Positions 1 to 64,000 of a DNA stretch of 64,000 nucleotides are shown one piece after another. Both the position numbers and the translations under genes were made by a program. The DNA is from Psychrobacter sp. LV10R520-6 (GTDB taxonomy: Bacteria; Pseudomonadota; Gammaproteobacteria; Pseudomonadales; Moraxellaceae). The notes under the pieces were generated by a model, which was not told the DNA's origin, ran no database searches, and saw nothing but the letters and a program-made list of their open reading frames with translations. The first letter of the stretch is position 1. Each line of letters begins with the position of its first letter. The stretch is from NCBI RefSeq assembly GCF_900182925.1, contig NZ_LT900024.1:1798001-1862000 (forward strand), given 5' to 3'.

Positions 1-39
1 GAAGGTGAGCAAAAGTCGTTACGAGTGACCAAGACATAG
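1..39 (+). CDS. possible 3' end of an upstream gene (partial)
   Basis: Frame 1 is open from the first base to a TAG at 37-39, giving about 12 residues ending in RVTKT. The other two frames close sooner. The stretch lies 23 bases before puuD and could be the end of another purine-pathway gene, but it is too short to identify. This is inference from reading-frame openness only. Confidence 0.3.
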   Translation, partial: EGEQKSLRVTKT

Positions 40-62
40 TAATAAAAAAGGACACTTACCGC

Positions 63-1343
63 ATGGGCGCATATTTTCTCGAATGGCTAAGTCTATTTTT
101 CCGCTGGTTCCACGTCATCGCTGGGGTGGCATGGATTGGCGCTTCATTTTATTTTGTATGGCTAGATCTCAGCTTACGCAAGCCGCCACAGTGGAAAACC
201 GACAAGGGCATTTCAGGCGATTTATGGGCGGTACATGGTGGTGGTTTTTACGAAATTGCCAAATACAAGCTCGAACCGGAAGAGATGCCAAAGACGCTGC
301 ATTGGTTTAAATGGGAAGCCTATACCACATGGCTGACCGGTGCGGTCTTGTTGTCTATCGTCTATTATGCCAATGCAACGGCATATCTGATTGATCCAAG
401 CAAAGTTGCATTTACTAATACTGGCGCTATTGCCACCAGCTTACTCTTCTTATTCGGCAGTTACTTTGTTTATGAAGTCATTGTCCGTAGCCGCTTGGGC
501 AAAAACGCGCTAATTTTTAGCTCGCTTATCTTTATTTTATTGATCATTGCCACTTGGGGTTCTTACCAACTGTTTAGTGATCGCGCCGCCTTTATCCATA
601 TCGGTGCCATCTTAGGTACCGTAATGGCCGGTAACGTATTCTTTGGAATTATGCCCGCTCAGCGCGCGCTCGTAGATTGCGTACGCCGCGGTGTCAAACC
701 GGGTAAAGAAGTAGCAGACTTGGCGCTAATGGCCAAAAACCGCTCGCTCATGAATAACTACTTTACCTTACCGCTAATCTTTACCATGATTAGTAACCAT
801 TATCCAATGATGTATTCGCATGCCCAGGGTTGGTTGGTATTGGTATTTGTCGGTATCATTACCGCGACCGTTCGTCACTACTTTAACCAAAAGCATTTGG
901 GTCACAGCAAGCCGCGTTTCTTAGTAATTCCTGCGATAGCAACGGTACTATTAATCATTTGGATGCGTCCAGCACCGATTGAGCCGCTACCGGCTTCTCC
1001 AGTAGTCGCGGTTGTTCCGGTAGCTGATGCTCCGACGGATACGCCACCAGCCGCTGATGCTAATGTAACGACTGCTGGAGCCGTGCCCGTTGCCGCCTCA
1101 GCTGATGATGCCATTATGGGTATTGTACATACACGCTGTAGCGTTTGTCATGCTGCTCAGCCAACGCAGGCAGGCTTTAATGCGCCGCCAGCGGGCATTA
1201 TCATACAGACACCTGAAGATATGAAAATTCACAAAGCTAAAATTGTTACTGCCGTACAGACTGGCTATATGCCACTAGGTAACATCACTCAATTAACGGA
1301 CGAAGAACGTCAACAGGTGTTGGTTTATACTTCAGGACTATAA
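63..1343 (+). CDS. puuD: urate hydroxylase PuuD with C-terminal cytochrome c domain
   Basis: Membrane urate hydroxylase that oxidises urate to 5-hydroxyisourate and passes electrons to the respiratory chain rather than directly to oxygen. About residues 1-305 are strongly hydrophobic with several transmembrane segments and match the urate-oxidase N-terminal membrane family. A Pro/Ala-rich linker (about 305-345) follows. A small cytochrome c domain then carries the heme motif C359-S-V-C362-H363, and a Met in GYMPLG is a likely axial ligand. At 426 residues the length fits the fused form. The ATG at 63 follows an AAAAGGA ribosome site. It is first in a run with allantoinase, allantoicase and ureidoglycolate lyase, which supports the role. 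Enzymes for 5-hydroxyisourate and OHCU breakdown are not in the window. Confidence 0.88.
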   Translation: MGAYFLEWLSLFFRWFHVIAGVAWIGASFYFVWLDLSLRKPPQWKTDKGISGDLWAVHGGGFYEIAKYKLEPEEMPKTLHWFKWEAYTTWLTGAVLLSIVYYANATAYLIDPSKVAFTNTGAIATSLLFLFGSYFVYEVIVRSRLGKNALIFSSLIFILLIIATWGSYQLFSDRAAFIHIGAILGTVMAGNVFFGIMPAQRALVDCVRRGVKPGKEVADLALMAKNRSLMNNYFTLPLIFTMISNHYPMMYSHAQGWLVLVFVGIITATVRHYFNQKHLGHSKPRFLVIPAIATVLLIIWMRPAPIEPLPASPVVAVVPVADAPTDTPPAADANVTTAGAVPVAASADDAIMGIVHTRCSVCHAAQPTQAGFNAPPAGIIIQTPEDMKIHKAKIVTAVQTGYMPLGNITQLTDEERQQVLVYTSGL

Positions 1344-1595
1344 TTAGTCAGAGCTATAGTTTGTCAGAGCTATTATTCTTCAAATCTATAGCTTGACAGC
1401 TGATGTCGAGCGCGCGGTCAGACCGATTTAGGTTGCCGCGTGCTTCATATTATATTGATACGCTAACAAGCTATTCCTGACTTTTCTTGATACTTCTCCA
1501 CCTTATTTCGCTTCACATTATTTTTCTATAAGCTATTTTATTTCGCTTTAAGCTACTCTTTAAGTTACTCTTTAAGTTATAAAGGAACCTTTACA

Positions 1596-2576
1596 ATGAC
1601 TCAAAAAATCACCAGCGACTTTGATCAGGACGCTTATCCTCGCGACCTAAAAGGCTATGGCGATAATCCACCGAAAGCGAATTGGCCGGGCGGTGCAAAA
1701 ATTGCGGTTCAGTTTGTACTGAATATTGAAGAAGGCGCAGAAAATAGCGTCATTCACGGTGACGGTCAATCTGAGCGTTTTTTATCGGATGTCCTAGGCA
1801 CCCCTGAATTTACCAACCGCCACCAGTCTATTGAGTCTGCATTTGAATATGGTAGCCGTGTTGGTGTTTGGCGCGTCCTCGACGTATTTAAAGAATACGG
1901 CTTACCAATCACCACCTTTACTTGTGCTGCCGCTGCTGAAAAAACGCCGCATATTATCGAGCGTATATTAGAAGACGGTCATGAAGTGGCAAGTCATGGT
2001 TTACGCTGGATTACCTACCAGTATATGTATCGTGAGACCGAGCGTGAGCATATTCGCGCTGCCACTCAAATCTTCAATCGCATGCTTGGTGAACAGCCAT
2101 TAGGCTGGTACACGGGTCGTGATAGCCCGAATACGCGTGAGCTGGTCGCCGAACAAGGCGGTTATATTTATGACTCCGACTCTTACGCTGATGAGCTACC
2201 CTACTGGTTAAATGTCAAAGTACAAGACGGCAGCAGTATCACACGCAAGCCACACCTAGTTATTCCCTACACGCTTGAAACCAACGATATGCGTTTTGCC
2301 TCAAGTCCTGGATTTACCCACGCCGAACCTTTTTATCAATATTTAAAAGACAGCTTTGACACTTTGTATGAAGAAGGTGCACACACGCCTAAAATGCTGA
2401 CTATCGGTCTACATTGCCGAATGATTGGTCGTGCTGGTCGTATTCCAGCCCTTAAGAAATTTTTAAAATACATCACCAGTAAGCCCGATGTTTGGGTCTG
2501 TCGCCGCGATGAAATCGCTAAGCACTGGTATGAAAATCATCCAGCGACTGCAAGTAACAGCGCAGATTGGATGTAA
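1596..2576 (+). CDS. puuE: allantoinase PuuE (polysaccharide-deacetylase fold)
   Basis: Hydrolyses allantoin to allantoate. The 326-residue protein has the polysaccharide-deacetylase-like fold of PuuE rather than the metal-dependent amidohydrolase fold of AllB. Recognisable family stretches are the N-terminal YPRDLKGYGDNPP segment, NIEEGAEN, EVASHG near residue 130 and GWYTGRDSPNTREL near 170. An AAAGGAACC ribosome site precedes the ATG. A 252-base gap separates it from puuD; just upstream a short direct repeat, CTCTTTAAGTTA, occurs twice. The position between puuD and alc gives the expected pathway order. Confidence 0.9.
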   Translation: MTQKITSDFDQDAYPRDLKGYGDNPPKANWPGGAKIAVQFVLNIEEGAENSVIHGDGQSERFLSDVLGTPEFTNRHQSIESAFEYGSRVGVWRVLDVFKEYGLPITTFTCAAAAEKTPHIIERILEDGHEVASHGLRWITYQYMYRETEREHIRAATQIFNRMLGEQPLGWYTGRDSPNTRELVAEQGGYIYDSDSYADELPYWLNVKVQDGSSITRKPHLVIPYTLETNDMRFASSPGFTHAEPFYQYLKDSFDTLYEEGAHTPKMLTIGLHCRMIGRAGRIPALKKFLKYITSKPDVWVCRRDEIAKHWYENHPATASNSADWM

Positions 2577-2901
2577 CCACAGAACGTATCATCAATAATC
2601 ATGTAATAGCAATCACGTAATCTAATGGATGATGCGCTCAAGACAGTTTATACCTCAGTTATCTCACTGCTTCAACACTTAATCTAGCGTCCTGTATTTG
2701 CTTAGCTCACATAAGCAAGTATCGGCGATAATCGGCCTGATCGTTTAATAATATGAGCAGCAAACTGCGGATAAACTGCCTAACTGTAACAGTCGTGCAG
2801 CTTAAAAAAAGCTCACGAAGAAAATACGGAATACGGTTATTGACCACTGATGGTCTGTAACTGATAACTTAATAAACAGTACCAATAAAAAAGGAATTAT
2901 T
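2577..2901. other. gene-free stretch between puuE and alc
   Basis: 325 AT-rich bases with no convincing reading frame, hairpin terminator or RNA gene. It ends in the alc ribosome site (AAAAAAGGA). A promoter for alc could lie here, but no clear -35/-10 pair was found. Confidence 0.5.
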
Positions 2902-4005
2902 ATGAGCACCTCGAACACTGGACAAATTATAGAAGCCAACAATCTACCTGAGACCCTGCCAACATTTACCAAAAAAACCAACGTTGCTGACAGCCGTTTA
3001 GGCGCCAAGGCTTTATTTGCAACTGATGACTTCTTTGCTGATAAAAGCCGTATCTTAAATCCTGAATCACCACAATTTATGGTGGGAAAATTCGATGATA
3101 ACGGTAAATGGATGGACGGCTGGGAAACTCGTCGTAAGCGTCATTTAGGTTATGACTACATGATTATCCAACTTGCGCGTCCGACTAAAATCGCCGGTCT
3201 TGATATTGATACCAGCCATTTCACCGGTAACTTCCCGTCATCAGCCAGTGTTGATACCTTATATGCACCAGAGCTGCTAAAGCAAGACGAAACGGCATTG
3301 ACCAAACTTACTAAAGAAGATTGGGATGCTAAAGAATGGGGCACTATCGTTCCTATAACCCCACTACAAGGTCACCATCATGAGTTTGTTGAAATTGATG
3401 ATGAAAAGACTGTCACTCATTTACGTCTAAATATCTATCCAGATGGCGGTGTTGCTCGTTTACGTGTGTATGGCGATATCCAGCTTGATGCTAACGTCAG
3501 CAAGCAAGGCGAAAAAATTGATTTAGCCGGCGCGCTAAATGGTGGCCGTGCTATCGCTAGCAATGATGCTCACTTTGGTGGTGCCAGTAATTTACTATTA
3601 CCAACCAAAGCACCAAACATGGGTGATGGTTGGGAAACTCGTCGTCGCCGTGAGCCAGGTAACGACTGGTGTATTATTGCCCTTGGTCAAGCGGGTATTG
3701 TTGATTCTATTGATATTGATACTGCCCATTTTAAAGGCAACTTCCCTGATCAAGTGTCTATTCAGGCCGTCTATGCGCCAAATACACCAGAGCAAACACT
3801 AGTGACTCAAAGCATGTTTTGGGATACTTTGCTTGAACCACAAAAAACCGTTGCCCATAAAGTGCATACCTTTGGTAAAGACAAGCTTAAATCTGACAAA
3901 CCTATTACTCATATCCGTGTCAACATCTTCCCAGATGGCGGCTTAAGCCGTGTACGCGTTTACGGTAAAGTTGCTAATATTGCTAATAACAAGGCACAGT
4001 CATGA
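2902..4005 (+). CDS. alc: allantoicase
   Basis: Converts allantoate to ureidoglycolate and urea. The protein shows the internal duplication typical of allantoicases. The first repeat has GWETRRKR followed by [11 protein letters not shown], and the second has GWETRRRR followed by [11 protein letters not shown]. Each half ends with a [10 protein letters not shown] or [10 protein letters not shown] segment and RLRVYG or RVRVYG. At 367 residues it is slightly longer than many relatives because of an N-terminal extension. The ATG has a good AAGGA site. Its stop overlaps the start of the ureidoglycolate lyase gene (ATGA), so the two are probably translationally coupled. Confidence 0.92.
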
Positions 4006-4538
4006 GTACCACAATAATCGCGAAGCCTTTAACCAAATCTGAGTTTGCGCCATATGGTACGGTAATCGAACCGTATGGCAAGGATGAAGCAACGCCTGAA
4101 AACTGCTTTCATATCAATAAAGGTTATGCCTGTCGCCATCATGCTATCGCTGAAGCGTCGCTTGATGGTGGTACGGTTGGCATGAGCATCTTCCGTGCAA
4201 AAATGCGTGAATGCCCGATTGCTTTATCAGTGATGGAATATCATCCGTTTGGGTCGCAAGCGTTCTTTTCGATGACTGGCCAAGACTATATCGTTATCGT
4301 TGCCAAGGCTGGTGAGCCGCCAAAGTCTGCTGATGACTTGACGGTATTCTATGCCAAGTCCAATCAAGGCGTGCAGTATGACCCCAACGTTTGGCATCAC
4401 CCGTTATTAGTACTTGGCAGTGATGCTGACTTTTTAGTCGTTGATCGTATCAATGGCGAAGGCAAAAACTGCTATGAACTTGAGATTGGCGATTGGAATG
4501 TTTGTGTCGAGTTAGAGAGCGAGCAAGTAGCTGTATAG
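4002..4538 (+). CDS. allA: ureidoglycolate lyase
   Basis: Cleaves ureidoglycolate to glyoxylate and urea, the last step encoded here of urate degradation. The 178-residue protein has the compact cupin-like fold of the AllA family, with recognisable [18 protein letters not shown] and [14 protein letters not shown] segments. The last, rich in His and Asp, lies in the region used for substrate binding in the family. The start codon overlaps the alc stop (ATGA). A hairpin terminator follows within about 40 bases, so this gene probably ends the transcript. No urease genes are visible. Confidence 0.9.
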
Positions 4539-4574
4539 CTAATACTTCCTATTAATAGTTTTTTATTATATATG

Positions 4575-4607
4575 AGCCAGCTAATTGCGATTAGCTGGCT
4601 TTTTTGT
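4575..4607 (+). terminator. intrinsic terminator after ureidoglycolate lyase
   Basis: A perfect 11-bp stem (AGCCAGCTAAT / ATTAGCTGGCT) closes a TGCG loop and is followed by six T. It is part of a 72-bp repeat that recurs after trpG. Confidence 0.85.
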
Positions 4608-4646
4608 GCCTAAAATTAAACTCCAATAAAATTTTAAGCATAAAAA
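4575..4646 (+). repeat. 72-bp terminator-containing repeat, copy 1
   Basis: From the hairpin through TTTTTTGTGCCTAAAAT and on to the A-run, this matches 7306-7378 with only scattered substitutions. The four-base loop here is TGCG. The other copy has CGCA, its reverse complement, while the flanking sequence keeps the same orientation. The two copies bracket trpR-trpE-trpG. Confidence 0.8.
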
Positions 4647-4709
4647 GCCCATTAATTAATGGCTGTCATTCAACAATAGCAATCATGACAAAAGTTATTA
4701 GTATATGAC

Positions 4710-4741
4710 TTGTCTTTTTTGTACTATCGTACTAGTATGTT
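4710..4741 (+). promoter_or_regulatory. probable trpR promoter with TrpR operator
   Basis: A -35 box TTGTCT (4710-4715) and a -10 box TAGTAT (4733-4738) are 17 bases apart. Overlapping the -10 box is GTACTATCGTACTAGTAT, with GTACT half-sites and a central CTAG. This resembles the GTACT...AGTAC operators bound by TrpR in enterobacteria. It lies about 50 bases before trpR, consistent with autoregulation by tryptophan-bound TrpR. The match is by eye. Confidence 0.5.
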
Positions 4742-4788
4742 GAAACAAACTCATCACTTGCTTACTCCACCTATTAAGACCCCATTTT

Positions 4789-5061
4789 ATGAGCACTGAT
4801 ACTTACCAAAGCCTATTGACCCATCTAGCAAACTGTGATGTCAGCGCGGATATTGACGTCCTATTGAATGCGTTATTGACTGACAAAGAACAGCTCGATA
4901 TCGCCAATCGTATCCGCATCTTTGATTTACTTGAGCGCGGTGTCACCCAACGTGAAATATCTGAGCAGCTTGGTGTCGGTATTGCTACTGTCTCTCGCGG
5001 CGCTAAAGCCATGCAAAATCATGATGTCAGCGACTTATTGATGACGCATCGAAAGCGCTAA
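4789..5061 (+). CDS. trpR: Trp operon repressor-like protein TrpR
   Basis: Small helical tryptophan-responsive repressor of 90 residues, somewhat shorter than the 108-residue E. coli protein. The core LLTDKEQLDIANRIRIFDLL and the helix-turn-helix VTQREISEQLGVGIATVSRGAK align with TrpR helices. The conserved GxGIATxSRG recognition helix spans about residues 62-75. The ribosome site before the ATG is weak. The gene precedes trpE and trpG, and a likely TrpR operator overlaps its own promoter, so it probably controls itself and perhaps the next genes. A YerC-type relative cannot be fully excluded, but the neighbours favour TrpR. Confidence 0.82.
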   Translation: MSTDTYQSLLTHLANCDVSADIDVLLNALLTDKEQLDIANRIRIFDLLERGVTQREISEQLGVGIATVSRGAKAMQNHDVSDLLMTHRKR

Positions 5062-5132
5062 TAAATAGAATTCTCATTTAAATTATACTCATTTTTTACC
5101 TCATAAATAACAGACTTACTTTGGACCCTGTC

Positions 5133-6551
5133 ATGACTTCTCCTACCCCACATTATATTCAGCCCGCGCCCATTGATATCCCAAGCAAGCCCCAGCGTAT
5201 TAAACTTACTCAAGATATTGACTTCTTTGCCTTATTCAAACGCATTGAAAGCGCTTTTGAGACTTGCTATTTGCTCGAATCATTGGGTGAAGAAAGCCAC
5301 ATTTCACGCCATCATGCCATTGGTTTTGATCCGGTCATGACCATCACCGCCATTGACCGTACCACTCTCGCGATTACGGATAACAAAACGGCTGAGACCA
5401 CCTGCTATAAAACCGACAACCCTTACCAATTGCTGCGTGAGATTACCCCTCAGCACGTCATCGCCCGTGATCAAACTGGGGGTTTAGTCGGCTATTTGGG
5501 CTATGACAGTGTCAACTTTTTTGAACCGAGCTTGGATGCCAAGACCAACGAACATTTTGAGCCGTTTAAGTTTGGGGTATATTTGGATGGATTGACACTG
5601 GATAAAATGACAGGAGAAATCTTCTATTTTTATTACCCAACGGACAATCAGAACAATCGTATTGAGCAAATAACCGCTTTGCTTGATACCCCAATTCCAA
5701 CTTACACGCCACCAATAGTTGAGTTTTTAGGGGATGGTATGAGCCAAGAGGCACATGCTTGCGCCGTGACGAAAGTTAAAGAAGACATCATTGCTGGTCG
5801 TATATTTCAATGTGAGGTGGGATTTAAGTCACATTATCGAATTAGCGGCGCGCACATGCCCATTTATGAAAAGCTGCGCGTGGTCAATCCATCTCCGCAC
5901 ATGTATTTTATGAAGTTTGGACGACAGCGCATTATTGGGGCTTCCCCTGAGCTGTTATTCCGCTTACGCCAAGGTGAAATGGAGACCTATCCGCTAGCAG
6001 GCACTGCCAAACGTGGCGCCAATCAAATCGAGGACCGCCAGTTGGCACGCGCTCTATTAAACGACGCCAAAGAGATAGCCGAACACAACATGCTGGTGGA
6101 TTTGCATCGCAACGATATCGGACGCGTGGCACGATTTGGCACGGTCAAAGTCCGCAGTCTGATGGATATCAAACGCTATTCACACGTCCAGCATATCTCC
6201 TCTGAAATCGTTGGTATTTTGCATCCTAATGAGGATATGTTTAGCGCACTTGCCAGTAATTTCCCTGCGGGCACGTTGTCAGGCGCTCCTAAGATTGAAG
6301 CGATTAAAGTTATTAATGAGCTTGAGCCAGATGGTCGCGGTGCCTATGGTGGAGCGTTGGGCGCTTTTAATTTTAATGGGGACTGTATCTTTGCCATTCC
6401 CATTCGCAGCCTGTTCATCAATGGCGATTCGGCCTATGCCCAAACTTGCGGCGGCAATGTCTATGACTCCAATCCAGCGGATGAATATTTAGAAATCCAA
6501 CGCAAGCTGTCGGCTATGAAAGTGGTATTAGATAGCTTCATCAATCCGTGA
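5133..6551 (+). CDS. trpE: anthranilate synthase component I
   Basis: Chorismate-binding subunit that, with the TrpG glutaminase, makes anthranilate. Family motifs are PLAGTAKRG (Ala as in TrpE, where PabB has a Lys in PIKGT), HNMLVDLHRNDIGR, FPAGTLSGAPKI and YGGALGAFNF. An LLES motif near residue 48 is where tryptophan feedback inhibition acts in TrpE. The reading frame could begin at a TTG (5121). The ATG at 5133 is preferred because a TGGA ribosome-like site lies just before it, giving 472 residues. trpG follows after 34 bases. trpD and trpC are not in the window. The compact sequence resembles the archaeal-type TrpE group. Confidence 0.85.
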   Translation: MTSPTPHYIQPAPIDIPSKPQRIKLTQDIDFFALFKRIESAFETCYLLESLGEESHISRHHAIGFDPVMTITAIDRTTLAITDNKTAETTCYKTDNPYQLLREITPQHVIARDQTGGLVGYLGYDSVNFFEPSLDAKTNEHFEPFKFGVYLDGLTLDKMTGEIFYFYYPTDNQNNRIEQITALLDTPIPTYTPPIVEFLGDGMSQEAHACAVTKVKEDIIAGRIFQCEVGFKSHYRISGAHMPIYEKLRVVNPSPHMYFMKFGRQRIIGASPELLFRLRQGEMETYPLAGTAKRGANQIEDRQLARALLNDAKEIAEHNMLVDLHRNDIGRVARFGTVKVRSLMDIKRYSHVQHISSEIVGILHPNEDMFSALASNFPAGTLSGAPKIEAIKVINELEPDGRGAYGGALGAFNFNGDCIFAIPIRSLFINGDSAYAQTCGGNVYDSNPADEYLEIQRKLSAMKVVLDSFINP

Positions 6552-6585
6552 ATTAATTGTTTTTTTACCAAAGAGTTTATTGCTA

Positions 6586-7242
6586 ATGAATGTTTTAATT
6601 ATTGATAACCACGACTCGTTCACTTTTAATCTTTATCAGTATGTGGGCGAGATTTTGCAGACTATGGACAATCAGGAAAATTTCACGGTCATCGTAAAGC
6701 GTAATAATGAGATTAGTTTGGCAGATGTGCACGCTATGAATCCTGATAGAATCATCATATCACCGGGTCCTGGCGCGCCGGATAATCCTGCCTATTTCGG
6801 TATTTGTGCTGAAGTAATTGCAGTCCTTGGTAAGACCACGCCACTATTGGGCGTCTGTTTAGGTATGCAGGGCATCGCTCAGGTGTTCGGTGGTCAAGTT
6901 ATCCGTGCCAGTGTGCCGATGCACGGTAAAGTGTCAGCCATTCGTCACGATAGTGCAGGCCTCTATCAAGGATTGCCGCAGGAGATTGACATCATGCGCT
7001 ACCATTCACTGATGGTACAAGCGCATGAGCTACCGGACTGCTTACAGATTACCGCCGTCGTCTCCAATGCCAATAAGGCTCATTTAAGTATGGCTGAGGC
7101 TGCTGATGCGGGTGATGAGATTATGGGAGTACGTCACAAAGACTATCCTATCCAAGGGGTTCAGTTTCATCCTGAATCGTTTGCTACTGAAGGTGCTAAA
7201 CGCTTGCTCACTAACTTTTTGTTGCAAGTAGATTCCTTATAA
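6586..7242 (+). CDS. trpG: anthranilate synthase component II (glutamine amidotransferase)
   Basis: Class I glutamine amidotransferase that supplies ammonia to TrpE. The catalytic triad is visible: C91 in GVCLGMQ, and H195 and E197 in FHPESF. The oxyanion GPGAP motif is at about residues 61-65. A TTG six bases upstream is in frame, but the ATG at 6586 starts the usual NVLIIDNHDSFT N-terminus and has AAAGAG upstream. At 218 residues it is a normal length for a free-standing subunit. It follows trpE closely on the same strand and is followed by a terminator. A shared role in p-aminobenzoate synthesis (PabA) is possible. Confidence 0.87.
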   Translation: MNVLIIDNHDSFTFNLYQYVGEILQTMDNQENFTVIVKRNNEISLADVHAMNPDRIIISPGPGAPDNPAYFGICAEVIAVLGKTTPLLGVCLGMQGIAQVFGGQVIRASVPMHGKVSAIRHDSAGLYQGLPQEIDIMRYHSLMVQAHELPDCLQITAVVSNANKAHLSMAEAADAGDEIMGVRHKDYPIQGVQFHPESFATEGAKRLLTNFLLQVDSL

Positions 7243-7305
7243 TAAAGCGTCAAATTTAGATTGAGATAAAAGTAAAAAAAGCATGGCAAATCTGTTAATT
7301 AAAAA

Positions 7306-7337
7306 AGCCAGCTAATCGCAATTAGCTGGCTTTTTTG
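7306..7337. terminator. bidirectional terminator between trpG and the ABC transporter
   Basis: The perfect 11-bp stem AGCCAGCTAAT / ATTAGCTGGCT has a CGCA loop, with six A before it and six T after it. It can therefore end both trpG (+) and the converging transporter operon (-). Confidence 0.85.
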
Positions 7338-7378
7338 TGCCTAAAATCAAACTCCAATCAAATTTTAAGTGTAAAAAA
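7306..7378 (+). repeat. 72-bp terminator-containing repeat, copy 2
   Basis: Second copy of the element at 4575-4646, same orientation. The stem arms are identical and the downstream 45 bases differ at only a few positions. The loop is the reverse complement of that in copy 1. Confidence 0.8.
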
Positions 7379-7442
7379 TTCCCTCATTTATATAAATAAA
7401 GAGATTTTTTAGCAACTACTACGACGGCAGATTGTTCAGAAA

Positions 7443-8186
7443 CTACTCACCGATACGCTGTAGAAACTCTTGGGTACGTGGATGCGTAGATAACTCAAAC
7501 ATCTGCTCAGCGCTACCTTCCTCGACCACATGTCCATCTTCAATAAGTACCACATGATCTGCTACATCACGAGCAAAGTTAATCTCATGAGTGACCACTA
7601 CCATTGTCCAGCCTTCGGACGCCAGCTGCTTCATAGTCGCTAAAACGTATTGAACCAATTCTGGATCCAGCGCTGAGGTCGGCTCATCAAACAATAGTAA
7701 CGAAGGCTCGATAGCGAGTGCACGAGCAATACCAATCCGCTGCTGCTGACCGCCAGATAACTGAAAAGGATATAAATCAGCTTTATCCGACAGGCCCACT
7801 TTCTTAAGTAGTGCCAATGCTTGTTTGCGACCTTCTGCTTTACTTTTACCTTGTACCACTACCGGCCCTAAGGTTAAGTTCTCAAGTGCGGTCTTATGCG
7901 GAAATAAATTATAAGACTGAAATACCATACCCGACTTACGTTGTAACGCTAATAAGGTTTTCTTCTTAGGCTTAGTGACGAAGTCTACCGTTAAGCTGCC
8001 ATCATCAAAGGCAATGACCCCTTGATCAGGAATTTCGAGCGCATTTAGACAGCGCAGAAATGTTGTTTTTCCTGAACCTGACGGCCCTAATATCACCACC
8101 ACCTTACCTTTATGAATGGTCAAATCAATGCCTTTAAGCACCTGATTGCTACCAAAGGCTTTATGAATATTATTGACTTGAATCAT
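7443..8186 (-). CDS. amino-acid ABC transporter ATP-binding protein (cystine type)
   Basis: ATPase of a polar amino-acid importer. The Walker A motif GPSGSGKT is at residues 34-41, the ABC signature LSGGQQQR at 143-150 and Walker B LLLFDEPTSALDP at about 163-175, followed by a switch His in VVVTHE. At 247 residues it is typical of the GlnQ/HisP/TcyN group. It is last in a minus-strand set, downstream of a permease and a binding protein whose sequence resembles cystine-binding proteins. The 90-base gap from the permease contains no gene. Confidence 0.87.
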   Translation of the reverse strand: MIQVNNIHKAFGSNQVLKGIDLTIHKGKVVVILGPSGSGKTTFLRCLNALEIPDQGVIAFDDGSLTVDFVTKPKKKTLLALQRKSGMVFQSYNLFPHKTALENLTLGPVVVQGKSKAEGRKQALALLKKVGLSDKADLYPFQLSGGQQQRIGIARALAIEPSLLLFDEPTSALDPELVQYVLATMKQLASEGWTMVVVTHEINFARDVADHVVLIEDGHVVEEGSAEQMFELSTHPRTQEFLQRIGE

Positions 8187-8276
8187 AAAAATTCCTATTG
8201 CGCGTGTCTTGATTGTTGTGCTGGTTTTAACTATAGCGAAGGTATTGATAGCAATACGGTGAGGCTGATAAATGAT

Positions 8277-8999
8277 TTATTTGGCAACATAGCGATCAAG
8301 TCTGGTCTCAAGCCTGCCTTGGATAAAGGTTAGGAACAAACAAATACCCCAATAGATAACCGCCGCTTCGGTATAGACCAGCATAAACTCATAGTTACGC
8401 GCGGTGATAATTTGCGCCTGCTTAAATAGCTCAGTGACCAACACTAAGGATGCCAAAGACGTTTCTTTTACCAGACTAATAAAAGTATTGGATAACGGCG
8501 GTACCGAGACTCGCAGCGCTTGTGGCAAAATCACATGTCGAAAGGTTTGTAGATAAGTCAGCCCGACTGTCGAACCAGCCTCCCACTGCCCTTTTGGAAT
8601 GGACAAAATAGACGCGCGCACGGTCTCTGATGCATAAGCACCAATATTGAGTGAAAAGGCAATAATTGCGGACGGAAATGGATCGAGTTTGAGTCCTATG
8701 CTGGGTAGACCATAAAAGATAATAAACAGCTGCACCAACATCGGCGTGCCGCGAATGGCAGAGACGTAAATCCGCGCAATGCGATAAATAATCTCATGCC
8801 ATATGCTGGCGCGTGGCACGATACGAATCAGCGCCACGCTCAAGGCAATACACATACCTATCGCAAAGGAGATTAATGCCAGCGGTATCGAGTAATAAAT
8901 ACCGCCTTTGAGCATTGGCCAGAACGAAGTGATGACAATATGCGCCCGATCAGGGCTCATAAATGGCAATAATGCCAATAGTTCAGCTAACCATGTCAT
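8277..8999 (-). CDS. amino-acid ABC transporter permease (cystine type)
   Basis: Inner-membrane permease of the HisM/GlnP family, 240 residues with about five hydrophobic segments. The permease-ATPase coupling (EAA) loop is visible around [23 protein letters not shown]. The segment [17 protein letters not shown] is characteristic of polar amino-acid permeases. Its ATG shares one base with the stop of the binding-protein gene (TAATG), so translation of the two is probably coupled. Substrate is inferred from the binding protein. Confidence 0.87.
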
Positions 9000-9826
9000 T
9001 ATTTTTGTTGGCTTATATCATCGCCAAAGAAGGTCTCGCTAAGCTTAGTCAGCGTACCGTCAGCTTGCAGCGCAGCCATAGCTTCGTCAAGTTTTGCCAC
9101 TACCGCCTCATCGCCTTTAAGAAGTACCAGACCAGAACCGCGTTTTTCACTTGCTGGCGCGACCAGTTTAATCTCAAGACTACTGTCTGGGAACTTTTTA
9201 AGATAATCCAATACGGCAAGATTGTCGTTCATAGTAAAATCAGCGCGGTCTTGCTTGACCAGTTGTACCGCTTGCGCCATGCCATCCACAGGAACAATTT
9301 CTGCACCGTAGCGTTCTGCTAATTCGCCATAGTTACTACTGAGCGACTGTGCTGAACGTAGACCTTTTAATGCCTCCCACGAGCTATAGCGGTTATCATC
9401 AGTTGGCGCCAGCGCAACGGCACCTGACCAGCTATAAGCCGTGGCTTTGTCATACTTTGCCAAACGCTCAGGTGTAGTTAGACTGACTTGGTTGGCCACC
9501 ATATCAAAGCGTTTTGAATCCAGTCCTGCCAGCATCGCATCCCACTGGGTTTCTTTAAACTCTACCTCAACGCCCAGTTTATCAGCAACGGCGCGGGTCA
9601 CTTCAACATCATAGCCCGTAAGCTTGCCAGACTCGTCATGATAGGTAAATGGCGGATAAGTACCTTCGGTACCGACGTTAATAGTGCCGTTATTATTGAT
9701 ACGCTGAAGCAAGTCTGAGCCACCAGTTGCTGTATCATTAGCATTAGCATCGTCAGTATTAGACTGACTACAAGCCGTAAGCAAAAGAGCGCTAACAGCT
9801 AGGGTTAACAGGGCACGACGTTTCAT
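8999..9826 (-). CDS. amino-acid ABC transporter substrate-binding lipoprotein, probably cystine
   Basis: Periplasmic solute-binding lipoprotein of the family-3 type. A signal peptide ends in lipobox LTAC with the lipidated Cys at residue 19, followed by a Ser/Asn/Asp-rich tether. The ligand-binding region [17 protein letters not shown], then [22 protein letters not shown] and the C-terminal FFGDDIS closely recall the FliY/TcyJ L-cystine-binding proteins. It is first in the minus-strand operon and overlaps the permease by one base. The next gene beyond is hutC, so a histidine role was considered, but the sequence favours cystine. Confidence 0.82.
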
Positions 9827-10194
9827 AAGAGGTCCTTATTCGAGTATATGCAAATGAATGATTAACGCGAGTAGAAAAATAGATAACTATACGATGTAGA
9901 TATAGCAGCAAAATGTGAGCCACGCATCTTATTCTATTAAATTTATCATATTTATTATGTTTTATTAAATTGATTATGTTTGCTTTTGGCTGCCTGATTT
10001 GAGGATTAAACCCATATTTTTCAATGCTAGTTTTAACATTAAAGCTGTTTTTGAGACAGCAACTTTTAGAGTGGCAAGTTTTGATAGTAATTTTTAAGGT
10101 CAAATGTTTTAAAAAAAGACGTGATCAACTGTCTCTATACTATCGCGATTGAGATAGAAGGAACGTACAAAAACAGTGAGCATGCGTAAGGATA
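9827..10194. other. gene-free stretch between the ABC operon and hutC
   Basis: 368 AT-rich bases with no convincing gene. It should hold the minus-strand promoter of the transporter and the 3' region of hutC, but I could not assign either. A 103-codon open frame on the minus strand here has no family features and unusual composition. Confidence 0.45.
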
Positions 10195-10980
10195 TTATAG
10201 CTCCCCTGAAAACTGATACCGATCGCCTGCATGCCACATCTTGACAAAGGTTAATACCTGACCTGATGAATACGTCTGCCGGCTGAGCACTAAAGTTGGT
10301 GATTGCTCCTCAACCTGCAAAGCGTGAGCCACTTCTTTTGGTGCCGCTAACGCCCGGATAGTGTAGCTGCCGCTCTCGAGTGGAATCTTCGCAATCAAAT
10401 AATCGCTAGTATTAACGATACTAAAGTCTTGTTCGATGAACTTCGGGACTTTTATCGCATCTACCCAGCGCTCTTCAAACTGAATCGGCTGACCATCAGC
10501 AAAGTGAATGATTTTTACCTCATATAACACAGGCACATCATCGTCGTCTTGATTATTTTTGATAGCTTGCTCAGTAAGCAACGCTTTCGGCGTATCAATA
10601 TCAAACTTACGGCGCAAATACTCATCAAGCATGGCAGCTGTGATACTGCGTTTACTCACCACCTGCGCTTGATAATCACGATTCGCTGACTTTAAATCTT
10701 GCGCAATGTTACGTACTTCAACGAAGGTGTGATTAAACTGCTGCTGCGCCACAAAAGTTCCTGAACCTTGCCGGCGCTCCAATACCCGCTCTTCGCTTAG
10801 CTCTTTTAGGGCGCGATTTACGGTCATCCGCGAAACCCCAAATTCCTCAGCCAAAGCCATTTCTGTAGAGATAGCCTCTCCTGCTTGCCACTTGCCGCGA
10901 TGAATATTCTCTAAAATTGTATTTTTGATGCGTTGATACGCAGGAACTGTCTTTTCTGTGCTCAGTTTGGTCATTCCCAT
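10195..10980 (-). CDS. hutC: histidine utilisation repressor HutC (GntR family)
   Basis: GntR-family repressor that responds to urocanate and controls hut genes. The N-terminal winged helix has AYQRIKNTIL, then STEMALAEEFGVSRMTVNRALKEL and the wing RRQGSGTFV. The C-terminal UTRA ligand domain follows, with FEERWVDA, SYTIRALAAPKEVA and LVLSRQTYSSGQVLTF. The frame extends up to a TTG, but the ATG at 10978-10980 has an AAAGGTG ribosome site seven bases upstream and is chosen here, giving 261 residues. It is divergent from hutU, with a palindrome of the HutC type in the shared spacer. Confidence 0.88.
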   Translation of the reverse strand: MGMTKLSTEKTVPAYQRIKNTILENIHRGKWQAGEAISTEMALAEEFGVSRMTVNRALKELSEERVLERRQGSGTFVAQQQFNHTFVEVRNIAQDLKSANRDYQAQVVSKRSITAAMLDEYLRRKFDIDTPKALLTEQAIKNNQDDDDVPVLYEVKIIHFADGQPIQFEERWVDAIKVPKFIEQDFSIVNTSDYLIAKIPLESGSYTIRALAAPKEVAHALQVEEQSPTLVLSRQTYSSGQVLTFVKMWHAGDRYQFSGEL

Positions 10981-11156
10981 CGTCACCTTTGTCCTTTCTA
11001 CGTTTGTCAATTCTACTTTTAACTATCAGCTTTAACTTTAATTTTAACCAGTAATTTCAACCACACTAATGCCGCCATAATATCATGAGCATTGTCAGAA
11101 CTACGGCTCTATTACCACCATATGGCAAATAATTGAATCATAAATTAAAAAAGTTC

Positions 11157-11195
11157 TTGCAACGGGAAATAAATCCTGATAATTTGTATATACAA
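11157..11195 (+). promoter_or_regulatory. hutU promoter region with HutC-type operator
   Basis: The perfect 12-bp palindrome TTGTATATACAA (11184-11195) matches the TGTATATACA core known for HutC and other GntR/HutC-type repressors. Just upstream are TTGCAA (11157-11162) and GATAAT (11178-11183), a plausible though short-spaced -35/-10 pair, so a repressor here would block the start site. Further down, AACAGGCT (11211-11218) and AGCCTGTT (11275-11282) form an inverted repeat in the 5' leader. The rest of the roughly 335-base spacer shows nothing clear. Confidence 0.65.
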
Positions 11196-11315
11196 CTTAT
11201 AAATAATACTAACAGGCTAATGCCGTTATTAACTGCGCTTTGTTAATCAGGTTATTTTACATAATTTATATTAACAGCCTGTTTTGGCACGAATAGATGA
11301 CCATAAGGAACGACG

Positions 11316-13034
11316 ATGACTACTAGTAATGGAATGATCAAGAGCAATGAATTTACTCGCCGTGATGAGACTCGTAATATTGCTGCCCCTACTGGTAGCA
11401 CCTTGCATTGCAAAAGCTGGCTGACCGAAGCGCCTTATCGTATGCTACAAAACAATTTACATCCTGATGTGGCCGAAAATCCTAAAAGCTTGGTGGTTTA
11501 CGGTGGTATTGGTCGCGCGGCACGGAATTGGGAAAGCTATGATCAGATTCTAGAGTCGTTAAAAGTCTTAGAAGATGACGAGACGCTATTGGTCCAATCG
11601 GGTAAACCCGTGGGGGTTTTTCAGACTCATGAAAATGCTCCGCGTGTATTGATTGCTAACTCCAATCTCGTACCACGCTGGGCGACATGGGAGCATTTTA
11701 ACGAGCTCGATCGCAAGGACTTGATGATGTATGGGCAGATGACCGCCGGTAGCTGGATATATATCGGTACCCAAGGCATCGTCCAAGGAACCTATGAGAC
11801 CTTTGTCGAAGCAGGCCGTCAACATTATGACGGCAGTTGGGCAGGACGCTGGATTTTGACCGCGGGCCTTGGTGGTATGGGCGGCGCGCAGCCATTGGCC
11901 GCGACTTTTGCTGGTGCGACCTCACTGAATATTGAATGCCAACAATCCAGCATCGATTTTCGTCTGCGTACGGGCTACGTCGATAAGCAAGCAGATGACT
12001 TAGACCACGCTTACGAGCTGATCAAACAACATACGGACGCTGGTGAAGCAGTTTCTATTGCTTTACTTGGTAATGCCGCAGATATTTTGCCCGAAATGGC
12101 TGAGCGTGCTCGCGCAGGTGGTATGAAACCGGATTTAGTCACAGACCAGACCTCAGCTCATGACTTGATCAACGGCTATCTACCTAGTGGTTGGACAGTT
12201 GATGAGTGGAAAGCTGCACAAGAAGATCACAATCAACATGCTGCATTGACTAAGGCAGCTGCTGCGTCTTGCGCTGTACACGTACAAGCGATTTTAGACT
12301 TACAAGCTATGAATATCCCAGCGACCGACTATGGCAATAATATTCGCCAAGTAGCATTTGATGAAGGGGTTAAAGATGCCTTTAACTTCCCAGGCTTTGT
12401 ACCCGCTTATATTCGTCCGCTATTTTGCCAAGGTAAAGGCCCGTTTCGCTGGGTCGCTCTATCTGGCGATCCGGAAGATATCTACAAAACTGATCAAAAG
12501 ATCAAAGAGCTGTTCCCTGAGAATACCCATATACATCGCTGGCTCGATATGGCTAAAGAGCACATTCAGTTTCAAGGATTACCTGCGCGTATCTGTTGGC
12601 TAGGTCTGGGTGAACGTGATAAAGCAGGACTTGCCTTTAATGAGATGGTCAAAAGCGGTGAGCTAAAAGGCCCTATCGTCATCGGTCGCGATCATCTAGA
12701 CACCGGCTCAGTCGCCAGTCCTAACCGCGAAACGGAAAGTATGAAAGATGGCTCAGATGCGGTATCTGATTGGGCATTATTAAATGGTCTGCTAAATGTC
12801 GCAGGCGGCGCAACTTGGGTATCACTGCATCATGGCGGCGGCGTTGGTATGGGTTACTCACAGCATTCTGGTATGGTTATCGTCGCTGACGGTACTGATG
12901 CAGCAGCCAAACGCTTAGCTCGAGTATTGATCAATGATTGCGGTTCAGGCGTAATGCGTCATGCAGATGCCGGATACGAGCTGGCGATTAAAACCGCTAA
13001 AGAGTATGGTCTAAATCTTCCAATGATTAAATAG
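11316..13034 (+). CDS. hutU: urocanate hydratase
   Basis: NAD-dependent enzyme converting urocanate to imidazolonepropionate, second step of histidine breakdown. The 572-residue protein has highly conserved family stretches: [43 protein letters not shown] (NAD region), [26 protein letters not shown] with the active-site Cys, and [15 protein letters not shown]. An AAGGAA ribosome site precedes the ATG. It is slightly longer than the usual 555-560 residues because of an N-terminal extension. It heads the hutU-hutH-hutG-hutI run. Confidence 0.96.
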
Positions 13035-13162
13035 CAGCGTTTGGACAATTAGCCATGTACTTTAGTTGGATTGCTTAACTATCTTGGAATACGCGTTTTA
13101 AATATATTTTCAATCATATAAACATATCCAATAATATAACCAATATAAATAGGAACCCCGTT

Positions 13163-14722
13163 ATGACCGCTATAAAGAACTTAATTCTAAACCCGCGCCA
13201 ATTAAGCTTTGAGATGTTACGTGGTATTTATGACCAACCCGTAACCTTCTCGCTACCCGATAGCGCGTACGACGCGATAGATGCCTCGCACGAAGAGGTA
13301 CGAACCATCATCGCTCGTGATAAAAGTGCCTACGGTATTAATACCGGTTTTGGCTTATTGGCAAAGACGCGAATTAACGATGATCAGCTTGAGCTACTAC
13401 AGCGCAACCTAATTGTGTCGCACTCTGTTGGTACTGGTGAACCCTTACCAGACGGCGTGGTTCGGCTGATTATGGTCATGAAGGTTGCCAGTCTATCACA
13501 AGGCGTTTCTGGAGTACGCCGCGCAGTAGTCGATGGTTTATTGGCTTTAATTAACAATCAGATTACCCCGCATATTCCTGTTAAAGGTTCTGTCGGTGCG
13601 TCCGGTGATTTAGCGCCTCTATCCCACATGACCCTAGCGCTAATGGGTGAAGGAGATGTCTATGTCGATGGTAAATGCGTGTCAGCCGCTGATGCTCTAG
13701 CACAGCATGGCCTTGAGCCCATCACCCTTGCCGCCAAAGAAGGCCTTGCCCTAATCAATGGTACTCAAGTCTCAACCGCTCTGGCGCTACGGGGCTATTT
13801 CTTAGCTCGTGACCTATTAGAATCGGCGACTATCGTCGGCTCAATGTCTATCGATGCGGCAAAAGGCTCAGATGCGCCATTCGATGCACGTATTCATGAG
13901 GTTCGTGGCCATCATGGCCAAATCGAAATTGCCAAAGCGCTTAGAGGCTTGATTAAAGGTAGTGACATTCGAGCTTCACATCAAGGTGAACAAGACGATA
14001 GAGTACAAGATCCCTACTGCTTACGTTGTCAGCCGCAGGTAATAGGCGCATGCCTTGATATTATCAATCAAGCGGGTCAAACCTTATTAATTGAAGCCAA
14101 TGCTGTAACCGATAATCCGCTGATTTTTAACAACGACGATGGTCCAATTGCCATCTCAGGCGGTAACTTTCATGCTGAGCCGGTCGCATTTGCCGCTGAT
14201 ATTTTAGCTTTGGCGATTGCTGAAATTGGTGCCATGTCCGAGCGCCGGGTGGCATTACTGATTGATACCACCTTATCAGGTCTACCGCCGTTCTTGGTCG
14301 ACAATGCTGGCTTGAACTCCGGCTTTATGATTGCGCACGTTACCGCAGCGGCATTAGCTTCAGAAAATAAATCCATCGCCCATCCTGGCAGTGTCGATAG
14401 CATCCCAACTTCTGCCAATCAAGAAGACCATGTCTCTATGGCAACCTATTGCGCGCGGCGTCTATACGAGATGGCACAAAATACCGCGACCATTATCGGC
14501 ATCGAGTTATTAGCAGCGGGCCAAGGTATCGATTTTCATCGCGGGCTTGATACCTCAGAGCCATTAACTACGGCTCATCAGCTTTTACGTGAACAGGTAA
14601 CTTTTTATGATAAAGACCGTTACTTAGCTCCAGATATCGAAGCGGCCAAGCAGTTGATACTCAGTCGTTCTTTAACGGAGTATTGGCAGGAAATGCGCGG
14701 TGACTGGTACCTTTCTAAATAA
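13163..14722 (+). CDS. hutH: histidine ammonia-lyase
   Basis: Deaminates histidine to urocanate, first step of the pathway. The self-forming MIO cofactor motif A146-S147-G148 lies within [15 protein letters not shown]. Other conserved parts are YGINTGFG near residue 58, [12 protein letters not shown] and NADNPL-type TDNPLIF. At 519 residues it is a normal length. A TAGGAACC ribosome site precedes the ATG, and a 128-base gap separates it from hutU. Gene order hutU-hutH is common in proteobacteria. Confidence 0.96.
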
Positions 14723-14793
14723 GGGTTCTTTTTACACAAAGGTTATTTCTAAATAAGTAAATATCTTCAAATTAATTTTAAAGGAGATCAGCG

Positions 14794-15837
14794 ATGACTA
14801 TAACAGCCGTTAGCCAAACTGCTGCTGATATGGCGCTATGGACAGGACGCGCGGAGCCATTTGAAAGCGAGCGCGCCTGCTATTGGTATCAGCTGGCACA
14901 GCCTTATGAGCATCAGCACATTGGACTGGTTGGCTTTGCCTGCGATCAAGGCGTTAGGCGCAATCAAGGGCGCGTCGGGGCAAGAGCTGCACCGCCACTG
15001 ATTCGTAACGCTTTTGCTAAACTGCCGGTTATCGCTGAGCTACAAAAACGTTTCAACGGTAAGTTGCCAACCTTGCTAGGCGATGCCAGCGAAATTCACT
15101 GTGATGATAACGATGGTTTTGCCGAGCAACTGCTTGAGCAAGCCCAAGAGCAATATGCCGATGTTGTCAGTAACGTTGTTCAAAAAGGTGGTCTGCCTAT
15201 TGGTCTTGGCGGCGGACATGCTATGGCCTATGGTAGCTTTTTAGGATTATGGCAAGCGATTCAGCAAGCTACTAATATTGACACCAGTGAAAACAATACG
15301 GCCGATATACCGACTATTGGTGTGATTAACTTTGACGCTCATCTTGATATTCGTCAATCTGATGTAGCCACTTCGGGCACCCCTTTTCGCCAAATCGCAG
15401 AACACCTAACCGAATATGAGCAACCGTTCCACTATTGCTGTATTGGGGTTAGCCGCTTCTCCAACACCGCAGCGCTATTTGATCGTGCCGACAGTTTAGG
15501 TGTGCGCGTTATCAGTGATGAGGACTGTTATTATCAAGCGTGGGAAACACTTGCCGCTCAGATTGAAGCGTTTATTAATCAGGTTGATGTGGTTTATTTA
15601 ACTATTGATATGGACTGCTTTCCGTCTAGCGTAGTCCCTGGAGTCAGTGCGCCAGCTGCCTATGGCATCGAGCTGAGCTTCGTTGAGCGGGCTGTCAAAA
15701 CCATTATGGCATCCGGCAAAGTAAAAATAGCAGATATCGCTGAGATTAACCCAACCTATGATAGCGATCAACGCAGCTGTAAAGTTGCTGCTCGACTTTT
15801 AGCCACCATCATTGAGCAACACTTATTAACTTTATAA
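14794..15837 (+). CDS. hutG: formimidoylglutamase
   Basis: Ureohydrolase-family enzyme that releases formamide from N-formimidoylglutamate to give glutamate, the last step of the pathway. Manganese-binding motifs of the arginase family are visible: GGGHAMAYGS, NFDAHLDIR and TIDMDCFP. The 347-residue protein is somewhat longer than the usual 310-320; about 15 residues around DTSENNTADIP look like a loop insertion. A strong AAAGGAG site precedes the ATG. It lies 71 bases after hutH. The alternative HutF/deformylase route is not seen here. Confidence 0.92.
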   Translation: MTITAVSQTAADMALWTGRAEPFESERACYWYQLAQPYEHQHIGLVGFACDQGVRRNQGRVGARAAPPLIRNAFAKLPVIAELQKRFNGKLPTLLGDASEIHCDDNDGFAEQLLEQAQEQYADVVSNVVQKGGLPIGLGGGHAMAYGSFLGLWQAIQQATNIDTSENNTADIPTIGVINFDAHLDIRQSDVATSGTPFRQIAEHLTEYEQPFHYCCIGVSRFSNTAALFDRADSLGVRVISDEDCYYQAWETLAAQIEAFINQVDVVYLTIDMDCFPSSVVPGVSAPAAYGIELSFVERAVKTIMASGKVKIADIAEINPTYDSDQRSCKVAARLLATIIEQHLLTL

Positions 15838-15860
15838 CTGGCATATAGATTGGCTGTAGT

Positions 15861-16032
15861 CAGTTCGAAATAAATCAGATACCTATATAATAGTCGATAC
15901 GAAATAAAACAGATATGAATATAAATCCGCGTGGCTGATAAAAATTTTCTGGCGTGCTGTTTGCCAGCATGACAGAGGCTGCAAAAATTTCTATCAGCCA
16001 CACGGTATCTGTTTCAAAGTGAACCGACTATT
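15861..16032. repeat. dispersed hairpin (MITE-like) repeat between hutG and hutI
   Basis: Nested inverted repeats: outer AATAGTCG (15889-15896) / CGACTATT (16025-16032), then ACAGATA / TATCTGT, then GTGGCTGATAAAAATTT (15931-15947) / AAATTTCTATCAGCCAC (15985-16001). An extra copy of the left arm (CAGTTCGAAATAAATCAGATAC) precedes it. The inner arm recurs around 17429-17503. No protein is encoded. Confidence 0.7.
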
Positions 16033-16067
16033 GGATACAAATAATTAACCCCTAGCAGGAATATATT

Positions 16068-17390
16068 ATGACTAACACTACAAACCAGACGACTGATCCC
16101 GCAACCATGACATCGTTCGATCGTATTATTACCAACGCCAATCTTGCCACTTTTTCAGCGTATTATGGCTTTGATGTGCATACCAACAGTAAAGAAAACG
16201 GTAAATCAACATCGGTAGACCACACACCTTACGGTCAGCTAGAAAACGCCGCTATCGGTATAAAGGAAGGTAAGATTGCGTGGATTGGGTCAAATGAACA
16301 GATGATCCCGCACCTTTCTCATTATAAAGCAGAACAAATCAAAGATGTAAATGGCGGCTGGTTAACGCCAGGTTTAATCGACTGTCATACTCATTTGGTC
16401 TATGCGGGTAATCGTAGCAATGAGTTTGAGGCACGTTTGCACGGCGCCAGTTATCAAGATATTGCAGCGCAAGGTGGCGGGATTGTCGCGACCGTCAGTG
16501 CAACGCGCGCAGCCAGTATTGAGGAGATATTTGCCCAAAGTGAAAAACGTCTCCTACCCCTCATAAAAGAAGGTGTGACCAGTATCGAAATAAAATCCGG
16601 CTATGGTCTGGACTTAGATACTGAGCGCAAAATGCTCACCGTCGCGCGTCAACTTGGTGGCAAATACGACATTTATGTCAGCACCACCTATTTAGCCGCT
16701 CATGCCCTGCCACCTGAGTATAAAGACCGTGCGGACGATTACATTGAGCAAGTCTGCGAGTGGCTGCCGATCCTGCATGACGAGGGTCTAATCGATGCAG
16801 TCGATGGATTTTGTGAAAATATTGCTTTTAGCTCAGAGCAAATCAGACGCGTCTTTGAAGTTGCCCGCTCATTAGATTTGCCCGTAAAGCTCCATTCTGA
16901 GCAGCTGTCTGATATAGGCGGCAGTGCCTTAGTTGCTGAGTACCAAGGCTTATCAAGCGATCACTTAGAGCATTTATCGGAGGCAGATATTGAAAAAATG
17001 GCAGCCAGTAATACGGTTGCAGTGCTCTTACCGGGCGCATTTTATACTTTGCGCGATACCAAGCTACCACCAATAGCAGCGCTGCGTAAGCATCAAGTTG
17101 CTATCGCTATTTCAACCGACTGTAATCCGGGCACTTCACCACTGACCTCGCTATTACTCGCGATGAATATGGGCTGTACGCTGTTTTATTTAACACCTGA
17201 AGAAGTATTAGCAGGAGCCACTATTAACGCTGCAAGAGCGCTAGGGTTGTCTAAAAAGGGCCGGATAGAAGTAGGCTGTGATGCCGATCTAGCACTTTGG
17301 GATATCACTCGCCCTGCGGACTTATGCTATCAAATTGGGCTTAACCCTATTACGGGTATTATGCGTCAAGGTCAGTGGCGTAAAGGCTAA
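16068..17390 (+). CDS. hutI: imidazolonepropionase
   Basis: Zinc-dependent amidohydrolase opening imidazolone-5-propionate to N-formimidoylglutamate, third step of histidine breakdown. The metal motif HTHLVYAGNRSNEFEARLHG follows TPGLIDC, and later metal ligands are in LAAHALPPE, LHSEQLSD and STDCNPGTSP. A 440-residue protein, about 30 longer than usual because of an N-terminal Thr-rich extension and a loop (NSKENGKST). The start at 16068 has AGCAGGAAT upstream. It is separated from hutG by a repeat element, which may give a processed or attenuated transcript. Confidence 0.94.
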   Translation: MTNTTNQTTDPATMTSFDRIITNANLATFSAYYGFDVHTNSKENGKSTSVDHTPYGQLENAAIGIKEGKIAWIGSNEQMIPHLSHYKAEQIKDVNGGWLTPGLIDCHTHLVYAGNRSNEFEARLHGASYQDIAAQGGGIVATVSATRAASIEEIFAQSEKRLLPLIKEGVTSIEIKSGYGLDLDTERKMLTVARQLGGKYDIYVSTTYLAAHALPPEYKDRADDYIEQVCEWLPILHDEGLIDAVDGFCENIAFSSEQIRRVFEVARSLDLPVKLHSEQLSDIGGSALVAEYQGLSSDHLEHLSEADIEKMAASNTVAVLLPGAFYTLRDTKLPPIAALRKHQVAIAISTDCNPGTSPLTSLLLAMNMGCTLFYLTPEEVLAGATINAARALGLSKKGRIEVGCDADLALWDITRPADLCYQIGLNPITGIMRQGQWRKG

Positions 17391-17404
17391 TGTCGAAATA
17401 TCTT

Positions 17405-17545
17405 AACCCACTTTACAACGAATACAGTGTGGTTGAGAAAAATTTTTGAAAGCTCGAAAAGTGACACAGTCACACAGCAAGCAAGGAAATTTTTACCAGC
17501 CACATGAACCCATAGCTCTATTTTATTTGATACTGACTGTACAAG
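17405..17545. repeat. second copy of the dispersed hairpin repeat, after hutI
   Basis: GTGGTTGAGAAAAATTT (17429-17445) and AAATTTTTACCAGCCAC (17487-17503) match the inner arms of the element at 15931-16001. The right flank (ATTTTATTTGATACTGACTG) is the reverse complement of a sequence like the left flank of the first copy, so this copy lies in the opposite orientation. It is noncoding. Confidence 0.65.
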
Positions 17546-17573
17546 TCTCATATTTGGTTCACTATACAAGAAA

Positions 17574-17604
17574 AGCCCCAATCAATTAATGATTGGGGCT
17601 TTTT
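17574..17604. terminator. bidirectional terminator between hutI and metE
   Basis: The 11-bp stem AGCCCCAATCA / TGATTGGGGCT has a 5-base loop. T follows on the plus strand and A precedes, so it serves both converging genes. Confidence 0.85.
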
Positions 17605-17640
17605 GGTTTATAAGAATAAAAAACTTATAACACTAAAAAC

Positions 17641-20028
17641 TTATGCGGCGTGTTTTTTACGGACGATATGAGTCATCTCGACCATGTTACGCAGCTGTTG
17701 ACGTACTTCTTCCCAATTACGCGTTTTTAGACCACAATCTGGGTTGATCCATAAGCGCTCAATCGGAATGTACTTTTGCGCTTCATCAATCACGATCTGC
17801 ATAGCATCGCTATCAGGGGCGCGCGGGCTATGAATGTCATAGACACCGGGGCCAATCGCGTTTTGATAGCCACCCTGATTGCCTCCGTCAGCACCGTCAG
17901 CACCGTCAGCACCATCTACATTGTCATCTGTTTTAAAAGCGTCTAGCAATTGCAAGCCTGAGCGTGCTGTTTCAATCGTGATAACGTCAGCATCCATGGC
18001 AGAGATATGATGCAAGCAATCATGGAAGCTTGAATAACACATGTGGGTATGAATCTGGGTTTCAGGCTGGGCAGAGCTGGCAGAATGCTTAAAGCTATCG
18101 ACCGCTTGCTTCCAGTAGCTCGCATGTTCAGCTTGCTTTAATGGTAAGCCTTCACGGAATGCGGGCTCATCAATCTGAATAATACCAATTCCTGCGTCTT
18201 GTAAATCACTGACTTCTTGATTAATCGCTTCGGCAATTTGTAAGCGCAAGATATCACGGGTGGCTGCATCGCTTGGCGCAAACGACCAGTTCAAAATGGT
18301 TACTGGCCCGGTCAACATGCCTTTCATTGGCTTGTTGGTTAGGCTTTGCGCATAACTGATCCAATCAACGGTCATGGCTTTTGGACGGCTGATATCACCT
18401 ACCACGATTGGTGGACGGACACAGCGCGTACCATAGCTTTGTACCCAACCATTTTTAGCCAACCAAAAGCCATCTAAGTACTGTGCAAAATATTCGACCA
18501 TGTCTGTGCGTTCGGCTTCACCGTGGACTAATACATCAAGACCCAACTCTTCTTGGTCGGTCACACACTGACGAATCTCAGCCTTCATGGCGTCTTGATA
18601 ATCGCTATCGCTCAACTCACCATTGTTCCATTGGCGGCGGGCTTTACGAATCTCAGCGGTCTGCGGGAATGAACCAATCGTAGTGGTTGGTAATAATGGC
18701 AAATTAAGCTTGGCTTCCTGCTTACTATAACGGTCGCTAAAGACACCATTGCGAACTTGCGCTTCTGACTGAGTTGGCGACAAACTAATATCTGTTGCGG
18801 TGACATCAGGTTGTAGCTCACCCGTTGCTAATTTGGCACAAATGACCACTTCACTTAGTTTTTGCTTGGCAAAGGCCAGTTTGCCCTTCAAATTTTCAGG
18901 AACGTCTTCAGATTTTAAATCAACGGGTAAATGTAGTAACGATGAGCCCGTACCGACCCATAAACGTTGATTATCCTTGTCATTGTCTGAATTTGGCTGA
19001 TTATGATAGGTATTTAAGCGCTCATTGGCCTCTGTTAAGATATCTTGCGCTCGAGCTTGGTCCGTTGTCCAGACACTGCGACCGTCGACGACGCCGATAG
19101 ACAGCAGTTTATGACTTGGCAGATGATCAATCACTTGCGTCACATACTGCTTAGCCTGACTTGAACGGGTGATATCAATATGAATGCCACTAACCGGTAG
19201 ATTACAAGCAATATGGCAATTGTTGCCTAGCGTATCAAAGTAGTTTGCCACTATTAATTGTGGCGGTGTTTGTTGTAGGCCGTTATAGGCACGCTCAAAC
19301 GCTTGCTGCCATTTACCATCTAAATCTAACGATAAAATAGGTTCATCCATCTGTACCCAATCAACACCTTGCTCGCCCAACTGATTCAATAAATCAGCAT
19401 AAATCGGTAGTAACTTATCAAGATGCTCCAGCTTGTCATCAAGCTTTGATGAAGCTAAATATAAAAAGCTTACCGGACCAATTAAGACAACTTTTAAAGC
19501 TTTATCGGTTTTACCACTTTTTTCAATAATGGCTTTAGCATCTGCAACTTGTTTAAATATTTGGGTAAAATCCGTATTACTAAAGTCTTCATCGGCTTCT
19601 AATTCAGGCACTAAGTAATGATAGTTGGTATCAAACCATTTAGTCATCTGCCAAGCTGCATTATCTTCATACTGACCCGTATGGTCACGACCACGGGCAA
19701 AATAAAATTGACGATCAAAAGTATCGAGTGTCTCTGCACCAGCAAAACGTGGTGGCTGCACACCAAAGGCAACGGCTTGGCTTAGGACTAAATCATAATG
19801 GGCAAAGTCGCCAGTGGTGATGATATCGAGGCCAGCATCGATTTGGTCTTGGATATTAGTGGTAAAAACTTCCAACAAAGCGGCTTGAGTAGCGTCTTTG
19901 TCTTTTTTACCTTTCCAATAATGCTCTAAAGCAAATTTGGTTTGGCGTTTGTCACCAATACGTGGATAGCCTAAAATATGGCCAAGTACGGTATTTTTCG
20001 GGATGGCTTTTGGGATTGCGGTAGTCAT
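17641..20028 (-). CDS. metE: cobalamin-independent methionine synthase
   Basis: Transfers a methyl group from methyltetrahydropteroyltriglutamate to homocysteine. The two-barrel architecture is complete: N-terminal GYPRIGDKRQTKFALEHYWKG; C-terminal zinc site with H662 and C664 in HTHMCYSSF; and a later Cys in NPDCGLKTR. The protein is 795 residues against about 755 usually. Part of the excess is an Asp-Gly-Ala-rich insertion after LLDAF (about residues 700-720) encoded by a 9-bp tandem repeat, and part is a loop around NQPNSDNDKDNQ. Convergent with hutI. A MetR-like box lies upstream. Confidence 0.95.
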   Translation of the reverse strand: MTTAIPKAIPKNTVLGHILGYPRIGDKRQTKFALEHYWKGKKDKDATQAALLEVFTTNIQDQIDAGLDIITTGDFAHYDLVLSQAVAFGVQPPRFAGAETLDTFDRQFYFARGRDHTGQYEDNAAWQMTKWFDTNYHYLVPELEADEDFSNTDFTQIFKQVADAKAIIEKSGKTDKALKVVLIGPVSFLYLASSKLDDKLEHLDKLLPIYADLLNQLGEQGVDWVQMDEPILSLDLDGKWQQAFERAYNGLQQTPPQLIVANYFDTLGNNCHIACNLPVSGIHIDITRSSQAKQYVTQVIDHLPSHKLLSIGVVDGRSVWTTDQARAQDILTEANERLNTYHNQPNSDNDKDNQRLWVGTGSSLLHLPVDLKSEDVPENLKGKLAFAKQKLSEVVICAKLATGELQPDVTATDISLSPTQSEAQVRNGVFSDRYSKQEAKLNLPLLPTTTIGSFPQTAEIRKARRQWNNGELSDSDYQDAMKAEIRQCVTDQEELGLDVLVHGEAERTDMVEYFAQYLDGFWLAKNGWVQSYGTRCVRPPIVVGDISRPKAMTVDWISYAQSLTNKPMKGMLTGPVTILNWSFAPSDAATRDILRLQIAEAINQEVSDLQDAGIGIIQIDEPAFREGLPLKQAEHASYWKQAVDSFKHSASSAQPETQIHTHMCYSSFHDCLHHISAMDADVITIETARSGLQLLDAFKTDDNVDGADGADGADGGNQGGYQNAIGPGVYDIHSPRAPDSDAMQIVIDEAQKYIPIERLWINPDCGLKTRNWEEVRQQLRNMVEMTHIVRKKHAA
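17887..17913 (-). repeat. in-frame 9-bp tandem repeat inside metE
   Basis: Three perfect copies of GTCAGCACC (plus-strand reading), encoding repeated Gly-Ala-Asp. They lie in a surface insertion between the first zinc ligands and the IGPGVYDIHSPR motif. Copy-number change would keep the frame. Confidence 0.85.
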
Positions 20029-20109
20029 ATGTTACTCCATTATTAATATTCAGTATTCGATAATTAAGATGAATAGTTTTGATGAAGCAATCATAGCTGA
20101 TTGTTTAGA

Positions 20110-20122
20110 TGAATAAAAATCA
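20110..20122 (-). promoter_or_regulatory. possible MetR box upstream of metE
   Basis: TGAATAAAAATCA differs at one position from the MetR consensus TGAA-N5-TTCA. The gap 20029-20321 (293 bases) also carries four GATGAA motifs at 20068, 20081, 20108 and 20138, which may be half-sites. No MetR gene is in the window, and nothing else was seen in this gap. Confidence 0.35.
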
Positions 20123-20321
20123 ATTTACTTATCTTAAGATGAATTTTACTAATGTTATTATTTTAGCTGGGTCTTTCTGTTCTTTTTCCCATCTAAAACA
20201 CTTTTAAGCACCTTTAGCTTTCCTATAAAAAAATACCTGCTGGCAACTACTAACAGATGTCTTTTTGATTTTTTTAAATCTCTCTATCTCTAATAGTGTC
20301 TTGTTTATCTATTTTTTAACC

Positions 20322-20570
20322 TTACTTTTTAACCTTATTATTGAATATCTCACCCGTATTGGCATCAACGTTTAGCTCAAAAATATGGTCGTTTTTGAGC
20401 ATTTCAACTTCATAATATGAGGTATGGTCGTTATAATCCCGGTCATTTTTAAATTCAACTTCCATGACGCGGCCCCCTGTTTTTTTCTCAACAATACTCA
20501 TGGCCTTCATAATATTAATTCTTGTTTGCTTGAGAGTCTTATAATCAGCAATATCGCCACTATAGATAGA
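20322..20570 (-). pseudogene. PepSY-domain protein, truncated remnant
   Basis: From the ATG at 20510, 62 residues give the C-terminal half of a PepSY domain: KAMSIVEKKTGGRVMEVEF, then YYEVEML and VDANTGEIFN. The same frame is open upstream to 20570 and reads like the expected preceding helix (ADYKTLKQTRINI), but a TGA at 20571-20573 then blocks it. No signal peptide is found upstream, although intact PepSY proteins of this type are secreted. It is most simply a 5'-truncated gene. A short cytoplasmic product from the ATG is possible, but the ribosome site is poor. Confidence 0.55.
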
Positions 20571-20622
20571 TCAAGCCTTGAGGTCTTGCTGCAACCGACA
20601 GAAATTTCAGAAGTTAAATCAT

Positions 20623-21627
20623 CTAAACATAAGCCGCATCGAGGCAATATGCCGCCTCGATCTCAGCTGTATTTGGCTGACGGACAATGCTAATGAATTG
20701 TTGTTGGTCGGCTTGCCAATCAATCAGCCCCATATTTGCAAACGGCGTAAGCCATCCCGCCATTGGCCAATGTTGCCATTTATCATAAAAGCGATTGGCA
20801 TTAATGACAATGCTATCCAAATGGTTTAGTGGCGGTCGATAAACACTGTGCTGCTGGTGATAAATCACATCGGCAGTTAAATAAAAATCGATATTTAAGG
20901 CGCGAACGGTAAAGGCAAAATCAGTATCTTCAGCGCCATAGCCAACATACTGCGTATCGAAACCGCCAATCTGCTCAAATTGCGTCCGCGAGATAGCGAA
21001 GCATAAACTCCAAAATGCGCCATAATCTTGGGTCTGCTCAATGGGCGTCTGCTTATCGTTTTCAGCTACTCCGTCCTCAATGACCGACTCAAAGTTATAG
21101 CGATAAGGATTATAGACAGATAGCTTACTTAACTGTGCTTTGGATAACGTACCTTGCTGTAGCTGCGCTCCCTCGGCATCTGTTAAAGGTCGAGTAAGAT
21201 AACGCGGCTGGCCCATCAGCAACGCATCAGGATGCACTTGTAATTTAGCATTTAACTGCTCAATGAATGTTGGCGCAACAATACAATCGACATCTAAGAA
21301 TATCAACGTGTCATGTGTAGCACGGGCAGCCCCACTATTACGATTACGGCCGATATCAAATCCGGTCTTAAGCGTTTCATTCTCTGATATCTTGTAAGCA
21401 CTGTCTAATGGCGCCTGGGTAGTCGTTGGTATTTGTACAATATTTAAAGAGAATTGAGCCAACCGCTCAGGGTCAGCATCATCGTTTACGATAATGACTT
21501 CATCAGGTCTAACGCTACCTTGCGCCAGACTGCTAAGTAGATTATAAAGATGGCGATTACGTCCGTAGCAAGTAGTAATTACACTAACAGGAAGGGTAGT
21601 AGGTTTGGCTACATTAACTACAGTCAT
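20623..21627 (-). CDS. family 2 glycosyltransferase
   Basis: Nucleotide-sugar-dependent GT-A fold transferase, cytoplasmic. It shows SVITTCYGRNRHLYNLLSSLAQG, the acidic IVNDDAD, the metal-binding DVDC motif in LIFLDVDCIV, and the acceptor-side GGFDTQYVGYGAEDTDFAFTVR, which resembles the galactosyltransferase-type C-terminal motif. The frame extends further upstream, but the ATG at 21625-21627 has an AGAGG ribosome site six bases away and starts cleanly at MTVVNVAKP. It follows the double glycosyltransferase by 38 bases and is the last of the group. The sugar and acceptor are unknown. Confidence 0.8.
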   Translation of the reverse strand: MTVVNVAKPTTLPVSVITTCYGRNRHLYNLLSSLAQGSVRPDEVIIVNDDADPERLAQFSLNIVQIPTTTQAPLDSAYKISENETLKTGFDIGRNRNSGAARATHDTLIFLDVDCIVAPTFIEQLNAKLQVHPDALLMGQPRYLTRPLTDAEGAQLQQGTLSKAQLSKLSVYNPYRYNFESVIEDGVAENDKQTPIEQTQDYGAFWSLCFAISRTQFEQIGGFDTQYVGYGAEDTDFAFTVRALNIDFYLTADVIYHQQHSVYRPPLNHLDSIVINANRFYDKWQHWPMAGWLTPFANMGLIDWQADQQQFISIVRQPNTAEIEAAYCLDAAYV

Positions 21628-21665
21628 GTTGACCTCTTTTATATTTCTTATTGATGGGAAAGATA

Positions 21666-24365
21666 CTAAATATCGGGGCTGAATCCCAGCTGTGGTAGTA
21701 GCCATTCCTCAAACCATAATTTGGGTGACGGGAATGTAGCGATGCTGTCCATAAAGGCTTGGGCTGGCGTATTAACGGATAGGTTAAACTGGTTCTCAAG
21801 TTTAGAGTGTGCCTTCTCATTACTCTCATACATTGACGGCATGCTTTGAATTCTCCCCTTCTCTATCCTCGTCATAAACTGCTCCCAACTCAGCGCGCGA
21901 CCTTGCATTATCAAAGCCTCCGCCATAACTTCTTGCTCTTGATGCGGGCGATTATCTGGCAGTACTACTAGCGGCGTCGCATAGCGATACGCTTGCGCAA
22001 TACCGTTAAGACCGCAAGCCATCAGCAGCCAATTACTATGAGCAATAAATGGCGTCACATCATCAACATGGGCAGCAATATCGACAAACTTGCGCATGTC
22101 ATCATCAATAGGGCCAAGCGATATGATAATGGCATCGGGCAATGCACGGCGTAGTTCGGGCAATTTTGCATCGATAGCCTCGTGACCGCCATAGCCCTTA
22201 ATCACGGTAATTATCGTTGATTGCCGTCTATCTAAATTCATTTGCGTAGCCGTGTTATCCGTTGCACACTCAGTATTATGTTTATCAAAAGGCGCATTGA
22301 TAGAACGTGATAACAATGCAGGTAAACGATTAACAACAGTAGCATCAGTGGTTCTAGCAGTTTCAGTGGTTAAGCTCGTTAGCATTTGGATAAAGGCTTC
22401 ATAGGTCAATGGTTCACTACTAGTAGCGGCTAAAAAATCAAGATATAAGGTTTTTTGGCGCACCAAATCTGGGGTCATTAAAGCTTCCAATGCTGGCGGA
22501 TAAGGGGCTAGCAGCCCAAGAGCTCCTGCAAAAGCATTAACGTGTGGCGTATCATCACGAATACCAGCTAATCTAACGTATAAATAAGGCACGCTAGCAA
22601 CGCGGCATAGCATTGCGACCTCGACACTGACATCAATAATCATCAGATCAATTTGACGCTGTTTGATGCCATCCAATATCTGCCAACTGCGCGTTTGGAT
22701 ATCGGTATTACCAACGGGAGAATAATGCAGGCTACTCGGCTGCCAATACTGCCCTGCACGACCTGCCAGCACATTGTCTGGTCGTTCATCTTCCGCACTA
22801 AGATGAACAATTTGCTCCTCAGTTATAATAATAAATCGATAAGCATCAGCAGCTAGACTGGTAAATACGGTCAACTGTTGCCGTAACTTAAGCGGTAATA
22901 GTGCCGCTAGTTTGTCCGCTTGCCGGCAGTGACCTGAGCCATGATGATGGGCATAATAGCCAATACGCATGATATTAATCCTATAAAAAACAGATGCTTT
23001 TATTTCGCTGTTTTTTATAGCAGCTGACTTATCTTTGCTCACCGCATGTAAAGTACGAGAAAGCGTTTCATCAAGGTTGATTGGTATATCCGGTTTATTA
23101 AAAAGGTCGGGTTGTTTATTATCAGCTTCTTGGTTTTGGTCAACAGGTTTGTCTTTTAGGGCTTGTTTATATAATTGCACATATCCGTCTACCATCGCTG
23201 CCACTGAACAAAATTGCTCAGCGTGGTTGCGACATGCTTGCCGTGAAATAGTATTAATATCAGCAAAGGCTTGGACAAATGCTTCTTTGTCCATTTTAGC
23301 TACGATAATTCCGCTATCTGGCGTGACAATCTCAGCACTAGCACCCACATCAAAGCCAATCACGGGTGTACCACAAGCCAAGCTCTCAGCTAGCGTCAAC
23401 CCATAAGGCTCATCCCAAGTACTGGTAAATAATAGTGCGGTTGCGTTACCTAGATAATCGTTGATTTTGGCTTTGCTTAAATGTCCGACATAATCAAATA
23501 GCGCTGGTGTGCCATTCTCTTTACTAACTTTTCCGTCTTCTGCCAATAGCGGAGCAACATATTGATTAAAGTAATCCTCATTGCTTTTAGGGCCGGCAAT
23601 AACCAGACGCTTACCGGCAGCTTTGCAATACTCCATCGCTAGATGCGTGCCTTTTTCAGGACAAATACGTCCGTACCAAAAGTAAACCTCATCTTTAATA
23701 GGTTGAATATTCGCGGTAAATGATTGCACATCAATCCCATTATAAACCACATGAGACGGCACAAATTCATCAAACAATTGCTGTTGATGGCCACTAATCG
23801 CCGTAAACTGGGTTTGTGTTCCTTGCCGTAGAGTCAACAGCGCCAAACGTAGCTGGGGGAAGATAGGCGTATGAAAAGTGGTGAAAAACCTTGACCCAAA
23901 CACTTGACCCAGCATCATCGGGACATGATGCAAGCTGTGATTGTGTACCACGTCAATCTCACCGCGCTCATCACGAGTGATCATATCGCGTAGCGCTTGC
24001 TGATAAACTAAATATTGATACAGCTCTTCACGACTCATCCCAACTGAGTCATGCTCATTGTCATATACCATCGCCTCAAACTGCGCGCGCGTGAGCAACG
24101 GGATTAGCGTGGCCTCCGTTTGACTGTCCGAATGCGCGTAAAGCAACACCTCATGGCCTTGGGTAACCAGCTCATTACAGAGCAACTGAGTGATCATCTC
24201 CAGACCGCCGGCATAGGGTTCCGCGATTGGATATAGAGAGTGCGCGATAATCGCAATGCGTAATACAGGAGTTTTTGATTGTTTCGTCGTTTTGACGCCT
24301 TTTTCATTATGAATAATACGACAATTGGTCGTATTTGATGTATTAGCTACAGGGGTAGATGTCAT
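21666..24365 (-). CDS. fused double glycosyltransferase (GT4-type plus MurG-like)
   Basis: An 899-residue fusion. Residues about 35-410 are a GT4-type GT-B transferase: IAIIAHSLYPIAEPYAGGLEM, WYGRICPEKGTHLA, and the donor-site EPYGLTLAESLACGTPVIG. From residue 466 a second GT-B-like unit begins with MRIGYYAHHHGSGHCRQ. It ends in a MurG/GT28-like donor domain with KGYGGHEA, SLGPIDDD and CGLNGIAQA...PLVVLPDNRPHQEQEV. A low-complexity linker joins them. The Met at 466 could also serve as an internal start, but no strong ribosome site was seen. Neighbours are GT2 genes, suggesting assembly of an unidentified glycan or glycolipid. Confidence 0.75.
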   Translation of the reverse strand: MTSTPVANTSNTTNCRIIHNEKGVKTTKQSKTPVLRIAIIAHSLYPIAEPYAGGLEMITQLLCNELVTQGHEVLLYAHSDSQTEATLIPLLTRAQFEAMVYDNEHDSVGMSREELYQYLVYQQALRDMITRDERGEIDVVHNHSLHHVPMMLGQVFGSRFFTTFHTPIFPQLRLALLTLRQGTQTQFTAISGHQQQLFDEFVPSHVVYNGIDVQSFTANIQPIKDEVYFWYGRICPEKGTHLAMEYCKAAGKRLVIAGPKSNEDYFNQYVAPLLAEDGKVSKENGTPALFDYVGHLSKAKINDYLGNATALLFTSTWDEPYGLTLAESLACGTPVIGFDVGASAEIVTPDSGIIVAKMDKEAFVQAFADINTISRQACRNHAEQFCSVAAMVDGYVQLYKQALKDKPVDQNQEADNKQPDLFNKPDIPINLDETLSRTLHAVSKDKSAAIKNSEIKASVFYRINIMRIGYYAHHHGSGHCRQADKLAALLPLKLRQQLTVFTSLAADAYRFIIITEEQIVHLSAEDERPDNVLAGRAGQYWQPSSLHYSPVGNTDIQTRSWQILDGIKQRQIDLMIIDVSVEVAMLCRVASVPYLYVRLAGIRDDTPHVNAFAGALGLLAPYPPALEALMTPDLVRQKTLYLDFLAATSSEPLTYEAFIQMLTSLTTETARTTDATVVNRLPALLSRSINAPFDKHNTECATDNTATQMNLDRRQSTIITVIKGYGGHEAIDAKLPELRRALPDAIIISLGPIDDDMRKFVDIAAHVDDVTPFIAHSNWLLMACGLNGIAQAYRYATPLVVLPDNRPHQEQEVMAEALIMQGRALSWEQFMTRIEKGRIQSMPSMYESNEKAHSKLENQFNLSVNTPAQAFMDSIATFPSPKLWFEEWLLPQLGFSPDI

Positions 24366-24452
24366 GAAATATCCAAGATAAATGAGCCAGTAATAAAATA
24401 GGAATAAGATAGTAATAAAAAAATAAAGTTGTAAAACCCAGGGCTATCAAGG

Positions 24453-25811
24453 CTACTGATTAACAGCGTTATCGTCTTTAAATAAAGAGATTACAGGTTT
24501 ACTTTTTGGTTTAAAAATTTGGACCTCAGTTGATTTAGTCTTACTTAATTTAATTTTAGTTACCTTAGCGTTGGCTACCAACCTAATATTGGAAACTGAT
24601 TTAGCGGATGGTAAAGAAGTGCTCGTTGCTACCTCTCCATAATTATAATTGGCAAACATGACTTTTGCGGCCCATAACTTTAGCAGGCAGACAGTGATAG
24701 CACAGAAAAACAGTATTGGAGAATAGAGCGGCGATAAGGGCGACACGATGACCGCCGTTATCATGTTGAGTATCAATAGCAGCTTAGGTAACGCGACTAT
24801 ATTAGCCATCCATGCCGTGCGTCGCGTGCGCATGTATTGTTGTTTGGGTGTACAGATAAAGGGCTTATCACGTCCCCACAACACTGGTAACCAGGATAAA
24901 GCCCCGAGCTCCCAAAAATTAAGGTGCAAAGCCCATGCCCGTAGCTTATTACTAATGCTTGGATTACTAATGCTCTGACTATGGCCATTCCTTACTTGCT
25001 GATTAAGCGGCTCGCGGTCCTGACTATACGCCCATAAGCGTCTTGTCAAAAATATCCCGTAGCTGGCATAGACCACATACAAAGGCGTTAGTAACAATGG
25101 TAAACGTATATTTAAATTTATCAGCAGCGCACTACCAATGATCAGTAAGGTACAGATATGCAACAGAATGAAAATACCAGTAAAATTCACCCAAGCGCTA
25201 AGCTGCGATAAATGAGCCCGTATATAGGCTAAGCGCTCACCAAGAGCATTTGTTATGGACCTATTTGGCGACAGGCGCGTAGCTGTAGAAAGGCGGGAGG
25301 TTATAGAGAAATAGCTATTGAACACTTGCATATTGCCATAAATCCAGCGCCGACGCTGACTCATCAAATCACCGACGGTAGTAGGCAACAAGCCGGTAGC
25401 GATTACCTCAGGAATAAACTGGCTGCGCAAACCGTGCTGATGCATCAACACCCCCATCTGCGCGTCCTCTGTCAGAGAAGCGCCCGACCAACCGCCTAAA
25501 TCTAGCAATGCGCTACGGCGAATAATTGCATAAGTCCCTGTCGATAACGCACGCTGACGATTGAAGGGCCGGTATAAATGATAATTAAAATAATGATTCA
25601 GCTCACTATGGACATCGACTCGGCCAGCATCACGGTAAAACTGCGGAAACTGTAATAGTGCATAATCGGGATAATCATCAATAGCAGCAGCGATAGCGCT
25701 TCTTGCCTGCGGTAATGCTTGATAATCACTATCGACCACTACTACATGTGTAGCATTGGGATTCATAAGGCCTAATGCTAGATTTAGTGCCCCTGCTTTA
25801 AAGCCTGCCAC
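24453..25811 (-). pseudogene. membrane GT2 glycosyltransferase, C-terminal part (split by frameshift)
   Basis: Encodes most of a processive-type GT2: FKAGALNLAL, the DSD motif in VVVVDSDYQ, TEDAQMG and the acceptor QRRRW motif (SQRRRWIYGN). Three or four transmembrane segments and a Lys/Ser-rich tail follow. The nominal start here is only an internal GTG (VAGFKAG). The same frame continues upstream through DEILIVDNNHTET to about 25930, where the expected N-terminus lies in a different frame (25916-26296). The domain therefore appears cut in two. A programmed or corrected frameshift, or a sequencing error, cannot be excluded. Confidence 0.75.
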
Positions 25812-25915
25812 CGCATCGATGTGATAAAAGTGTACATTTAGCCGTGTATCCAGTTCAGCACAAAATGTTGCTAATGGCTCATAGAGTGCGGTCTCAGTAT
25901 GGTTGTTATCAACAA

Positions 25916-26296
25916 TTAATATCTCATCGCCAGCAATGAGTGAATAGTCGCTATCACCATCTCAGCAGGCTCAGCGCGGGTCATCAGCTGAAAACTTAAA
26001 CACATAGGCGGATTAGGACTATTAAAGTTAGCAATATTGTCATTAATTTCTTTAAAATTTTCTTCAGAATAACTATGCTGACTACAGCTATCTCTTAAGG
26101 CATCATTAATTTTCAAGATGCTTTTACCTTTTATACTAATCTTCAGTACGCTATTTTTTGATAAAACAATATCGACCTCGTTGTTGCTAGGAATGCTGGT
26201 GCTAGAAATACTGTTACCAGGAAAATATTGTTTTAGCGTATCTTTGCTTATAGAAAGCGAACTTGCTGCAGTATGGACTTCCCTACTGATTGTCAT
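25916..26296 (-). pseudogene. membrane GT2 glycosyltransferase, N-terminal part (other frame)
   Basis: 126 codons. The C-terminal piece LSFQLMTRAEPAEMVIATIHSLLA is the first beta-strand and helix of a GT2 domain. Reading then runs into MRY-stop, while a one-base shift at about 25923-25933 continues as DEILIVDNNHTETALYEPLATF and joins the downstream GT2 frame. Residues 1-90 are Ser/Asn/Lys-rich and lack family features. As it stands the two halves are not in one frame. A few residues that usually sit between SLLA and EILIVDNN are also missing, so the lesion may be a deletion rather than a single-base error. Confidence 0.65.
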
Positions 26297-26528
26297 GACT
26301 TATCCTTAGGCATATACATCAGGGACATAAATCGACCCAAGTTAATAAATAAATCCCATGTTAGCCAAAAGGGTTGGCAATAGTTATTTATGATCTGTCT
26401 TTAAAATAGTATTAATGTAACGCTGGGTAAAAAATGTAAAAAATAGCGTTAAATTAGTTACTTACGAAACGAAACACCCTAATTAATCTTTTTTAAAGAT
26501 TGCTAGAAGTCTTTTTTTTAGACAAAAA
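26297..26528. other. spacer between the GT group and gdhA
   Basis: AT-rich and without a gene. It probably contains the minus-strand promoter for the glycosyltransferase group; no confident box was picked out. Confidence 0.4.
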
Positions 26529-26564
26529 AATACCGCGCTCATCATTGAAGATAAGCGCGGTATT
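26529..26564. terminator. terminator after gdhA
   Basis: The 11-bp stem AATACCGCGCT / AGCGCGGTATT lies just downstream of gdhA. On the gdhA strand it is followed by a run of seven T (A on the plus strand). It could also work in the plus direction. Confidence 0.85.
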
Positions 26565-26600
26565 TTTCAGATATAGTCAGTAAAGACTATCAGCTAATGC

Positions 26601-27947
26601 TTAGTTTAAGATTCCATAAGCAACTAATGCATCGGCAACGCGTTTAAAGCCAACCATGTTCGCGCCCGCCATATAGTCAATATAACCATTTTTAGTTTGG
26701 CCATACTGCTCTGATGCTTCAGCAGCGCTATCATGAATGTCTTTCATAATGCATTTTAAGCGCTCATCCACTTGCTCAAAAGTATCGTATTGGCGTACTG
26801 AGTTTTGTGACATCTCGAGCGCAGATACTGCCACGCCGCCAGCATTAGCCGCTTTACCAGGCGCATAGTGCACCTGATGCAGGCGAATATGATTAATAGC
26901 TTCGGCAGTAAGCGGCATATTAGCCCCTTCTACCACATATTTTACGCCATTCTCAACCAACTGTTTAGCATCGTCTTCATCCACTTCATTCTGGGTCGCT
27001 GATGGGATGATGATATCTGCTTTAATGGGCCATGGCTTTTGCTTAGCAAGCCATTCGCCACCAAAAATATCAACATATTCAGCTAAAGGCTTGCTCTGTT
27101 CTTTCTGAGCTTTTAGCCAATCGATTTTTTCTTGAGTAAAACCACTAGCATCATGTAGCGTACCGCGGGAATCTGATACTGTGATAACGTTGGCACCAAG
27201 GGCGATACATTTTTCGGCAGCATGTAGTGATACGTTACCAGCACCTGATATCAATACTTTTTTACCTTTGATATCTTCTTTTTGAGTGACTAGCATACTT
27301 TCTAGGAAATATACCGCCCCGTAGCCAGTGGCCTCAGTACGCATTAAGCTACCACCAAAACCAACGCCTTTACCGGTAATCACACCAGTAGATTCGCGGG
27401 TTAAGTTTTTGTACATAGCGAACATGTAGTTGACTTCGCGGCCACCTACCCCAATGTCACCGGCTGGTACATCCATGTCTTTACTGATGAAGTGATGCAG
27501 CTCACGCATAAAGGCGTAGCAAAAACGACGAATCTCGTTCTCAGACTTACCTTTAGGATCAAAATCAGAGCCGCCTTTACCGCCGCCGATTGGCAGACCG
27601 GTTAAAGCATTTTTGAAGATTTGTTCAAATCCTAGGAATTTTAAAACAGATTGGGTCACAGTCGGATGAAATCTAAGACCCCCTTTATAAGGACCTAAAG
27701 CGTTATTGAACTGGACACGCCAGCCGCGATTAACTTGCACTTCGCCTTGATCGTTTTCCCAGTTAATACGAAAGTTAAAAATACGATCTGGCTCTACTAA
27801 ACGCTCAAATATCTTTAAGGCTTCATATTCAGGATGCGCGTCATATAACGGCTTGATAGTGATGGCGACTTCTTTTACCGCTTGGACAAATTCTGGTTGA
27901 TGCGCGTATTGGGCTTCAATTTTTTCGATGGCTTGACTGATACTCAT
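26601..27947 (-). CDS. gdhA: glutamate dehydrogenase, hexameric NADP type
   Basis: Interconverts 2-oxoglutarate plus ammonia and glutamate. At 448 residues it matches the small hexameric class (about 447). Substrate-binding lysines are visible at K88 (PYKGGLRF) and K124 (GGGKGGSDFDP). The catalytic region DVPAGDIGVGGREVNYM follows, and the nucleotide fold has GAGNVSLHAAEK. The sequence resembles NADP-specific biosynthetic enzymes, though cofactor choice is not proven by sequence. It is a single gene with its own terminator, close to genes that release glutamate (hut). Confidence 0.93.
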   Translation of the reverse strand: MSISQAIEKIEAQYAHQPEFVQAVKEVAITIKPLYDAHPEYEALKIFERLVEPDRIFNFRINWENDQGEVQVNRGWRVQFNNALGPYKGGLRFHPTVTQSVLKFLGFEQIFKNALTGLPIGGGKGGSDFDPKGKSENEIRRFCYAFMRELHHFISKDMDVPAGDIGVGGREVNYMFAMYKNLTRESTGVITGKGVGFGGSLMRTEATGYGAVYFLESMLVTQKEDIKGKKVLISGAGNVSLHAAEKCIALGANVITVSDSRGTLHDASGFTQEKIDWLKAQKEQSKPLAEYVDIFGGEWLAKQKPWPIKADIIIPSATQNEVDEDDAKQLVENGVKYVVEGANMPLTAEAINHIRLHQVHYAPGKAANAGGVAVSALEMSQNSVRQYDTFEQVDERLKCIMKDIHDSAAEASEQYGQTKNGYIDYMAGANMVGFKRVADALVAYGILN

Positions 27948-28538
27948 ATATCTTCCTTAAAGGTAGAAATTGTGGTCGTTTTAGGTATAAAAACGAATGG
28001 GATTGAAAGCCAACTGATTGTGCCTCTAACAGGCGAAGTAGCTTTTAGATCATATCTGTATGTCATTTTGAGGGTGTCGAAGGCTAACGAATGTCCATCT
28101 CACTCAATGATATGACGGATGATATAACAGACACAAGGTAGAGAATGGTATTTAGCGTGCGCTTAAAAGTCAGATAATTGACTTCGCCTATTTAATTTAC
28201 CCTGATGATTAAAAAATTCAAGCTCATATCGCAACATTAATGTTATTAGCTATAAATAGTTACTTTTACAGACGACAGGTACTATTTATAATTGGCAAAC
28301 TTTAGTAGACTAAAATAATACCAATAGCAGATAAAAGGCTAAAATAGATCTGAAGTGGCAAAGATCCCTACTATTTGGTTCTCAAATAGAAAATGTTATA
28401 TCAATATAGAGAGTAAGGATTTACAATAGGGCGTCTTGAAACACCGCTATTTTTAAAAGTCGTAATTTAAGCACCATAATTTAAGTGTCATAAATAGACA
28501 TTTTTTATTATTCAATAACCAGTTATAGAGACAGCGAT
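27948..28538. other. long gene-free stretch between gdhA and the roadblock gene
   Basis: 591 bases between divergent genes. No reading frame with family features, no RNA gene and no clear hairpin terminator. It is AT-rich in the half near 28540 and presumably holds both promoters. I could not assign specific boxes. Confidence 0.5.
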
Positions 28539-28901
28539 ATGCGTACAGACTCATTCCAACAGATATTGGAAGACTTAAACAGTTCATCATCAGACGTTGA
28601 GGCGTCGGCCCTAATTTCTAACGATGGCCTTATGATTGCCTCAGCACTTCCTTCCGGCATTGATGAAGACCGCGTTGGCGCGATGTCAGCTGCCCTAATA
28701 TCACTAGGGGACCGTGCTGGGCGTGAGCTGGCGCGCGGTAGTATTGATCGTATTATGATTCAAGGCGAAAAAGGCTATGTCATCATGACCTCATCAGGTG
28801 ATGAAGCGGTACTGACCATTATGGCAAAACCAAATGCTAAGCTTGGCTTGATATTCTTGGACATCAAGCGCGCCTCAGAAGCCCTAGCAAAACTTATCTA
28901 G
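28539..28901 (+). CDS. roadblock/LC7-domain protein
   Basis: 120 residues forming one roadblock/LC7 domain: helix FQQILEDLNS, strand ASALISNDGLMIAS, helix DRVGAMSAALISLGDRAGREL, strands IDRIMIQGEKGYVIMTS and AVLTIMAKP, and the final helix FLDIKRASEAL. Roadblock proteins dimerise and, as MglB-type partners, often act on small GTPases, but no MglA-like GTPase is visible in this window. It has no signal peptide or membrane segment. It is the first of five same-strand genes that may form a signalling module. Confidence 0.85.
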   Translation: MRTDSFQQILEDLNSSSSDVEASALISNDGLMIASALPSGIDEDRVGAMSAALISLGDRAGRELARGSIDRIMIQGEKGYVIMTSSGDEAVLTIMAKPNAKLGLIFLDIKRASEALAKLI

Positions 28902-29215
28902 TCAGTGACTCTATCAGCTGCTTTCTATAACTTGCTTACTAATATAGTTTGCTTGTTTTATAAGCATCTTAAATGAAAAACTATCATCTGTCTTATAAAG
29001 ATTAGTTGAGGCCATACATACTGTATGATTTTAATGAGCCAATACAGACTGACGGGTATTAAAGACCTTGCCCCTCAGTACATGTGAGTAAGCTAAGTTT
29101 GATGAGTAATAAACACTAGCAATATATTGCTTATATCGAAACATGTTCTTAGGTTTATGACTCTAATCTAGTTCTTCAATGTTAATGATTACAACGATAA
29201 ATAAAGGAGATTACT
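28902..29215. other. spacer before the PAS gene
   Basis: 314 bases without a recognisable gene or terminator. It ends in a strong AAAGGAG ribosome site for the PAS gene. A separate promoter for the PAS gene is likely but was not identified. Confidence 0.45.
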
Positions 29216-29710
29216 ATGGGTTCTCCACTCCCTGATGCCAATCAGCCAGATACGACAGCTGAGCAAGTCACATTGACTTATCAAGATGGAACTTCACGAA
29301 CTGTTTATGATACTGGTATCGAGCGGCCCTATCCAGACGGCAAGCTCATTGTCTCGCGTACCGATCTAGACGGTGTCCTCACCCATGTGAATGACGCTTT
29401 TATAGAAATCAGTGGTTATGATCGAGGTGAATTAATCGGTAAACAGCATTATATTTTACGCCATCCTGATATGCCAAAAGCCGCCTATAAAGACTTGTGG
29501 AATACCGCAGAGTCTGGCCAAAAATGGCATGGGTATGTCAAAAACTTGTGCAAAGATGGCAGTCATTATTGGGTCTATGCAACCGTCGTTCCTAATGTCC
29601 GTCGCGGCGAAACAGTTGGCTATACCTCGGTCCGCCGTAAGCCATCACGTAGCAAGATAGAGGCGGCTATTGCCCAGTATGCTGAAATGAAACAGAATGA
29701 GGAAGGTTAA
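29216..29710 (+). CDS. stand-alone Aer-type PAS sensor protein
   Basis: 164 residues with one PAS domain (about 35-150) closely resembling the N-terminal FAD-binding PAS of the aerotaxis receptor Aer: VSRTDLDGVLTHVNDAFIEISGY, then the RHPDMP motif, KDLWNTAESGQKWHGYVKN, and HYWVYATVVPN with GYTSVRRKPS. In Aer the RHPDMP region contacts FAD. Here no HAMP, membrane or methyl-accepting domain follows, so output must go through a partner. Strong ribosome site AAAGGAG. Only three bases separate it from the PhnD-like gene, implying co-translation. Confidence 0.85.
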   Translation: MGSPLPDANQPDTTAEQVTLTYQDGTSRTVYDTGIERPYPDGKLIVSRTDLDGVLTHVNDAFIEISGYDRGELIGKQHYILRHPDMPKAAYKDLWNTAESGQKWHGYVKNLCKDGSHYWVYATVVPNVRRGETVGYTSVRRKPSRSKIEAAIAQYAEMKQNEEG

Positions 29711-29713
29711 ATC

Positions 29714-30469
29714 ATGAGTGAACCAATGTATAACCTGTTAATCGCCCCTGATTTTTCGCCTGAGCGTTTTGCAGGCTGGCATATGTTCAACACCTTAATT
29801 CAAAAGCGTGCTGACATTCATATGCATTTAAACACGCCTACCTCTTCTGCTGAACAAGAAGAGCTGATCAAAGCCGGTAACGTGCATATTATTTATGCCA
29901 ATCCATTTGATGCCGCTGAATTAATACGTGAACAAGGCTATCGTGCTATCGCCCGTCCCATCGGAAAATCTGACGAGATGGTTATTGCCGCGTCTGCAAG
30001 TAGCGATATCAACAGCTTAGAAGATATTACTAATGGTGCTACCGTGGCAATGGCAGACAACCGTGACGTCAAACTTATCGGGCTAAGATTGCTTGAGGCC
30101 GTTGATTTAGAAGAAGCAGACTTAAACTGGGACGTGACTGAAAATTATCAAGCAGCCGCGAGAAAAATTATCAAGGGCGATGCTCAAGTAGCGTTCTTTT
30201 TAGCAGAAATATTCCATAGCTTTTCACGCTTGACTAAAACTCAGCTATCAGTACTGATAGAAAGTGATTTAGCGGATATCAGCCACGTACTCTTGATTAA
30301 AGAAAATGTTGCCGATGCGGTGGCTTTAACGGATGCGATTCTTGCTTTTCATAACGATGATGACGGTAAAGAAGCACTCGCTGAGCTGGGTATCCCGCAA
30401 GGCTTTGAGCCCATGAGCGAAGAAGATGCCGAATTTATGATAGATTTGATGGAAACCTTACTTGATTAG
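29714..30469 (+). CDS. cytoplasmic PhnD-like periplasmic-binding-fold protein
   Basis: 251 residues with the two-lobed type II binding fold of phosphate/phosphonate-binding PhnD proteins: YNLLIAPDFSPE, an alternate-lobe segment VHIIYANPFDAAELIREQGYRAIARP, SSDINSLEDITNGATVAMAD, and AARKIIKGDAQVAFFLAEI. Unlike a transport protein it lacks any signal peptide, lipobox or membrane segment, and no permease or ATPase is adjacent. It is therefore probably a cytoplasmic ligand sensor. It is tightly coupled to the PAS gene (3-base gap). The acidic C-terminus ends MIDLMETLLD. Ligand unknown. Confidence 0.72.
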   Translation: MSEPMYNLLIAPDFSPERFAGWHMFNTLIQKRADIHMHLNTPTSSAEQEELIKAGNVHIIYANPFDAAELIREQGYRAIARPIGKSDEMVIAASASSDINSLEDITNGATVAMADNRDVKLIGLRLLEAVDLEEADLNWDVTENYQAAARKIIKGDAQVAFFLAEIFHSFSRLTKTQLSVLIESDLADISHVLLIKENVADAVALTDAILAFHNDDDGKEALAELGIPQGFEPMSEEDAEFMIDLMETLLD

Positions 30470-30594
30470 CAATTTTAATTAGCATCTTGGCTACTATCTT
30501 GATGTGATGGACGCCTGCCCTCTTATTTTTTCAACCTGCTGACGCTGAAAGCTTTACAAACAGTACTGTTGACTATGACCTCAGAGATACTCTT

Positions 30595-31212
30595 ATGAGT
30601 GACTTAACGCTTATTAAAGAAAGTGAAATGGTAGCCCGCCGATTGTTTCGCTTATACTCGCGCAAAATATTTTTGGCGCCGAATAATCGTCATTTTCACG
30701 AACAACGTATTAATGCAGCATTGCTTCTCAATGAAAAAGAGCCTTTACAAGGTGCGGTAGCTGACTTCTTTTATGGCTGCTGGTATGACATTCCTTATGA
30801 CGTTACCAATATGTTTACTCGTATTCAAGGACGCTTGCACCCCCATGTTGAACAAGCTTTTCGCGACTGTATTGATAAGCTAGCTTACATTCAACACAGC
30901 AGTGTGCTTGCAACCCGTTGGAGCGTACTGGTAACACCCTCATTAAACGAGCAAACGCAGCGACTACGTATCAGCAGTGACGATGCTAAGGAAATTGCCA
31001 AAGATATCACAGCTGAGCTTATGATGGCGCGCGATAACGAGGACTGGAACACGATTGAGCAAATCGAAAATGAGTTTTTCTCCCACTGTGTTGCTCGCAA
31101 TGATCGTTTGGCCTTTTCTATCGTCTGGTTTCGCTTGGGCAAGAGTGACTGGCAGTTCGATGAGCGCTGGGATAATTGCCAGCAAAGCCTTGACCAAACT
31201 GTCGAAGCATAG
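30595..31212 (+). CDS. uncharacterised helical protein in the roadblock/PAS set
   Basis: 205 residues, not recognised as a named family. It is soluble, mostly predicted helical and rich in Trp/Arg/Glu. Notable stretches are ARRLFRLYSRKIFLAPNN, VADFFYGCWYDIPYDVTNMF and the C-terminal WFRLGKSDWQFDERWDNC. There is no signal peptide, membrane segment or nucleotide-binding motif. It begins 125 bases after the PhnD-like gene and ends 43 bases before the next gene, on the same strand and before one shared terminator. That suggests joint expression with the PAS and PhnD-like genes. Function unknown. Confidence 0.65.
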   Translation: MSDLTLIKESEMVARRLFRLYSRKIFLAPNNRHFHEQRINAALLLNEKEPLQGAVADFFYGCWYDIPYDVTNMFTRIQGRLHPHVEQAFRDCIDKLAYIQHSSVLATRWSVLVTPSLNEQTQRLRISSDDAKEIAKDITAELMMARDNEDWNTIEQIENEFFSHCVARNDRLAFSIVWFRLGKSDWQFDERWDNCQQSLDQTVEA

Positions 31213-31255
31213 ATGATAACTTTATTAAAGAAGTTCACTATAAAAATTTATATAA

Positions 31256-31879
31256 ATGGTAGCCGCTATGTCTTACTTAAATGTCGATAAAACCTATCTT
31301 ACCCTAACCCCAGCAGGTATCTTTGAAGCGTTTTCACAAAACGAACCCACTGATCAGCAGCTATCACTACAAGCATTACTGTCACACCACGAGACCATGC
31401 TTGCTGGTAATTGGTTGGAGACTTATTCTGATGAATGGCTAGAAGACTTTTTAGAACAAGGCTGGATTGAGAAGCTATCGATCTTTTTACCTGCTCCTAA
31501 CCTACCGTTGGATCAGTTTTTGCCTTATGTGGTGTCAAGCTTATCAGGTAACCGACGCGCTGCGATTGCTTCCGATGAAGGATTTTGCTTGGCGCGGATT
31601 GGCTATAGCCAAGAAGAAGCAGACATGCTGTGTGTCGCCGCCGCTGACTTCTCAGGCTTTATGTTGCGCCAAAAGCAACGCGGCTGGTCAGTAGAGAGCC
31701 AAGCGATTTCATTCTTTCAGCAAGTCGATTTACTGATTCCTGAAACCAGCTTTGTCTTTTTATGGATTGATGGGGCGGGCTACGCTATCATTATCGATGG
31801 TGAGCCACTAACCAATAATCGTGCCTTTGTTGAGCTGGTTTGGGCACTAAAAACATCCGGTCTGCGTTTTGCCAGTTAA
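31256..31879 (+). CDS. uncharacterised protein, possibly a divergent roadblock-like fold
   Basis: Up to 207 residues; a second ATG at 31268 (MSYLNVDK) is an equally plausible start and neither has a strong ribosome site. The N-terminal half is acidic and helical (HHETMLAGNWLETYSDEWLEDFL). The C-terminal half follows the order seen in the roadblock protein at 28539: strand AAIASDEGFCLAR, an Ala-rich helix EADMLCVAAADFSGFMLRQ, strands FVFLWIDGAGYAIII, and a final helix FVELVWALK. This similarity is by eye and needs structure comparison. It is last in the five-gene set and is followed by a terminator. Confidence 0.6.
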   Translation: MVAAMSYLNVDKTYLTLTPAGIFEAFSQNEPTDQQLSLQALLSHHETMLAGNWLETYSDEWLEDFLEQGWIEKLSIFLPAPNLPLDQFLPYVVSSLSGNRRAAIASDEGFCLARIGYSQEEADMLCVAAADFSGFMLRQKQRGWSVESQAISFFQQVDLLIPETSFVFLWIDGAGYAIIIDGEPLTNNRAFVELVWALKTSGLRFAS

Positions 31880-31904
31880 ATTAAGTTAAATCAGTTTTAT
31901 TGAT

Positions 31905-31940
31905 AAGTGCGTTTTGTTTCCTGTTCGGCGCACTTTTTTA
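31905..31940 (+). terminator. terminator after the roadblock/PAS set
   Basis: The stem AAGTGCG / CGCACTT with a 17-base loop is followed by a T run. The loop is longer than ideal. Confidence 0.65.
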
Positions 31941-32284
31941 CAAGCTTACCTTCACACTTCGCAATATAATATTTTTGCGCCTCATCTTCCTTAATCATCA
32001 TTTATTAGTATCCCCGTCTACCCGCTATCAGTAGCCCTTCTCCAAATAACAGTAATACCCCAATAATAAGAATACTCTGCCAAATAACAACAACTTACCT
32101 AGCGATCAGGCATACTATAACCAGTTTAATTATCAACACTTTCTTCTATCTACCTTTTTATACCGCCCTTGTTATTTACATTCTATTTTCTAGATAGTAT
32201 TACCCATTAGATAACATGACCTACCCCCTGATAGTGGCAACCTTTGCCAGATTTTGCACTCTTGCTCTTTTTTTAGGATGGTTT
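31941..32284. other. spacer before the methyltransferase
   Basis: About 340 bases, unusually poor in G on the plus strand, without a convincing gene. The methyltransferase frame could begin at 32216 inside it, which would add a hydrophobic N-terminus; see that entry. Confidence 0.4.
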
Positions 32285-32947
32285 ATGACTTCGCTTACTT
32301 CTGTGCGCGTGCGTTATCAAACGATTGAAATTGGCAATACCGATATTCATGTCTGCACTCTGCGCGATAACCAACAATTCAGCGACCCTGATGACGAGGC
32401 GCTCAACTTAGGTATTTGCTCGGCATCTTGGCCATTATTTGGCGTGATATGGCCGTCAAGCTTGGTGCTAGCCAACCATATGCTCGATTATGATATCGCT
32501 GGCAAGCGTATCCTAGAGGTCGGTTGCGGCATGGCATTATCTAGCCTACTGCTCAATAATCGACACGCAGATATCACAGCGACTGACTATCATCCGACCG
32601 TCGAGTACTTCCTTGATAGAAACACCTTATTGAATAGTAGTAAAGAGATTGCATTTGAGCGCTTAGATTGGGCGCAAGTGAACAGCGGTCTTGGTCGTTT
32701 TGATATGATTATCGGTAGCGATTTACTCTATGAAGACCAACATGTGTCTATATTGGCAGCCTTCATCGAACGTCATGCCAATCCAAACTGTGAAGTGATC
32801 GTCGTTGATCCCGGCCGTGGTCGCAAAAATAAACTGACCGCAAAAATGGCTGAGTTTGGCTTCAGCAGTCATCATATCAAACCGGAAGATACCACTTATT
32901 TAGATATGCCATTTAAAGGTCATATTTTGACGTTTTCGAGGGCGTAA
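32285..32947 (+). CDS. class I SAM-dependent methyltransferase (METTL21/NNT1-like)
   Basis: 220 residues. The SAM-binding glycine loop ILEVGCGMALSS (motif I) is followed by ITATDYHP and the post-motif FDMIIGSDLLYED with VIVVDPGRG. This is the pattern of lysine or small-molecule methyltransferases of the METTL21/nicotinamide N-methyltransferase-like group. The frame is open from an ATG at 32216, but the ATG at 32285 has AGGATGG upstream and avoids a hydrophobic leader, so it is preferred. It converges with the GNAT gene with only 16 bases between. Substrate unknown. Confidence 0.7.
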   Translation: MTSLTSVRVRYQTIEIGNTDIHVCTLRDNQQFSDPDDEALNLGICSASWPLFGVIWPSSLVLANHMLDYDIAGKRILEVGCGMALSSLLLNNRHADITATDYHPTVEYFLDRNTLLNSSKEIAFERLDWAQVNSGLGRFDMIIGSDLLYEDQHVSILAAFIERHANPNCEVIVVDPGRGRKNKLTAKMAEFGFSSHHIKPEDTTYLDMPFKGHILTFSRA

Positions 32948-32963
32948 GGCTTTGAAGAAAAGG

Positions 32964-33548
32964 TTAATTGGCCTTAGTTTTCCGCCATTCCTGCTGATTA
33001 ATTTTATATAAGACATGCTCAGCAAGTACATGGTCTGGCTTAAGCGCAGGATGATAAAAATTGTCCTGCGTGTTGGTCATGCCGAGCCGCTCCATAACTG
33101 ATTGGGAGCGCTTATTAATAACAGCAGTGAAAGAGACCACTTCATCCAGTGCTAGCTCCTCAAAGGCAAACTTTAAAGAGGCATTCGCGGCTTCAGTAGC
33201 ATAGCCTTGTCCCCAAAACTCCTTGCGCAGTCGCCAAGCAATCTCGACACAAGGAGCAAAGTGAAGATCAGCATGCGTTTCATTCAAGCCCACAAAACCG
33301 ATAAAAGCATCACTCTTTTCTGAACCATCTTTTAGACTTACCGCCCAAAATCCCCAACCCTTATCTTTAATGAGCTGCTGACATTTATTCGCAATGATAT
33401 CACTCACTGCTGCTGATAATACCTTAGGAAAATATCGCATCACTTCTGGATCGGCATTCATATCAGCGAATATCGCAAAATCGCTTGGTTGCCACTGCCT
33501 AAGATATAGACGTTCTGTTTCTAATGTCGTTACTGTCATAAAGCTCAA
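32964..33548 (-). CDS. GNAT-family acetyltransferase (RimJ/RimL type)
   Basis: 194 residues of the ribosomal-protein-alanine-acetyltransferase-like GNAT branch. It starts TLETERLYLRQWQPSDFAIF; the acetyl-CoA-binding segment is WRLRKEFWGQGYATEAANASLKFAF, and VNKRSQSVMERLGM-type text (INKRSQSVMERLGM) follows. No partner gene indicates the substrate; it could acetylate a protein N-terminus or a small molecule. Normal length for the family. Confidence 0.82.
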   Translation of the reverse strand: MSFMTVTTLETERLYLRQWQPSDFAIFADMNADPEVMRYFPKVLSAAVSDIIANKCQQLIKDKGWGFWAVSLKDGSEKSDAFIGFVGLNETHADLHFAPCVEIAWRLRKEFWGQGYATEAANASLKFAFEELALDEVVSFTAVINKRSQSVMERLGMTNTQDNFYHPALKPDHVLAEHVLYKINQQEWRKTKAN

Positions 33549-33650
33549 CCCTCACTTGATATGTATTAAATAACGAGACTCTAAAACCTTCATCAAGTAT
33601 CAACTTTCATCAAACATGTTTGGCTTAAATGTTGAAAACTGTCTCAATTT

Positions 33651-35341
33651 TTAGGAAGCTTGACTTGCTTTTTTTCGCAGCTCATGGCGTAATATTTTAC
33701 CGACTGTAGATTTGGGTAGCTCATCTATAAACTCAATGTGACGCGGACGTTTATAACCGGCCAGACTCTCTTTGCAAAAATCTTTAATCTCTTGCTCAGT
33801 GACGCTGTTGTCAGATTTTACGACATAAGCTTTGACTGACTGACCTTGGTTCTCATCATCGACACCGACCACTGAACACTCAGCAACCTTAGGGTGCATC
33901 TCAATGATGTTTTCTACTTCATTCGGAAATACGTTAAAACCACTGACGATGAGCATGTCTTTTTTGCGATCGTATATCTGAATATAGCCCTGCTCATTCA
34001 TTGAGGCCACATCACCTGTTTTGAGGTAGCCATCAACCGTGAAGAAGCTGGCGTTATCGATTCTATGATAACTTGAGATGATATTATCGCCTTTGATACA
34101 CATCTCGCCGACTTCACCCAGCGCGAGAATGTTTCCCTCTTCATCACGGATATTGATGTCAACACCAGGTAGTGGTAAACCAATGTTGCCGTTATACTCA
34201 GTATTGATAAGCGGATTGGCAGTACCGACGCCTAAGCTCTCTGACATGCCCCAGCCTTCAATAATTGGCAAACCGGTAGTATCTTGCCACCTCTTCGCGG
34301 TTGCTGGTGTTGCCGCCATACCACCTGCCAGCGACAACTTTAATTCCGAGAAATCAAGACTCTCAAATTTAGGGTTGTTAAGCAAAGCTTGGTATAAGGT
34401 ATTGACGGCCGGGAAAATATGAAACGGTCGCTGCCCTAATATTTTAACAAAGCCGTCGATATCACGCGGATTGGTCACTAACGTGAGGTGCTGACCCACG
34501 CGTACCCCTAACAGAAAAATAACAAAAGCGTAAATATGGTACAAGGGTAAAGCAATAATAGTATTGATTTGAGTATCTTTAGGCAGATTTTTATAAACAG
34601 GATTGAACCATTCTTCAAATTGAGCGGTCGCTATTACTACATTGTGATGAGTCACTAAAAGTCCTTTGGCAACCCCAGTCGTCCCGCCTGTATATTGCAA
34701 CATCGCTAAATCATCAGGCTGACCCACAGGGCGAGAATAAGACAAGGACTTACCTTGCTTTACTACAGATTTGAAACTGACTACTTTATAGCTTGAGTTC
34801 GACTTTAATCCGTGACTTGGGATGGCCTTTTTAATATGCTTGGCCGCCAAATTCACTACGTTGCCTTTTATCGTTCCCAGCATGTCACCAATCGTGCTAA
34901 TGACTACCGTTTTGACACTAGTCTCATGAATGATTTTTTCTAACGTCTCACAAAATGGCTCTAAGATAAAGATCGCTTGGGCGTCTGAGTCCGTCAATTG
35001 ATGCTTAAGTTCACGTCCGGTATATAAAGGGTTGATGGTCGTGAGAACCATTCCTGCACGAATTACCCCGACAACTATGGGGTAATATTGATTGACATTG
35101 GGCATCATAATGCCAATGGTAGAGCCTTTCGCCAGTCCTAGACTCTGAATCCAGGCTGCGATATCTCGAGATATAGTATCAATCTGCTCATAAGAGTAAG
35201 TCACCCCCCATGTTGGTACTCAGTTCTGTTTGAACATATTTAGCGAATGTATTATCAAAGATAATTAAGTAGCGTTTTATGCTCACACGTTAACTCAGCA
35301 CGTACGCCCTCAGGATAGCTGTCCGTCCAAAATTTATTCAT
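33651..35341 (-). pseudogene. fadD: long-chain-fatty-acid-CoA ligase (FadD type) with two N-terminal frameshifts
   Basis: AMP-forming acyl-CoA synthetase. From 35204 downward 517 codons are intact, with the AMP-binding YTGGTTGVAKG, the GWGMSES motif, YLKTGDVA, and the C-terminal catalytic Lys in PKSTVGKILR. The true start is the ATG at 35339-35341, with ribosome site GGAAGG. It reads MNKFWTDSYPEGVRAELTCE, then stops at TGA after LLNYL. A one-base shift continues DNTFAKYVQTELSTNMG, and a second shift inside a run of six G restores TYSYEQID. Summed length, about 563 codons, equals a full FadD. As written it lacks one uninterrupted frame; a shortened protein from 35204 might still be made. Confidence 0.8.
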
Positions 35342-35397
35342 AACATACCTTCCTTGGTAATTAATGAGTCACTGTTTATAGTAGCATCTACTATTTT

Positions 35398-36504
35398 TTA
35401 ATATTTAACTTGTTGCCATCCAGATGTGGCATGGTGTTCATCTTGATGCGCAAATAGTGGATGCACTTTGGCTTCTTCTAAAGTTAAAACAGGGGTTACG
35501 CAAACATCTGCTGACGCAAAGGTCTCCTGCCAGTAGCGAAGCGGCTGGCTTGCAAAAGTCTCAGTCACTTTCCTCAAAGCCTCTTTACTGTCCGGCGTAT
35601 TGGGCATGACCCCAAGTTGCCAATGTGTTGCTTTAAGCTCAGGCAACGCTAGCACGTCGCATAAGCCTTGCCAAAACTTGAGCTCTAGAGAGCCCACTGC
35701 CATATAGCGATCGTCAGCCGTTTTATATAGACGGTAGCAAGGTAGTAACCCACCCAAAAAGTCATACTGTGGTGGCGGGTTTCGACCTGAGAAGCTTTTG
35801 ACCAGCGTCCCTGTCGCTTTTGGCATGACCATATGCTGGTATAAGCTATGGGTCATGCTGACCGCGATATGTCGACCTTTGCCCGTCCGCTGGGCGGCGA
35901 ATACAGCAGCCAATAACGCAATCACTGCGGTATCACTACCACCAGCCAGATCTGCAAACTGGATGTTAGGCATGGCCTGCTCGCCTTTAGCCGTTTTTAA
36001 CTGATCAAGGACGCCACTCATGGCCATAAAGTTGATATCGTGACCGGCTTTATCAGCCCACTCATGCTTAATATCGTCACCAATTTCTGACCCATACCCA
36101 GTGATGGATACGATAACCAGCTGTGGATTGATGGCATGAACGGTCTTGGCATCTAAACCCATGCCTTCTAATACCCCCGGACGGAAGCTATCGAGCATGA
36201 CATCCGCGTCTTTTAGATGCGCCTTGATTGACTCGATACCTTTAGGATCACGAAAGTCATATTTTTCAATAGTCTTACCGTGATTTAAAGCTTCAAACAG
36301 TCCCCCTAATGCGCGGGCAGGATCACCATTTTTGGGCTCAATCTTGATGATCTCTGCTCCTAAATCGGCAAGCAGACGGGTTGCAAAAGGTCCTGGTAGA
36401 TTGCGAGTCAAATCGACGACTCGCAATCCTTGTAAGCAATCAGTCATCTGGCTGATACCTGATGAGGTACTTGATGCCGCATTTAAGGATGTGTTGTTAG
36501 GCAT
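35398..36504 (-). CDS. CaiB/BaiF-family (class III) CoA-transferase or acyl-CoA racemase
   Basis: 368 residues. N-terminal LRVVDLTRNLPGPFATRLLADLGAEIIKIEP, the substrate strand SITGYG, and the catalytic Asp region in FADLAGGSDTA are characteristic of class III CoA-transferases and alpha-methylacyl-CoA racemases. Its start overlaps the end of the FadB-like gene by eight bases, so it is in the same operon. With beta-oxidation neighbours, a 2-methylacyl-CoA racemase role for branched-chain acids is plausible; sequence alone does not separate this from CoA transfer. Confidence 0.8.
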   Translation of the reverse strand: MPNNTSLNAASSTSSGISQMTDCLQGLRVVDLTRNLPGPFATRLLADLGAEIIKIEPKNGDPARALGGLFEALNHGKTIEKYDFRDPKGIESIKAHLKDADVMLDSFRPGVLEGMGLDAKTVHAINPQLVIVSITGYGSEIGDDIKHEWADKAGHDINFMAMSGVLDQLKTAKGEQAMPNIQFADLAGGSDTAVIALLAAVFAAQRTGKGRHIAVSMTHSLYQHMVMPKATGTLVKSFSGRNPPPQYDFLGGLLPCYRLYKTADDRYMAVGSLELKFWQGLCDVLALPELKATHWQLGVMPNTPDSKEALRKVTETFASQPLRYWQETFASADVCVTPVLTLEEAKVHPLFAHQDEHHATSGWQQVKY

Positions 36505-38689
36505 CGGTAAACTCCTTGCCTTTTTCAGCCATGTCTACTACGATTTGTGCTGGTGCAAAACGGTCGCCATACTGCTCAGCAAGCTCACGGCTACGAGCAA
36601 CGAACTTGTCTACGCCCAGCGCATTGATGAACTGTAGCGTGCCACCATGCTGCGGCGCAAAGCCCCAACCAAAAATAGAGCCCACGTTGGTATCTGCGAC
36701 AGAGCGTACGACATCTTCCTCATAGCATTTGGCTGATTCGTTGGCTTGAATGAACAATAAGCGGTCAACTAAGTCTTGTTGTGATGGCTGCTCTGCACTT
36801 GTGGGGAACAAATTGGTCAATTCAGGCCATAAGCGCTTCTCGCCATTTTCTGGATAGTCATAGAAACCTTTACCCGCTTTTTTGCCTTCACGGCTATGCT
36901 CTTGACCCACGACTTTTAGCACGTCATAAGAAGGACGATTGGCCTGAGGCTTACCTTCAGCTTCTAGGTCTTTATTGGTCTGTTCAGTAATATGTATAAC
37001 CAAACTTAAAGACACTTCATCTTGTAGCGCTAATGGCGGCATTGGCATACCTGCTTTCATACCCGCCACTTCGATACTGCGTGGATGAACCCCTTCACCT
37101 AGCATAGTGATACCTTCTGACACATAGGTAGCGAAAACACGTGAGGTGTAGAAACCACGGCTGTCATTAACCACAATAGGGGTCTTACCAATTTGTAATA
37201 CATAGTCAAAGGCTTTGGCTAAGGTTTCATCATCGGTTTCTTCACCCATGATAATTTCTACCAATGGCATCTTGTCCACAGGTGAGAAGAAATGCAGACC
37301 GATAAACTGGTTCGGGCGCTTACTGGCAGCAGCTAGACCAGTGATTGGTAATGTCGACGTATTTGAAGCATAGATCGCTGACTCAGGAATAACCGCTTCA
37401 GATTGTTGAGTACATTTTGCTTTTATTTCACGGTTTTCAAAGACCGCTTCAATGATTAAATCACAACCTTCTAGGTCATCATAAGAGACCGTGGTTTCAA
37501 TCTTACTCAATAAAGCATGTTTTTTCTCTTCAGTTGAGCGACCACGGCTGATGGCTTTGTCAAGAATCTTTGTTGAGTATTCTTTCCCTTTATCCGCTGA
37601 CTCAATGTCTCTATCTAGCAAGACCACTTCAATGCCGACTTTGGCTGAGACGTAGGCAATACCAGCACCCATCATACCAGCCCCAAGCACACCGACCTTT
37701 TTAGTCTTATACTTATCAAAGCCATCAGGACGTGATTGACCTTTTTTGATGCTGTTAAGCTGGGTCCACAGGGTATTGATCATATTTTTGGCTTCAGGAG
37801 AAAGCACGCACGCTACAAAATAACGCGATTCAATTTCTAAACCTGTATCGATGTCGACCATACAGCCTTCAAACACACACGACATAATGTGTGTAATGGC
37901 AGGATAGTTGCCATGTGATTTTTGGTTCGCCATCGCTGGTGCAATAGAAAACATCTGTACAACGCTGGGATGCTTGCTGTCGCCGCCCGGAATTTTAAAC
38001 CCTTTTTTATCCCATGGCTGTTGCGCTTTAGGATTGGCTTTGATCCACTCTTTGGCTTGCTGTAGCATATCTGCTTGGTCACTGGCAGTCGCATCGATAA
38101 GACCGATGTCTCTTGCGGCTCCAGGACACAATTCTGTACCCTGAGTCATTAACTCCAGTGCTTTTTGGATACCGACTAAGCGTGGCAGACGCTGAGTGCC
38201 ACCGCCACCGGGCAGCAAACCCAACTTGACTTCTGGCAGACCGAGCTTAGTCTTAGGCGAGTCAATAGCAATACGATAATGACAAGCTAAAGCAATCTCA
38301 AGACCACCGCCTAGCGCCGTGCCTGTCATAGCAGCGACTACTGGCTTACCAGATAGCTCTAGTTTGCGCAGACTGCCTTTGAGGTCTTCAACCAGTTCAA
38401 ACGCTTGTTCAGCAGTTTTGATATTACCCAATGAATCAATATCGGCACCGACAACAAAGGTCTCTTTGCCTGAGGTTAAGATCAAGCCTTTAGCAGACTC
38501 ATCAGTAGCAAAGCTGTCGGTCAACGTGGCAAAGGATTCAGTGAATCCATCGCCGATGACATTCATTCTGCGATCGCTTTGATCAATAGTTACTGTGACG
38601 ATACCATCATCATCACGCTGGGCAGCAAAGCTTGCCAATGCATTAATGGCGTTTACGCTATCCATGTTATCTGTGTTATTTATAGTCAT
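36497..38689 (-). CDS. bifunctional enoyl-CoA hydratase / 3-hydroxyacyl-CoA dehydrogenase
   Basis: 730-residue FadB/FadJ-like multifunctional beta-oxidation protein. The N-terminal crotonase domain carries both catalytic Glu positions (GGGLEIALACHYR and GLPEVKLGLLPGGGGTQ). After a linker, the NAD-binding domain starts VGVLGAGMMGAGIAYVSA and holds LHFFSPVDKMPLVEI with the catalytic His. Two C-terminal dehydrogenase repeats follow. It lies upstream of the CoA-transferase and downstream of a thiolase, on the same strand. It may form an alpha2-beta2-like complex with the thiolase, as known for FadB-FadA. Confidence 0.9.
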   Translation of the reverse strand: MTINNTDNMDSVNAINALASFAAQRDDDGIVTVTIDQSDRRMNVIGDGFTESFATLTDSFATDESAKGLILTSGKETFVVGADIDSLGNIKTAEQAFELVEDLKGSLRKLELSGKPVVAAMTGTALGGGLEIALACHYRIAIDSPKTKLGLPEVKLGLLPGGGGTQRLPRLVGIQKALELMTQGTELCPGAARDIGLIDATASDQADMLQQAKEWIKANPKAQQPWDKKGFKIPGGDSKHPSVVQMFSIAPAMANQKSHGNYPAITHIMSCVFEGCMVDIDTGLEIESRYFVACVLSPEAKNMINTLWTQLNSIKKGQSRPDGFDKYKTKKVGVLGAGMMGAGIAYVSAKVGIEVVLLDRDIESADKGKEYSTKILDKAISRGRSTEEKKHALLSKIETTVSYDDLEGCDLIIEAVFENREIKAKCTQQSEAVIPESAIYASNTSTLPITGLAAASKRPNQFIGLHFFSPVDKMPLVEIIMGEETDDETLAKAFDYVLQIGKTPIVVNDSRGFYTSRVFATYVSEGITMLGEGVHPRSIEVAGMKAGMPMPPLALQDEVSLSLVIHITEQTNKDLEAEGKPQANRPSYDVLKVVGQEHSREGKKAGKGFYDYPENGEKRLWPELTNLFPTSAEQPSQQDLVDRLLFIQANESAKCYEEDVVRSVADTNVGSIFGWGFAPQHGGTLQFINALGVDKFVARSRELAEQYGDRFAPAQIVVDMAEKGKEFTDA

Positions 38690-38779
38690 CCTAAATCCCT
38701 TTTATATGCGGTTGCTTCCAATCTAATTAATGACACTCTTCTAACTAATGACACTCTAAATTGATAACGGTTTATTGAT

Positions 38780-39988
38780 CTATACGCGCTCGATGAGGGT
38801 AGCGATGCCCATGCCGCCGCCGACGCATAGTGTAATCATTGCCGTTTTTAGATCTCGCCGTTCTAGCTCGTCAAGTACGGTCGTCATCAACATGGCTCCA
38901 GTGGCGCCAAGCGGATGACCCATAGCAATAGCACCGCCATTAACGTTAACGATATCTAGCGAGACATTAAAATCTCTTGCCGTTTTTAGCGGTACGGCAG
39001 CAAAAGCTTCGTTAATCTCCCAGAGATCAATATCTGATGCTTGCATACCTGCTTTATCAAGCACTTTTTGACACGCAGGGGTAGGACCTGTCAACATAAT
39101 GGTTGGCTCAGAGCCAATCACGGCGCCCATGGTAATCTTGGCACGCGGTTTTAGACCTGCTTTTGTACCAGCAGCAGCGCTACCAATTAAGCAAAGCGCA
39201 GCGCCATCGACGATACCCGAAGAGTTGCCCGCATGGTGGACATGATTGACTTTTTCAATGGTGGTGTATTTATCTAATATCACGCTATCAAAGCCCATTT
39301 TACCGGGCATAACGAACGAAGGATTGAGACCAGCTAAGGTTGCAACATCAGTATTAGGACGGATAGTTTCATCTTTGTCCAATAACACCATGCCGTTAAG
39401 ATCAGTGACAGGAACGACTGATTTATCATTGTATCCATTATCCCAAGCGCTGGCTGCGCGGCGATGTGATTCGACAGCAAACTCATCGACGTCCGTGCGA
39501 CTAAAGCCTGCTAACGTGGCGATCGTATCAGCGCCGACCCCTTGTGGTACAAAGCCTGTGGCCTCGTTAACGCGCGGATCCATATACCACGCACCGCCAT
39601 CAGAACCCATTGGTACACGGCTCATAGATTCAACGCCGCCTGCTGCAACCATATCTTCCATACCTGACATGACTTTGGCGGCGGCAAGGTTAATAGATTC
39701 AAGACCTGATGCGCAGAACCGCGACAAGGTTAAACCAGCCACACTTTCAGCCCAGCCTGCATCAAGGACTGCGATGCGAGCAATATCTGAGCCTTGTTCG
39801 CCAACGGGTGTCACACAGCCAAGCACCACATCATCGACCAAGCTGGTGTCGAGATTGTGGCGCTGTTGCATCTCTTTCAATAGCGTGCGGACGAGCCAAA
39901 TGGGTGTCGCTTGATAAAGCGCCCCGTCTTTTTTTCCTTTACCGCGAGGCGTTCGAATCGAATCGTAGATATAAGCGGTCTCAGTCAT
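38780..39988 (-). CDS. acetyl-CoA C-acetyltransferase (thiolase)
   Basis: 402 residues. The nucleophile C92 is in [10 protein letters not shown], the active-site His in GHPLGATGA, and the second Cys in LCVGGGMG near the C-terminus. This completes the beta-oxidation cycle with the FadB-like and acyl-CoA dehydrogenase genes on the same strand. A 90-base gap precedes the FadB-like gene. Chain-length preference, and whether it acts mainly in degradation, are not visible from sequence. Confidence 0.9.
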
Positions 39989-40099
39989 AAAAAATCCCTA
40001 TTTATAGTTGATAAATAATGAAGTATTGAGGAGACAATAGTCTCCTCAATCAAATGATGAATAGTACGAGCTGATCAAAACTGACGGGTGAGAATGGTA

Positions 40100-41251
40100 T
40101 TACATAAAGCGTGATGCCAGCTCTTTCATGATCTCGTTCGTACCACCATAGATCTTTTGTACCCGCGCATCTGCATACAAGCGCGCAATAGGGTATTCCA
40201 TCATGTAGCCGTAACCACCGAATAATTGCACACATTCATCCATCACGATGCATTGCTTTTCAGTGACCCAATACTTTATCAATGCGGCATGTTGTACCGT
40301 GAGTTTTTTCTCTAAAAGTGCTTCAATAGCCGCATCGCACAAGGCACTCGAGGCAATATAATGAGTATTGCACTCTGCCAACTTAAAGCGGGTATTTTGA
40401 AAGCTCCATACCGGTTTGCCAAAAGCAGTACGCTGTTTGGTATAGTCAATGGTCAAGTCCAGCGCCAGCTTCATCGCTCCAATACCGGCAAGCGCTACAA
40501 TTAAGCGCTCCTGCGGTAGCTCTTGCATCAACTGCATAAAGCCCATGCCCTCTACAGTACCCAACAAGTTTGCTTGCGGTACGCGCATATTAGTAAAGAA
40601 CAGCTCCGAGGTATCTTGCGATGCCAACCCAAGTTTTTTTAGCTTTTTACCGCGCTCAAACCCTGGGGCATTATCCGTATCAACCACGATCAGCGACACG
40701 CCTTGGGCGCCTTTTTCTCTATCGGTTTTGCACGCCACAATAATTAAATTGCCTAATTGTCCATTGGTAATAAAGGTCTTTGAGCCATTGATAATATAAT
40801 CGTCACCCTCTTTGACCGCATAAGTTTTGATGTTTTGCAGATCAGAGCCGGTACCTGGCTCAGTCATCGCAATCGCCCCAATCATCTCACCCGTTGCCAT
40901 TTTAGGGAGCCATGCTTGCTTTTGCGCTTCTGTTCCGTGATGTAGGATATAAGGCGCCACAATACCGGAATGCAAAAAGCCGCCAAAACCTGCTTGATTG
41001 GCTTCTGACTGCGCATAAATAAGCGCCGCTTCATGGCGAAAGTCACCACCTGCGCCGCCGTATTCTTCTGGCATGGACGCACATAAAAAACCCATCTCGC
41101 CCGCCTCCAACCAAGCTTCACGATCGAGCATACCGTTTTCACGCCATTTTTCGTCGTGCGCTTCCCATTTTTTAAACAACTTGAGCGCACTCTCTTGCAA
41201 CATCTCAATCTCTTCATCTATCCATCTGGGCTTAAAACATTCAATCGTCAT
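40100..41251 (-). CDS. acyl-CoA dehydrogenase
   Basis: FAD enzyme for the first oxidation step of acyl-CoA. The 383-residue protein has the family signatures GAIAMTEPGTGSDLQ, FITNGQLGN, and C-terminal QLFGGYGYMMEYPIARLYADARVQKIYGGTNEIM, where the Glu after YGGTN is a catalytic-base position in many members. It is first in the minus-strand oxidation block and divergent from a TetR regulator. The spacer between them carries two matching inverted repeats. The substrate may be long-chain or branched. Confidence 0.9.
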   Translation of the reverse strand: MTIECFKPRWIDEEIEMLQESALKLFKKWEAHDEKWRENGMLDREAWLEAGEMGFLCASMPEEYGGAGGDFRHEAALIYAQSEANQAGFGGFLHSGIVAPYILHHGTEAQKQAWLPKMATGEMIGAIAMTEPGTGSDLQNIKTYAVKEGDDYIINGSKTFITNGQLGNLIIVACKTDREKGAQGVSLIVVDTDNAPGFERGKKLKKLGLASQDTSELFFTNMRVPQANLLGTVEGMGFMQLMQELPQERLIVALAGIGAMKLALDLTIDYTKQRTAFGKPVWSFQNTRFKLAECNTHYIASSALCDAAIEALLEKKLTVQHAALIKYWVTEKQCIVMDECVQLFGGYGYMMEYPIARLYADARVQKIYGGTNEIMKELASRFM

Positions 41252-41378
41252 GGGTCCATCCTTGGTCTTGAGTTAATAAATAGGGTTAATAAATCAGGTT
41301 TATAAAATCATCAAGGGTCATTCATGGCAACTCATAAATAAGCATGTCCTCTCATTTGTTCTACGACTTGATAATAAG

Positions 41379-41394
41379 GGTAATAATAATTACC
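41379..41394. promoter_or_regulatory. inverted-repeat operator candidate, site 1
   Basis: Perfect GGTAAT-N4-ATTACC in the acyl-CoA dehydrogenase/tetR spacer, about 130 bases upstream of the dehydrogenase start. The same motif recurs 118 bases away. Symmetry and position suit a TetR-family dimer. Confidence 0.5.
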
Positions 41395-41496
41395 AATAAA
41401 AACTGATAAGGTATGCTTTTATTTGCTTGCCTTTCCTTGTAACTAATAAGCATACTGACAAATAACAGCGTCTCAAGCAATAGCTACTTAAATTAT

Positions 41497-41512
41497 GGTA
41501 ATCCTAATTACT
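41497..41512. promoter_or_regulatory. inverted-repeat operator candidate, site 2
   Basis: GGTAAT-N4-ATTACT, one mismatch from site 1, about 100 bases before the tetR start. Nearby ATTAATGATTGATG occurs twice in tandem (about 41541-41570). Otherwise the 363-base spacer shows no gene. Confidence 0.5.
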
Positions 41513-41614
41513 CTTGATAACTGATTTTTGTTCCCATTCTATTAATGATTGATGCCATTAATGATTGATGATATCAAGGTCAACTGATTCTCTTACTCTA
41601 CCTTGGATACTTAT

Positions 41615-42247
41615 ATGAGCCGTCCTAAACCTTCTATCACCACTGCCCCACTTTCAGCCATGCGCCAATCAACGCTCGATAGAATTGAGCAAGCGGTGCT
41701 ACACCTGTTCGATGGTCGTGATGCCAGTGAGGTGACCATGACCGAGATTGCCAACAGCGCCAATGTGTCGCTGCAAACACTGTATAAATACTTTGGTGAC
41801 AAACAAACTGTTATTTATACTATATTGGATCGGGTGTTGGCACGATTGGCTGCTCGTATGATTGATCACCTGCAAGGCATTGATAGCGTTAAAGAACGTT
41901 TGCGTAAGACGCTATGGGTCTGTTTTGATTTTGTTGACTCAAACCCGAATGCGGTGATGGTACTATCGACGGCGGTGCCGGTATCCCGCTACCGTAACAT
42001 TGCTATTTATGAGAATAGGATGCTGCTTGATGCGTTTTTGACGGTATTAGCAGATGGTCAAAGCCGCGGCATTCTGAACGATGCCGTACCGCTTTATACC
42101 CTGTTTGATGTCTATATGGGTTTTATCAGCCGACTGGGACTCATGCATATCGTCCGGCAACATTCTGGTCCCATTACTGATGATTTTGATGCGTTATTTA
42201 CTATCTTGTGGCGGGCAATGTCTATGCCTGAATCACAAACCATTTGA
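41615..42247 (+). CDS. TetR-family regulator of the fatty-acid oxidation block
   Basis: 210 residues. The N-terminal helix-turn-helix is TLDRIEQAVLHLF...VTMTEIANSANVSLQTLYKYFGDKQTVIY, typical of TetR, with a helical ligand domain after it. An upstream TTG (41603) is in frame, but the ATG at 41615 is preferred. It is divergent from the acyl-CoA dehydrogenase, with repeated palindromes between, so it probably senses an acyl-CoA and represses that operon and itself. Ligand is inferred, not shown. Confidence 0.8.
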   Translation: MSRPKPSITTAPLSAMRQSTLDRIEQAVLHLFDGRDASEVTMTEIANSANVSLQTLYKYFGDKQTVIYTILDRVLARLAARMIDHLQGIDSVKERLRKTLWVCFDFVDSNPNAVMVLSTAVPVSRYRNIAIYENRMLLDAFLTVLADGQSRGILNDAVPLYTLFDVYMGFISRLGLMHIVRQHSGPITDDFDALFTILWRAMSMPESQTI

Positions 42248-42303
42248 TAAGAAAAACCAGTGTGATACCGTAAAGTGGGCTGATTTAACCTCAAAAAATA
42301 AGC

Positions 42304-42338
42304 AAAAAAAAACCCCAGCTATTTAACTGGAGTTTTTC
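42304..42338 (-). terminator. terminator for betT (and possibly tetR)
   Basis: On the minus strand AACTCCAG pairs with CTGGGGTT (one G-U pair) and is followed by nine T. The plus-strand version has a mismatch but a T run, so it may also end tetR. Confidence 0.7.
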
Positions 42339-42413
42339 TTTATTGTATAGAACTTACGCTGCACTAGATCACAGTATAATAACTTGCTAACTATAGTTAA
42401 CGGTCTAGATTGG

Positions 42414-44474
42414 CTAGCGTTCTAAATGTAGATACTGCATATGACGCTCATATTGATTGAGAATATCGACCAATACTTGCTCTTTGGTGTAGCCAACCAG
42501 ATCATACTCTTGCGAGCCATCACTTAAGAACACCTCAGCTCTGTAGTAATGTTCAGCCAGTTTGCTTGAGGTATTAAGCGTGAAGTTAGGACGTTCAGCT
42601 TTTACCAAATTGACTTCATAAATAAAGTCATCTTGATCGCCATGGCCGACTTGTAATTTCAGACCCTCTATTTGAACGCTCTTTTGGTCCTTACCTTGAT
42701 CTATATCTTGACCAATATGCTCAAGATTACGGACATTTAAAGCCGTTTTGAGACCACCTGCTTTTAGCTCATCTTCAACTTCAGTCATGGCAGGCAATAC
42801 AATGGTCTGTAAAAAACGCTCAACTTGTGCATGTTTAGGGAAGCTAACAATACGTTGCAAGCGCGCCTTCCAGCTTTTGCCATTATCCAGCACATTAGCC
42901 GTACCTATCGTACTCGCTTTGCGTTTATTGCCCTCTTCTTTTAGTGATTTCCACATGGCTACCATATAGAGCACTAAGATAATTGAGAACGGCAATCCTG
43001 CTATAACAGAAACCGATTGCAGTGAGGCAAATCCGCCGGCAAATAGCAAGCCTAGCGTGATAAGACCGGTCGCCGCTGCCCAAAATAAACGTAACCAAAC
43101 GGGTGCATCGACACCATTAGTCAGGCCTCTTGAGCTCAAATTAGCCAATACTAAAGCGCCTGAGTCAGCTGATGTGATAAAGAATACCAAGCCAATAATA
43201 ACCCCCGCAAGAGACAGCACATCACTGTACGGATAATACTCAAATAACGCAAACAGACCCATTGCAGCATCGTTAACAGCGACCTCACCAAGCTCAGTGG
43301 CACCATTAGCAACCAATTCTATTGCCGAGTTACCAAAGATAGAGAACCAGGCAAAGATGAAACCTAGGGGAATGAACATCACGCCAAAGACGAACTCACG
43401 TAAGGTACGACCACGGCTGATACGAGCAATAAACAAGCCTACAAACGGCGCCCATGCCACCCACCACGCCCAGAAAAACACGGTCCAGCCTGACTTCCAT
43501 TCGGCACCAGCAGCACCATCGTAAGCATAGACATCAAAGGTCTTAGCAACGATGGTTTGGAAGTATTGACCTATATTCTGAGTAAATGTATTAAGCAGAT
43601 AAACCGTATTGCCCATCACCAACATCGCAACCAGCAATAATATAGCGGCTATCATATTGAACTCGGATAAACGGCGTACACCTCTCTCAACACCGGTCAT
43701 GGCTGAGATAGCCGCTGCCGCGACCACACCGACGATAATAAAAGTCTGAACCATTTTACTCGATTCAATACCGAAGACATGCGTCAGTCCCGCATTGGCC
43801 TGTAATATGCCAATCCCTAGACTGGTCGCAATACCCATCAACGTACATACGACGCCAAAAGTATCAATACCATCACCCAGCCAGCCCTTAATTAAGCGCT
43901 CACCAAAGATTGGGGTTAAGGGAGAACGCAGTGCCAGTGGCATGTTTTTGCGATAAGCAAAGTAGGCCAGCGCCATACCGATTAGCGCATATATGCCCCA
44001 ACCATGCAGACCCCAATGTAAAAACGTTTGGGAGACAGCTTGGCGCATGGCCTCTTCACTTGCCGGCGTAAGTCCAGCATGTGGCGTGAGGTAATGCATT
44101 AAGGGCTCGGAGGCACCAAAGAATAGCAAGTCGATGCCAATACCCGCTGAAAACAACATCGCCGCCCATGCTAAAAAGGGAAATTGCGCCTTTTCATGGT
44201 CTTGACCAAGCTTGATATCACCATATTTAGAGAACCCGACAAATAAGGCAAAAATACTATAAGCGGCAACCACCAGCATGTAATACCAGCCAAAGCTCTC
44301 TGATACCCACGCCATGCCAGCGTCGAGCAAAGCTCCACTATAGGTTGGAAAAACAATGGTCCAAATGATTAATAAAATAGAAATAACAGCTGAGCCCACA
44401 AACACTGTTTTGTTTAGACTCATGGTTTGTGTCGTATCCTCGGAAGGCGAGCTATACATAAAAGAAAACCTCAA
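42414..44474 (-). CDS. betT: BCCT-family choline/betaine transporter BetT
   Basis: 686-residue secondary transporter with about twelve membrane segments. The BCCT signature is WTVFFWAWWVAWAPFVGLFIARISRGRT, and the substrate-site Trp-rich segment FLHWGLHGWGIYALIG is visible. A long cytoplasmic C-terminal extension (about 180 residues, including YEVNLVKAERPNF and YHYRAEVFLSDGSQEYD-like text) is typical of high-capacity BetT proteins, where it takes part in osmotic control. It may start at an internal Met (MSLNKTVFVG). Downstream of betA on the same strand; together they import choline and make betaine. Confidence 0.88.
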   Translation of the reverse strand: MRFSFMYSSPSEDTTQTMSLNKTVFVGSAVISILLIIWTIVFPTYSGALLDAGMAWVSESFGWYYMLVVAAYSIFALFVGFSKYGDIKLGQDHEKAQFPFLAWAAMLFSAGIGIDLLFFGASEPLMHYLTPHAGLTPASEEAMRQAVSQTFLHWGLHGWGIYALIGMALAYFAYRKNMPLALRSPLTPIFGERLIKGWLGDGIDTFGVVCTLMGIATSLGIGILQANAGLTHVFGIESSKMVQTFIIVGVVAAAAISAMTGVERGVRRLSEFNMIAAILLLVAMLVMGNTVYLLNTFTQNIGQYFQTIVAKTFDVYAYDGAAGAEWKSGWTVFFWAWWVAWAPFVGLFIARISRGRTLREFVFGVMFIPLGFIFAWFSIFGNSAIELVANGATELGEVAVNDAAMGLFALFEYYPYSDVLSLAGVIIGLVFFITSADSGALVLANLSSRGLTNGVDAPVWLRLFWAAATGLITLGLLFAGGFASLQSVSVIAGLPFSIILVLYMVAMWKSLKEEGNKRKASTIGTANVLDNGKSWKARLQRIVSFPKHAQVERFLQTIVLPAMTEVEDELKAGGLKTALNVRNLEHIGQDIDQGKDQKSVQIEGLKLQVGHGDQDDFIYEVNLVKAERPNFTLNTSSKLAEHYYRAEVFLSDGSQEYDLVGYTKEQVLVDILNQYERHMQYLHLER

Positions 44475-44610
44475 TAGGTAAAATTAACCACATTCAGGTA
44501 TCACCTTGTCCGCCACAGCGTCACAGCGTCACAGCCTCTTGGCATCATAAAGTCAGGTAATAACAATCAGTAGAGCATTAGTAATTTTCGTTGTTTTAAA
44601 AAGTTAGTAT

Positions 44611-46311
44611 TTATCGAGCAGGACTGTAATCCCGCATCGGCTCACTTCTTAATGGCGCGCCATTCGCAATGTAATAGTCTACGGTCGAACGGGCCAGCTG
44701 CACGCCTTTCATTTTATCAGCGATTTTTTCTGCCATCATAATCGTGGTCGCGTTGAGATTGCCACTGATAATATTGGGCATAATGGACGCATCCACGACG
44801 CGCAGTCCCTCAATACCATGTACTAGCCCCTCTCCGTTGACCACCGCATCACTATGTTCACCCATCGCACAAGTGCATGACGGATGATAAGCGGTCTCAC
44901 TATTCTCACGAACGTAGTCATCTAACTGCTGGTCAGTGACTAAATCTTCAGTGGGTGAGATGGCACGCCCACGGTAAGGATCGAGTGCCGGCTGATGCAT
45001 AATTTCACGAGTGATACGCATCGCTGCACGGAACTCACGCCAATCCTGATCATGAGACATATAGTTAAATAAAATACTGGGATGCGCGCTTGGATCACGC
45101 GAAGTCAATTTCACTCGGCCGCGACTCAGTGAACGCAAAGAGCCGACATGCGCTTGAAAGCTATGAGAATCGCTGGCACTTCGACCGTCATAACGAACGG
45201 CAAGCGGTAAGAAATGATACTGGATATTGGGATGCGTAAAGGTCTCATCAGTACGGATAAAACCGCCACCTTCAAACTGGTTAGAGGCTCCCAGCCCAGT
45301 GCCTTTAAATAACCATTCTGCACCGATAGCGGGCTTATTCCACCATTTATTAGCAGGGGCAATTGAAACTGGTTGCGTACACTCATACTGCATATAAAGT
45401 TCTAGATGGTCTTGTAGATTATTGCCAACACCTGGCAAATCTAGAACCACAGGCACACCCAGTTCTTTAAGCCACTGACCAGGGCCAATACCTGAACGCT
45501 GAAGTAATTGCGGCGTGGCAATTGCACCTGATGAGACAATGACTTCACGAGAAGCATGGAAATTCTTAGTCTGACCGTCGTGCTCTACCTTAACGCCAGT
45601 GGCACGTTTGCCATCGAACAAGATCACATCGGTCAGCGCGCCAGTCAAAATCGTAAGATTACTGCGCGGCTTGGCTTGATCAAGATAACCCCGAGCGGTT
45701 GAAGACCGGCGACCGTTTGGGGTTACAAAACGGTCCATCGGGCCAAAACCTTCTTGCTGATAGCCATTTAGATCTTCGGTGCGAGGATAGCCTGCTTGCA
45801 CGCCCGCTTCAATCATCGCTTGAAACAGCGGATTAACCCTTGGCTTTGAGGTAGTCATTTCGACAGGACCACCCACACCATGATAGTCATTCTCGCCAGC
45901 ATCACGGTTTTCCAGCTTTTTAAAATAAGGTAGGCAATCCGCATAGGTCCAATCTTCTAGACCTTCTATCTTAGCCCAGTCGTCAAAGTCCAAGGCATTG
46001 CCGCGGATATAGCACATGCCATTAATTAAGGATGAGCCGCCAAGGCCTTTACCGCGACCACAGTCCATGACCCGGTTATTCATATAGGGCTCAGGATCGG
46101 TATTATAGCCCCAATTGTAGGTTGTCCCTTGCAAAGGCATCGCCAAAGCTGCTGGCATTTGCGTGCGGAAGTCTAGCCGATAATCTGGACGGCCTGCTTC
46201 TAATAACAACACCTTGATATCGGCATCCTCAGTCAAGCGCGTGGCCAACACGTTTCCCGCTGACCCTGCGCCGACAATGATATAGTCATATTCAGATATG
46301 GTTGATGACAT
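44611..46311 (-). CDS. betA: choline dehydrogenase
   Basis: FAD-dependent GMC-family oxidoreductase converting choline to betaine aldehyde. The dinucleotide fold is [20 protein letters not shown] at the N-terminus. GMC signatures are [18 protein letters not shown] and [17 protein letters not shown]. The active-site region is HPSCTCAMG, with a final [15 protein letters not shown]. At 566 residues it is a usual BetA length. It lies 78 bases after betB and 136 bases before betT, on the same strand. Confidence 0.93.
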
Positions 46312-46388
46312 AAAAACCTCTTCAATATTAGTAATTAAATAGCAGATATTAAAAAATAATCGCTAAAACAAACCTTAAAAACTCGCCA

Positions 46389-47891
46389 TTAAAATACCGA
46401 TTCAAAGGCGCCCAACTCTACTTGGATAGACTTAGTTTGAGTATAGTGCTCAAGGGTTTGCATGCCGTTCTCACGGCCGATTCCTGAATGTTTGTAGCCA
46501 CCTACTGGCATTTGTGCTGCTGACTCACCCCAGGTATTTAACCAGCAGATACCCGCTTCAATCTGAGCAATCACACGATGCGCCCGCGTTAAATCAGCAG
46601 TCACTACCCCTGCTGCCAAACCATACTCGGTAGCATTAGCACGGCGAATGACTTCTTCTTCGGTCTCATAAGTCAATATCGACATGACCGGACCAAAGAT
46701 TTCTTCTTTGACAATGCTCATGTCATCAGTGCAATCGCTAAAGACGGTCGGTGCAACGTAGGCTCCGTTAGCAAGTGCTCCTTCCGTTACTCGCTCGCCG
46801 CCACACAATAACCGAGCACCGCTAGCCTTACCTTGCTCCATATAGCCAAGCACTCTTTCCATATGCGGGAAGCTTACCAATGGCCCCATGGTGACGCTCT
46901 CATCCATAGGATCGCCTAACTTGATTCGCTGGACACGCTCTAGAATGGCTTGCTCAAATTTGGCTTGTAAAGTCTTGGGAACGAACACGCGCGTACCATT
47001 GGTACATACCTGACCAGTGCTATAGAAGTTTGCCATCATAGCGATATCAGCGGCAGTATCAAGGTCGGCATCGTCAAATATGATCAACGGCGACTTACCA
47101 CCAAGCTCAAGCGTGACGTCTTTAAGCGATGATGTTGCCGCGCTAGACATGACTTTTTTACCAGTCGGTACGCCGCCAGTAAACGATACTTTAGCAATAT
47201 CAGGATGCTGAGTAAGCGCTTCGCCCACCTCATAATTACCCTGTACGACGTTAAAGACCCCATCCGGTAAGCCAGCTTCAGTGAATATTTCTGCCAGTTT
47301 TAGGACTGATAAAGGCGTCATCTCAGAAGGTTTAAAAATCATTGCATTACCAGCGGCTAACGCAGGTGCCGCTTTCCACATGGCGATTTGAATCGGATAG
47401 TTCCAGGCGCCAATGCCTGCGATAACGCCTAATGGCTCCTGACGGGTATAAACAAAACTAGTATCCCGCAGTGGAATCTGACGGCCTTCAATAGTTGGCG
47501 CAAGCCCCGCATAATATTCAATGACATCGGCACCAGTGACAATATCGACATATTTAGTCTCAGAGATTGCTTTGCCGGTATCCATAGTTTCAAGCATCGC
47601 AAGCTCGTCATTACGTTCGCGTAATATTGCAACTGCTTGCAACAAAATGCGACTACGCTCAACAGGAGTCATGGCTGCCCATACTTTCTGACCTTTTTGC
47701 GCTGCTATGACGGCTTGGTCAATTTGCGCAGTAGTCGTCTGTTGAATGGTCGTTAATACTTCACCAGTCACAGGATTAATGCTATCAAATGTCGATGTCG
47801 CCTCGTCTACCGCAAGATAGCTGCCATTAATATAAGCAGTCTGTATTTGGTCAAAATCAATAGTGTTTTTCATATTAGTTGAATCAGTCAT
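46389..47891 (-). CDS. betB: betaine aldehyde dehydrogenase
   Basis: NAD(P)-dependent aldehyde dehydrogenase producing glycine betaine. The catalytic C296 is in [13 protein letters not shown] and the general base E262 in LELGGKSP. The cofactor loop is [11 protein letters not shown]. At 500 residues it is normal for BetB. It is the first gene of betB-betA-betT. About 100 bases separate it from the TetR gene upstream, on the same strand, so readthrough from the SMR-TetR pair is possible. Confidence 0.93.
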
Positions 47892-47993
47892 GATTGCTCC
47901 TTATGACAACCGGCAAAAAAAGGGCTATAGCAAGCCCTTTACACCTAATAAATTGTCGTTTTTATAAATGGTTAAAATGAATAAAGCTATATT

Positions 47994-48563
47994 TTACTGC
48001 TGCTCACTCTGGGTCATTTGTATTAAGCGGTGACGCAGTGACTTTTTATCAGGAATGCTAATACCCGAAAAATCAGAGAGCCAAATGCCATCAGCTACCA
48101 GACGCACCATACATAATGTTTCGGTATTGTCCGTTTGTTCATGCTTCCGTAATTGCTCATTAGACCAATGGGCCCAAACCTCGCGAAGGTCTCTATCCCC
48201 TAGCATCAGTACATACAAGGTTGCTTGGTGATTAAATTCTTCCTGCCCTTTTTCGCCTAGGCTGATGGTGGCATCTATATATGCGCGCGTAAAAGAACCA
48301 TAACTCACTGGGTCTTTGGCCATTGCATCATTTACTTCTGATTCAAACTTTGCCATGGCATCGTTGAATACCGCAAGAACAAGCACGTCTTTAGTAGCAA
48401 AGTGATGCATCACCCCGCCTTTGGTCACCCCTACCACATCAGCGACTGCCTGAAAGGTAACTTTAGACAACCCTTGCTCTACCGTAATTCGTGACGCTTG
48501 CTCAAGCAGAGCACGGCGAACCAGCTCCGGCTGTTTTTTGCGTTTATAAGCATTATCTATCAT
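47994..48563 (-). CDS. TetR-family regulator paired with an SMR efflux gene
   Basis: 189 residues. DNA-binding region: RRALLEQASRITVEQGLSKVTFQAVADVVGVTKGGVMHHFATKD. The start codon directly abuts the stop of the SMR gene (TAA then ATG), so the two are co-translated and this is most likely the pump's own repressor. Its N-terminus does not resemble classical BetI (no QLIxAT...GIISHYF pattern), although it sits before betB. It could still influence bet expression because both sets of ligands are quaternary amines. Confidence 0.8.
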   Translation of the reverse strand: MIDNAYKRKKQPELVRRALLEQASRITVEQGLSKVTFQAVADVVGVTKGGVMHHFATKDVLVLAVFNDAMAKFESEVNDAMAKDPVSYGSFTRAYIDATISLGEKGQEEFNHQATLYVLMLGDRDLREVWAHWSNEQLRKHEQTDNTETLCMVRLVADGIWLSDFSGISIPDKKSLRHRLIQMTQSEQQ

Positions 48564-48923
48564 TTAATGTCCCACAGAATTGGAGAGTACATTCATTACC
48601 ACCACACCACCGACGATCATAGCAATGCCGACCACTGCGGGAGTATCCAGATTTTGTTTAAATACTATGATGCCAATAATAGAGGTTAGAACAATACCCA
48701 GTCCTCCCCACATGGCATAAGCAATGCCCAATGGCAACGTTTTTAGCGTGTGCGTTAGCAGGTAAAACGATAATACATACAGCACACCCATAATAAGGGT
48801 CGGAACTAAGCGGGTAAACTGTTCTGACTTGACCAAAAACGTCGTGCCAATCACCTCACAGATAATAGCCATGCCAAGATAAAAGTAAGCAATAGTGGTA
48901 GGACTCATAGTTAAGGGGCTCAT
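48564..48923 (-). CDS. small multidrug resistance (SMR) efflux protein, EmrE-like
   Basis: 119 residues with four transmembrane helices. The proton- and drug-binding Glu of helix 1 is E23 in AIICEVIGTTFLVKSE, and the conserved Trp of helix 3 is in AYAMWGGLGI. A second Met (residue 6) is an alternative start. SMR pumps export quaternary cations in exchange for protons; EmrE itself can move betaine and choline. Location directly upstream of its TetR gene and the choline-oxidation operon suggests quaternary-amine homeostasis. Confidence 0.88.
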   Translation of the reverse strand: MSPLTMSPTTIAYFYLGMAIICEVIGTTFLVKSEQFTRLVPTLIMGVLYVLSFYLLTHTLKTLPLGIAYAMWGGLGIVLTSIIGIIVFKQNLDTPAVVGIAMIVGGVVVMNVLSNSVGH

Positions 48924-49081
48924 GTTAGTTACAGCGCTATCAATTAAAACGCTATTAGCTGAAGCGATATTAATAAATGATTATAAAGAAACCATACGGA
49001 AGGTATCTTATAGCCTTTCATGGAAGATTGGAAGAGATAGTTTGTCCCTGTATCATTATAGGCTAACAAGATATTTTCTTA

Positions 49082-49109
49082 TTGACTTGTAACATATGCA
49101 TGTTAATCT
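49082..49109 (+). promoter_or_regulatory. promoter of the mntP leader
   Basis: TTGACT (49082-49087) and TAATCT (49104-49109) with a 16-base spacer place the transcript start just before the riboswitch. Confidence 0.6.
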
Positions 49110-49112
49110 AAG

Positions 49113-49275
49113 CGTTCTTTGGGGAGTAGCCTGCTTTCGTTCTACGAAAGAGTTCGTGTCAACATGCTTGGCCATATGCCATGGTGCGAACACCTCTCGG
49201 TTGGCGAGACCATCGATATATTCACACTGCAGGTCGGGGGTGTGAGTATGTCGTGGACTCTATACTCGACCTGAG
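49113..49275 (+). promoter_or_regulatory. yybP-ykoY manganese riboswitch
   Basis: The leader contains the hallmark GGGGAGTAGCCTG, then GTCAACATGC, GCCATATGCCATGGTGCG and the closing TCGGTTGGCGAGACC with its partner strand. It closely parallels the E. coli mntP leader. Mn2+ binding is known to raise expression of the downstream exporter, through transcription and translation effects. It ends about 10 bases before the mntP start. Confidence 0.88.
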
Positions 49276-49284
49276 AAAATAAAA

Positions 49285-49842
49285 ATGAACCCTGTAGCCC
49301 TTCTGTTACTTGCTCTCTCTATGTCTACTGATGCCTTCTCTGTGGCAATTAGTAAAGGCGCAAGCCTTAAAAACCCCCGTTTTACCGAAGCCTTAAGAAT
49401 AGGCCTTATTTTTGGCACTGTTGAAGCTATCACGCCCATTATTGGTTGGTTCATCGGCCATTCAGCAGCCTCTTTTGTCGAATCATGGGATCATTGGATA
49501 GCGTTCACTATACTCGTCGTTCTCGGTCTGCATATGATTTATGAAGGTTTAAAGCCAAGCAGTGAGAGGGAAGAAGCGCCGTCGAGACATTCTTTCTTCA
49601 AACTTGCTTTGACTGCATTCGGTACCAGCATTGATGCGATGGCTATAGGTATTAGCCTGGCGTTTATAGAGGTCAATATTTTACTGGCGGCGGGTCTTAT
49701 TGGCCTAGCTACTACAATAATGGTCACTTTAGGTGTCATGCTGGGGAAAGTATTGGGTTCACTACTCGGTCATAAGACTGAAATATTTGGTGGCTTAACT
49801 CTAATTGCTATCGGTGCGTGGATTCTGTCAAACCATCTTTAA
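49285..49842 (+). CDS. mntP: manganese exporter MntP
   Basis: 185-residue inner-membrane Mn2+ efflux protein with six predicted helices and an internal duplication. The first half-site is [14 protein letters not shown] with D16, and the second is [16 protein letters not shown], matching the essential Asp residues in E. coli MntP. A weak GAGAAAA site precedes the ATG, fitting riboswitch-controlled translation. It is a single gene with its own promoter and leader. Confidence 0.94.
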
Positions 49843-49927
49843 TCGGTAGGTTGGTGCTTCTATATATAGGCACTGTATAGCATAGCTATTCATTCTACAG
49901 TGCCTACCAAACATTATTAACAGGCAT

Positions 49928-49957
49928 AAAAAAAGCCTTATTTAGGCTTTAATTTTT
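49928..49957 (-). terminator. terminator at the end of a small minus-strand gene and mntP
   Basis: AAAGCCT / AGGCTTT hairpin. On the minus strand it is followed by seven T, so it best terminates the small gene at 49956-50093. The plus-strand version (then AATTTTT) may also end mntP. Confidence 0.7.
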
Positions 49958-50093
49958 AAAGTAGTTTTCGTCCAAATAGATTAGATAAGATGCTAGACAG
50001 CATCGAGTTAAATTGAAGTATAATTTCAGCTGCCAGTCCAACAATCAAAATGCAGGTTGCTATTGCTCGTAGTATAAATCTATTAATTTTCAT
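49956..50093 (-). CDS. small membrane peptide, uncharacterised
   Basis: 45 codons from an ATG at 50091-50093 to a TAA at 49956-49958. The peptide begins MKINRFILRAIATCILIVG and ends NLFGRKLL: a positively charged start, one hydrophobic helix of about 18 residues, then an amphipathic tail. A GAGAAG ribosome-like site lies eight bases upstream, and a terminator with a seven-T run follows immediately on the same strand. The combination supports a real gene. No family recognised. It could be a regulatory or toxin-like single-span peptide, but nothing shows that directly. Confidence 0.5.
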   Translation of the reverse strand: MKINRFILRAIATCILIVGLAAEIILQFNSMLSSILSNLFGRKLL

Positions 50094-50459
50094 AGATTAC
50101 TTCTCAAGTCGTCCGTCAACTATAACAATTCTTGCGTCTTAATGTTTTTTAACTATCGTCTGTCACTAATCAACGTCATGTCACCTAATGGTTAAACTTT
50201 CAAATCAGCTCGAAAACTCCCTCACAAGTACACTATTAAGTACACTTAGCAAAGTCTGTTATCTAAAATATGCCTGTGATCATTAATATGCCTGTGATCA
50301 TTGATGTCATTAGGTTTTAATGTTTGACCATGGTACCTCACTAGGAGACCAAACCACAGGAGCAACGTTATTACCCATAAGTATTTGGTCAGCTAGAATC
50401 TCCTTCTGAATAATCCAGATTGATTGTGCCACTACAGCGTCGAATTAGGCGTGTTTTAT
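50094..50459. other. spacer between the small gene and atoE, with an 18-bp tandem duplication
   Basis: No gene was seen. At 50267-50302 an 18-base unit (ATATGCCTGTGATCATTA-like) is repeated in tandem, and AAGTACACT occurs twice at about 50226-50247. This may mark the junction of inserted DNA next to the foreign-looking atoE gene. Confidence 0.5.
50267..50302. repeat. 18-bp tandem duplication
   Basis: Two adjacent copies of AATATGCCTGTGATCATT, identical apart from the first base(s). Confidence 0.75.
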
Positions 50460-51779
50460 TTACAAGAACAACAACCCTAAACCAATCACAACGCCACTGA
50501 CAACCAACACAATGAGACAAAAGCCCATGATGTCTTTGGCTTTCAGTCCAGCGATTGCCAGTGCTGGTAATGCCCAGAATGGCTGAATCATGTTTGTCCA
50601 AGCATCGCCCCATGCAACACCCATGGCAACTTTCGCCGGGTCACTGCCAAGCATTTCCGCAGCTTCTAACATAATCGGCGCTTGAACTGCCCATTGTCCA
50701 CCACCTGAAGGGACGAAGAAGTTGACAAGTCCTGCACTTAGGAATGCGAAAAGTGGGAGCGTGTCCGCTGTCGAAACGCTGACGAATGCTTCTGACATAA
50801 CTCCTGCCAAACCGGATGCCGTCATCATTCCCATAATTCCTGCATAAAACGGAAATTGAACGATGATGGCGCCTGCTCCTTTGACGGCTTCTTGAACGGC
50901 AATCAAATAGTTGCGAGGCGTTCCGTGGAATATAATTCCAAGGAACAAGAACATGAAGTTAACCAAGTCGAGCGTTAACGCAAATCCATTTTGTACGAAA
51001 TAATAAACGACAAAGGCAATCCCCATTGCGCCAATGACCATCGATAAAATCCAGCTGTTTTCCAAACGCTCTGCTGGTGTCATATTCGATTTTGCCGGAA
51101 GTTCCTCAATGACCGGATCAACTAGAACTTTTGGATCCACTGTGACCGTATCTTCTTTGCTCGGCATCATCAAACGGTTTAACAAAGGCACAATAATAAC
51201 TAATGCCGCAATGATGATTAAGTTATAACTAGCAAAAATGGTTGCACTGGTTGGAATGATACCAATTTTATCAACGAACGGATGTCCTTCTGTCGCAATT
51301 GACAGCGGAATCGATCCAGAAAATCCGGCATGCCAAATTATAAATCCAGAATAAGCACTGGCAATCAGCAAACGGTAATCGACATGTTGAACACGCTTCG
51401 CTAATTCTTTTGCGAATAACGCACCGATAACCAGCCCAAATCCCCAGTTGATCCAGCTTGCTGCAAGTGACACTACGGTTACCCATATAATCGCACTACC
51501 TGGCGAATTTGCGAAACTCGCAAGTTTGCCTAACCCTTTTTTAAATATTGGGCTGCTTGCCAATACAAAACCAGTTACTAGCACCAACACCATTTGCATC
51601 GAGAACGCGAGTAACGCCCAGAACCCTTCACCCCAAAACGCCACCATCTGTACAGGTGAAGAATCCGTTAAACCTAAGCCCAGCCCAAAAATGACTACTG
51701 TTAAGATAATGACGAATAAAAACGGGTCCGGTAAATACTTCTCCATCAAGTTATTCGAAAAACGTGTGATTCCTTTCAT
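50460..51779 (-). CDS. atoE: short-chain fatty acid transporter (AtoE family)
   Basis: 439-residue membrane protein with about ten helices of the AtoE/short-chain fatty acid uptake family: FSNNLMEKYLPDPFLFVII, WGFGLVIGALFAKELAKR, SGFIIWHAGFSGSIPLS, FFVPSGGGQWAVQAPIML and GVAWGDAWTNMIQPFWALP. Codon choice (frequent GGA, GGG, TCG, GCG, CCG, ACG), a strong AAAGGGAG ribosome site and the protein text itself resemble Bacillales genes more than its neighbours. Recent horizontal transfer is inferred. No acetoacetate-CoA-transferase genes accompany it. It likely imports butyrate or similar acids. Confidence 0.85.
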   Translation of the reverse strand: MKGITRFSNNLMEKYLPDPFLFVIILTVVIFGLGLGLTDSSPVQMVAFWGEGFWALLAFSMQMVLVLVTGFVLASSPIFKKGLGKLASFANSPGSAIIWVTVVSLAASWINWGFGLVIGALFAKELAKRVQHVDYRLLIASAYSGFIIWHAGFSGSIPLSIATEGHPFVDKIGIIPTSATIFASYNLIIIAALVIIVPLLNRLMMPSKEDTVTVDPKVLVDPVIEELPAKSNMTPAERLENSWILSMVIGAMGIAFVVYYFVQNGFALTLDLVNFMFLFLGIIFHGTPRNYLIAVQEAVKGAGAIIVQFPFYAGIMGMMTASGLAGVMSEAFVSVSTADTLPLFAFLSAGLVNFFVPSGGGQWAVQAPIMLEAAEMLGSDPAKVAMGVAWGDAWTNMIQPFWALPALAIAGLKAKDIMGFCLIVLVVSGVVIGLGLLFL

Positions 51780-52213
51780 TTTCTAACTCCCTTTTTATCT
51801 AAATTTGTACTTCATTTCTGATGCTACCTCATTCTTCCTTTTTTATTCTTATTTCTTTTCCCAGAGATAGCTTATAAAACCGTGCTAGGTACGCGATTAG
51901 TATATAGTTAAACAGAGAGATAAATTCCGTAAAAAGGAAGTTACTACTGCCTCATCAATCTATCCAACCTGAGGTTGTATCCTTTGTACACCGACCATTA
52001 GCTATATCGGGAGTTTAGAATTATGAACAGAGGTACTCGAACTCGCAACGCTTTTAGCTTTGGTGTTTTGGTTGCCCATGTTACCCAGCGTTTAAATCAC
52101 TCTCATCTCACATAAAACTGGGCTAATAATATCAGAACTCTTGGTAGAAGCTCGATAAAATTAACCCAGTGTTTTTTTACTATATTTACTCAATAAATAT
52201 ACCGTTCTAGCAA
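51780..52213. other. spacer between atoE and ppc
   Basis: 434 bases without a recognisable gene. The 60 bases next to atoE look like its native leader (AGGGAGTTAG before the ATG). No clear terminator for ppc was found near 52200; GTTTTTTTAC at about 52170 lacks a good stem. Confidence 0.4.
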
Positions 52214-54994
52214 TTAACCAGTATTACGTAGACCTGCTGCTAAAGCATTGATACTACGGATTAATGGATCTTCAACTTCAAGGTCACCATGGCTGACATC
52301 GCCTGTAACGTCTTGTTGTCTGGCACGTTTTAACAGCTCTATTTGAATATAGTTAATCGGATCTAAATAAGCGTTTCGCCATTGAAGGGAAGCGGCAAGA
52401 TTTTGCTGATTAGACAATAAGGATTTTTGATTAAGCAAAGAATTTAAGCCTGAATAAGTCAGTTTGTGTTCATCAGTCACCGCTGTCATAATTTTTTCAC
52501 GTAACGTGTCATCTTCACATAATTGGCTATAGGCATGAGCTATACTCATTTCAGATTTGGTGAAAGCCATTTCGATATTGCTAATAAACACGCTAAAAAA
52601 TGGCCAGCAGCTGTTCATTTCCTTCATCAAATCTTCGTCTTCTTTAACACTATGCAAAGCACTACCTACACCATACCAAGCAGGTAAGGTAAAGCGTGCT
52701 AGTGACCAGCCAAATACCCAAGGAATCGCACGCAAAGTGGATTTGCTTGGTAAGCCTTTTTTACGATGCGCTGGGCGTGAGCCAATGTTCAATAAAGAGA
52801 TTTCTTCCACAGGGGTCGCTTGTGAGTAGAACTTATAAAACCCTTCAGTACGATCAGTAAGTTCGCGATAACGCTCCTCACCGGCATCTGCTAAACGCGC
52901 AAAGAGCGCTTCGTAATTTGGCAACTCGGGCGGTTGTACCACGAATCTTGAAGAGCAGGCTTTAAGGGTACCCGTGATGCCCATGGTGAGCTCAAACACA
53001 GCAGTATCAGTGTTGGCATATTTGGCATAAAGTACTTCACCTTGTTCGGTTACTTTAATCTGTCCATGCAGTGTACCCGCTGGCTGAGCCGCGATTGCTT
53101 TATGGGTTGACCCACCGCCACGACTCACTGACCCACCACGCCCATGAAACAACCGGGTTTTGATACCATATTGCTCAGCGATACGGTTAATGGTTTGCTG
53201 CGCGCTATAAAGCTGCCATGCAGAAGTAATAATGCCGCCATCTTTCGATGAATCTGAATAGCCTAGCATGATTTCTTGCGTGTTATCTGAGTGCTGTAGC
53301 AAGCCTCGATAAAGCGGGTTATCCAAAACCGCAGGTAGGATCTTGTCTATATTTTTAAGGTCTTCGATGGTTTCAAACAAGGGGGCTACGGGTAAATCAG
53401 CAGACAATTGACCCTTATCATTGATCTTGCATAAGCCCGCGAACCGCATTAATAGCAACACTTCCAATAATTGACTGGCGTTGTTGGTCATCGAAATAAC
53501 ATAGCTGCCGAAAGTATCTTGCCCAACCAGTTTCCGCAAGGTCGCCACAGAGTTCATCAAGGCTAATTGTTCGCGGGTTTTATCCGTTAAGTTGTCGGTA
53601 TAAATTAGTGGTGTACCGGGCTTTTCAAGCAAGCGCGTGAGCCACTCTTGCCGCTCTATTTCATTGAGCGTTTGGTAATCTGGCAAATTAGAGGCACTGG
53701 CAAAAATATCGGCAATTACTTCGCTATGGTAAGACGACTCTTGACGAATATCGAGCGCTGCCAAATGAAAGCCACAAGTTTTTACCAGGCGAATCATATC
53801 AAGCAATAATCCTTCTGCATGTACCGTATCATGGGCATTCACACTATGACGGATAATGCGTAAATCTTCCAACAGCTCTTGTGGATTGGGGTAAGCATCT
53901 TTTTCAGCCTCACTATCACTGCCTTTACTTTGAATAAGGCGGTTAGTGGCTTTGACTTTATTAAGAATTAAGGAAAGTAATCTACGATAAGGCTCATTGC
54001 CGTAATCATCGAGATTGTAATCAAATACCCGTTGATCAAGTTCATCGTAGCTTTTAATTTTTGCATAAACTTCGGGTGCGACATTAACCGTCGTATCGCT
54101 ATGAATGAGCTGGCGGCGCAACTTTTTGAGTAGTACTTGATAATGACGCAACACGGTATCAGCATGCATTAATACGGCAAGTTCTGTGGTCTCAAAAGTC
54201 ACAAAAGGGTTGCCGTCTCTATCGCCACCTATCCAAGAACCAAAACTCATAAATGCCGGTAATGGATACTCTGCTAACTCTGGGTAAATATCGACAATGG
54301 CCGCTTTGATATTGCGATAGACCTTGGGAATGGCATCAAATAAACTGGCATTAAAATAGTGCAGACCATTATTTATCTCGTCGTAGACCAGAGGCTTACG
54401 CGTACGCACTTCATCAGATGACCATAACAAATCAATCGTTTGCGCTGTATGTTCTTTAGCTTGCTCGTAGGCAAAACTGTTTTCAGTAAGGTTGTTTAAG
54501 GCGTCGCTATCAGCAAATAGACTTTGCAAGATATTCATCGTCGTACGGCGGCGCGCTTCAGTAGGATGCGCAGTAAATACAGGAATAAATTTCAGTTGCT
54601 CAATGAGCTCTTGCATTTGGGCAGGCTCAATATTGCGTTCACGACACTCAAGCAAGGTGCGGCGAAATGATCCTTCCCAGCTCTGTTCAGACTGCACACG
54701 CAAGGCATGACGTTGCTCACGTAAGTAATTTTCTTCACTTAAATTGGCAAGGAAAAAGTAGATAGAAAAGCCACGTATGACATTCTTTAATGTTTGATTG
54801 TCTAAAGAGGCAATGAAGTCAATGAGCTGCTGCTTGTGTGTTTCGTTAGGCTCGCGGCGTTGTTGAATAAAACCTTTACGCAGGGTCTCAATAGTATGGA
54901 CCGTTTGTTCACCAGATTGGCGAGAAATCGCATCGCCTAAAAATGAACCCAATAAGCTGATGCGTTCACGTAATACGTCGTTATCTATAGTCAT
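52214..54994 (-). CDS. ppc: phosphoenolpyruvate carboxylase
   Basis: Carboxylates phosphoenolpyruvate to oxaloacetate, replenishing the TCA cycle. Key motifs: the catalytic His in FTAHPTEARRRT, the Lys-containing LGYSDSSKDGG, the loop FHGRGGSVSRGGG, and a C-terminal ending NALAAGLRNTG that carries the inhibitor-binding end of the protein. The frame is open further upstream, but the ATG at 54992-54994 (MTIDNDVLRERI) fits the family N-terminus and has AGAAGG and AAGG upstream. This gives 926 residues. Single gene, minus strand. Confidence 0.95.
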   Translation of the reverse strand: MTIDNDVLRERISLLGSFLGDAISRQSGEQTVHTIETLRKGFIQQRREPNETHKQQLIDFIASLDNQTLKNVIRGFSIYFFLANLSEENYLREQRHALRVQSEQSWEGSFRRTLLECRERNIEPAQMQELIEQLKFIPVFTAHPTEARRRTTMNILQSLFADSDALNNLTENSFAYEQAKEHTAQTIDLLWSSDEVRTRKPLVYDEINNGLHYFNASLFDAIPKVYRNIKAAIVDIYPELAEYPLPAFMSFGSWIGGDRDGNPFVTFETTELAVLMHADTVLRHYQVLLKKLRRQLIHSDTTVNVAPEVYAKIKSYDELDQRVFDYNLDDYGNEPYRRLLSLILNKVKATNRLIQSKGSDSEAEKDAYPNPQELLEDLRIIRHSVNAHDTVHAEGLLLDMIRLVKTCGFHLAALDIRQESSYHSEVIADIFASASNLPDYQTLNEIERQEWLTRLLEKPGTPLIYTDNLTDKTREQLALMNSVATLRKLVGQDTFGSYVISMTNNASQLLEVLLLMRFAGLCKINDKGQLSADLPVAPLFETIEDLKNIDKILPAVLDNPLYRGLLQHSDNTQEIMLGYSDSSKDGGIITSAWQLYSAQQTINRIAEQYGIKTRLFHGRGGSVSRGGGSTHKAIAAQPAGTLHGQIKVTEQGEVLYAKYANTDTAVFELTMGITGTLKACSSRFVVQPPELPNYEALFARLADAGEERYRELTDRTEGFYKFYSQATPVEEISLLNIGSRPAHRKKGLPSKSTLRAIPWVFGWSLARFTLPAWYGVGSALHSVKEDEDLMKEMNSCWPFFSVFISNIEMAFTKSEMSIAHAYSQLCEDDTLREKIMTAVTDEHKLTYSGLNSLLNQKSLLSNQQNLAASLQWRNAYLDPINYIQIELLKRARQQDVTGDVSHGDLEVEDPLIRSINALAAGLRNTG

Positions 54995-55205
54995 CCTTAA
55001 CCTTCTCATCAAATTAGTTGGCAAAATAGTGGTACTATTTAAGGATAGTCTATCTACAGCTTTTTGCAACAAAAGTCTGATACTATATTCAGCAGCAGCA
55101 ATGTATCAAATTGTGGGTGGTTTACATCAGATAATGGACAAAATATGCGCAGCATTAAGTATTAATGTCGGTGATTTATAGACTTACATTGCCAATAAAT
55201 AACAT

Positions 55206-55246
55206 AAAAAAAGCACTCTAAAATGGATTTCTAGAGTGCTTTTTTT
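55206..55246. terminator. strong bidirectional terminator in a divergent spacer
   Basis: The 8-bp GCACTCTA / TAGAGTGC stem is extended by seven A on the left and seven T on the right, with an 11-base loop. It lies between the divergent starts of ppc (-) and the phosphonate ABC gene (+), where no known gene needs it. Confidence 0.85.
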
Positions 55247-55338
55247 ATGTGTTTAAGAGTGATAAATAGTTTTAGTTGTCTCCACTGGTGTAAGTACAAT
55301 ACTTTCTGTGACAGTGATGATGTCGACAGCAGGGCAAC

Positions 55339-55356
55339 ATGTCATCGTATTGTCAT
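55339..55356 (+). promoter_or_regulatory. PHO box upstream of the phosphonate operon
   Basis: ATGTCAT-CGTA-TTGTCAT: two TGTCAT cores exactly 11 bases apart, as in PhoB direct repeats (CTGTCAT-N4-CTGTCAT), followed by CTTTCCTTAA and an A/T-rich -10 region. About 98 bases before the first gene. This predicts PhoB activation under phosphate limitation. Confidence 0.65.
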
Positions 55357-55453
55357 CTTTCCTTAATCAAAATGTAATAATTGCTAGCTACACTGCTGAC
55401 CCATGCAAGACAAGTAATTAAATTTTCAATTATAAGTGATTGGGTTGGTTGAT

Positions 55454-56359
55454 ATGTTGGAGCTCAGAGGTGTTACCAAAAAATATGATGATAAAGTTAT
55501 ATTCGAGGATATTTCACTCAAAATTAATAAGGGTGAGATTGTCTCAATATTAGGCCCCTCTGGGTGTGGTAAAACCACTTTATTACATATTATTTTAGGT
55601 TTAACTGATATCAATGAGGGTCGGCTGGCTTATAACGGGGAAGATATTACCCGAGTACCCATGAAGAAAAGAGGCTTTAATATCGTTTTTCAGGATTATG
55701 CCTTATTTCCAAATCTCAATGTCAAAAAAAATATCGAGTACGGTCTGCGTAACAATCCTAATATCAGCACTCAAAAAGAAGTCGATGAATTAGTTGATTT
55801 ACTTGATATTAAAGCCCACCTATATAAGCGCATCAGCCAGCTGTCTGGTGGCCAAAAGCAGCGGGTAGCATTGGCTCGTACCTTAGTAATGAAACCTAAA
55901 ATCCTATTACTAGATGAACCATTATCTGCCCTAGATGGTGTCCTTAAAGAGACCATCAAAGAACGCATTCGCGAGATTGCCGTTCGCTATCAGCTGACCA
56001 CCTTAATTGTGACTCACGATCCAGAAGAGGCCATGACCCTATCTGATCGTATCTTACTGTTATCGGATGGCAAAGTAGCACAATTCGCCAAACCCACTGA
56101 GATCATTCGCAACCCTGCCAACGATTTTGTCAAAAACTTCATTCTCGATCAGCTCAACATTAAGCGTCGCAATATTTTAGGGCTGTTTGAAGACGCCGCG
56201 CCTCACGTTGATCCAATAAGTAAGTATACCCAAATCCAACCTTATGGGCAGGATGACGCCATTACCAGCCATGGTTACGCTGATACCTGTGATAGCAGTG
56301 TTCCCAATAATAGCGGTGATACTAATAAGGAAAAACAAAAAGATGTGGCCATAGGGTGA
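55454..56359 (+). CDS. 2-aminoethylphosphonate-type ABC transporter ATP-binding protein
   Basis: ATPase of the iron/sulfate/AEP-type importer group. Walker A GPSGCGKT is at residues 34-41, signature LSGGQKQR at 130-137, Walker B ILLLDEPLSALD at about 150-161 and the switch His in VTHDPEEA. A GTG at 55436 is in frame, but the ATG at 55454 (MLELRGVTKKYDD) is the natural family start. The last 50 residues (after NIKRRNILGLF) are an unusual polar tail rich in Asp, Asn and Gln. The role comes from the following permease, binding protein and phosphonatase-like genes. Confidence 0.82.
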   Translation: MLELRGVTKKYDDKVIFEDISLKINKGEIVSILGPSGCGKTTLLHIILGLTDINEGRLAYNGEDITRVPMKKRGFNIVFQDYALFPNLNVKKNIEYGLRNNPNISTQKEVDELVDLLDIKAHLYKRISQLSGGQKQRVALARTLVMKPKILLLDEPLSALDGVLKETIKERIREIAVRYQLTTLIVTHDPEEAMTLSDRILLLSDGKVAQFAKPTEIIRNPANDFVKNFILDQLNIKRRNILGLFEDAAPHVDPISKYTQIQPYGQDDAITSHGYADTCDSSVPNNSGDTNKEKQKDVAIG

Positions 56360-56432
56360 TCTTGACTTAAAGCGTGTTGACTTAAAATACAGTGAATTAA
56401 AAAAGTGAATTATTTGATAGTCTTGGGTATTT

Positions 56433-58115
56433 ATGAAACTTAGCAATCTCTCACAAGTAAAAGCAATCTGGTTATTCGTCACCATTTTATTCATCGCCTT
56501 TATGTTTGTGCCATTAGTGAAAATGTTGGCACTATCCTTTAATGTCGGTGACGGGTTGGGATTGGGAAACTACACCAGTATCGTCATGAGTAATGACTTT
56601 AAGCAAGTCATGCTGAACAGCTTCTTTGTAGCGACGCTCAGTGCGCTCAGCGCCACACTGCTCGCATTCATTTTGGCTTATACCGTGCACTGGACTAATT
56701 TACCCAAAGGTTTTAAACAAGTTATTAAGCTGGCTTCTTTATTCCCCATGTTATTACCAACGGTGACCTACGGTTTTGCAATCATTTATACTTTTGGTAA
56801 ACAAGGTTTGCTGACACAGATTCTCGGTTTTCAGCTCTTTGAAAGTATCTATGGCTTCTATGGTATGTGGCTTGGCTATACCATCTACACCTTGCCCATT
56901 GCCTTTTTATTACTCAATAACACCTTCCAGTATTTAGATAAAAAATTCGTCATTGTCTCAGAACTGATGGGCGATTCTCATCTTCGCCAATTTGATATGA
57001 CAGTGATTCGTCCTTTAATTGGCACCTTTGCCGCAGCATTAATCCAATGCTTCTTTTTAGCGTTTACTGATTTTGGTATTCCAGCTTCAATAGGCGGGCA
57101 ATACAAGGTAATCGCAACCGAGCTATATACCCAGATACTAGGCGCCTCCCCTTCATTTGAAAAAGGGGCAGTAATCGCTCTATTCATGCTCATTCCATCA
57201 GTATTAAGTATTTTACTATTATGGTATGTATCACGTTTTAACATCCGCTACGATTCGGTTGAAAACATTAATATACCCACCTCAAAAATAAAAGACCGCA
57301 TCTTAGCTCTATTATCGAGCGTTATTTTATTCTCAATATTATTAGTATTCGCTGTCATATTTATCATCCCTTGGATTAAAGCATGGCCCTACCAGATGGA
57401 ATTCAGCACTGAAACGGTGAGCAATGTATTAGAGTCTACTAATCTTATGAGAGTTTATAAAAACTCCTTAATCGTTGCGCTATTAACCGCTGTCTTCGGC
57501 ACCCTAATTACCTATTTCTCTGCCCTACTATACGAGCGCTCCAGCTTATTTAAAATCGGCAAGTTCAGTATCGAAAGCTCGGCATTGGTAACTAATACTG
57601 TGCCAGGAATGGTCGTGGGTATTGCCTACCTCATGATATTTTCGGGCTCAGCAATAGCCAATACTATTTTTATTATCGTGATAAGTAACATCATTCATTA
57701 TTTCTCTACCCCCTATCTCATGAGTAAAAATGCGCTGTCTAAAATGAACTTAGGCTGGGAGACCACAGCGGGTTTACTGGGCGATTCATGGTTTACAGCA
57801 TTGCGCCGTATTGTGATTCCTAATTCATTTTTTACTTTAATTGAAGTCGCTTCTTTCTACTTCATTAGTGCCATGGTCACTATTAGCGCGGTCATCTTTA
57901 TCTCTGGTGCGAGAACCATGGTATTAACGACCAAAATTGTCGAATTACAGCATTTTGCGCGCTTTGATGAGATTTTTATCTTATCGCTCATGATATTGGT
58001 GACCAATATTTGCGCGCTGATAGTGTTTGCCATCATTCGTCACATCCATAGCAAACGGCTCTACGGGTCCAAAAAGGCAACAAATGAGACATTTATTGCA
58101 CCAACGGCCGCTTAA
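56433..58115 (+). CDS. 2-aminoethylphosphonate-type ABC transporter permease (fused double permease)
   Basis: 560 residues with about twelve helices, consisting of two permease halves as in FbpB-like and AEP permeases. The first coupling loop is ASELMGDSHLRQF-like (SELMGDSHLRQFDMTVIRPLI) and the second AGLLGDSWFTALRRIVIPN. The start ATG follows a short gap after the ATPase gene. It forms the membrane channel for the substrate delivered by the lipoprotein at 58254. Phosphonate specificity is inferred from the operon. Confidence 0.82.
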   Translation: MKLSNLSQVKAIWLFVTILFIAFMFVPLVKMLALSFNVGDGLGLGNYTSIVMSNDFKQVMLNSFFVATLSALSATLLAFILAYTVHWTNLPKGFKQVIKLASLFPMLLPTVTYGFAIIYTFGKQGLLTQILGFQLFESIYGFYGMWLGYTIYTLPIAFLLLNNTFQYLDKKFVIVSELMGDSHLRQFDMTVIRPLIGTFAAALIQCFFLAFTDFGIPASIGGQYKVIATELYTQILGASPSFEKGAVIALFMLIPSVLSILLLWYVSRFNIRYDSVENINIPTSKIKDRILALLSSVILFSILLVFAVIFIIPWIKAWPYQMEFSTETVSNVLESTNLMRVYKNSLIVALLTAVFGTLITYFSALLYERSSLFKIGKFSIESSALVTNTVPGMVVGIAYLMIFSGSAIANTIFIIVISNIIHYFSTPYLMSKNALSKMNLGWETTAGLLGDSWFTALRRIVIPNSFFTLIEVASFYFISAMVTISAVIFISGARTMVLTTKIVELQHFARFDEIFILSLMILVTNICALIVFAIIRHIHSKRLYGSKKATNETFIAPTAA

Positions 58116-58149
58116 GAATAGCGATAGATAACAACCGATTATATAAGTA

Positions 58150-58222
58150 ACTTTCTAATAGCCAGATTTCTAATAGCTAATTTTTCAATGATTGGCTTTC
58201 TAACAGCCAGCTTTTTAATGAT
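58150..58222. repeat. degenerate ~15-bp tandem repeats before the binding-protein gene
   Basis: Four to five imperfect units of the type TTTCTAATAGCCAG / TTTCTAATAGCTAA / TTTTTCAATGATTGGC / TTTCTAACAGCCAGC. Noncoding on the plus strand, between permease and binding protein. Confidence 0.6.
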
Positions 58223-58253
58223 TAAAACATCAACACAATAAATAGGATAAATA

Positions 58254-59258
58254 ATGTTTTCATTCAAAACGTTAATGATTGGTCTTACCTGCGGGTTTAT
58301 GTTGGCAGGGTGCAGTTCGGCTTCTTCAGACGGAAGTAATAGCAGTAATGTGGAAGAAGTCGTCATTTATAGTAATGCCGACCAAGAAGCTGTCCAAGTC
58401 ATCCAGGATGTCTTAAATGAAGCAGGATATGAAGGACAGTATGTCTTTCAGTCCTTTGGAACCGGCCAGCTGGGTGGTCGTTTATTGGCCGAAAGCAATA
58501 GTATAGAAGCAGATCTGGTTACTATGAGCTCGTTTTATCTAGAAAGTGCTCAGGCCAAGCATCCGATGTTTAAAGAATTAACCTTTGAGGTAACACCACA
58601 AATAGCCGTTCCAAATTACTATGCGCCAATATTAGGTTTCACTGGGGCAATCATCTTAAATACTAAAGAGATGGCCGCCCAAAATCTACCTAAACCTACC
58701 AGTGCCAAAGATCTAGGAAACCCAGTTTATAAAAATAAAATTGCCATGGTGGATCCCAATGGCTCATCGACTGGTTGGTTGTTCATTCAGGATATCGCCG
58801 CTGAATACGGGATGGATGCTGAAGGTCAAAAAATAATGAACCGTATTCGTACCAATGCGGGGCCAAACTTAGAGTTGTCAGGGTCCGGTCCGATAAAAAA
58901 AGTCATGGCGGGTGAAGTGGCGATTGGTTTTGGCTTGCGTCATCAAGCAATAGCCAGCAAGGCCGAAGGGTTACCCATTGATTATGTCGATCCTAGTGAA
59001 GGCAACTACACGTTAACTGAGTCGATTGCGGTGATCGATAAAGGCACTAAAACCAATCCAAATGCTATGAAAATGGCTGAAATTATCGTTAAGAATGCGC
59101 GATCCAATCTGCTAAAAATATATCCAAACGTGGTCTATGATGGCGAAACCGTCTCAGCTGAGAACCAAATTACAAACAGTAAAACTTACGACGAACCGCT
59201 AACGGTTGAATTACTGGATAAGCACCGGGCGTTCTTTCATGGGCAAACGGTTCAGTAA
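58254..59258 (+). CDS. 2-aminoethylphosphonate-type ABC transporter substrate-binding lipoprotein
   Basis: 334-residue periplasmic binding lipoprotein. Signal peptide with lipobox LAGC, lipidated C20, then a Ser-rich tether. The mature part resembles iron/AEP-binding family-1 proteins: VVIYSNADQEAVQVIQDVL, FGTGQLGGRLLAESNSIEADLVTMSSFY, MVDPNGSSTGWLFIQDIA and GPIKKVMAGEVAIGFGLRHQA. The AGGATAA ribosome site is moderate. Highest-copy component of the importer, which may need its own translation; repeats lie just upstream. Confidence 0.83.
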   Translation: MFSFKTLMIGLTCGFMLAGCSSASSDGSNSSNVEEVVIYSNADQEAVQVIQDVLNEAGYEGQYVFQSFGTGQLGGRLLAESNSIEADLVTMSSFYLESAQAKHPMFKELTFEVTPQIAVPNYYAPILGFTGAIILNTKEMAAQNLPKPTSAKDLGNPVYKNKIAMVDPNGSSTGWLFIQDIAAEYGMDAEGQKIMNRIRTNAGPNLELSGSGPIKKVMAGEVAIGFGLRHQAIASKAEGLPIDYVDPSEGNYTLTESIAVIDKGTKTNPNAMKMAEIIVKNARSNLLKIYPNVVYDGETVSAENQITNSKTYDEPLTVELLDKHRAFFHGQTVQ

Positions 59259-59377
59259 AACCCGCTATTAGAAATTACTGTTTAAGTAAGATATTTACTC
59301 CTATTTATATATCCTTTTTAAGCACTTTATAAATAACGCTTACCCTTACAACATAACTTTCAAGAAGAATATTTGCT

Positions 59378-60523
59378 ATGAAATTAATGACTGAACTATC
59401 GGACAAACATTATGATGTGGTCGTCGTCGGTGGCGGCATTGTCGGTCTTGCCAGTGCCTATGCGGCGGTTAAAAAAGGGCTTAGCGTGGCGCTAGTAGAG
59501 CGTGAGTCACAAAATAAAGATGCGTCAGTTCGCAACTTTGGTTTTGTAACCATCAGTGGCCAACGCAGTGGCGAGCATTGGCAACGGGCCATATATTCAC
59601 GCAATATTTGGGCAGATATTGCCCCAAAAGCAGGTATCGAGGTCGAGCATACCGGCCTACATATGCTCATCCAGCGCCCTGAAGCCATGAACGTCGCTGA
59701 AGCGTTTTTAAAGACAGAAATGGGCGAATCGTGCCACTTATTGAGCCAAGCAGAGATAAATGAACAAGCCCCTTATCTCAAAGATAGCTTGGGCGTTCTG
59801 TATAGTCCTCATGAGCTTAGAGTCGAGTCCAATACTGCTATTGGTAAATTAGCCCACTGGTTAAACCAATCGCAAGGTGTTGATTTTTATAATAAAACAG
59901 CCGTTCATTCTATCGAGTTACCCTCGGTCCATACCAGTCGCGGTACGCTGCATGCCGAGCATTGTGTCGTCTGCCCGGGATCTGATTTAAATAGCTTATA
60001 TCCGGATACCTTAGCGCAGGCCAATGCTCAACTCTGCACCCTCAATATGATGCGCGTTATGCCTAAGACATCCTTTAAATTAAATGCTGCAGTCATGTCA
60101 GACTTAAGTTTTGCTCGTTATGATGGCTTTGCACAGCTACCAGAAGCGCAGGAGCTCATTACACTGCTTGATAAAGTCCAATCAGCCGAGCGTAACTCTG
60201 GCGTGCATTTAATCGTGGTTCAATCAAATGACGGATCACTTATCATTGGTGACAGCCACGACTATAGCGATAAAGAACTGCCTTTTAGAGACACTTATCA
60301 GAACGATTTAATTATCAAAGAGTTTCATCAAGTAATGAATGTTGATGAGGTAGACATCATTCAGCATTGGTCAGGGGTCTACCCCAGTGCAGAAAACGTA
60401 GTATTTAAAGCCTCTCCAGAAAAAGGCGTCGTCGTCGGTAGCATCACTAGCGGCACAGGCGCATCGACGGGATTCGCCTTTGGTGAAGAGTTAATCAACT
60501 TAGTATTGGAGTCAAAACAATGA
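59378..60523 (+). CDS. FAD-dependent amine oxidoreductase of phosphonate operons
   Basis: 381-residue DAO-type flavoprotein. The dinucleotide motif GGGIVG is at residues 18-23 in YDVVVVGGGIVGLASAYAAV. Further marks are RESQNKDASVRNFGFVT, HTGLHMLIQRP, IIGDSHDY and the C-terminal GVVVGSITSGTGASTGFAFGEELI. This group occurs with phosphonate genes, and some members are reported (from memory) to oxidise aminoethylphosphonate or its N-methyl form to phosphonoacetaldehyde. Its stop overlaps the start of the phosphonatase-like gene (ATGA). No PhnW aminotransferase gene is present, so this enzyme may replace it. Confidence 0.8.
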   Translation: MKLMTELSDKHYDVVVVGGGIVGLASAYAAVKKGLSVALVERESQNKDASVRNFGFVTISGQRSGEHWQRAIYSRNIWADIAPKAGIEVEHTGLHMLIQRPEAMNVAEAFLKTEMGESCHLLSQAEINEQAPYLKDSLGVLYSPHELRVESNTAIGKLAHWLNQSQGVDFYNKTAVHSIELPSVHTSRGTLHAEHCVVCPGSDLNSLYPDTLAQANAQLCTLNMMRVMPKTSFKLNAAVMSDLSFARYDGFAQLPEAQELITLLDKVQSAERNSGVHLIVVQSNDGSLIIGDSHDYSDKELPFRDTYQNDLIIKEFHQVMNVDEVDIIQHWSGVYPSAENVVFKASPEKGVVVGSITSGTGASTGFAFGEELINLVLESKQ

Positions 60524-61266
60524 GCACAGATATTAAAAGTATTAAAGAACCATTCGACACTATAAAGCTATGTGTCTTTGACATGGCAGGCACTACCGTC
60601 AATGAAGACAACCTAGTCTACAAGACCGTACGTGATGCCATCAATCACACCTTAAAAGAATTGGGTCAAACGGACACTCAAGTGGATCTTGATGTGTGCC
60701 TAGAGTTTGGCGCTGGCAAAGAAAAGCGGCAAGCGATTAACGATATACTGAGTGAAATACTAAAAAACAAAAATACGGCTGATCTCCCTATAGAAGAATG
60801 GATTGATTCTGCTTTTCAGACATTTAAAGAAGCGTTGTCAAAAGCCTATCATCAAGACACCGTAGCAACTTTCGATGGCATGCTGGATTTCTTTGCCAAG
60901 TTAAAAGACTCTGGTAGAAAAGTCGTTCTTAACACAGGCTATGATACCAAAACCGCCAATAAAATTTTGGCGATTTTAGGGTGGTCAGTGGGTAATGAAA
61001 TTGATGCGTTAATTACAGCAGATGATGTCAACAATGCGCGTCCTGCACCAGATATGATTACCCTTGCAATGGCCAAGTGTGGCATTGAAAATCCACAGCA
61101 CGTGTTAAAAGCAGGTGATAGTGGTATCGATATCGAGGAAGGCAAAAATGCCAACTGTAGTCTATGTATTGGGGTGCTAACAGGAGCTCAAACCAAAGAG
61201 CAACTTGAGAAATATGCACCCGATATCGTATTAGACAAACTGACGGATTTGGCTGAATTAATTTAA
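60520..61266 (+). CDS. phosphonatase-like HAD hydrolase
   Basis: 248-residue HAD-superfamily protein similar to phosphonoacetaldehyde hydrolase (PhnX). The nucleophile D21 is in VFDMAGTTVNED, motif II in VVLNTGYD, the motif III Lys region in ARPAPDM, and the acidic motif IV in KAGDSGIDIEEG. In the cap, GAGKEKRQAI contains K67 and K69, either of which might correspond to the Schiff-base Lys of PhnX. Coupled to the FAD enzyme by a 4-base overlap. Likely cleaves phosphonoacetaldehyde to acetaldehyde and phosphate. Confidence 0.83.
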   Translation: MSTDIKSIKEPFDTIKLCVFDMAGTTVNEDNLVYKTVRDAINHTLKELGQTDTQVDLDVCLEFGAGKEKRQAINDILSEILKNKNTADLPIEEWIDSAFQTFKEALSKAYHQDTVATFDGMLDFFAKLKDSGRKVVLNTGYDTKTANKILAILGWSVGNEIDALITADDVNNARPAPDMITLAMAKCGIENPQHVLKAGDSGIDIEEGKNANCSLCIGVLTGAQTKEQLEKYAPDIVLDKLTDLAELI

Positions 61267-61352
61267 AAGTAGCAAGATTTAGTTTACTTTACTGAACTCA
61301 CTACATAACGGCTGATTTTTTAAAAGATTCTGAACGGAACATAAACAATGAA

Positions 61353-61379
61353 GGGTTACACGCTGATGTAACCCTTTTT
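61353..61379 (+). terminator. terminator after the phosphonate operon
   Basis: Perfect 8-bp stem GGGTTACA / TGTAACCC, 6-base loop, five T. It is the only clear element in the 61267-61620 gap, which otherwise looks gene-free. Confidence 0.85.
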
Positions 61380-61658
61380 GTATTTTAGGTTTATTGTTTT
61401 ATGGGTTTTTAGTCTTTTTTGTATTCCTTGCTGACATTGAATAAGCTGGTTAATCAAACTCAAATGGAGCTACTCCAATATTGTCGCAGATTCATTAATC
61501 TGAGAAAGTAAAGAAACAGGTATACGCTGAAGCATATTAATCGAACTTATCAAGCGATTACTCTATGGAAATTGATGCTTATAGCTTATTAAATAATACC
61601 TACTACAGCTACCATATATTTGACTTCCTCCCCTCCCTAAAAGCGAAGGGGATTCCTA

Positions 61659-62368
61659 CTAAAGACGGTCAAGCCCGACCGCGAGTATGTTCTTTGCTCC
61701 ATTAACATCTCTGCTATGGGTAGTTTTACAAGAACTACAGAACCACACTCTTATACCAAGACCCGCTCTACCTTTCGGACTGTCTTGGCGAGAGCCGCAA
61801 CACGAGCAGGTTTGGGTGGTGTACGCTTCATTAACTTCAATATAGTGGCAACCTGCGTTCGCGCATTTGTAATCAACTGGGGCATAGCCCTACGCCTTGC
61901 ACTCGGGCAAAGCAGTGCTTTGCTTTATCCTCGCTCATGCCGCTTAATTTCAAACCAACCAGCGTCATAGACGGATTTGGCTAGATTTGTTGAAGTAAAT
62001 GATTTAGATTTTATTTTTCCAACAACGATTAGACTGTTAGCTTTGACCAGTTTATTGGTGAATTTATGAATGAGGTCTTGGCGAGTGTTTTTTATTTTGG
62101 CATGAATCGCCTTAACCCTATTTTTATTCTTAGCGCGCCCCGCAATGGCTAATTTTTCAGCGTATTTATAGGTCAGCTTAGTGGTCAGTACATCGCCATC
62201 ACTGGTGACTGCTGAATCTTTACAGCCCAAATCAATACCAATTTTACCGTCACCACAAACTGTTTTTGGAAATTCTTTAACCGTAATACAGGCGTACCAA
62301 TGACCGCGAGAATCCTGTACCAATTCACAGGTGTTAATGGTGTAAAGCGGATTGATTACACAATAGGT
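61659..62368 (-). pseudogene. tnpB: tnpB RNA-guided nuclease pseudogene
   Basis: The N-terminal half is missing; the open frame starts at 62368 (INTCELVQDSRGHWYACITV). The first RuvC acidic motif GIDLGCKDSAVTSDG is present. After SVYDAGWFEIKRHERG the frame stops at a 61-base palindromic insertion. A different frame then encodes the zinc ribbon (TTQTCSCCG ... FCSSC) and the last RuvC Asp in SRDVNGAKNILAVGLDRL, stopping at 61659-61661. The protein cannot be made whole. Confidence 0.8.
61881..61941. repeat. 61-bp palindromic insertion inside tnpB
   Basis: Ends GGCAT...ATGCC, centre GCAAAGCAGTGCTTTGC (61907-61923), forming an imperfect palindrome. It breaks the tnpB frame between two coding parts that otherwise align. 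Confidence 0.6.
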
Positions 62369-62407
62369 CTAGGAGGGTGACTACTGACTGTCCTAGACTT
62401 AACTGTA

Positions 62408-62582
62408 CTAGGGCGTGTCATCATTTAACAAAATTAACGTCTAATGGGCTAAAAATGGCTATATTTCCGCCACTCTTGGAAAATTTATAGACAATATGTT
62501 CATATTCTCTGCAAAATTTACTTTGATTGACGAAAATCTATCTCATTTTTATCCTCATTACTTAATTGATGACACGCCCTAG
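62408..62582. mobile_element. MITE with 16-bp perfect terminal inverted repeats
   Basis: CTAGGGCGTGTCATCA (62408-62423) and TGATGACACGCCCTAG (62567-62582) enclose 143 AT-rich noncoding bases; the similarity extends imperfectly inward over TTAA. CTAG at each outer end could be a 4-bp target duplication. No transposase is present. Confidence 0.8.
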
Positions 62583-62652
62583 AGAAACTTTCGATAAATC
62601 TACGAAAAAAATTCTCAAGTCAAATGATAGCCAGCAGCCCATGAGGAATACT

Positions 62653-63306
62653 ATGAAAAATTCAGACAAACCACTACAAATAGACATCGTATCGGATGTT
62701 GTTTGCCCTTGGTGCATTATCGGCTATCGGCAGCTGGCCAAGGCATTGAAGGACACCAATACCGCGCATGAGATACATTGGCACCCGTTCGAGCTGAACC
62801 CTAACATGCCAGCCGAGGGACAAAATCTACGTGAGCATATCATCGAAAAATATGGCAGCAGCGTACAAGAGTCGAATGATAGCCGAACTAGGATGACCGA
62901 AGCAGGAGCAGACGTTGGGTTCGAATTTCACTTCACTGATGATACGAGAATGCACAACACCTTTAATTTGCACCAACTGCTACATTGGGCCGATCAACAA
63001 GATCGCATGCACGATTTAAAACAGGCTTTATTCACCGCCCATTTTACCAATAATCGGAATATTTCTGATAACGGTGTGCTCGCGGATATAGCATCGGAAA
63101 TCGGCTTAGATCGTGCCGAAGCGTTAGCGGTTCTTGAAGATCAGCGCTTTGCCAAAGACGTTCGCGAGGCAGAACAGCGTTCAGCGGAACAAGGTATTCA
63201 AGGTGTACCAGCAGTTATCTTTAATGGTCGTCATCTGGTCAGCGGTGCCCAAGGTGTAGAAAACTTTACCAGAATTCTGGAACAGCTGGCCGAAAATCCC
63301 GACTAA
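62653..63306 (+). CDS. DsbA-family oxidoreductase, FrnE-like
   Basis: 217-residue thioredoxin-fold protein of the DsbA/2-hydroxychromene-2-carboxylate isomerase-like group. The redox motif C18-P-W-C21 lies in IDIVSDVVCPWCIIGY; a C-terminal GVPAVIFNGRHLVSGAQ carries the cis-Pro. No signal peptide, so it acts in the cytoplasm. The frame is open upstream into the MITE, but the ATG at 62653 has an AGGAA site seven bases before it. Its promoter region may therefore lie in or next to the MITE. FrnE relatives are linked to oxidative-stress tolerance. Confidence 0.85.
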   Translation: MKNSDKPLQIDIVSDVVCPWCIIGYRQLAKALKDTNTAHEIHWHPFELNPNMPAEGQNLREHIIEKYGSSVQESNDSRTRMTEAGADVGFEFHFTDDTRMHNTFNLHQLLHWADQQDRMHDLKQALFTAHFTNNRNISDNGVLADIASEIGLDRAEALAVLEDQRFAKDVREAEQRSAEQGIQGVPAVIFNGRHLVSGAQGVENFTRILEQLAENPD

Positions 63307-63435
63307 ACGACCTTTTTAAATCAGTTTTCTAACTCCCCTATCTGTTGGGCTTCAGTTGAGCACTCTATAAAGTGCTCTTCCAGATTTAGTGGTATCAGAT
63401 CTGACCTCATGTACTGAGCAAATTGTTTTCAGTAG

Positions 63436-63852
63436 TTAAGCTTGAGGGATAGGATACACTTTGTCATAGACTAAGTTATAGACAAAGGCATATACCACAT
63501 AGAAGCAGGCCATAGCGATATCTATTATAAAGGCTTCCCATATCGTGATACCCAGGTACCAAGCGATCATCGGCATGAATAATAACAGCAGCCCGCCCTC
63601 GAATAACAGGGCATGAAACACTCGTATCAACATTGTCTTATGGACATCTCCACGCAGTTTTAGCATAGCATGATCGAAAAAAAGGTTATAAAAATAGTTC
63701 CATACCGTGGCGATAGTGGAGGCGGCGATAGCTATGACCCCCATCATACTTAGGTCGTAGCCGAATACCAAGCTTGCCAACGGGGCTAAGATGATCAAAC
63801 CTATTACCTCAAAGCCTAAGGTATGGCGAATACGATCTTTAGTGGTGCGCAT
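63436..63852 (-). CDS. PACE-family multidrug efflux transporter (AceI-like)
   Basis: 138-residue inner-membrane protein with four helices in two tandem bacterial transmembrane pair domains: FEVIGLIILAPLASLVFGY and VFHALLFEGGLLLLFMPMIAWYLG. E15 in TLGFEVIGL matches the essential membrane Glu of AceI, the chlorhexidine exporter of Acinetobacter. Other marks are NYFYNLFFDHAML and YNLVYDKVYP. AGGGAG precedes the ATG. A TTGACA promoter and an ATTT repeat lie upstream. Substrates are unproven; short-chain diamines and biocides are known for relatives. Confidence 0.88.
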   Translation of the reverse strand: MRTTKDRIRHTLGFEVIGLIILAPLASLVFGYDLSMMGVIAIAASTIATVWNYFYNLFFDHAMLKLRGDVHKTMLIRVFHALLFEGGLLLLFMPMIAWYLGITIWEAFIIDIAMACFYVVYAFVYNLVYDKVYPIPQA

Positions 63853-63875
63853 TAAGCTCCCTAATTAATTTATTC

Positions 63876-63894
63876 ATTTATTTATTTATTTATT
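63876..63894 (-). repeat. ATTT tetranucleotide repeat upstream of the PACE gene
   Basis: About 4.75 uninterrupted ATTT units, 24-42 bases before the start codon and directly after the predicted -10 box. Confidence 0.8.
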
Positions 63895-63899
63895 GACCA

Positions 63900-63926
63900 A
63901 TTTTATCTTTTAAACTCTCGTGTCAA
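63900..63926 (-). promoter_or_regulatory. promoter of the PACE efflux gene
   Basis: On the minus strand a perfect -35 TTGACA (63921-63926) and -10 TAAAAT (63900-63905) with a rather short 15-base spacer. Transcription would begin within the ATTT repeat. Confidence 0.5.
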
Positions 63927-64000
63927 AGTTAGATCTGCTGTTTCTGCTGATAAAAACAAGCAGTTGGGCAACTAAAAAATTATGATTTGTCTAAAAATAG

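Follow-up and report, generated by a model that had tools for sequence, protein, structure and literature searches.

Five genes on the plus strand of the window (the whole analysed stretch of 64,000 nucleotides from Psychrobacter sp. LV10R520-6) are well supported as the reduced form of a seven-gene operon, a trimmed descendant of a small-GTPase system. The first-pass annotation had seen in them what would be a new signalling arrangement, but they are not the ancestral one: relatives carry the seven-gene operon with a Ras-like GTPase and a receiver-like protein, so that the supposed scaffold is historically an MglB of a Group-3-type MglA system. As a whole, we incline slightly to the reading of a GTPase-less descendant, in which a sensor pair acts on two roadblock proteins, RB and P5, that no longer need MglA. 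The ancestor would have been a Group-3-type MglA/MglB operon joined to the cytoplasmic sensor pair PAS and PhnD; its GTPase (G) and its receiver-like protein (X) would have been deleted in the genus of the window, and RB, P5, P4 and the sensor pair retained under purifying selection. PAS and PhnD may together provide the input, perceiving flavin redox state and a small ligand, and would act on the RB/P5 pair; the latter may address its target directly and not via MglA, as a GTPase-independent roadblock scaffold. We infer this mechanism and also its output, for which a role in cell polarity or in the working of type IV pili is a candidate.

The module spans positions 28539–31879 in the order RB, PAS, PhnD, P4, P5, and all five open reading frames are present where the first-pass annotation placed them; Pfam agrees with its roadblock, PAS and phosphonate-binding-type assignments. 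RB (28539..28901, 120 aa) is an MglB-like roadblock/LC7 protein (Robl_LC7, 1.3e-17) with profile matches to roadblock and MglB structures. PAS (29216..29710, 164 aa) is an Aer-type FAD-PAS protein (PAS_3, 8.8e-18; Aer PAS 8dik, E 3.8e-35), and PhnD (29714..30469, 251 aa) is a cytoplasmic protein of the phosphonate-binding-type fold (Phosphonate-bd, 4.6e-39). P4 (30595..31212, 205 aa) and P5 (31268..31879, 203 aa, with an alternative ATG at 31256) gave no significant Pfam match. Intergenic gaps are 314 nt between RB and PAS, 3 nt between PAS and PhnD, exactly as annotated, 125 nt between PhnD and P4, and 43 nt between P4 and P5, or 55 nt if P5 starts at 31268. The long RB-PAS gap makes a transcript of RB's own conceivable; promoter-like sites occur at chance level (17 found versus 15.0 expected). 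The terminator proposed to be shared by the five genes is only partly upheld: a plus-strand hairpin at 31905..31940, with a 9-bp stem, a 13-nt loop and a U run, does follow P5, but 29 of 200 shuffled sequences fold as well (z −1.1), so that a terminator here is plausible but weak. The pattern scan, covering loops of 3–8 only, did not list this hairpin. None of the five proteins has a PADLOC match that would indicate a defence system; the GTPase of the relatives matched BrxF once, weakly (E 0.001).

In other genera and families the fuller operon reads P4, X, G, P5, RB, PAS, PhnD. It was seen in genera g10, g15 and in half of g7, the window's own genus being designated g1, another family f37 and the complete genome of the window G000. 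Group 3 MglA proteins are described (PMC4316618, here and below in its accessible part) as having DAR at G5 and no lysine at G4, and as being accompanied by one or two MglB (roadblock) proteins and by an unknown protein with a receiver-like N terminus and a winged-helix-like C terminus. The relatives' G shows both traits, each in 14 of 15 aligned rows, the exceptions being L167 with DSR and L144, which keeps TKTD. Matches of X to receiver domains are weak (best E 0.0017), and 3 of its 22 members have an HTH_20 hit at E≤1; for alignments A4, A5, A7 and A8, respectively 43, 31, 22 and 14 homologues were taken from those present in the 80 loci introduced below. Within g1 both X and G are absent from the operon in all 19 P4-bearing genomes, 18 of which have the five-gene form intact. 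According to the tree, built from the 33 of 36 genomes that have four or more of the five proteins (L213, L214 and L223 were excluded, as was the RB of L214 from alignments), the family has seen two losses of X and G, one in g1 and a nested one in g7. Six f37 genomes lack G and keep X.

The MglA-type partner that the first-pass annotation proposed to look for genome-wide is absent from the complete genome of the window, where neither G nor X has a match; a hidden GTPase of this type was thereby rejected. The GTPase of another roadblock operon acting in trans was likewise dismissed, since RB is the sole Robl_LC7 match of this genome and no family GTPase was found. Such operons with a GTPase exist in some relatives, and a more distant GTPase is encoded elsewhere in 10 of the 19 P4-bearing g1 genomes.

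It might be thought that another switch took the place of G and that the roadblock pair still regulates in trans an NTPase of another family, be it MinD/ParA-like, PilB/PilT-like or a multidomain GTPase. Roadblock proteins are known NTPase regulators (PMC4316618), the genome holds multidomain GTPases and pilus ATPases, and RB has barely altered since the loss of G, with two near-fixed differences. However, no gene of the operon substitutes for G, no candidate was identified, and the f37 and g7 operons that also lost G contain no visible substitute, which leaves this explanation unlikely, though it is the most serious competitor of a direct action of RB and P5.

The second roadblock protein was recognized by its predicted structure. 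The model of P5 (pLDDT 86.4, pTM 0.82) combines a winged-helix-like N-terminal part with a C-terminal part of roadblock fold, and all 38 of its PDB matches at E≤0.001 are roadblock, MglB or Ragulator chains. Of the 44 sequences in the P5 alignment, 28 have a Robl_LC7 hit at E≤1. On the other side, TM-scores by target length are 0.47–0.66 in these 38 best PDB matches, and direct profile comparison of RB with P5 is weak (probability 6.6%, E 0.0055), yet the modelled fold and the homologues place P5 in the roadblock/LC7 superfamily, as its strand and helix order had suggested. P4, predicted to be all-alpha in agreement with the earlier description, is homologous to the TPR-like proteins heading the seven-gene operon (hhalign 97.1%, E 5.7e-11), and 13 of 32 members of its family touch TPR_19 at E≤1; its assignment to a known enzyme or fold was abandoned, as Pfam gave nothing significant and the PDB no hit at E≤0.001.

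The genes do not scatter in related genomes, in line with the linkage initially proposed. A strong RB match (E≤1e-40) was found in 15 of 244 genomes of the order, exactly these 15 also match PhnD strongly (E≤1e-39), and in all of them the two lie on one contig within about 1.5 kb; this linkage is beyond chance. Further loci were sampled by ranking 437 for their similarity to a single PhnD protein and taking the best 80, a biased choice. In this sample PAS and PhnD are adjacent in 80 of 80 loci, never as a gene fusion, and form the constant core of the module, whose RB is present in 65. One can suppose that the sensor pair and the RB/P4/P5 set are mere neighbours with separate functions, as at least six of the 80 loci, with over 8.4 kb upstream, hold PAS-PhnD by itself, and RB is set apart from PAS by its long gap in the window. 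That seems improbable in view of the frequency of RB in these loci, of its persistence together with PAS-PhnD in L172 and L180, where P5 is absent, and of the co-location of the genes in at least three different orders (the window's family, L144 and L178).

For the sensor pair itself, residue comparison points to an Aer-like FAD pocket in PAS, a putative flavin redox sensor. Besides the RHPDMP motif noticed at first sight, the protein shares 55 of 117 residues with the PAS segment of E. coli Aer, and the five FAD contacts H53, R57, W70, N85 and R115 (listed in the accessible part of PMC9668731) are conserved. Its 164 residues have PAS matches only in Pfam, HAMP and the chemoreceptor signalling part being absent, so the earlier statement that an output domain is missing stands. 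PhnD was described as lacking both export signal and transporter partners, and this was confirmed: an open frame of 252 aa is too short to hold a signal peptide ahead of a product of 251 aa, and Pfam gives the other four genes no transporter match. A hidden signal is ruled out also by homologues, in 58 of 80 of which the open frame ahead of the first strand is ≤15 residues. PhnD matches PtxB weakly (1.4e-5), and an acidic stretch aligns opposite the Ser/Thr stretch of PtxB; therefore its ligand is probably different.

Within g1, dN/dS calculated without control genes is 0.013 for RB, 0.025 for P4, 0.031 for P5, 0.050 for PhnD and 0.054 for PAS, from pairs limited to pS<0.6 (71 of 153 for RB, 45 of 153 for PAS, 33 of 153 for PhnD, 21 of 171 for P4 and 31 of 171 for P5). 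None exceeds the value in the GTPase-bearing relatives g10 and g15, where few pairs were usable (RB 27 of 45, PAS 7 of 45, PhnD 6 of 55, P4 5 of 55, P5 4 of 55). In RB, 94 of 120 columns are invariant among 18 g1 genomes. Thus, in most genomes the module is under purifying selection and is not decaying. It is nevertheless dispensable, because P4 and RB are absent from 7 of the 26 g1 genomes listed, G023 keeps P4-P5 only, and G033 is eroding, its RB being interrupted by a stop and PAS and PhnD missing from the stretch read. These losses would suit a functionless remnant of an MglA system, which the low dN/dS and the intactness of nearly all P4-bearing genomes make very improbable.

The link to pili is weak. 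Under the curated TIGR01420 cut-off, which 31 of 32 genomes pass, PilT occurs in 19 of 19 P4-bearing g1 genomes versus 6 of 7 without P4, which shows no association; a cut at best E below 1e-140, picked post hoc, gives 19 of 19 versus 3 of 7 (p 0.002). In a wider set the figures are 28 of 28 PhnD-bearing genomes, in three of which (G377, G522, G629) PhnD is more distant and its frame longer, versus 41 of 52 without PhnD (p 0.007, with no correction for kinship or genome size); the 52 are the first of the class sample, G357, G359 and G369 being excluded.

What is understood of roadblock proteins is mainly their regulation of small GTPases. The strong conservation of the module without G suggests that regulators can work without their switch, and lineages that kept them after deletion of the GTPase offer a natural experiment on the roadblock proteins' own role. 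More tentatively, MglB-type proteins that were released from MglA on at least three occasions could be an autonomous output platform for paired cytoplasmic flavin-redox and solute-binding-protein sensors; PAS-PhnD would then be a new and widespread two-protein input module. No description of the module or of the pair was found in the open-access literature among the matches listed, and the accessible parts of that literature on Group 3 systems give no input for them. PAS-PhnD is a defined, purifiable candidate input for MglA/MglB-type systems of beta- and gamma-proteobacteria, and the small module with its single Pfam-recognised roadblock gene lends itself to direct deletion tests.

With Group 3 MglA systems of beta- and gamma-proteobacteria (PMC4316618; the Snodgrassella mgl operon, PMC11112851, in its accessible part) the window shares two roadblock proteins, and its relatives share the DAR-motif GTPase and the receiver-like protein, both missing from the window's genome; the Group 3 components described in PMC4316618 include neither P4 nor PAS nor PhnD. 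Compared with the Aer receptor, PAS shares the FAD-contact residues and the RHPDMP motif but is paired with PhnD instead of a HAMP/chemoreceptor part, and PhnD shares with phosphonate-phosphite binding proteins of the PhnD/PtxB type the fold (Pfam), unlike them in its cytoplasmic location and transporter-free surroundings. Roadblock proteins uncoupled from an MglA gene have precedents in MglC of Myxococcus (PMC7949163, accessible part) and in orphan MglB (PMC4316618); Myxococcus, however, keeps MglA in its genome. Conservons that have lost Group 2 mglA have already been reported (PMC4316618). Of the actinobacterial conservon set (histidine kinase CvnA, CvnB, CvnC and GTPase CvnD), neither kinase nor GTPase is matched in Pfam among the five genes: conservons use a histidine kinase, whereas the module of the window carries PAS-PhnD.

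Five plus-strand reading frames were found in place in the window: RB (28539–28901), a roadblock/LC7 protein matching Pfam Robl_LC7; PAS (29216–29710), with Pfam PAS folds; PhnD (29714–30469), with the phosphonate-binding fold; and P4 (30595–31212) and P5 (31268–31879, ATG at 31256 being an equally possible start), both without significant Pfam matches. The five-gene module noticed in the first-pass annotation was confirmed and extended. The hairpin 3′ of P5 is plausible as a terminator, but weak, and a same-strand methyltransferase-like gene (32216–32947; PF10294, 6.4e-13) lies downstream. The roadblock fold suspected in P5 was borne out by its predicted structure (pLDDT 86.4, pTM 0.82; C-terminal elements a-b-b-a-b-b-b-a), whose 38 PDB matches at E ≤ 0.001 are all to chains of roadblock proteins, MglB or Ragulator/p14, with TM-scores of 0.47–0.66 by target length. 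The P5 profile matched CvnB5 at 1.8e-4, and 28 of 44 members of its alignment touched Robl_LC7 at E ≤ 1; direct comparison of RB with P5 was weak. RB is the sole Robl_LC7 match in the window's genome, P5 being too diverged for that model. The RB profile matched a Thorarchaeota roadblock structure (7f8m, 5.1e-31) and Asgard archaeon Roadblock3 (9jue, 1.3e-24), Myxococcus MglB being a far poorer match (5e-4). P4 is predicted to be all-helical and gave no PDB match at E ≤ 0.001; 13 of its 32 alignment members touched TPR_19 at E ≤ 1.

P4 is present in 36 of 119 genomes of the family, 19 of them from the window's genus, for which 26 genomes were listed in this search. Loci of all 36 were fetched and their genes classified by HMM. 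The set RB-PAS-PhnD-P4-P5 was registered in 18 of the 19 congeneric genomes (G023 has P4-P5 only), and neither the receiver-like protein X nor the Ras-like GTPase G was found in the locus stretch of any of the 19. Ten genomes of genus g10, one of g15 and three of six of g7 carry RB-PAS-PhnD-P4-X-G-P5 (the contig of genome G100 starts inside the operon). The five-gene form recurs in two g7 genomes (G006, G042), and in a further one, G033, the module is eroding: RB contains a stop, and PAS and PhnD were not found in the stretch. In a tree built from 33 of the 36 P4-bearing genomes, the five-gene g7 pair fell within the seven-gene members of g7 and away from the window's genus, and therefore X and G were lost together at least twice in the family. 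The five genes, read initially as a possible new signalling arrangement, are indeed present, but given the seven-gene relatives they are what reduction has left of a larger MglA-type operon rather than its original form. In four of the six g7 genomes (G006, G033, G042, G022) pilT-pilU is located roughly 8–13 kb from the module.

Outside the family, 15 of 244 genomes sampled from the order had a strong RB match, the same 15 having a strong PhnD match nearby, and 11 further genomes gave weak RB matches only. Six of the 15, all from family f37, carry P4-X-P5-RB-PAS-PhnD without G; in four of them the whole genome is without such a GTPase, and the other two have one or three elsewhere. Since f37 lies outside the window's family, the absence of G there is a third loss. 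A class sample contained PhnD at E ≤ 1e-20 in 19 of 369 genomes. The species collection has 437 stretches with a gene for a PhnD relative, and the best 80 of these 437 were fetched. PAS stands directly upstream of PhnD in all 80, and in 15 there is a 4-nt overlap between the proximal ATG of PhnD and the PAS stop. RB was present in 65 of these loci (absent from 15), P5 in 63, X in 62 and P4 in 60; G was on the same strand in 24 and was not found in 35 P5-bearing loci whose upstream DNA extends for 4.5 kb or more. Bearers of G include Thiothrix, Methylotuvimicrobium, Crenothrix and Sphaerotilus; Marinobacterium, Amphritea, Nitrincola and Neptuniibacter are without it. X and P4 of the family are homologous to their counterparts elsewhere (hhalign 97.8%, E 1.2e-12 and 97.1%, E 5.7e-11, respectively). 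Gene content is steady while order differs (P4-P5-RB-X-G-PAS-PhnD in locus L144, P4-P5-RB-PAS-PhnD-X in L178, a rotated order in the window's family), so that the linkage claimed at first reading holds in relatives. Loci L172 and L180 contain RB-PAS-PhnD without P5, and stand-alone PAS-PhnD pairs, with more than 8.4 kb upstream and no RB, occur in L116, L118, L119, L159, L163 and L185; several other RB-less contigs are too short to judge. PAS-PhnD without RB on Anaerolineae/Chloroflexota MAG contigs (L116, L118, L119, L168, L176, L177; 52–58% identity to the gammaproteobacterial query) reflects either transfer or binning error. Second PhnD-like copies in G497:C67 and G522, frames of 405 and 480 aa, are possibly fusions.

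The MglA-type GTPase partner to be sought genome-wide did not emerge: a search of the window's complete genome for G, with all 19 candidates scored, left nothing at E ≤ 0.01, and X had no match there; an Arf model had three, in frames of 492, 488 and 325 aa. No GTPase of the G family was found in nine of the 19 P4-bearing congeneric genomes; ten have a more distant GTPase elsewhere. Of five of these inspected, two stand beside another roadblock gene (L232, L233) and three in a BLUF-type operon (L235:3883–6118, also L236 and L237). The latter comprises a 119-aa protein that on inspection resembles a roadblock protein and matches nothing in Pfam; a BLUF blue-light sensor (PF04940 at 4.4e-21, a match sought in L235 alone); a Ras-like GTPase; and a roadblock protein. 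It is a second case of a flavin sensor next to a GTPase/roadblock pair. In L128 (2117–3037, minus strand) a 307-aa GTPase-roadblock fusion (Ras 7.2e-9, Robl_LC7 3.2e-6) adjoins a PAS-PhnD pair. A further GTPase, separate from G and next to a roadblock-type gene, occurs in relatives (L231–L234, L241), adjoined by an X-like protein, by eye, in L231, L234 and L241; three of these genomes (G102, G088, G006) are without the module's own GTPase. P4 measures 207–254 aa in the 21 G-bearing loci in which it was scored versus 127–173 aa in 37 G-less ones, in automatically chosen frames and with L178 (223 aa, short contig) placed in neither group; the window's P4 has 205 aa. The extra length may correspond to a part that is dispensable where G is absent.

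Median Nei-Gojobori dN/dS, from limited pairs without control genes, was 0.013 for RB, 0.054 for PAS, 0.050 for PhnD, 0.025 for P4 and 0.031 for P5 in the window's genus, and 0.059, 0.104, 0.056, 0.116 and 0.050, respectively, in GTPase-bearing g10 and g15. RB has 94 invariant columns of 120 in 18 congeneric genomes versus 91 of 120 in 13 GTPase-bearing ones, with two near-fixed differences. Neither comparison gave a sign of relaxed constraint, while the lack of both P4 and RB in seven of the 26 listed congeneric genomes counts against a functional remnant.

The closest relative of PAS is Aer (8dik, E 3.8e-35). Of the FAD contacts of Aer named in PMC9668731, H53 is kept in 80/81 sequences, R57 and W70 in 81/81, N85 in 80/81 and R115 in 80/80, M69 being mostly L; PAS likely binds FAD. 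PhnD, judged by its sequence, is not exported. In the PDB it best matches PtxB (1.4e-5) and ArrX (2.1e-5), and since an acidic stretch is aligned opposite the Ser/Thr stretch of PtxB, its ligand is probably different.

We infer the following mechanism. PAS would sense flavin redox state and PhnD a cytoplasmic solute, both forming one input unit, because they travel together even when alone. This input would act on RB, paired with itself or with P5; ancestrally G would have been tuned by it, X and P4 being partners, and in the window's genus, where the GTPase step is gone, RB, P5 and P4 would act directly on the target. For this target, type IV pili are the best guess, because in Myxococcus MglA works with a TPR protein on pili (PMC7519303) and Group-3 mglB mutations in Snodgrassella change pilus-linked behaviour (PMC11112851). 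PilT at the curated cut-off, a weak test of this link, was present in 19/19 P4-bearing congeneric genomes versus 6/7 without P4, or 3/7 with a cut chosen afterwards (again 19/19); a wider set gave 28/28 PhnD-bearing genomes versus 41/52 without PhnD, uncorrected for kinship and genome size.

The data show that the GTPase has disappeared repeatedly from lineages that keep the sensors and its presumed regulators, which is their most surprising part; the mechanism is a proposal. G itself matches ATP_bind_1 above the Pfam cut-off, and Ras in one of two tested; its profile matches Rab, Sec4 and KRas chains. At G5, 14 of the 15 rows in the alignment read DAR (DSR in L167), and G4 is without lysine in 14 of 15 (L144 keeps TKTD), both being traits reported for MglA Groups 2 and 3 in PMC4316618. 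The same paper describes the Group 3 system as MglA with one or two MglB and a protein with receiver-like N and winged-helix-like C terminus, which X fits in outline, its receiver matches being weak (best E 0.0017).
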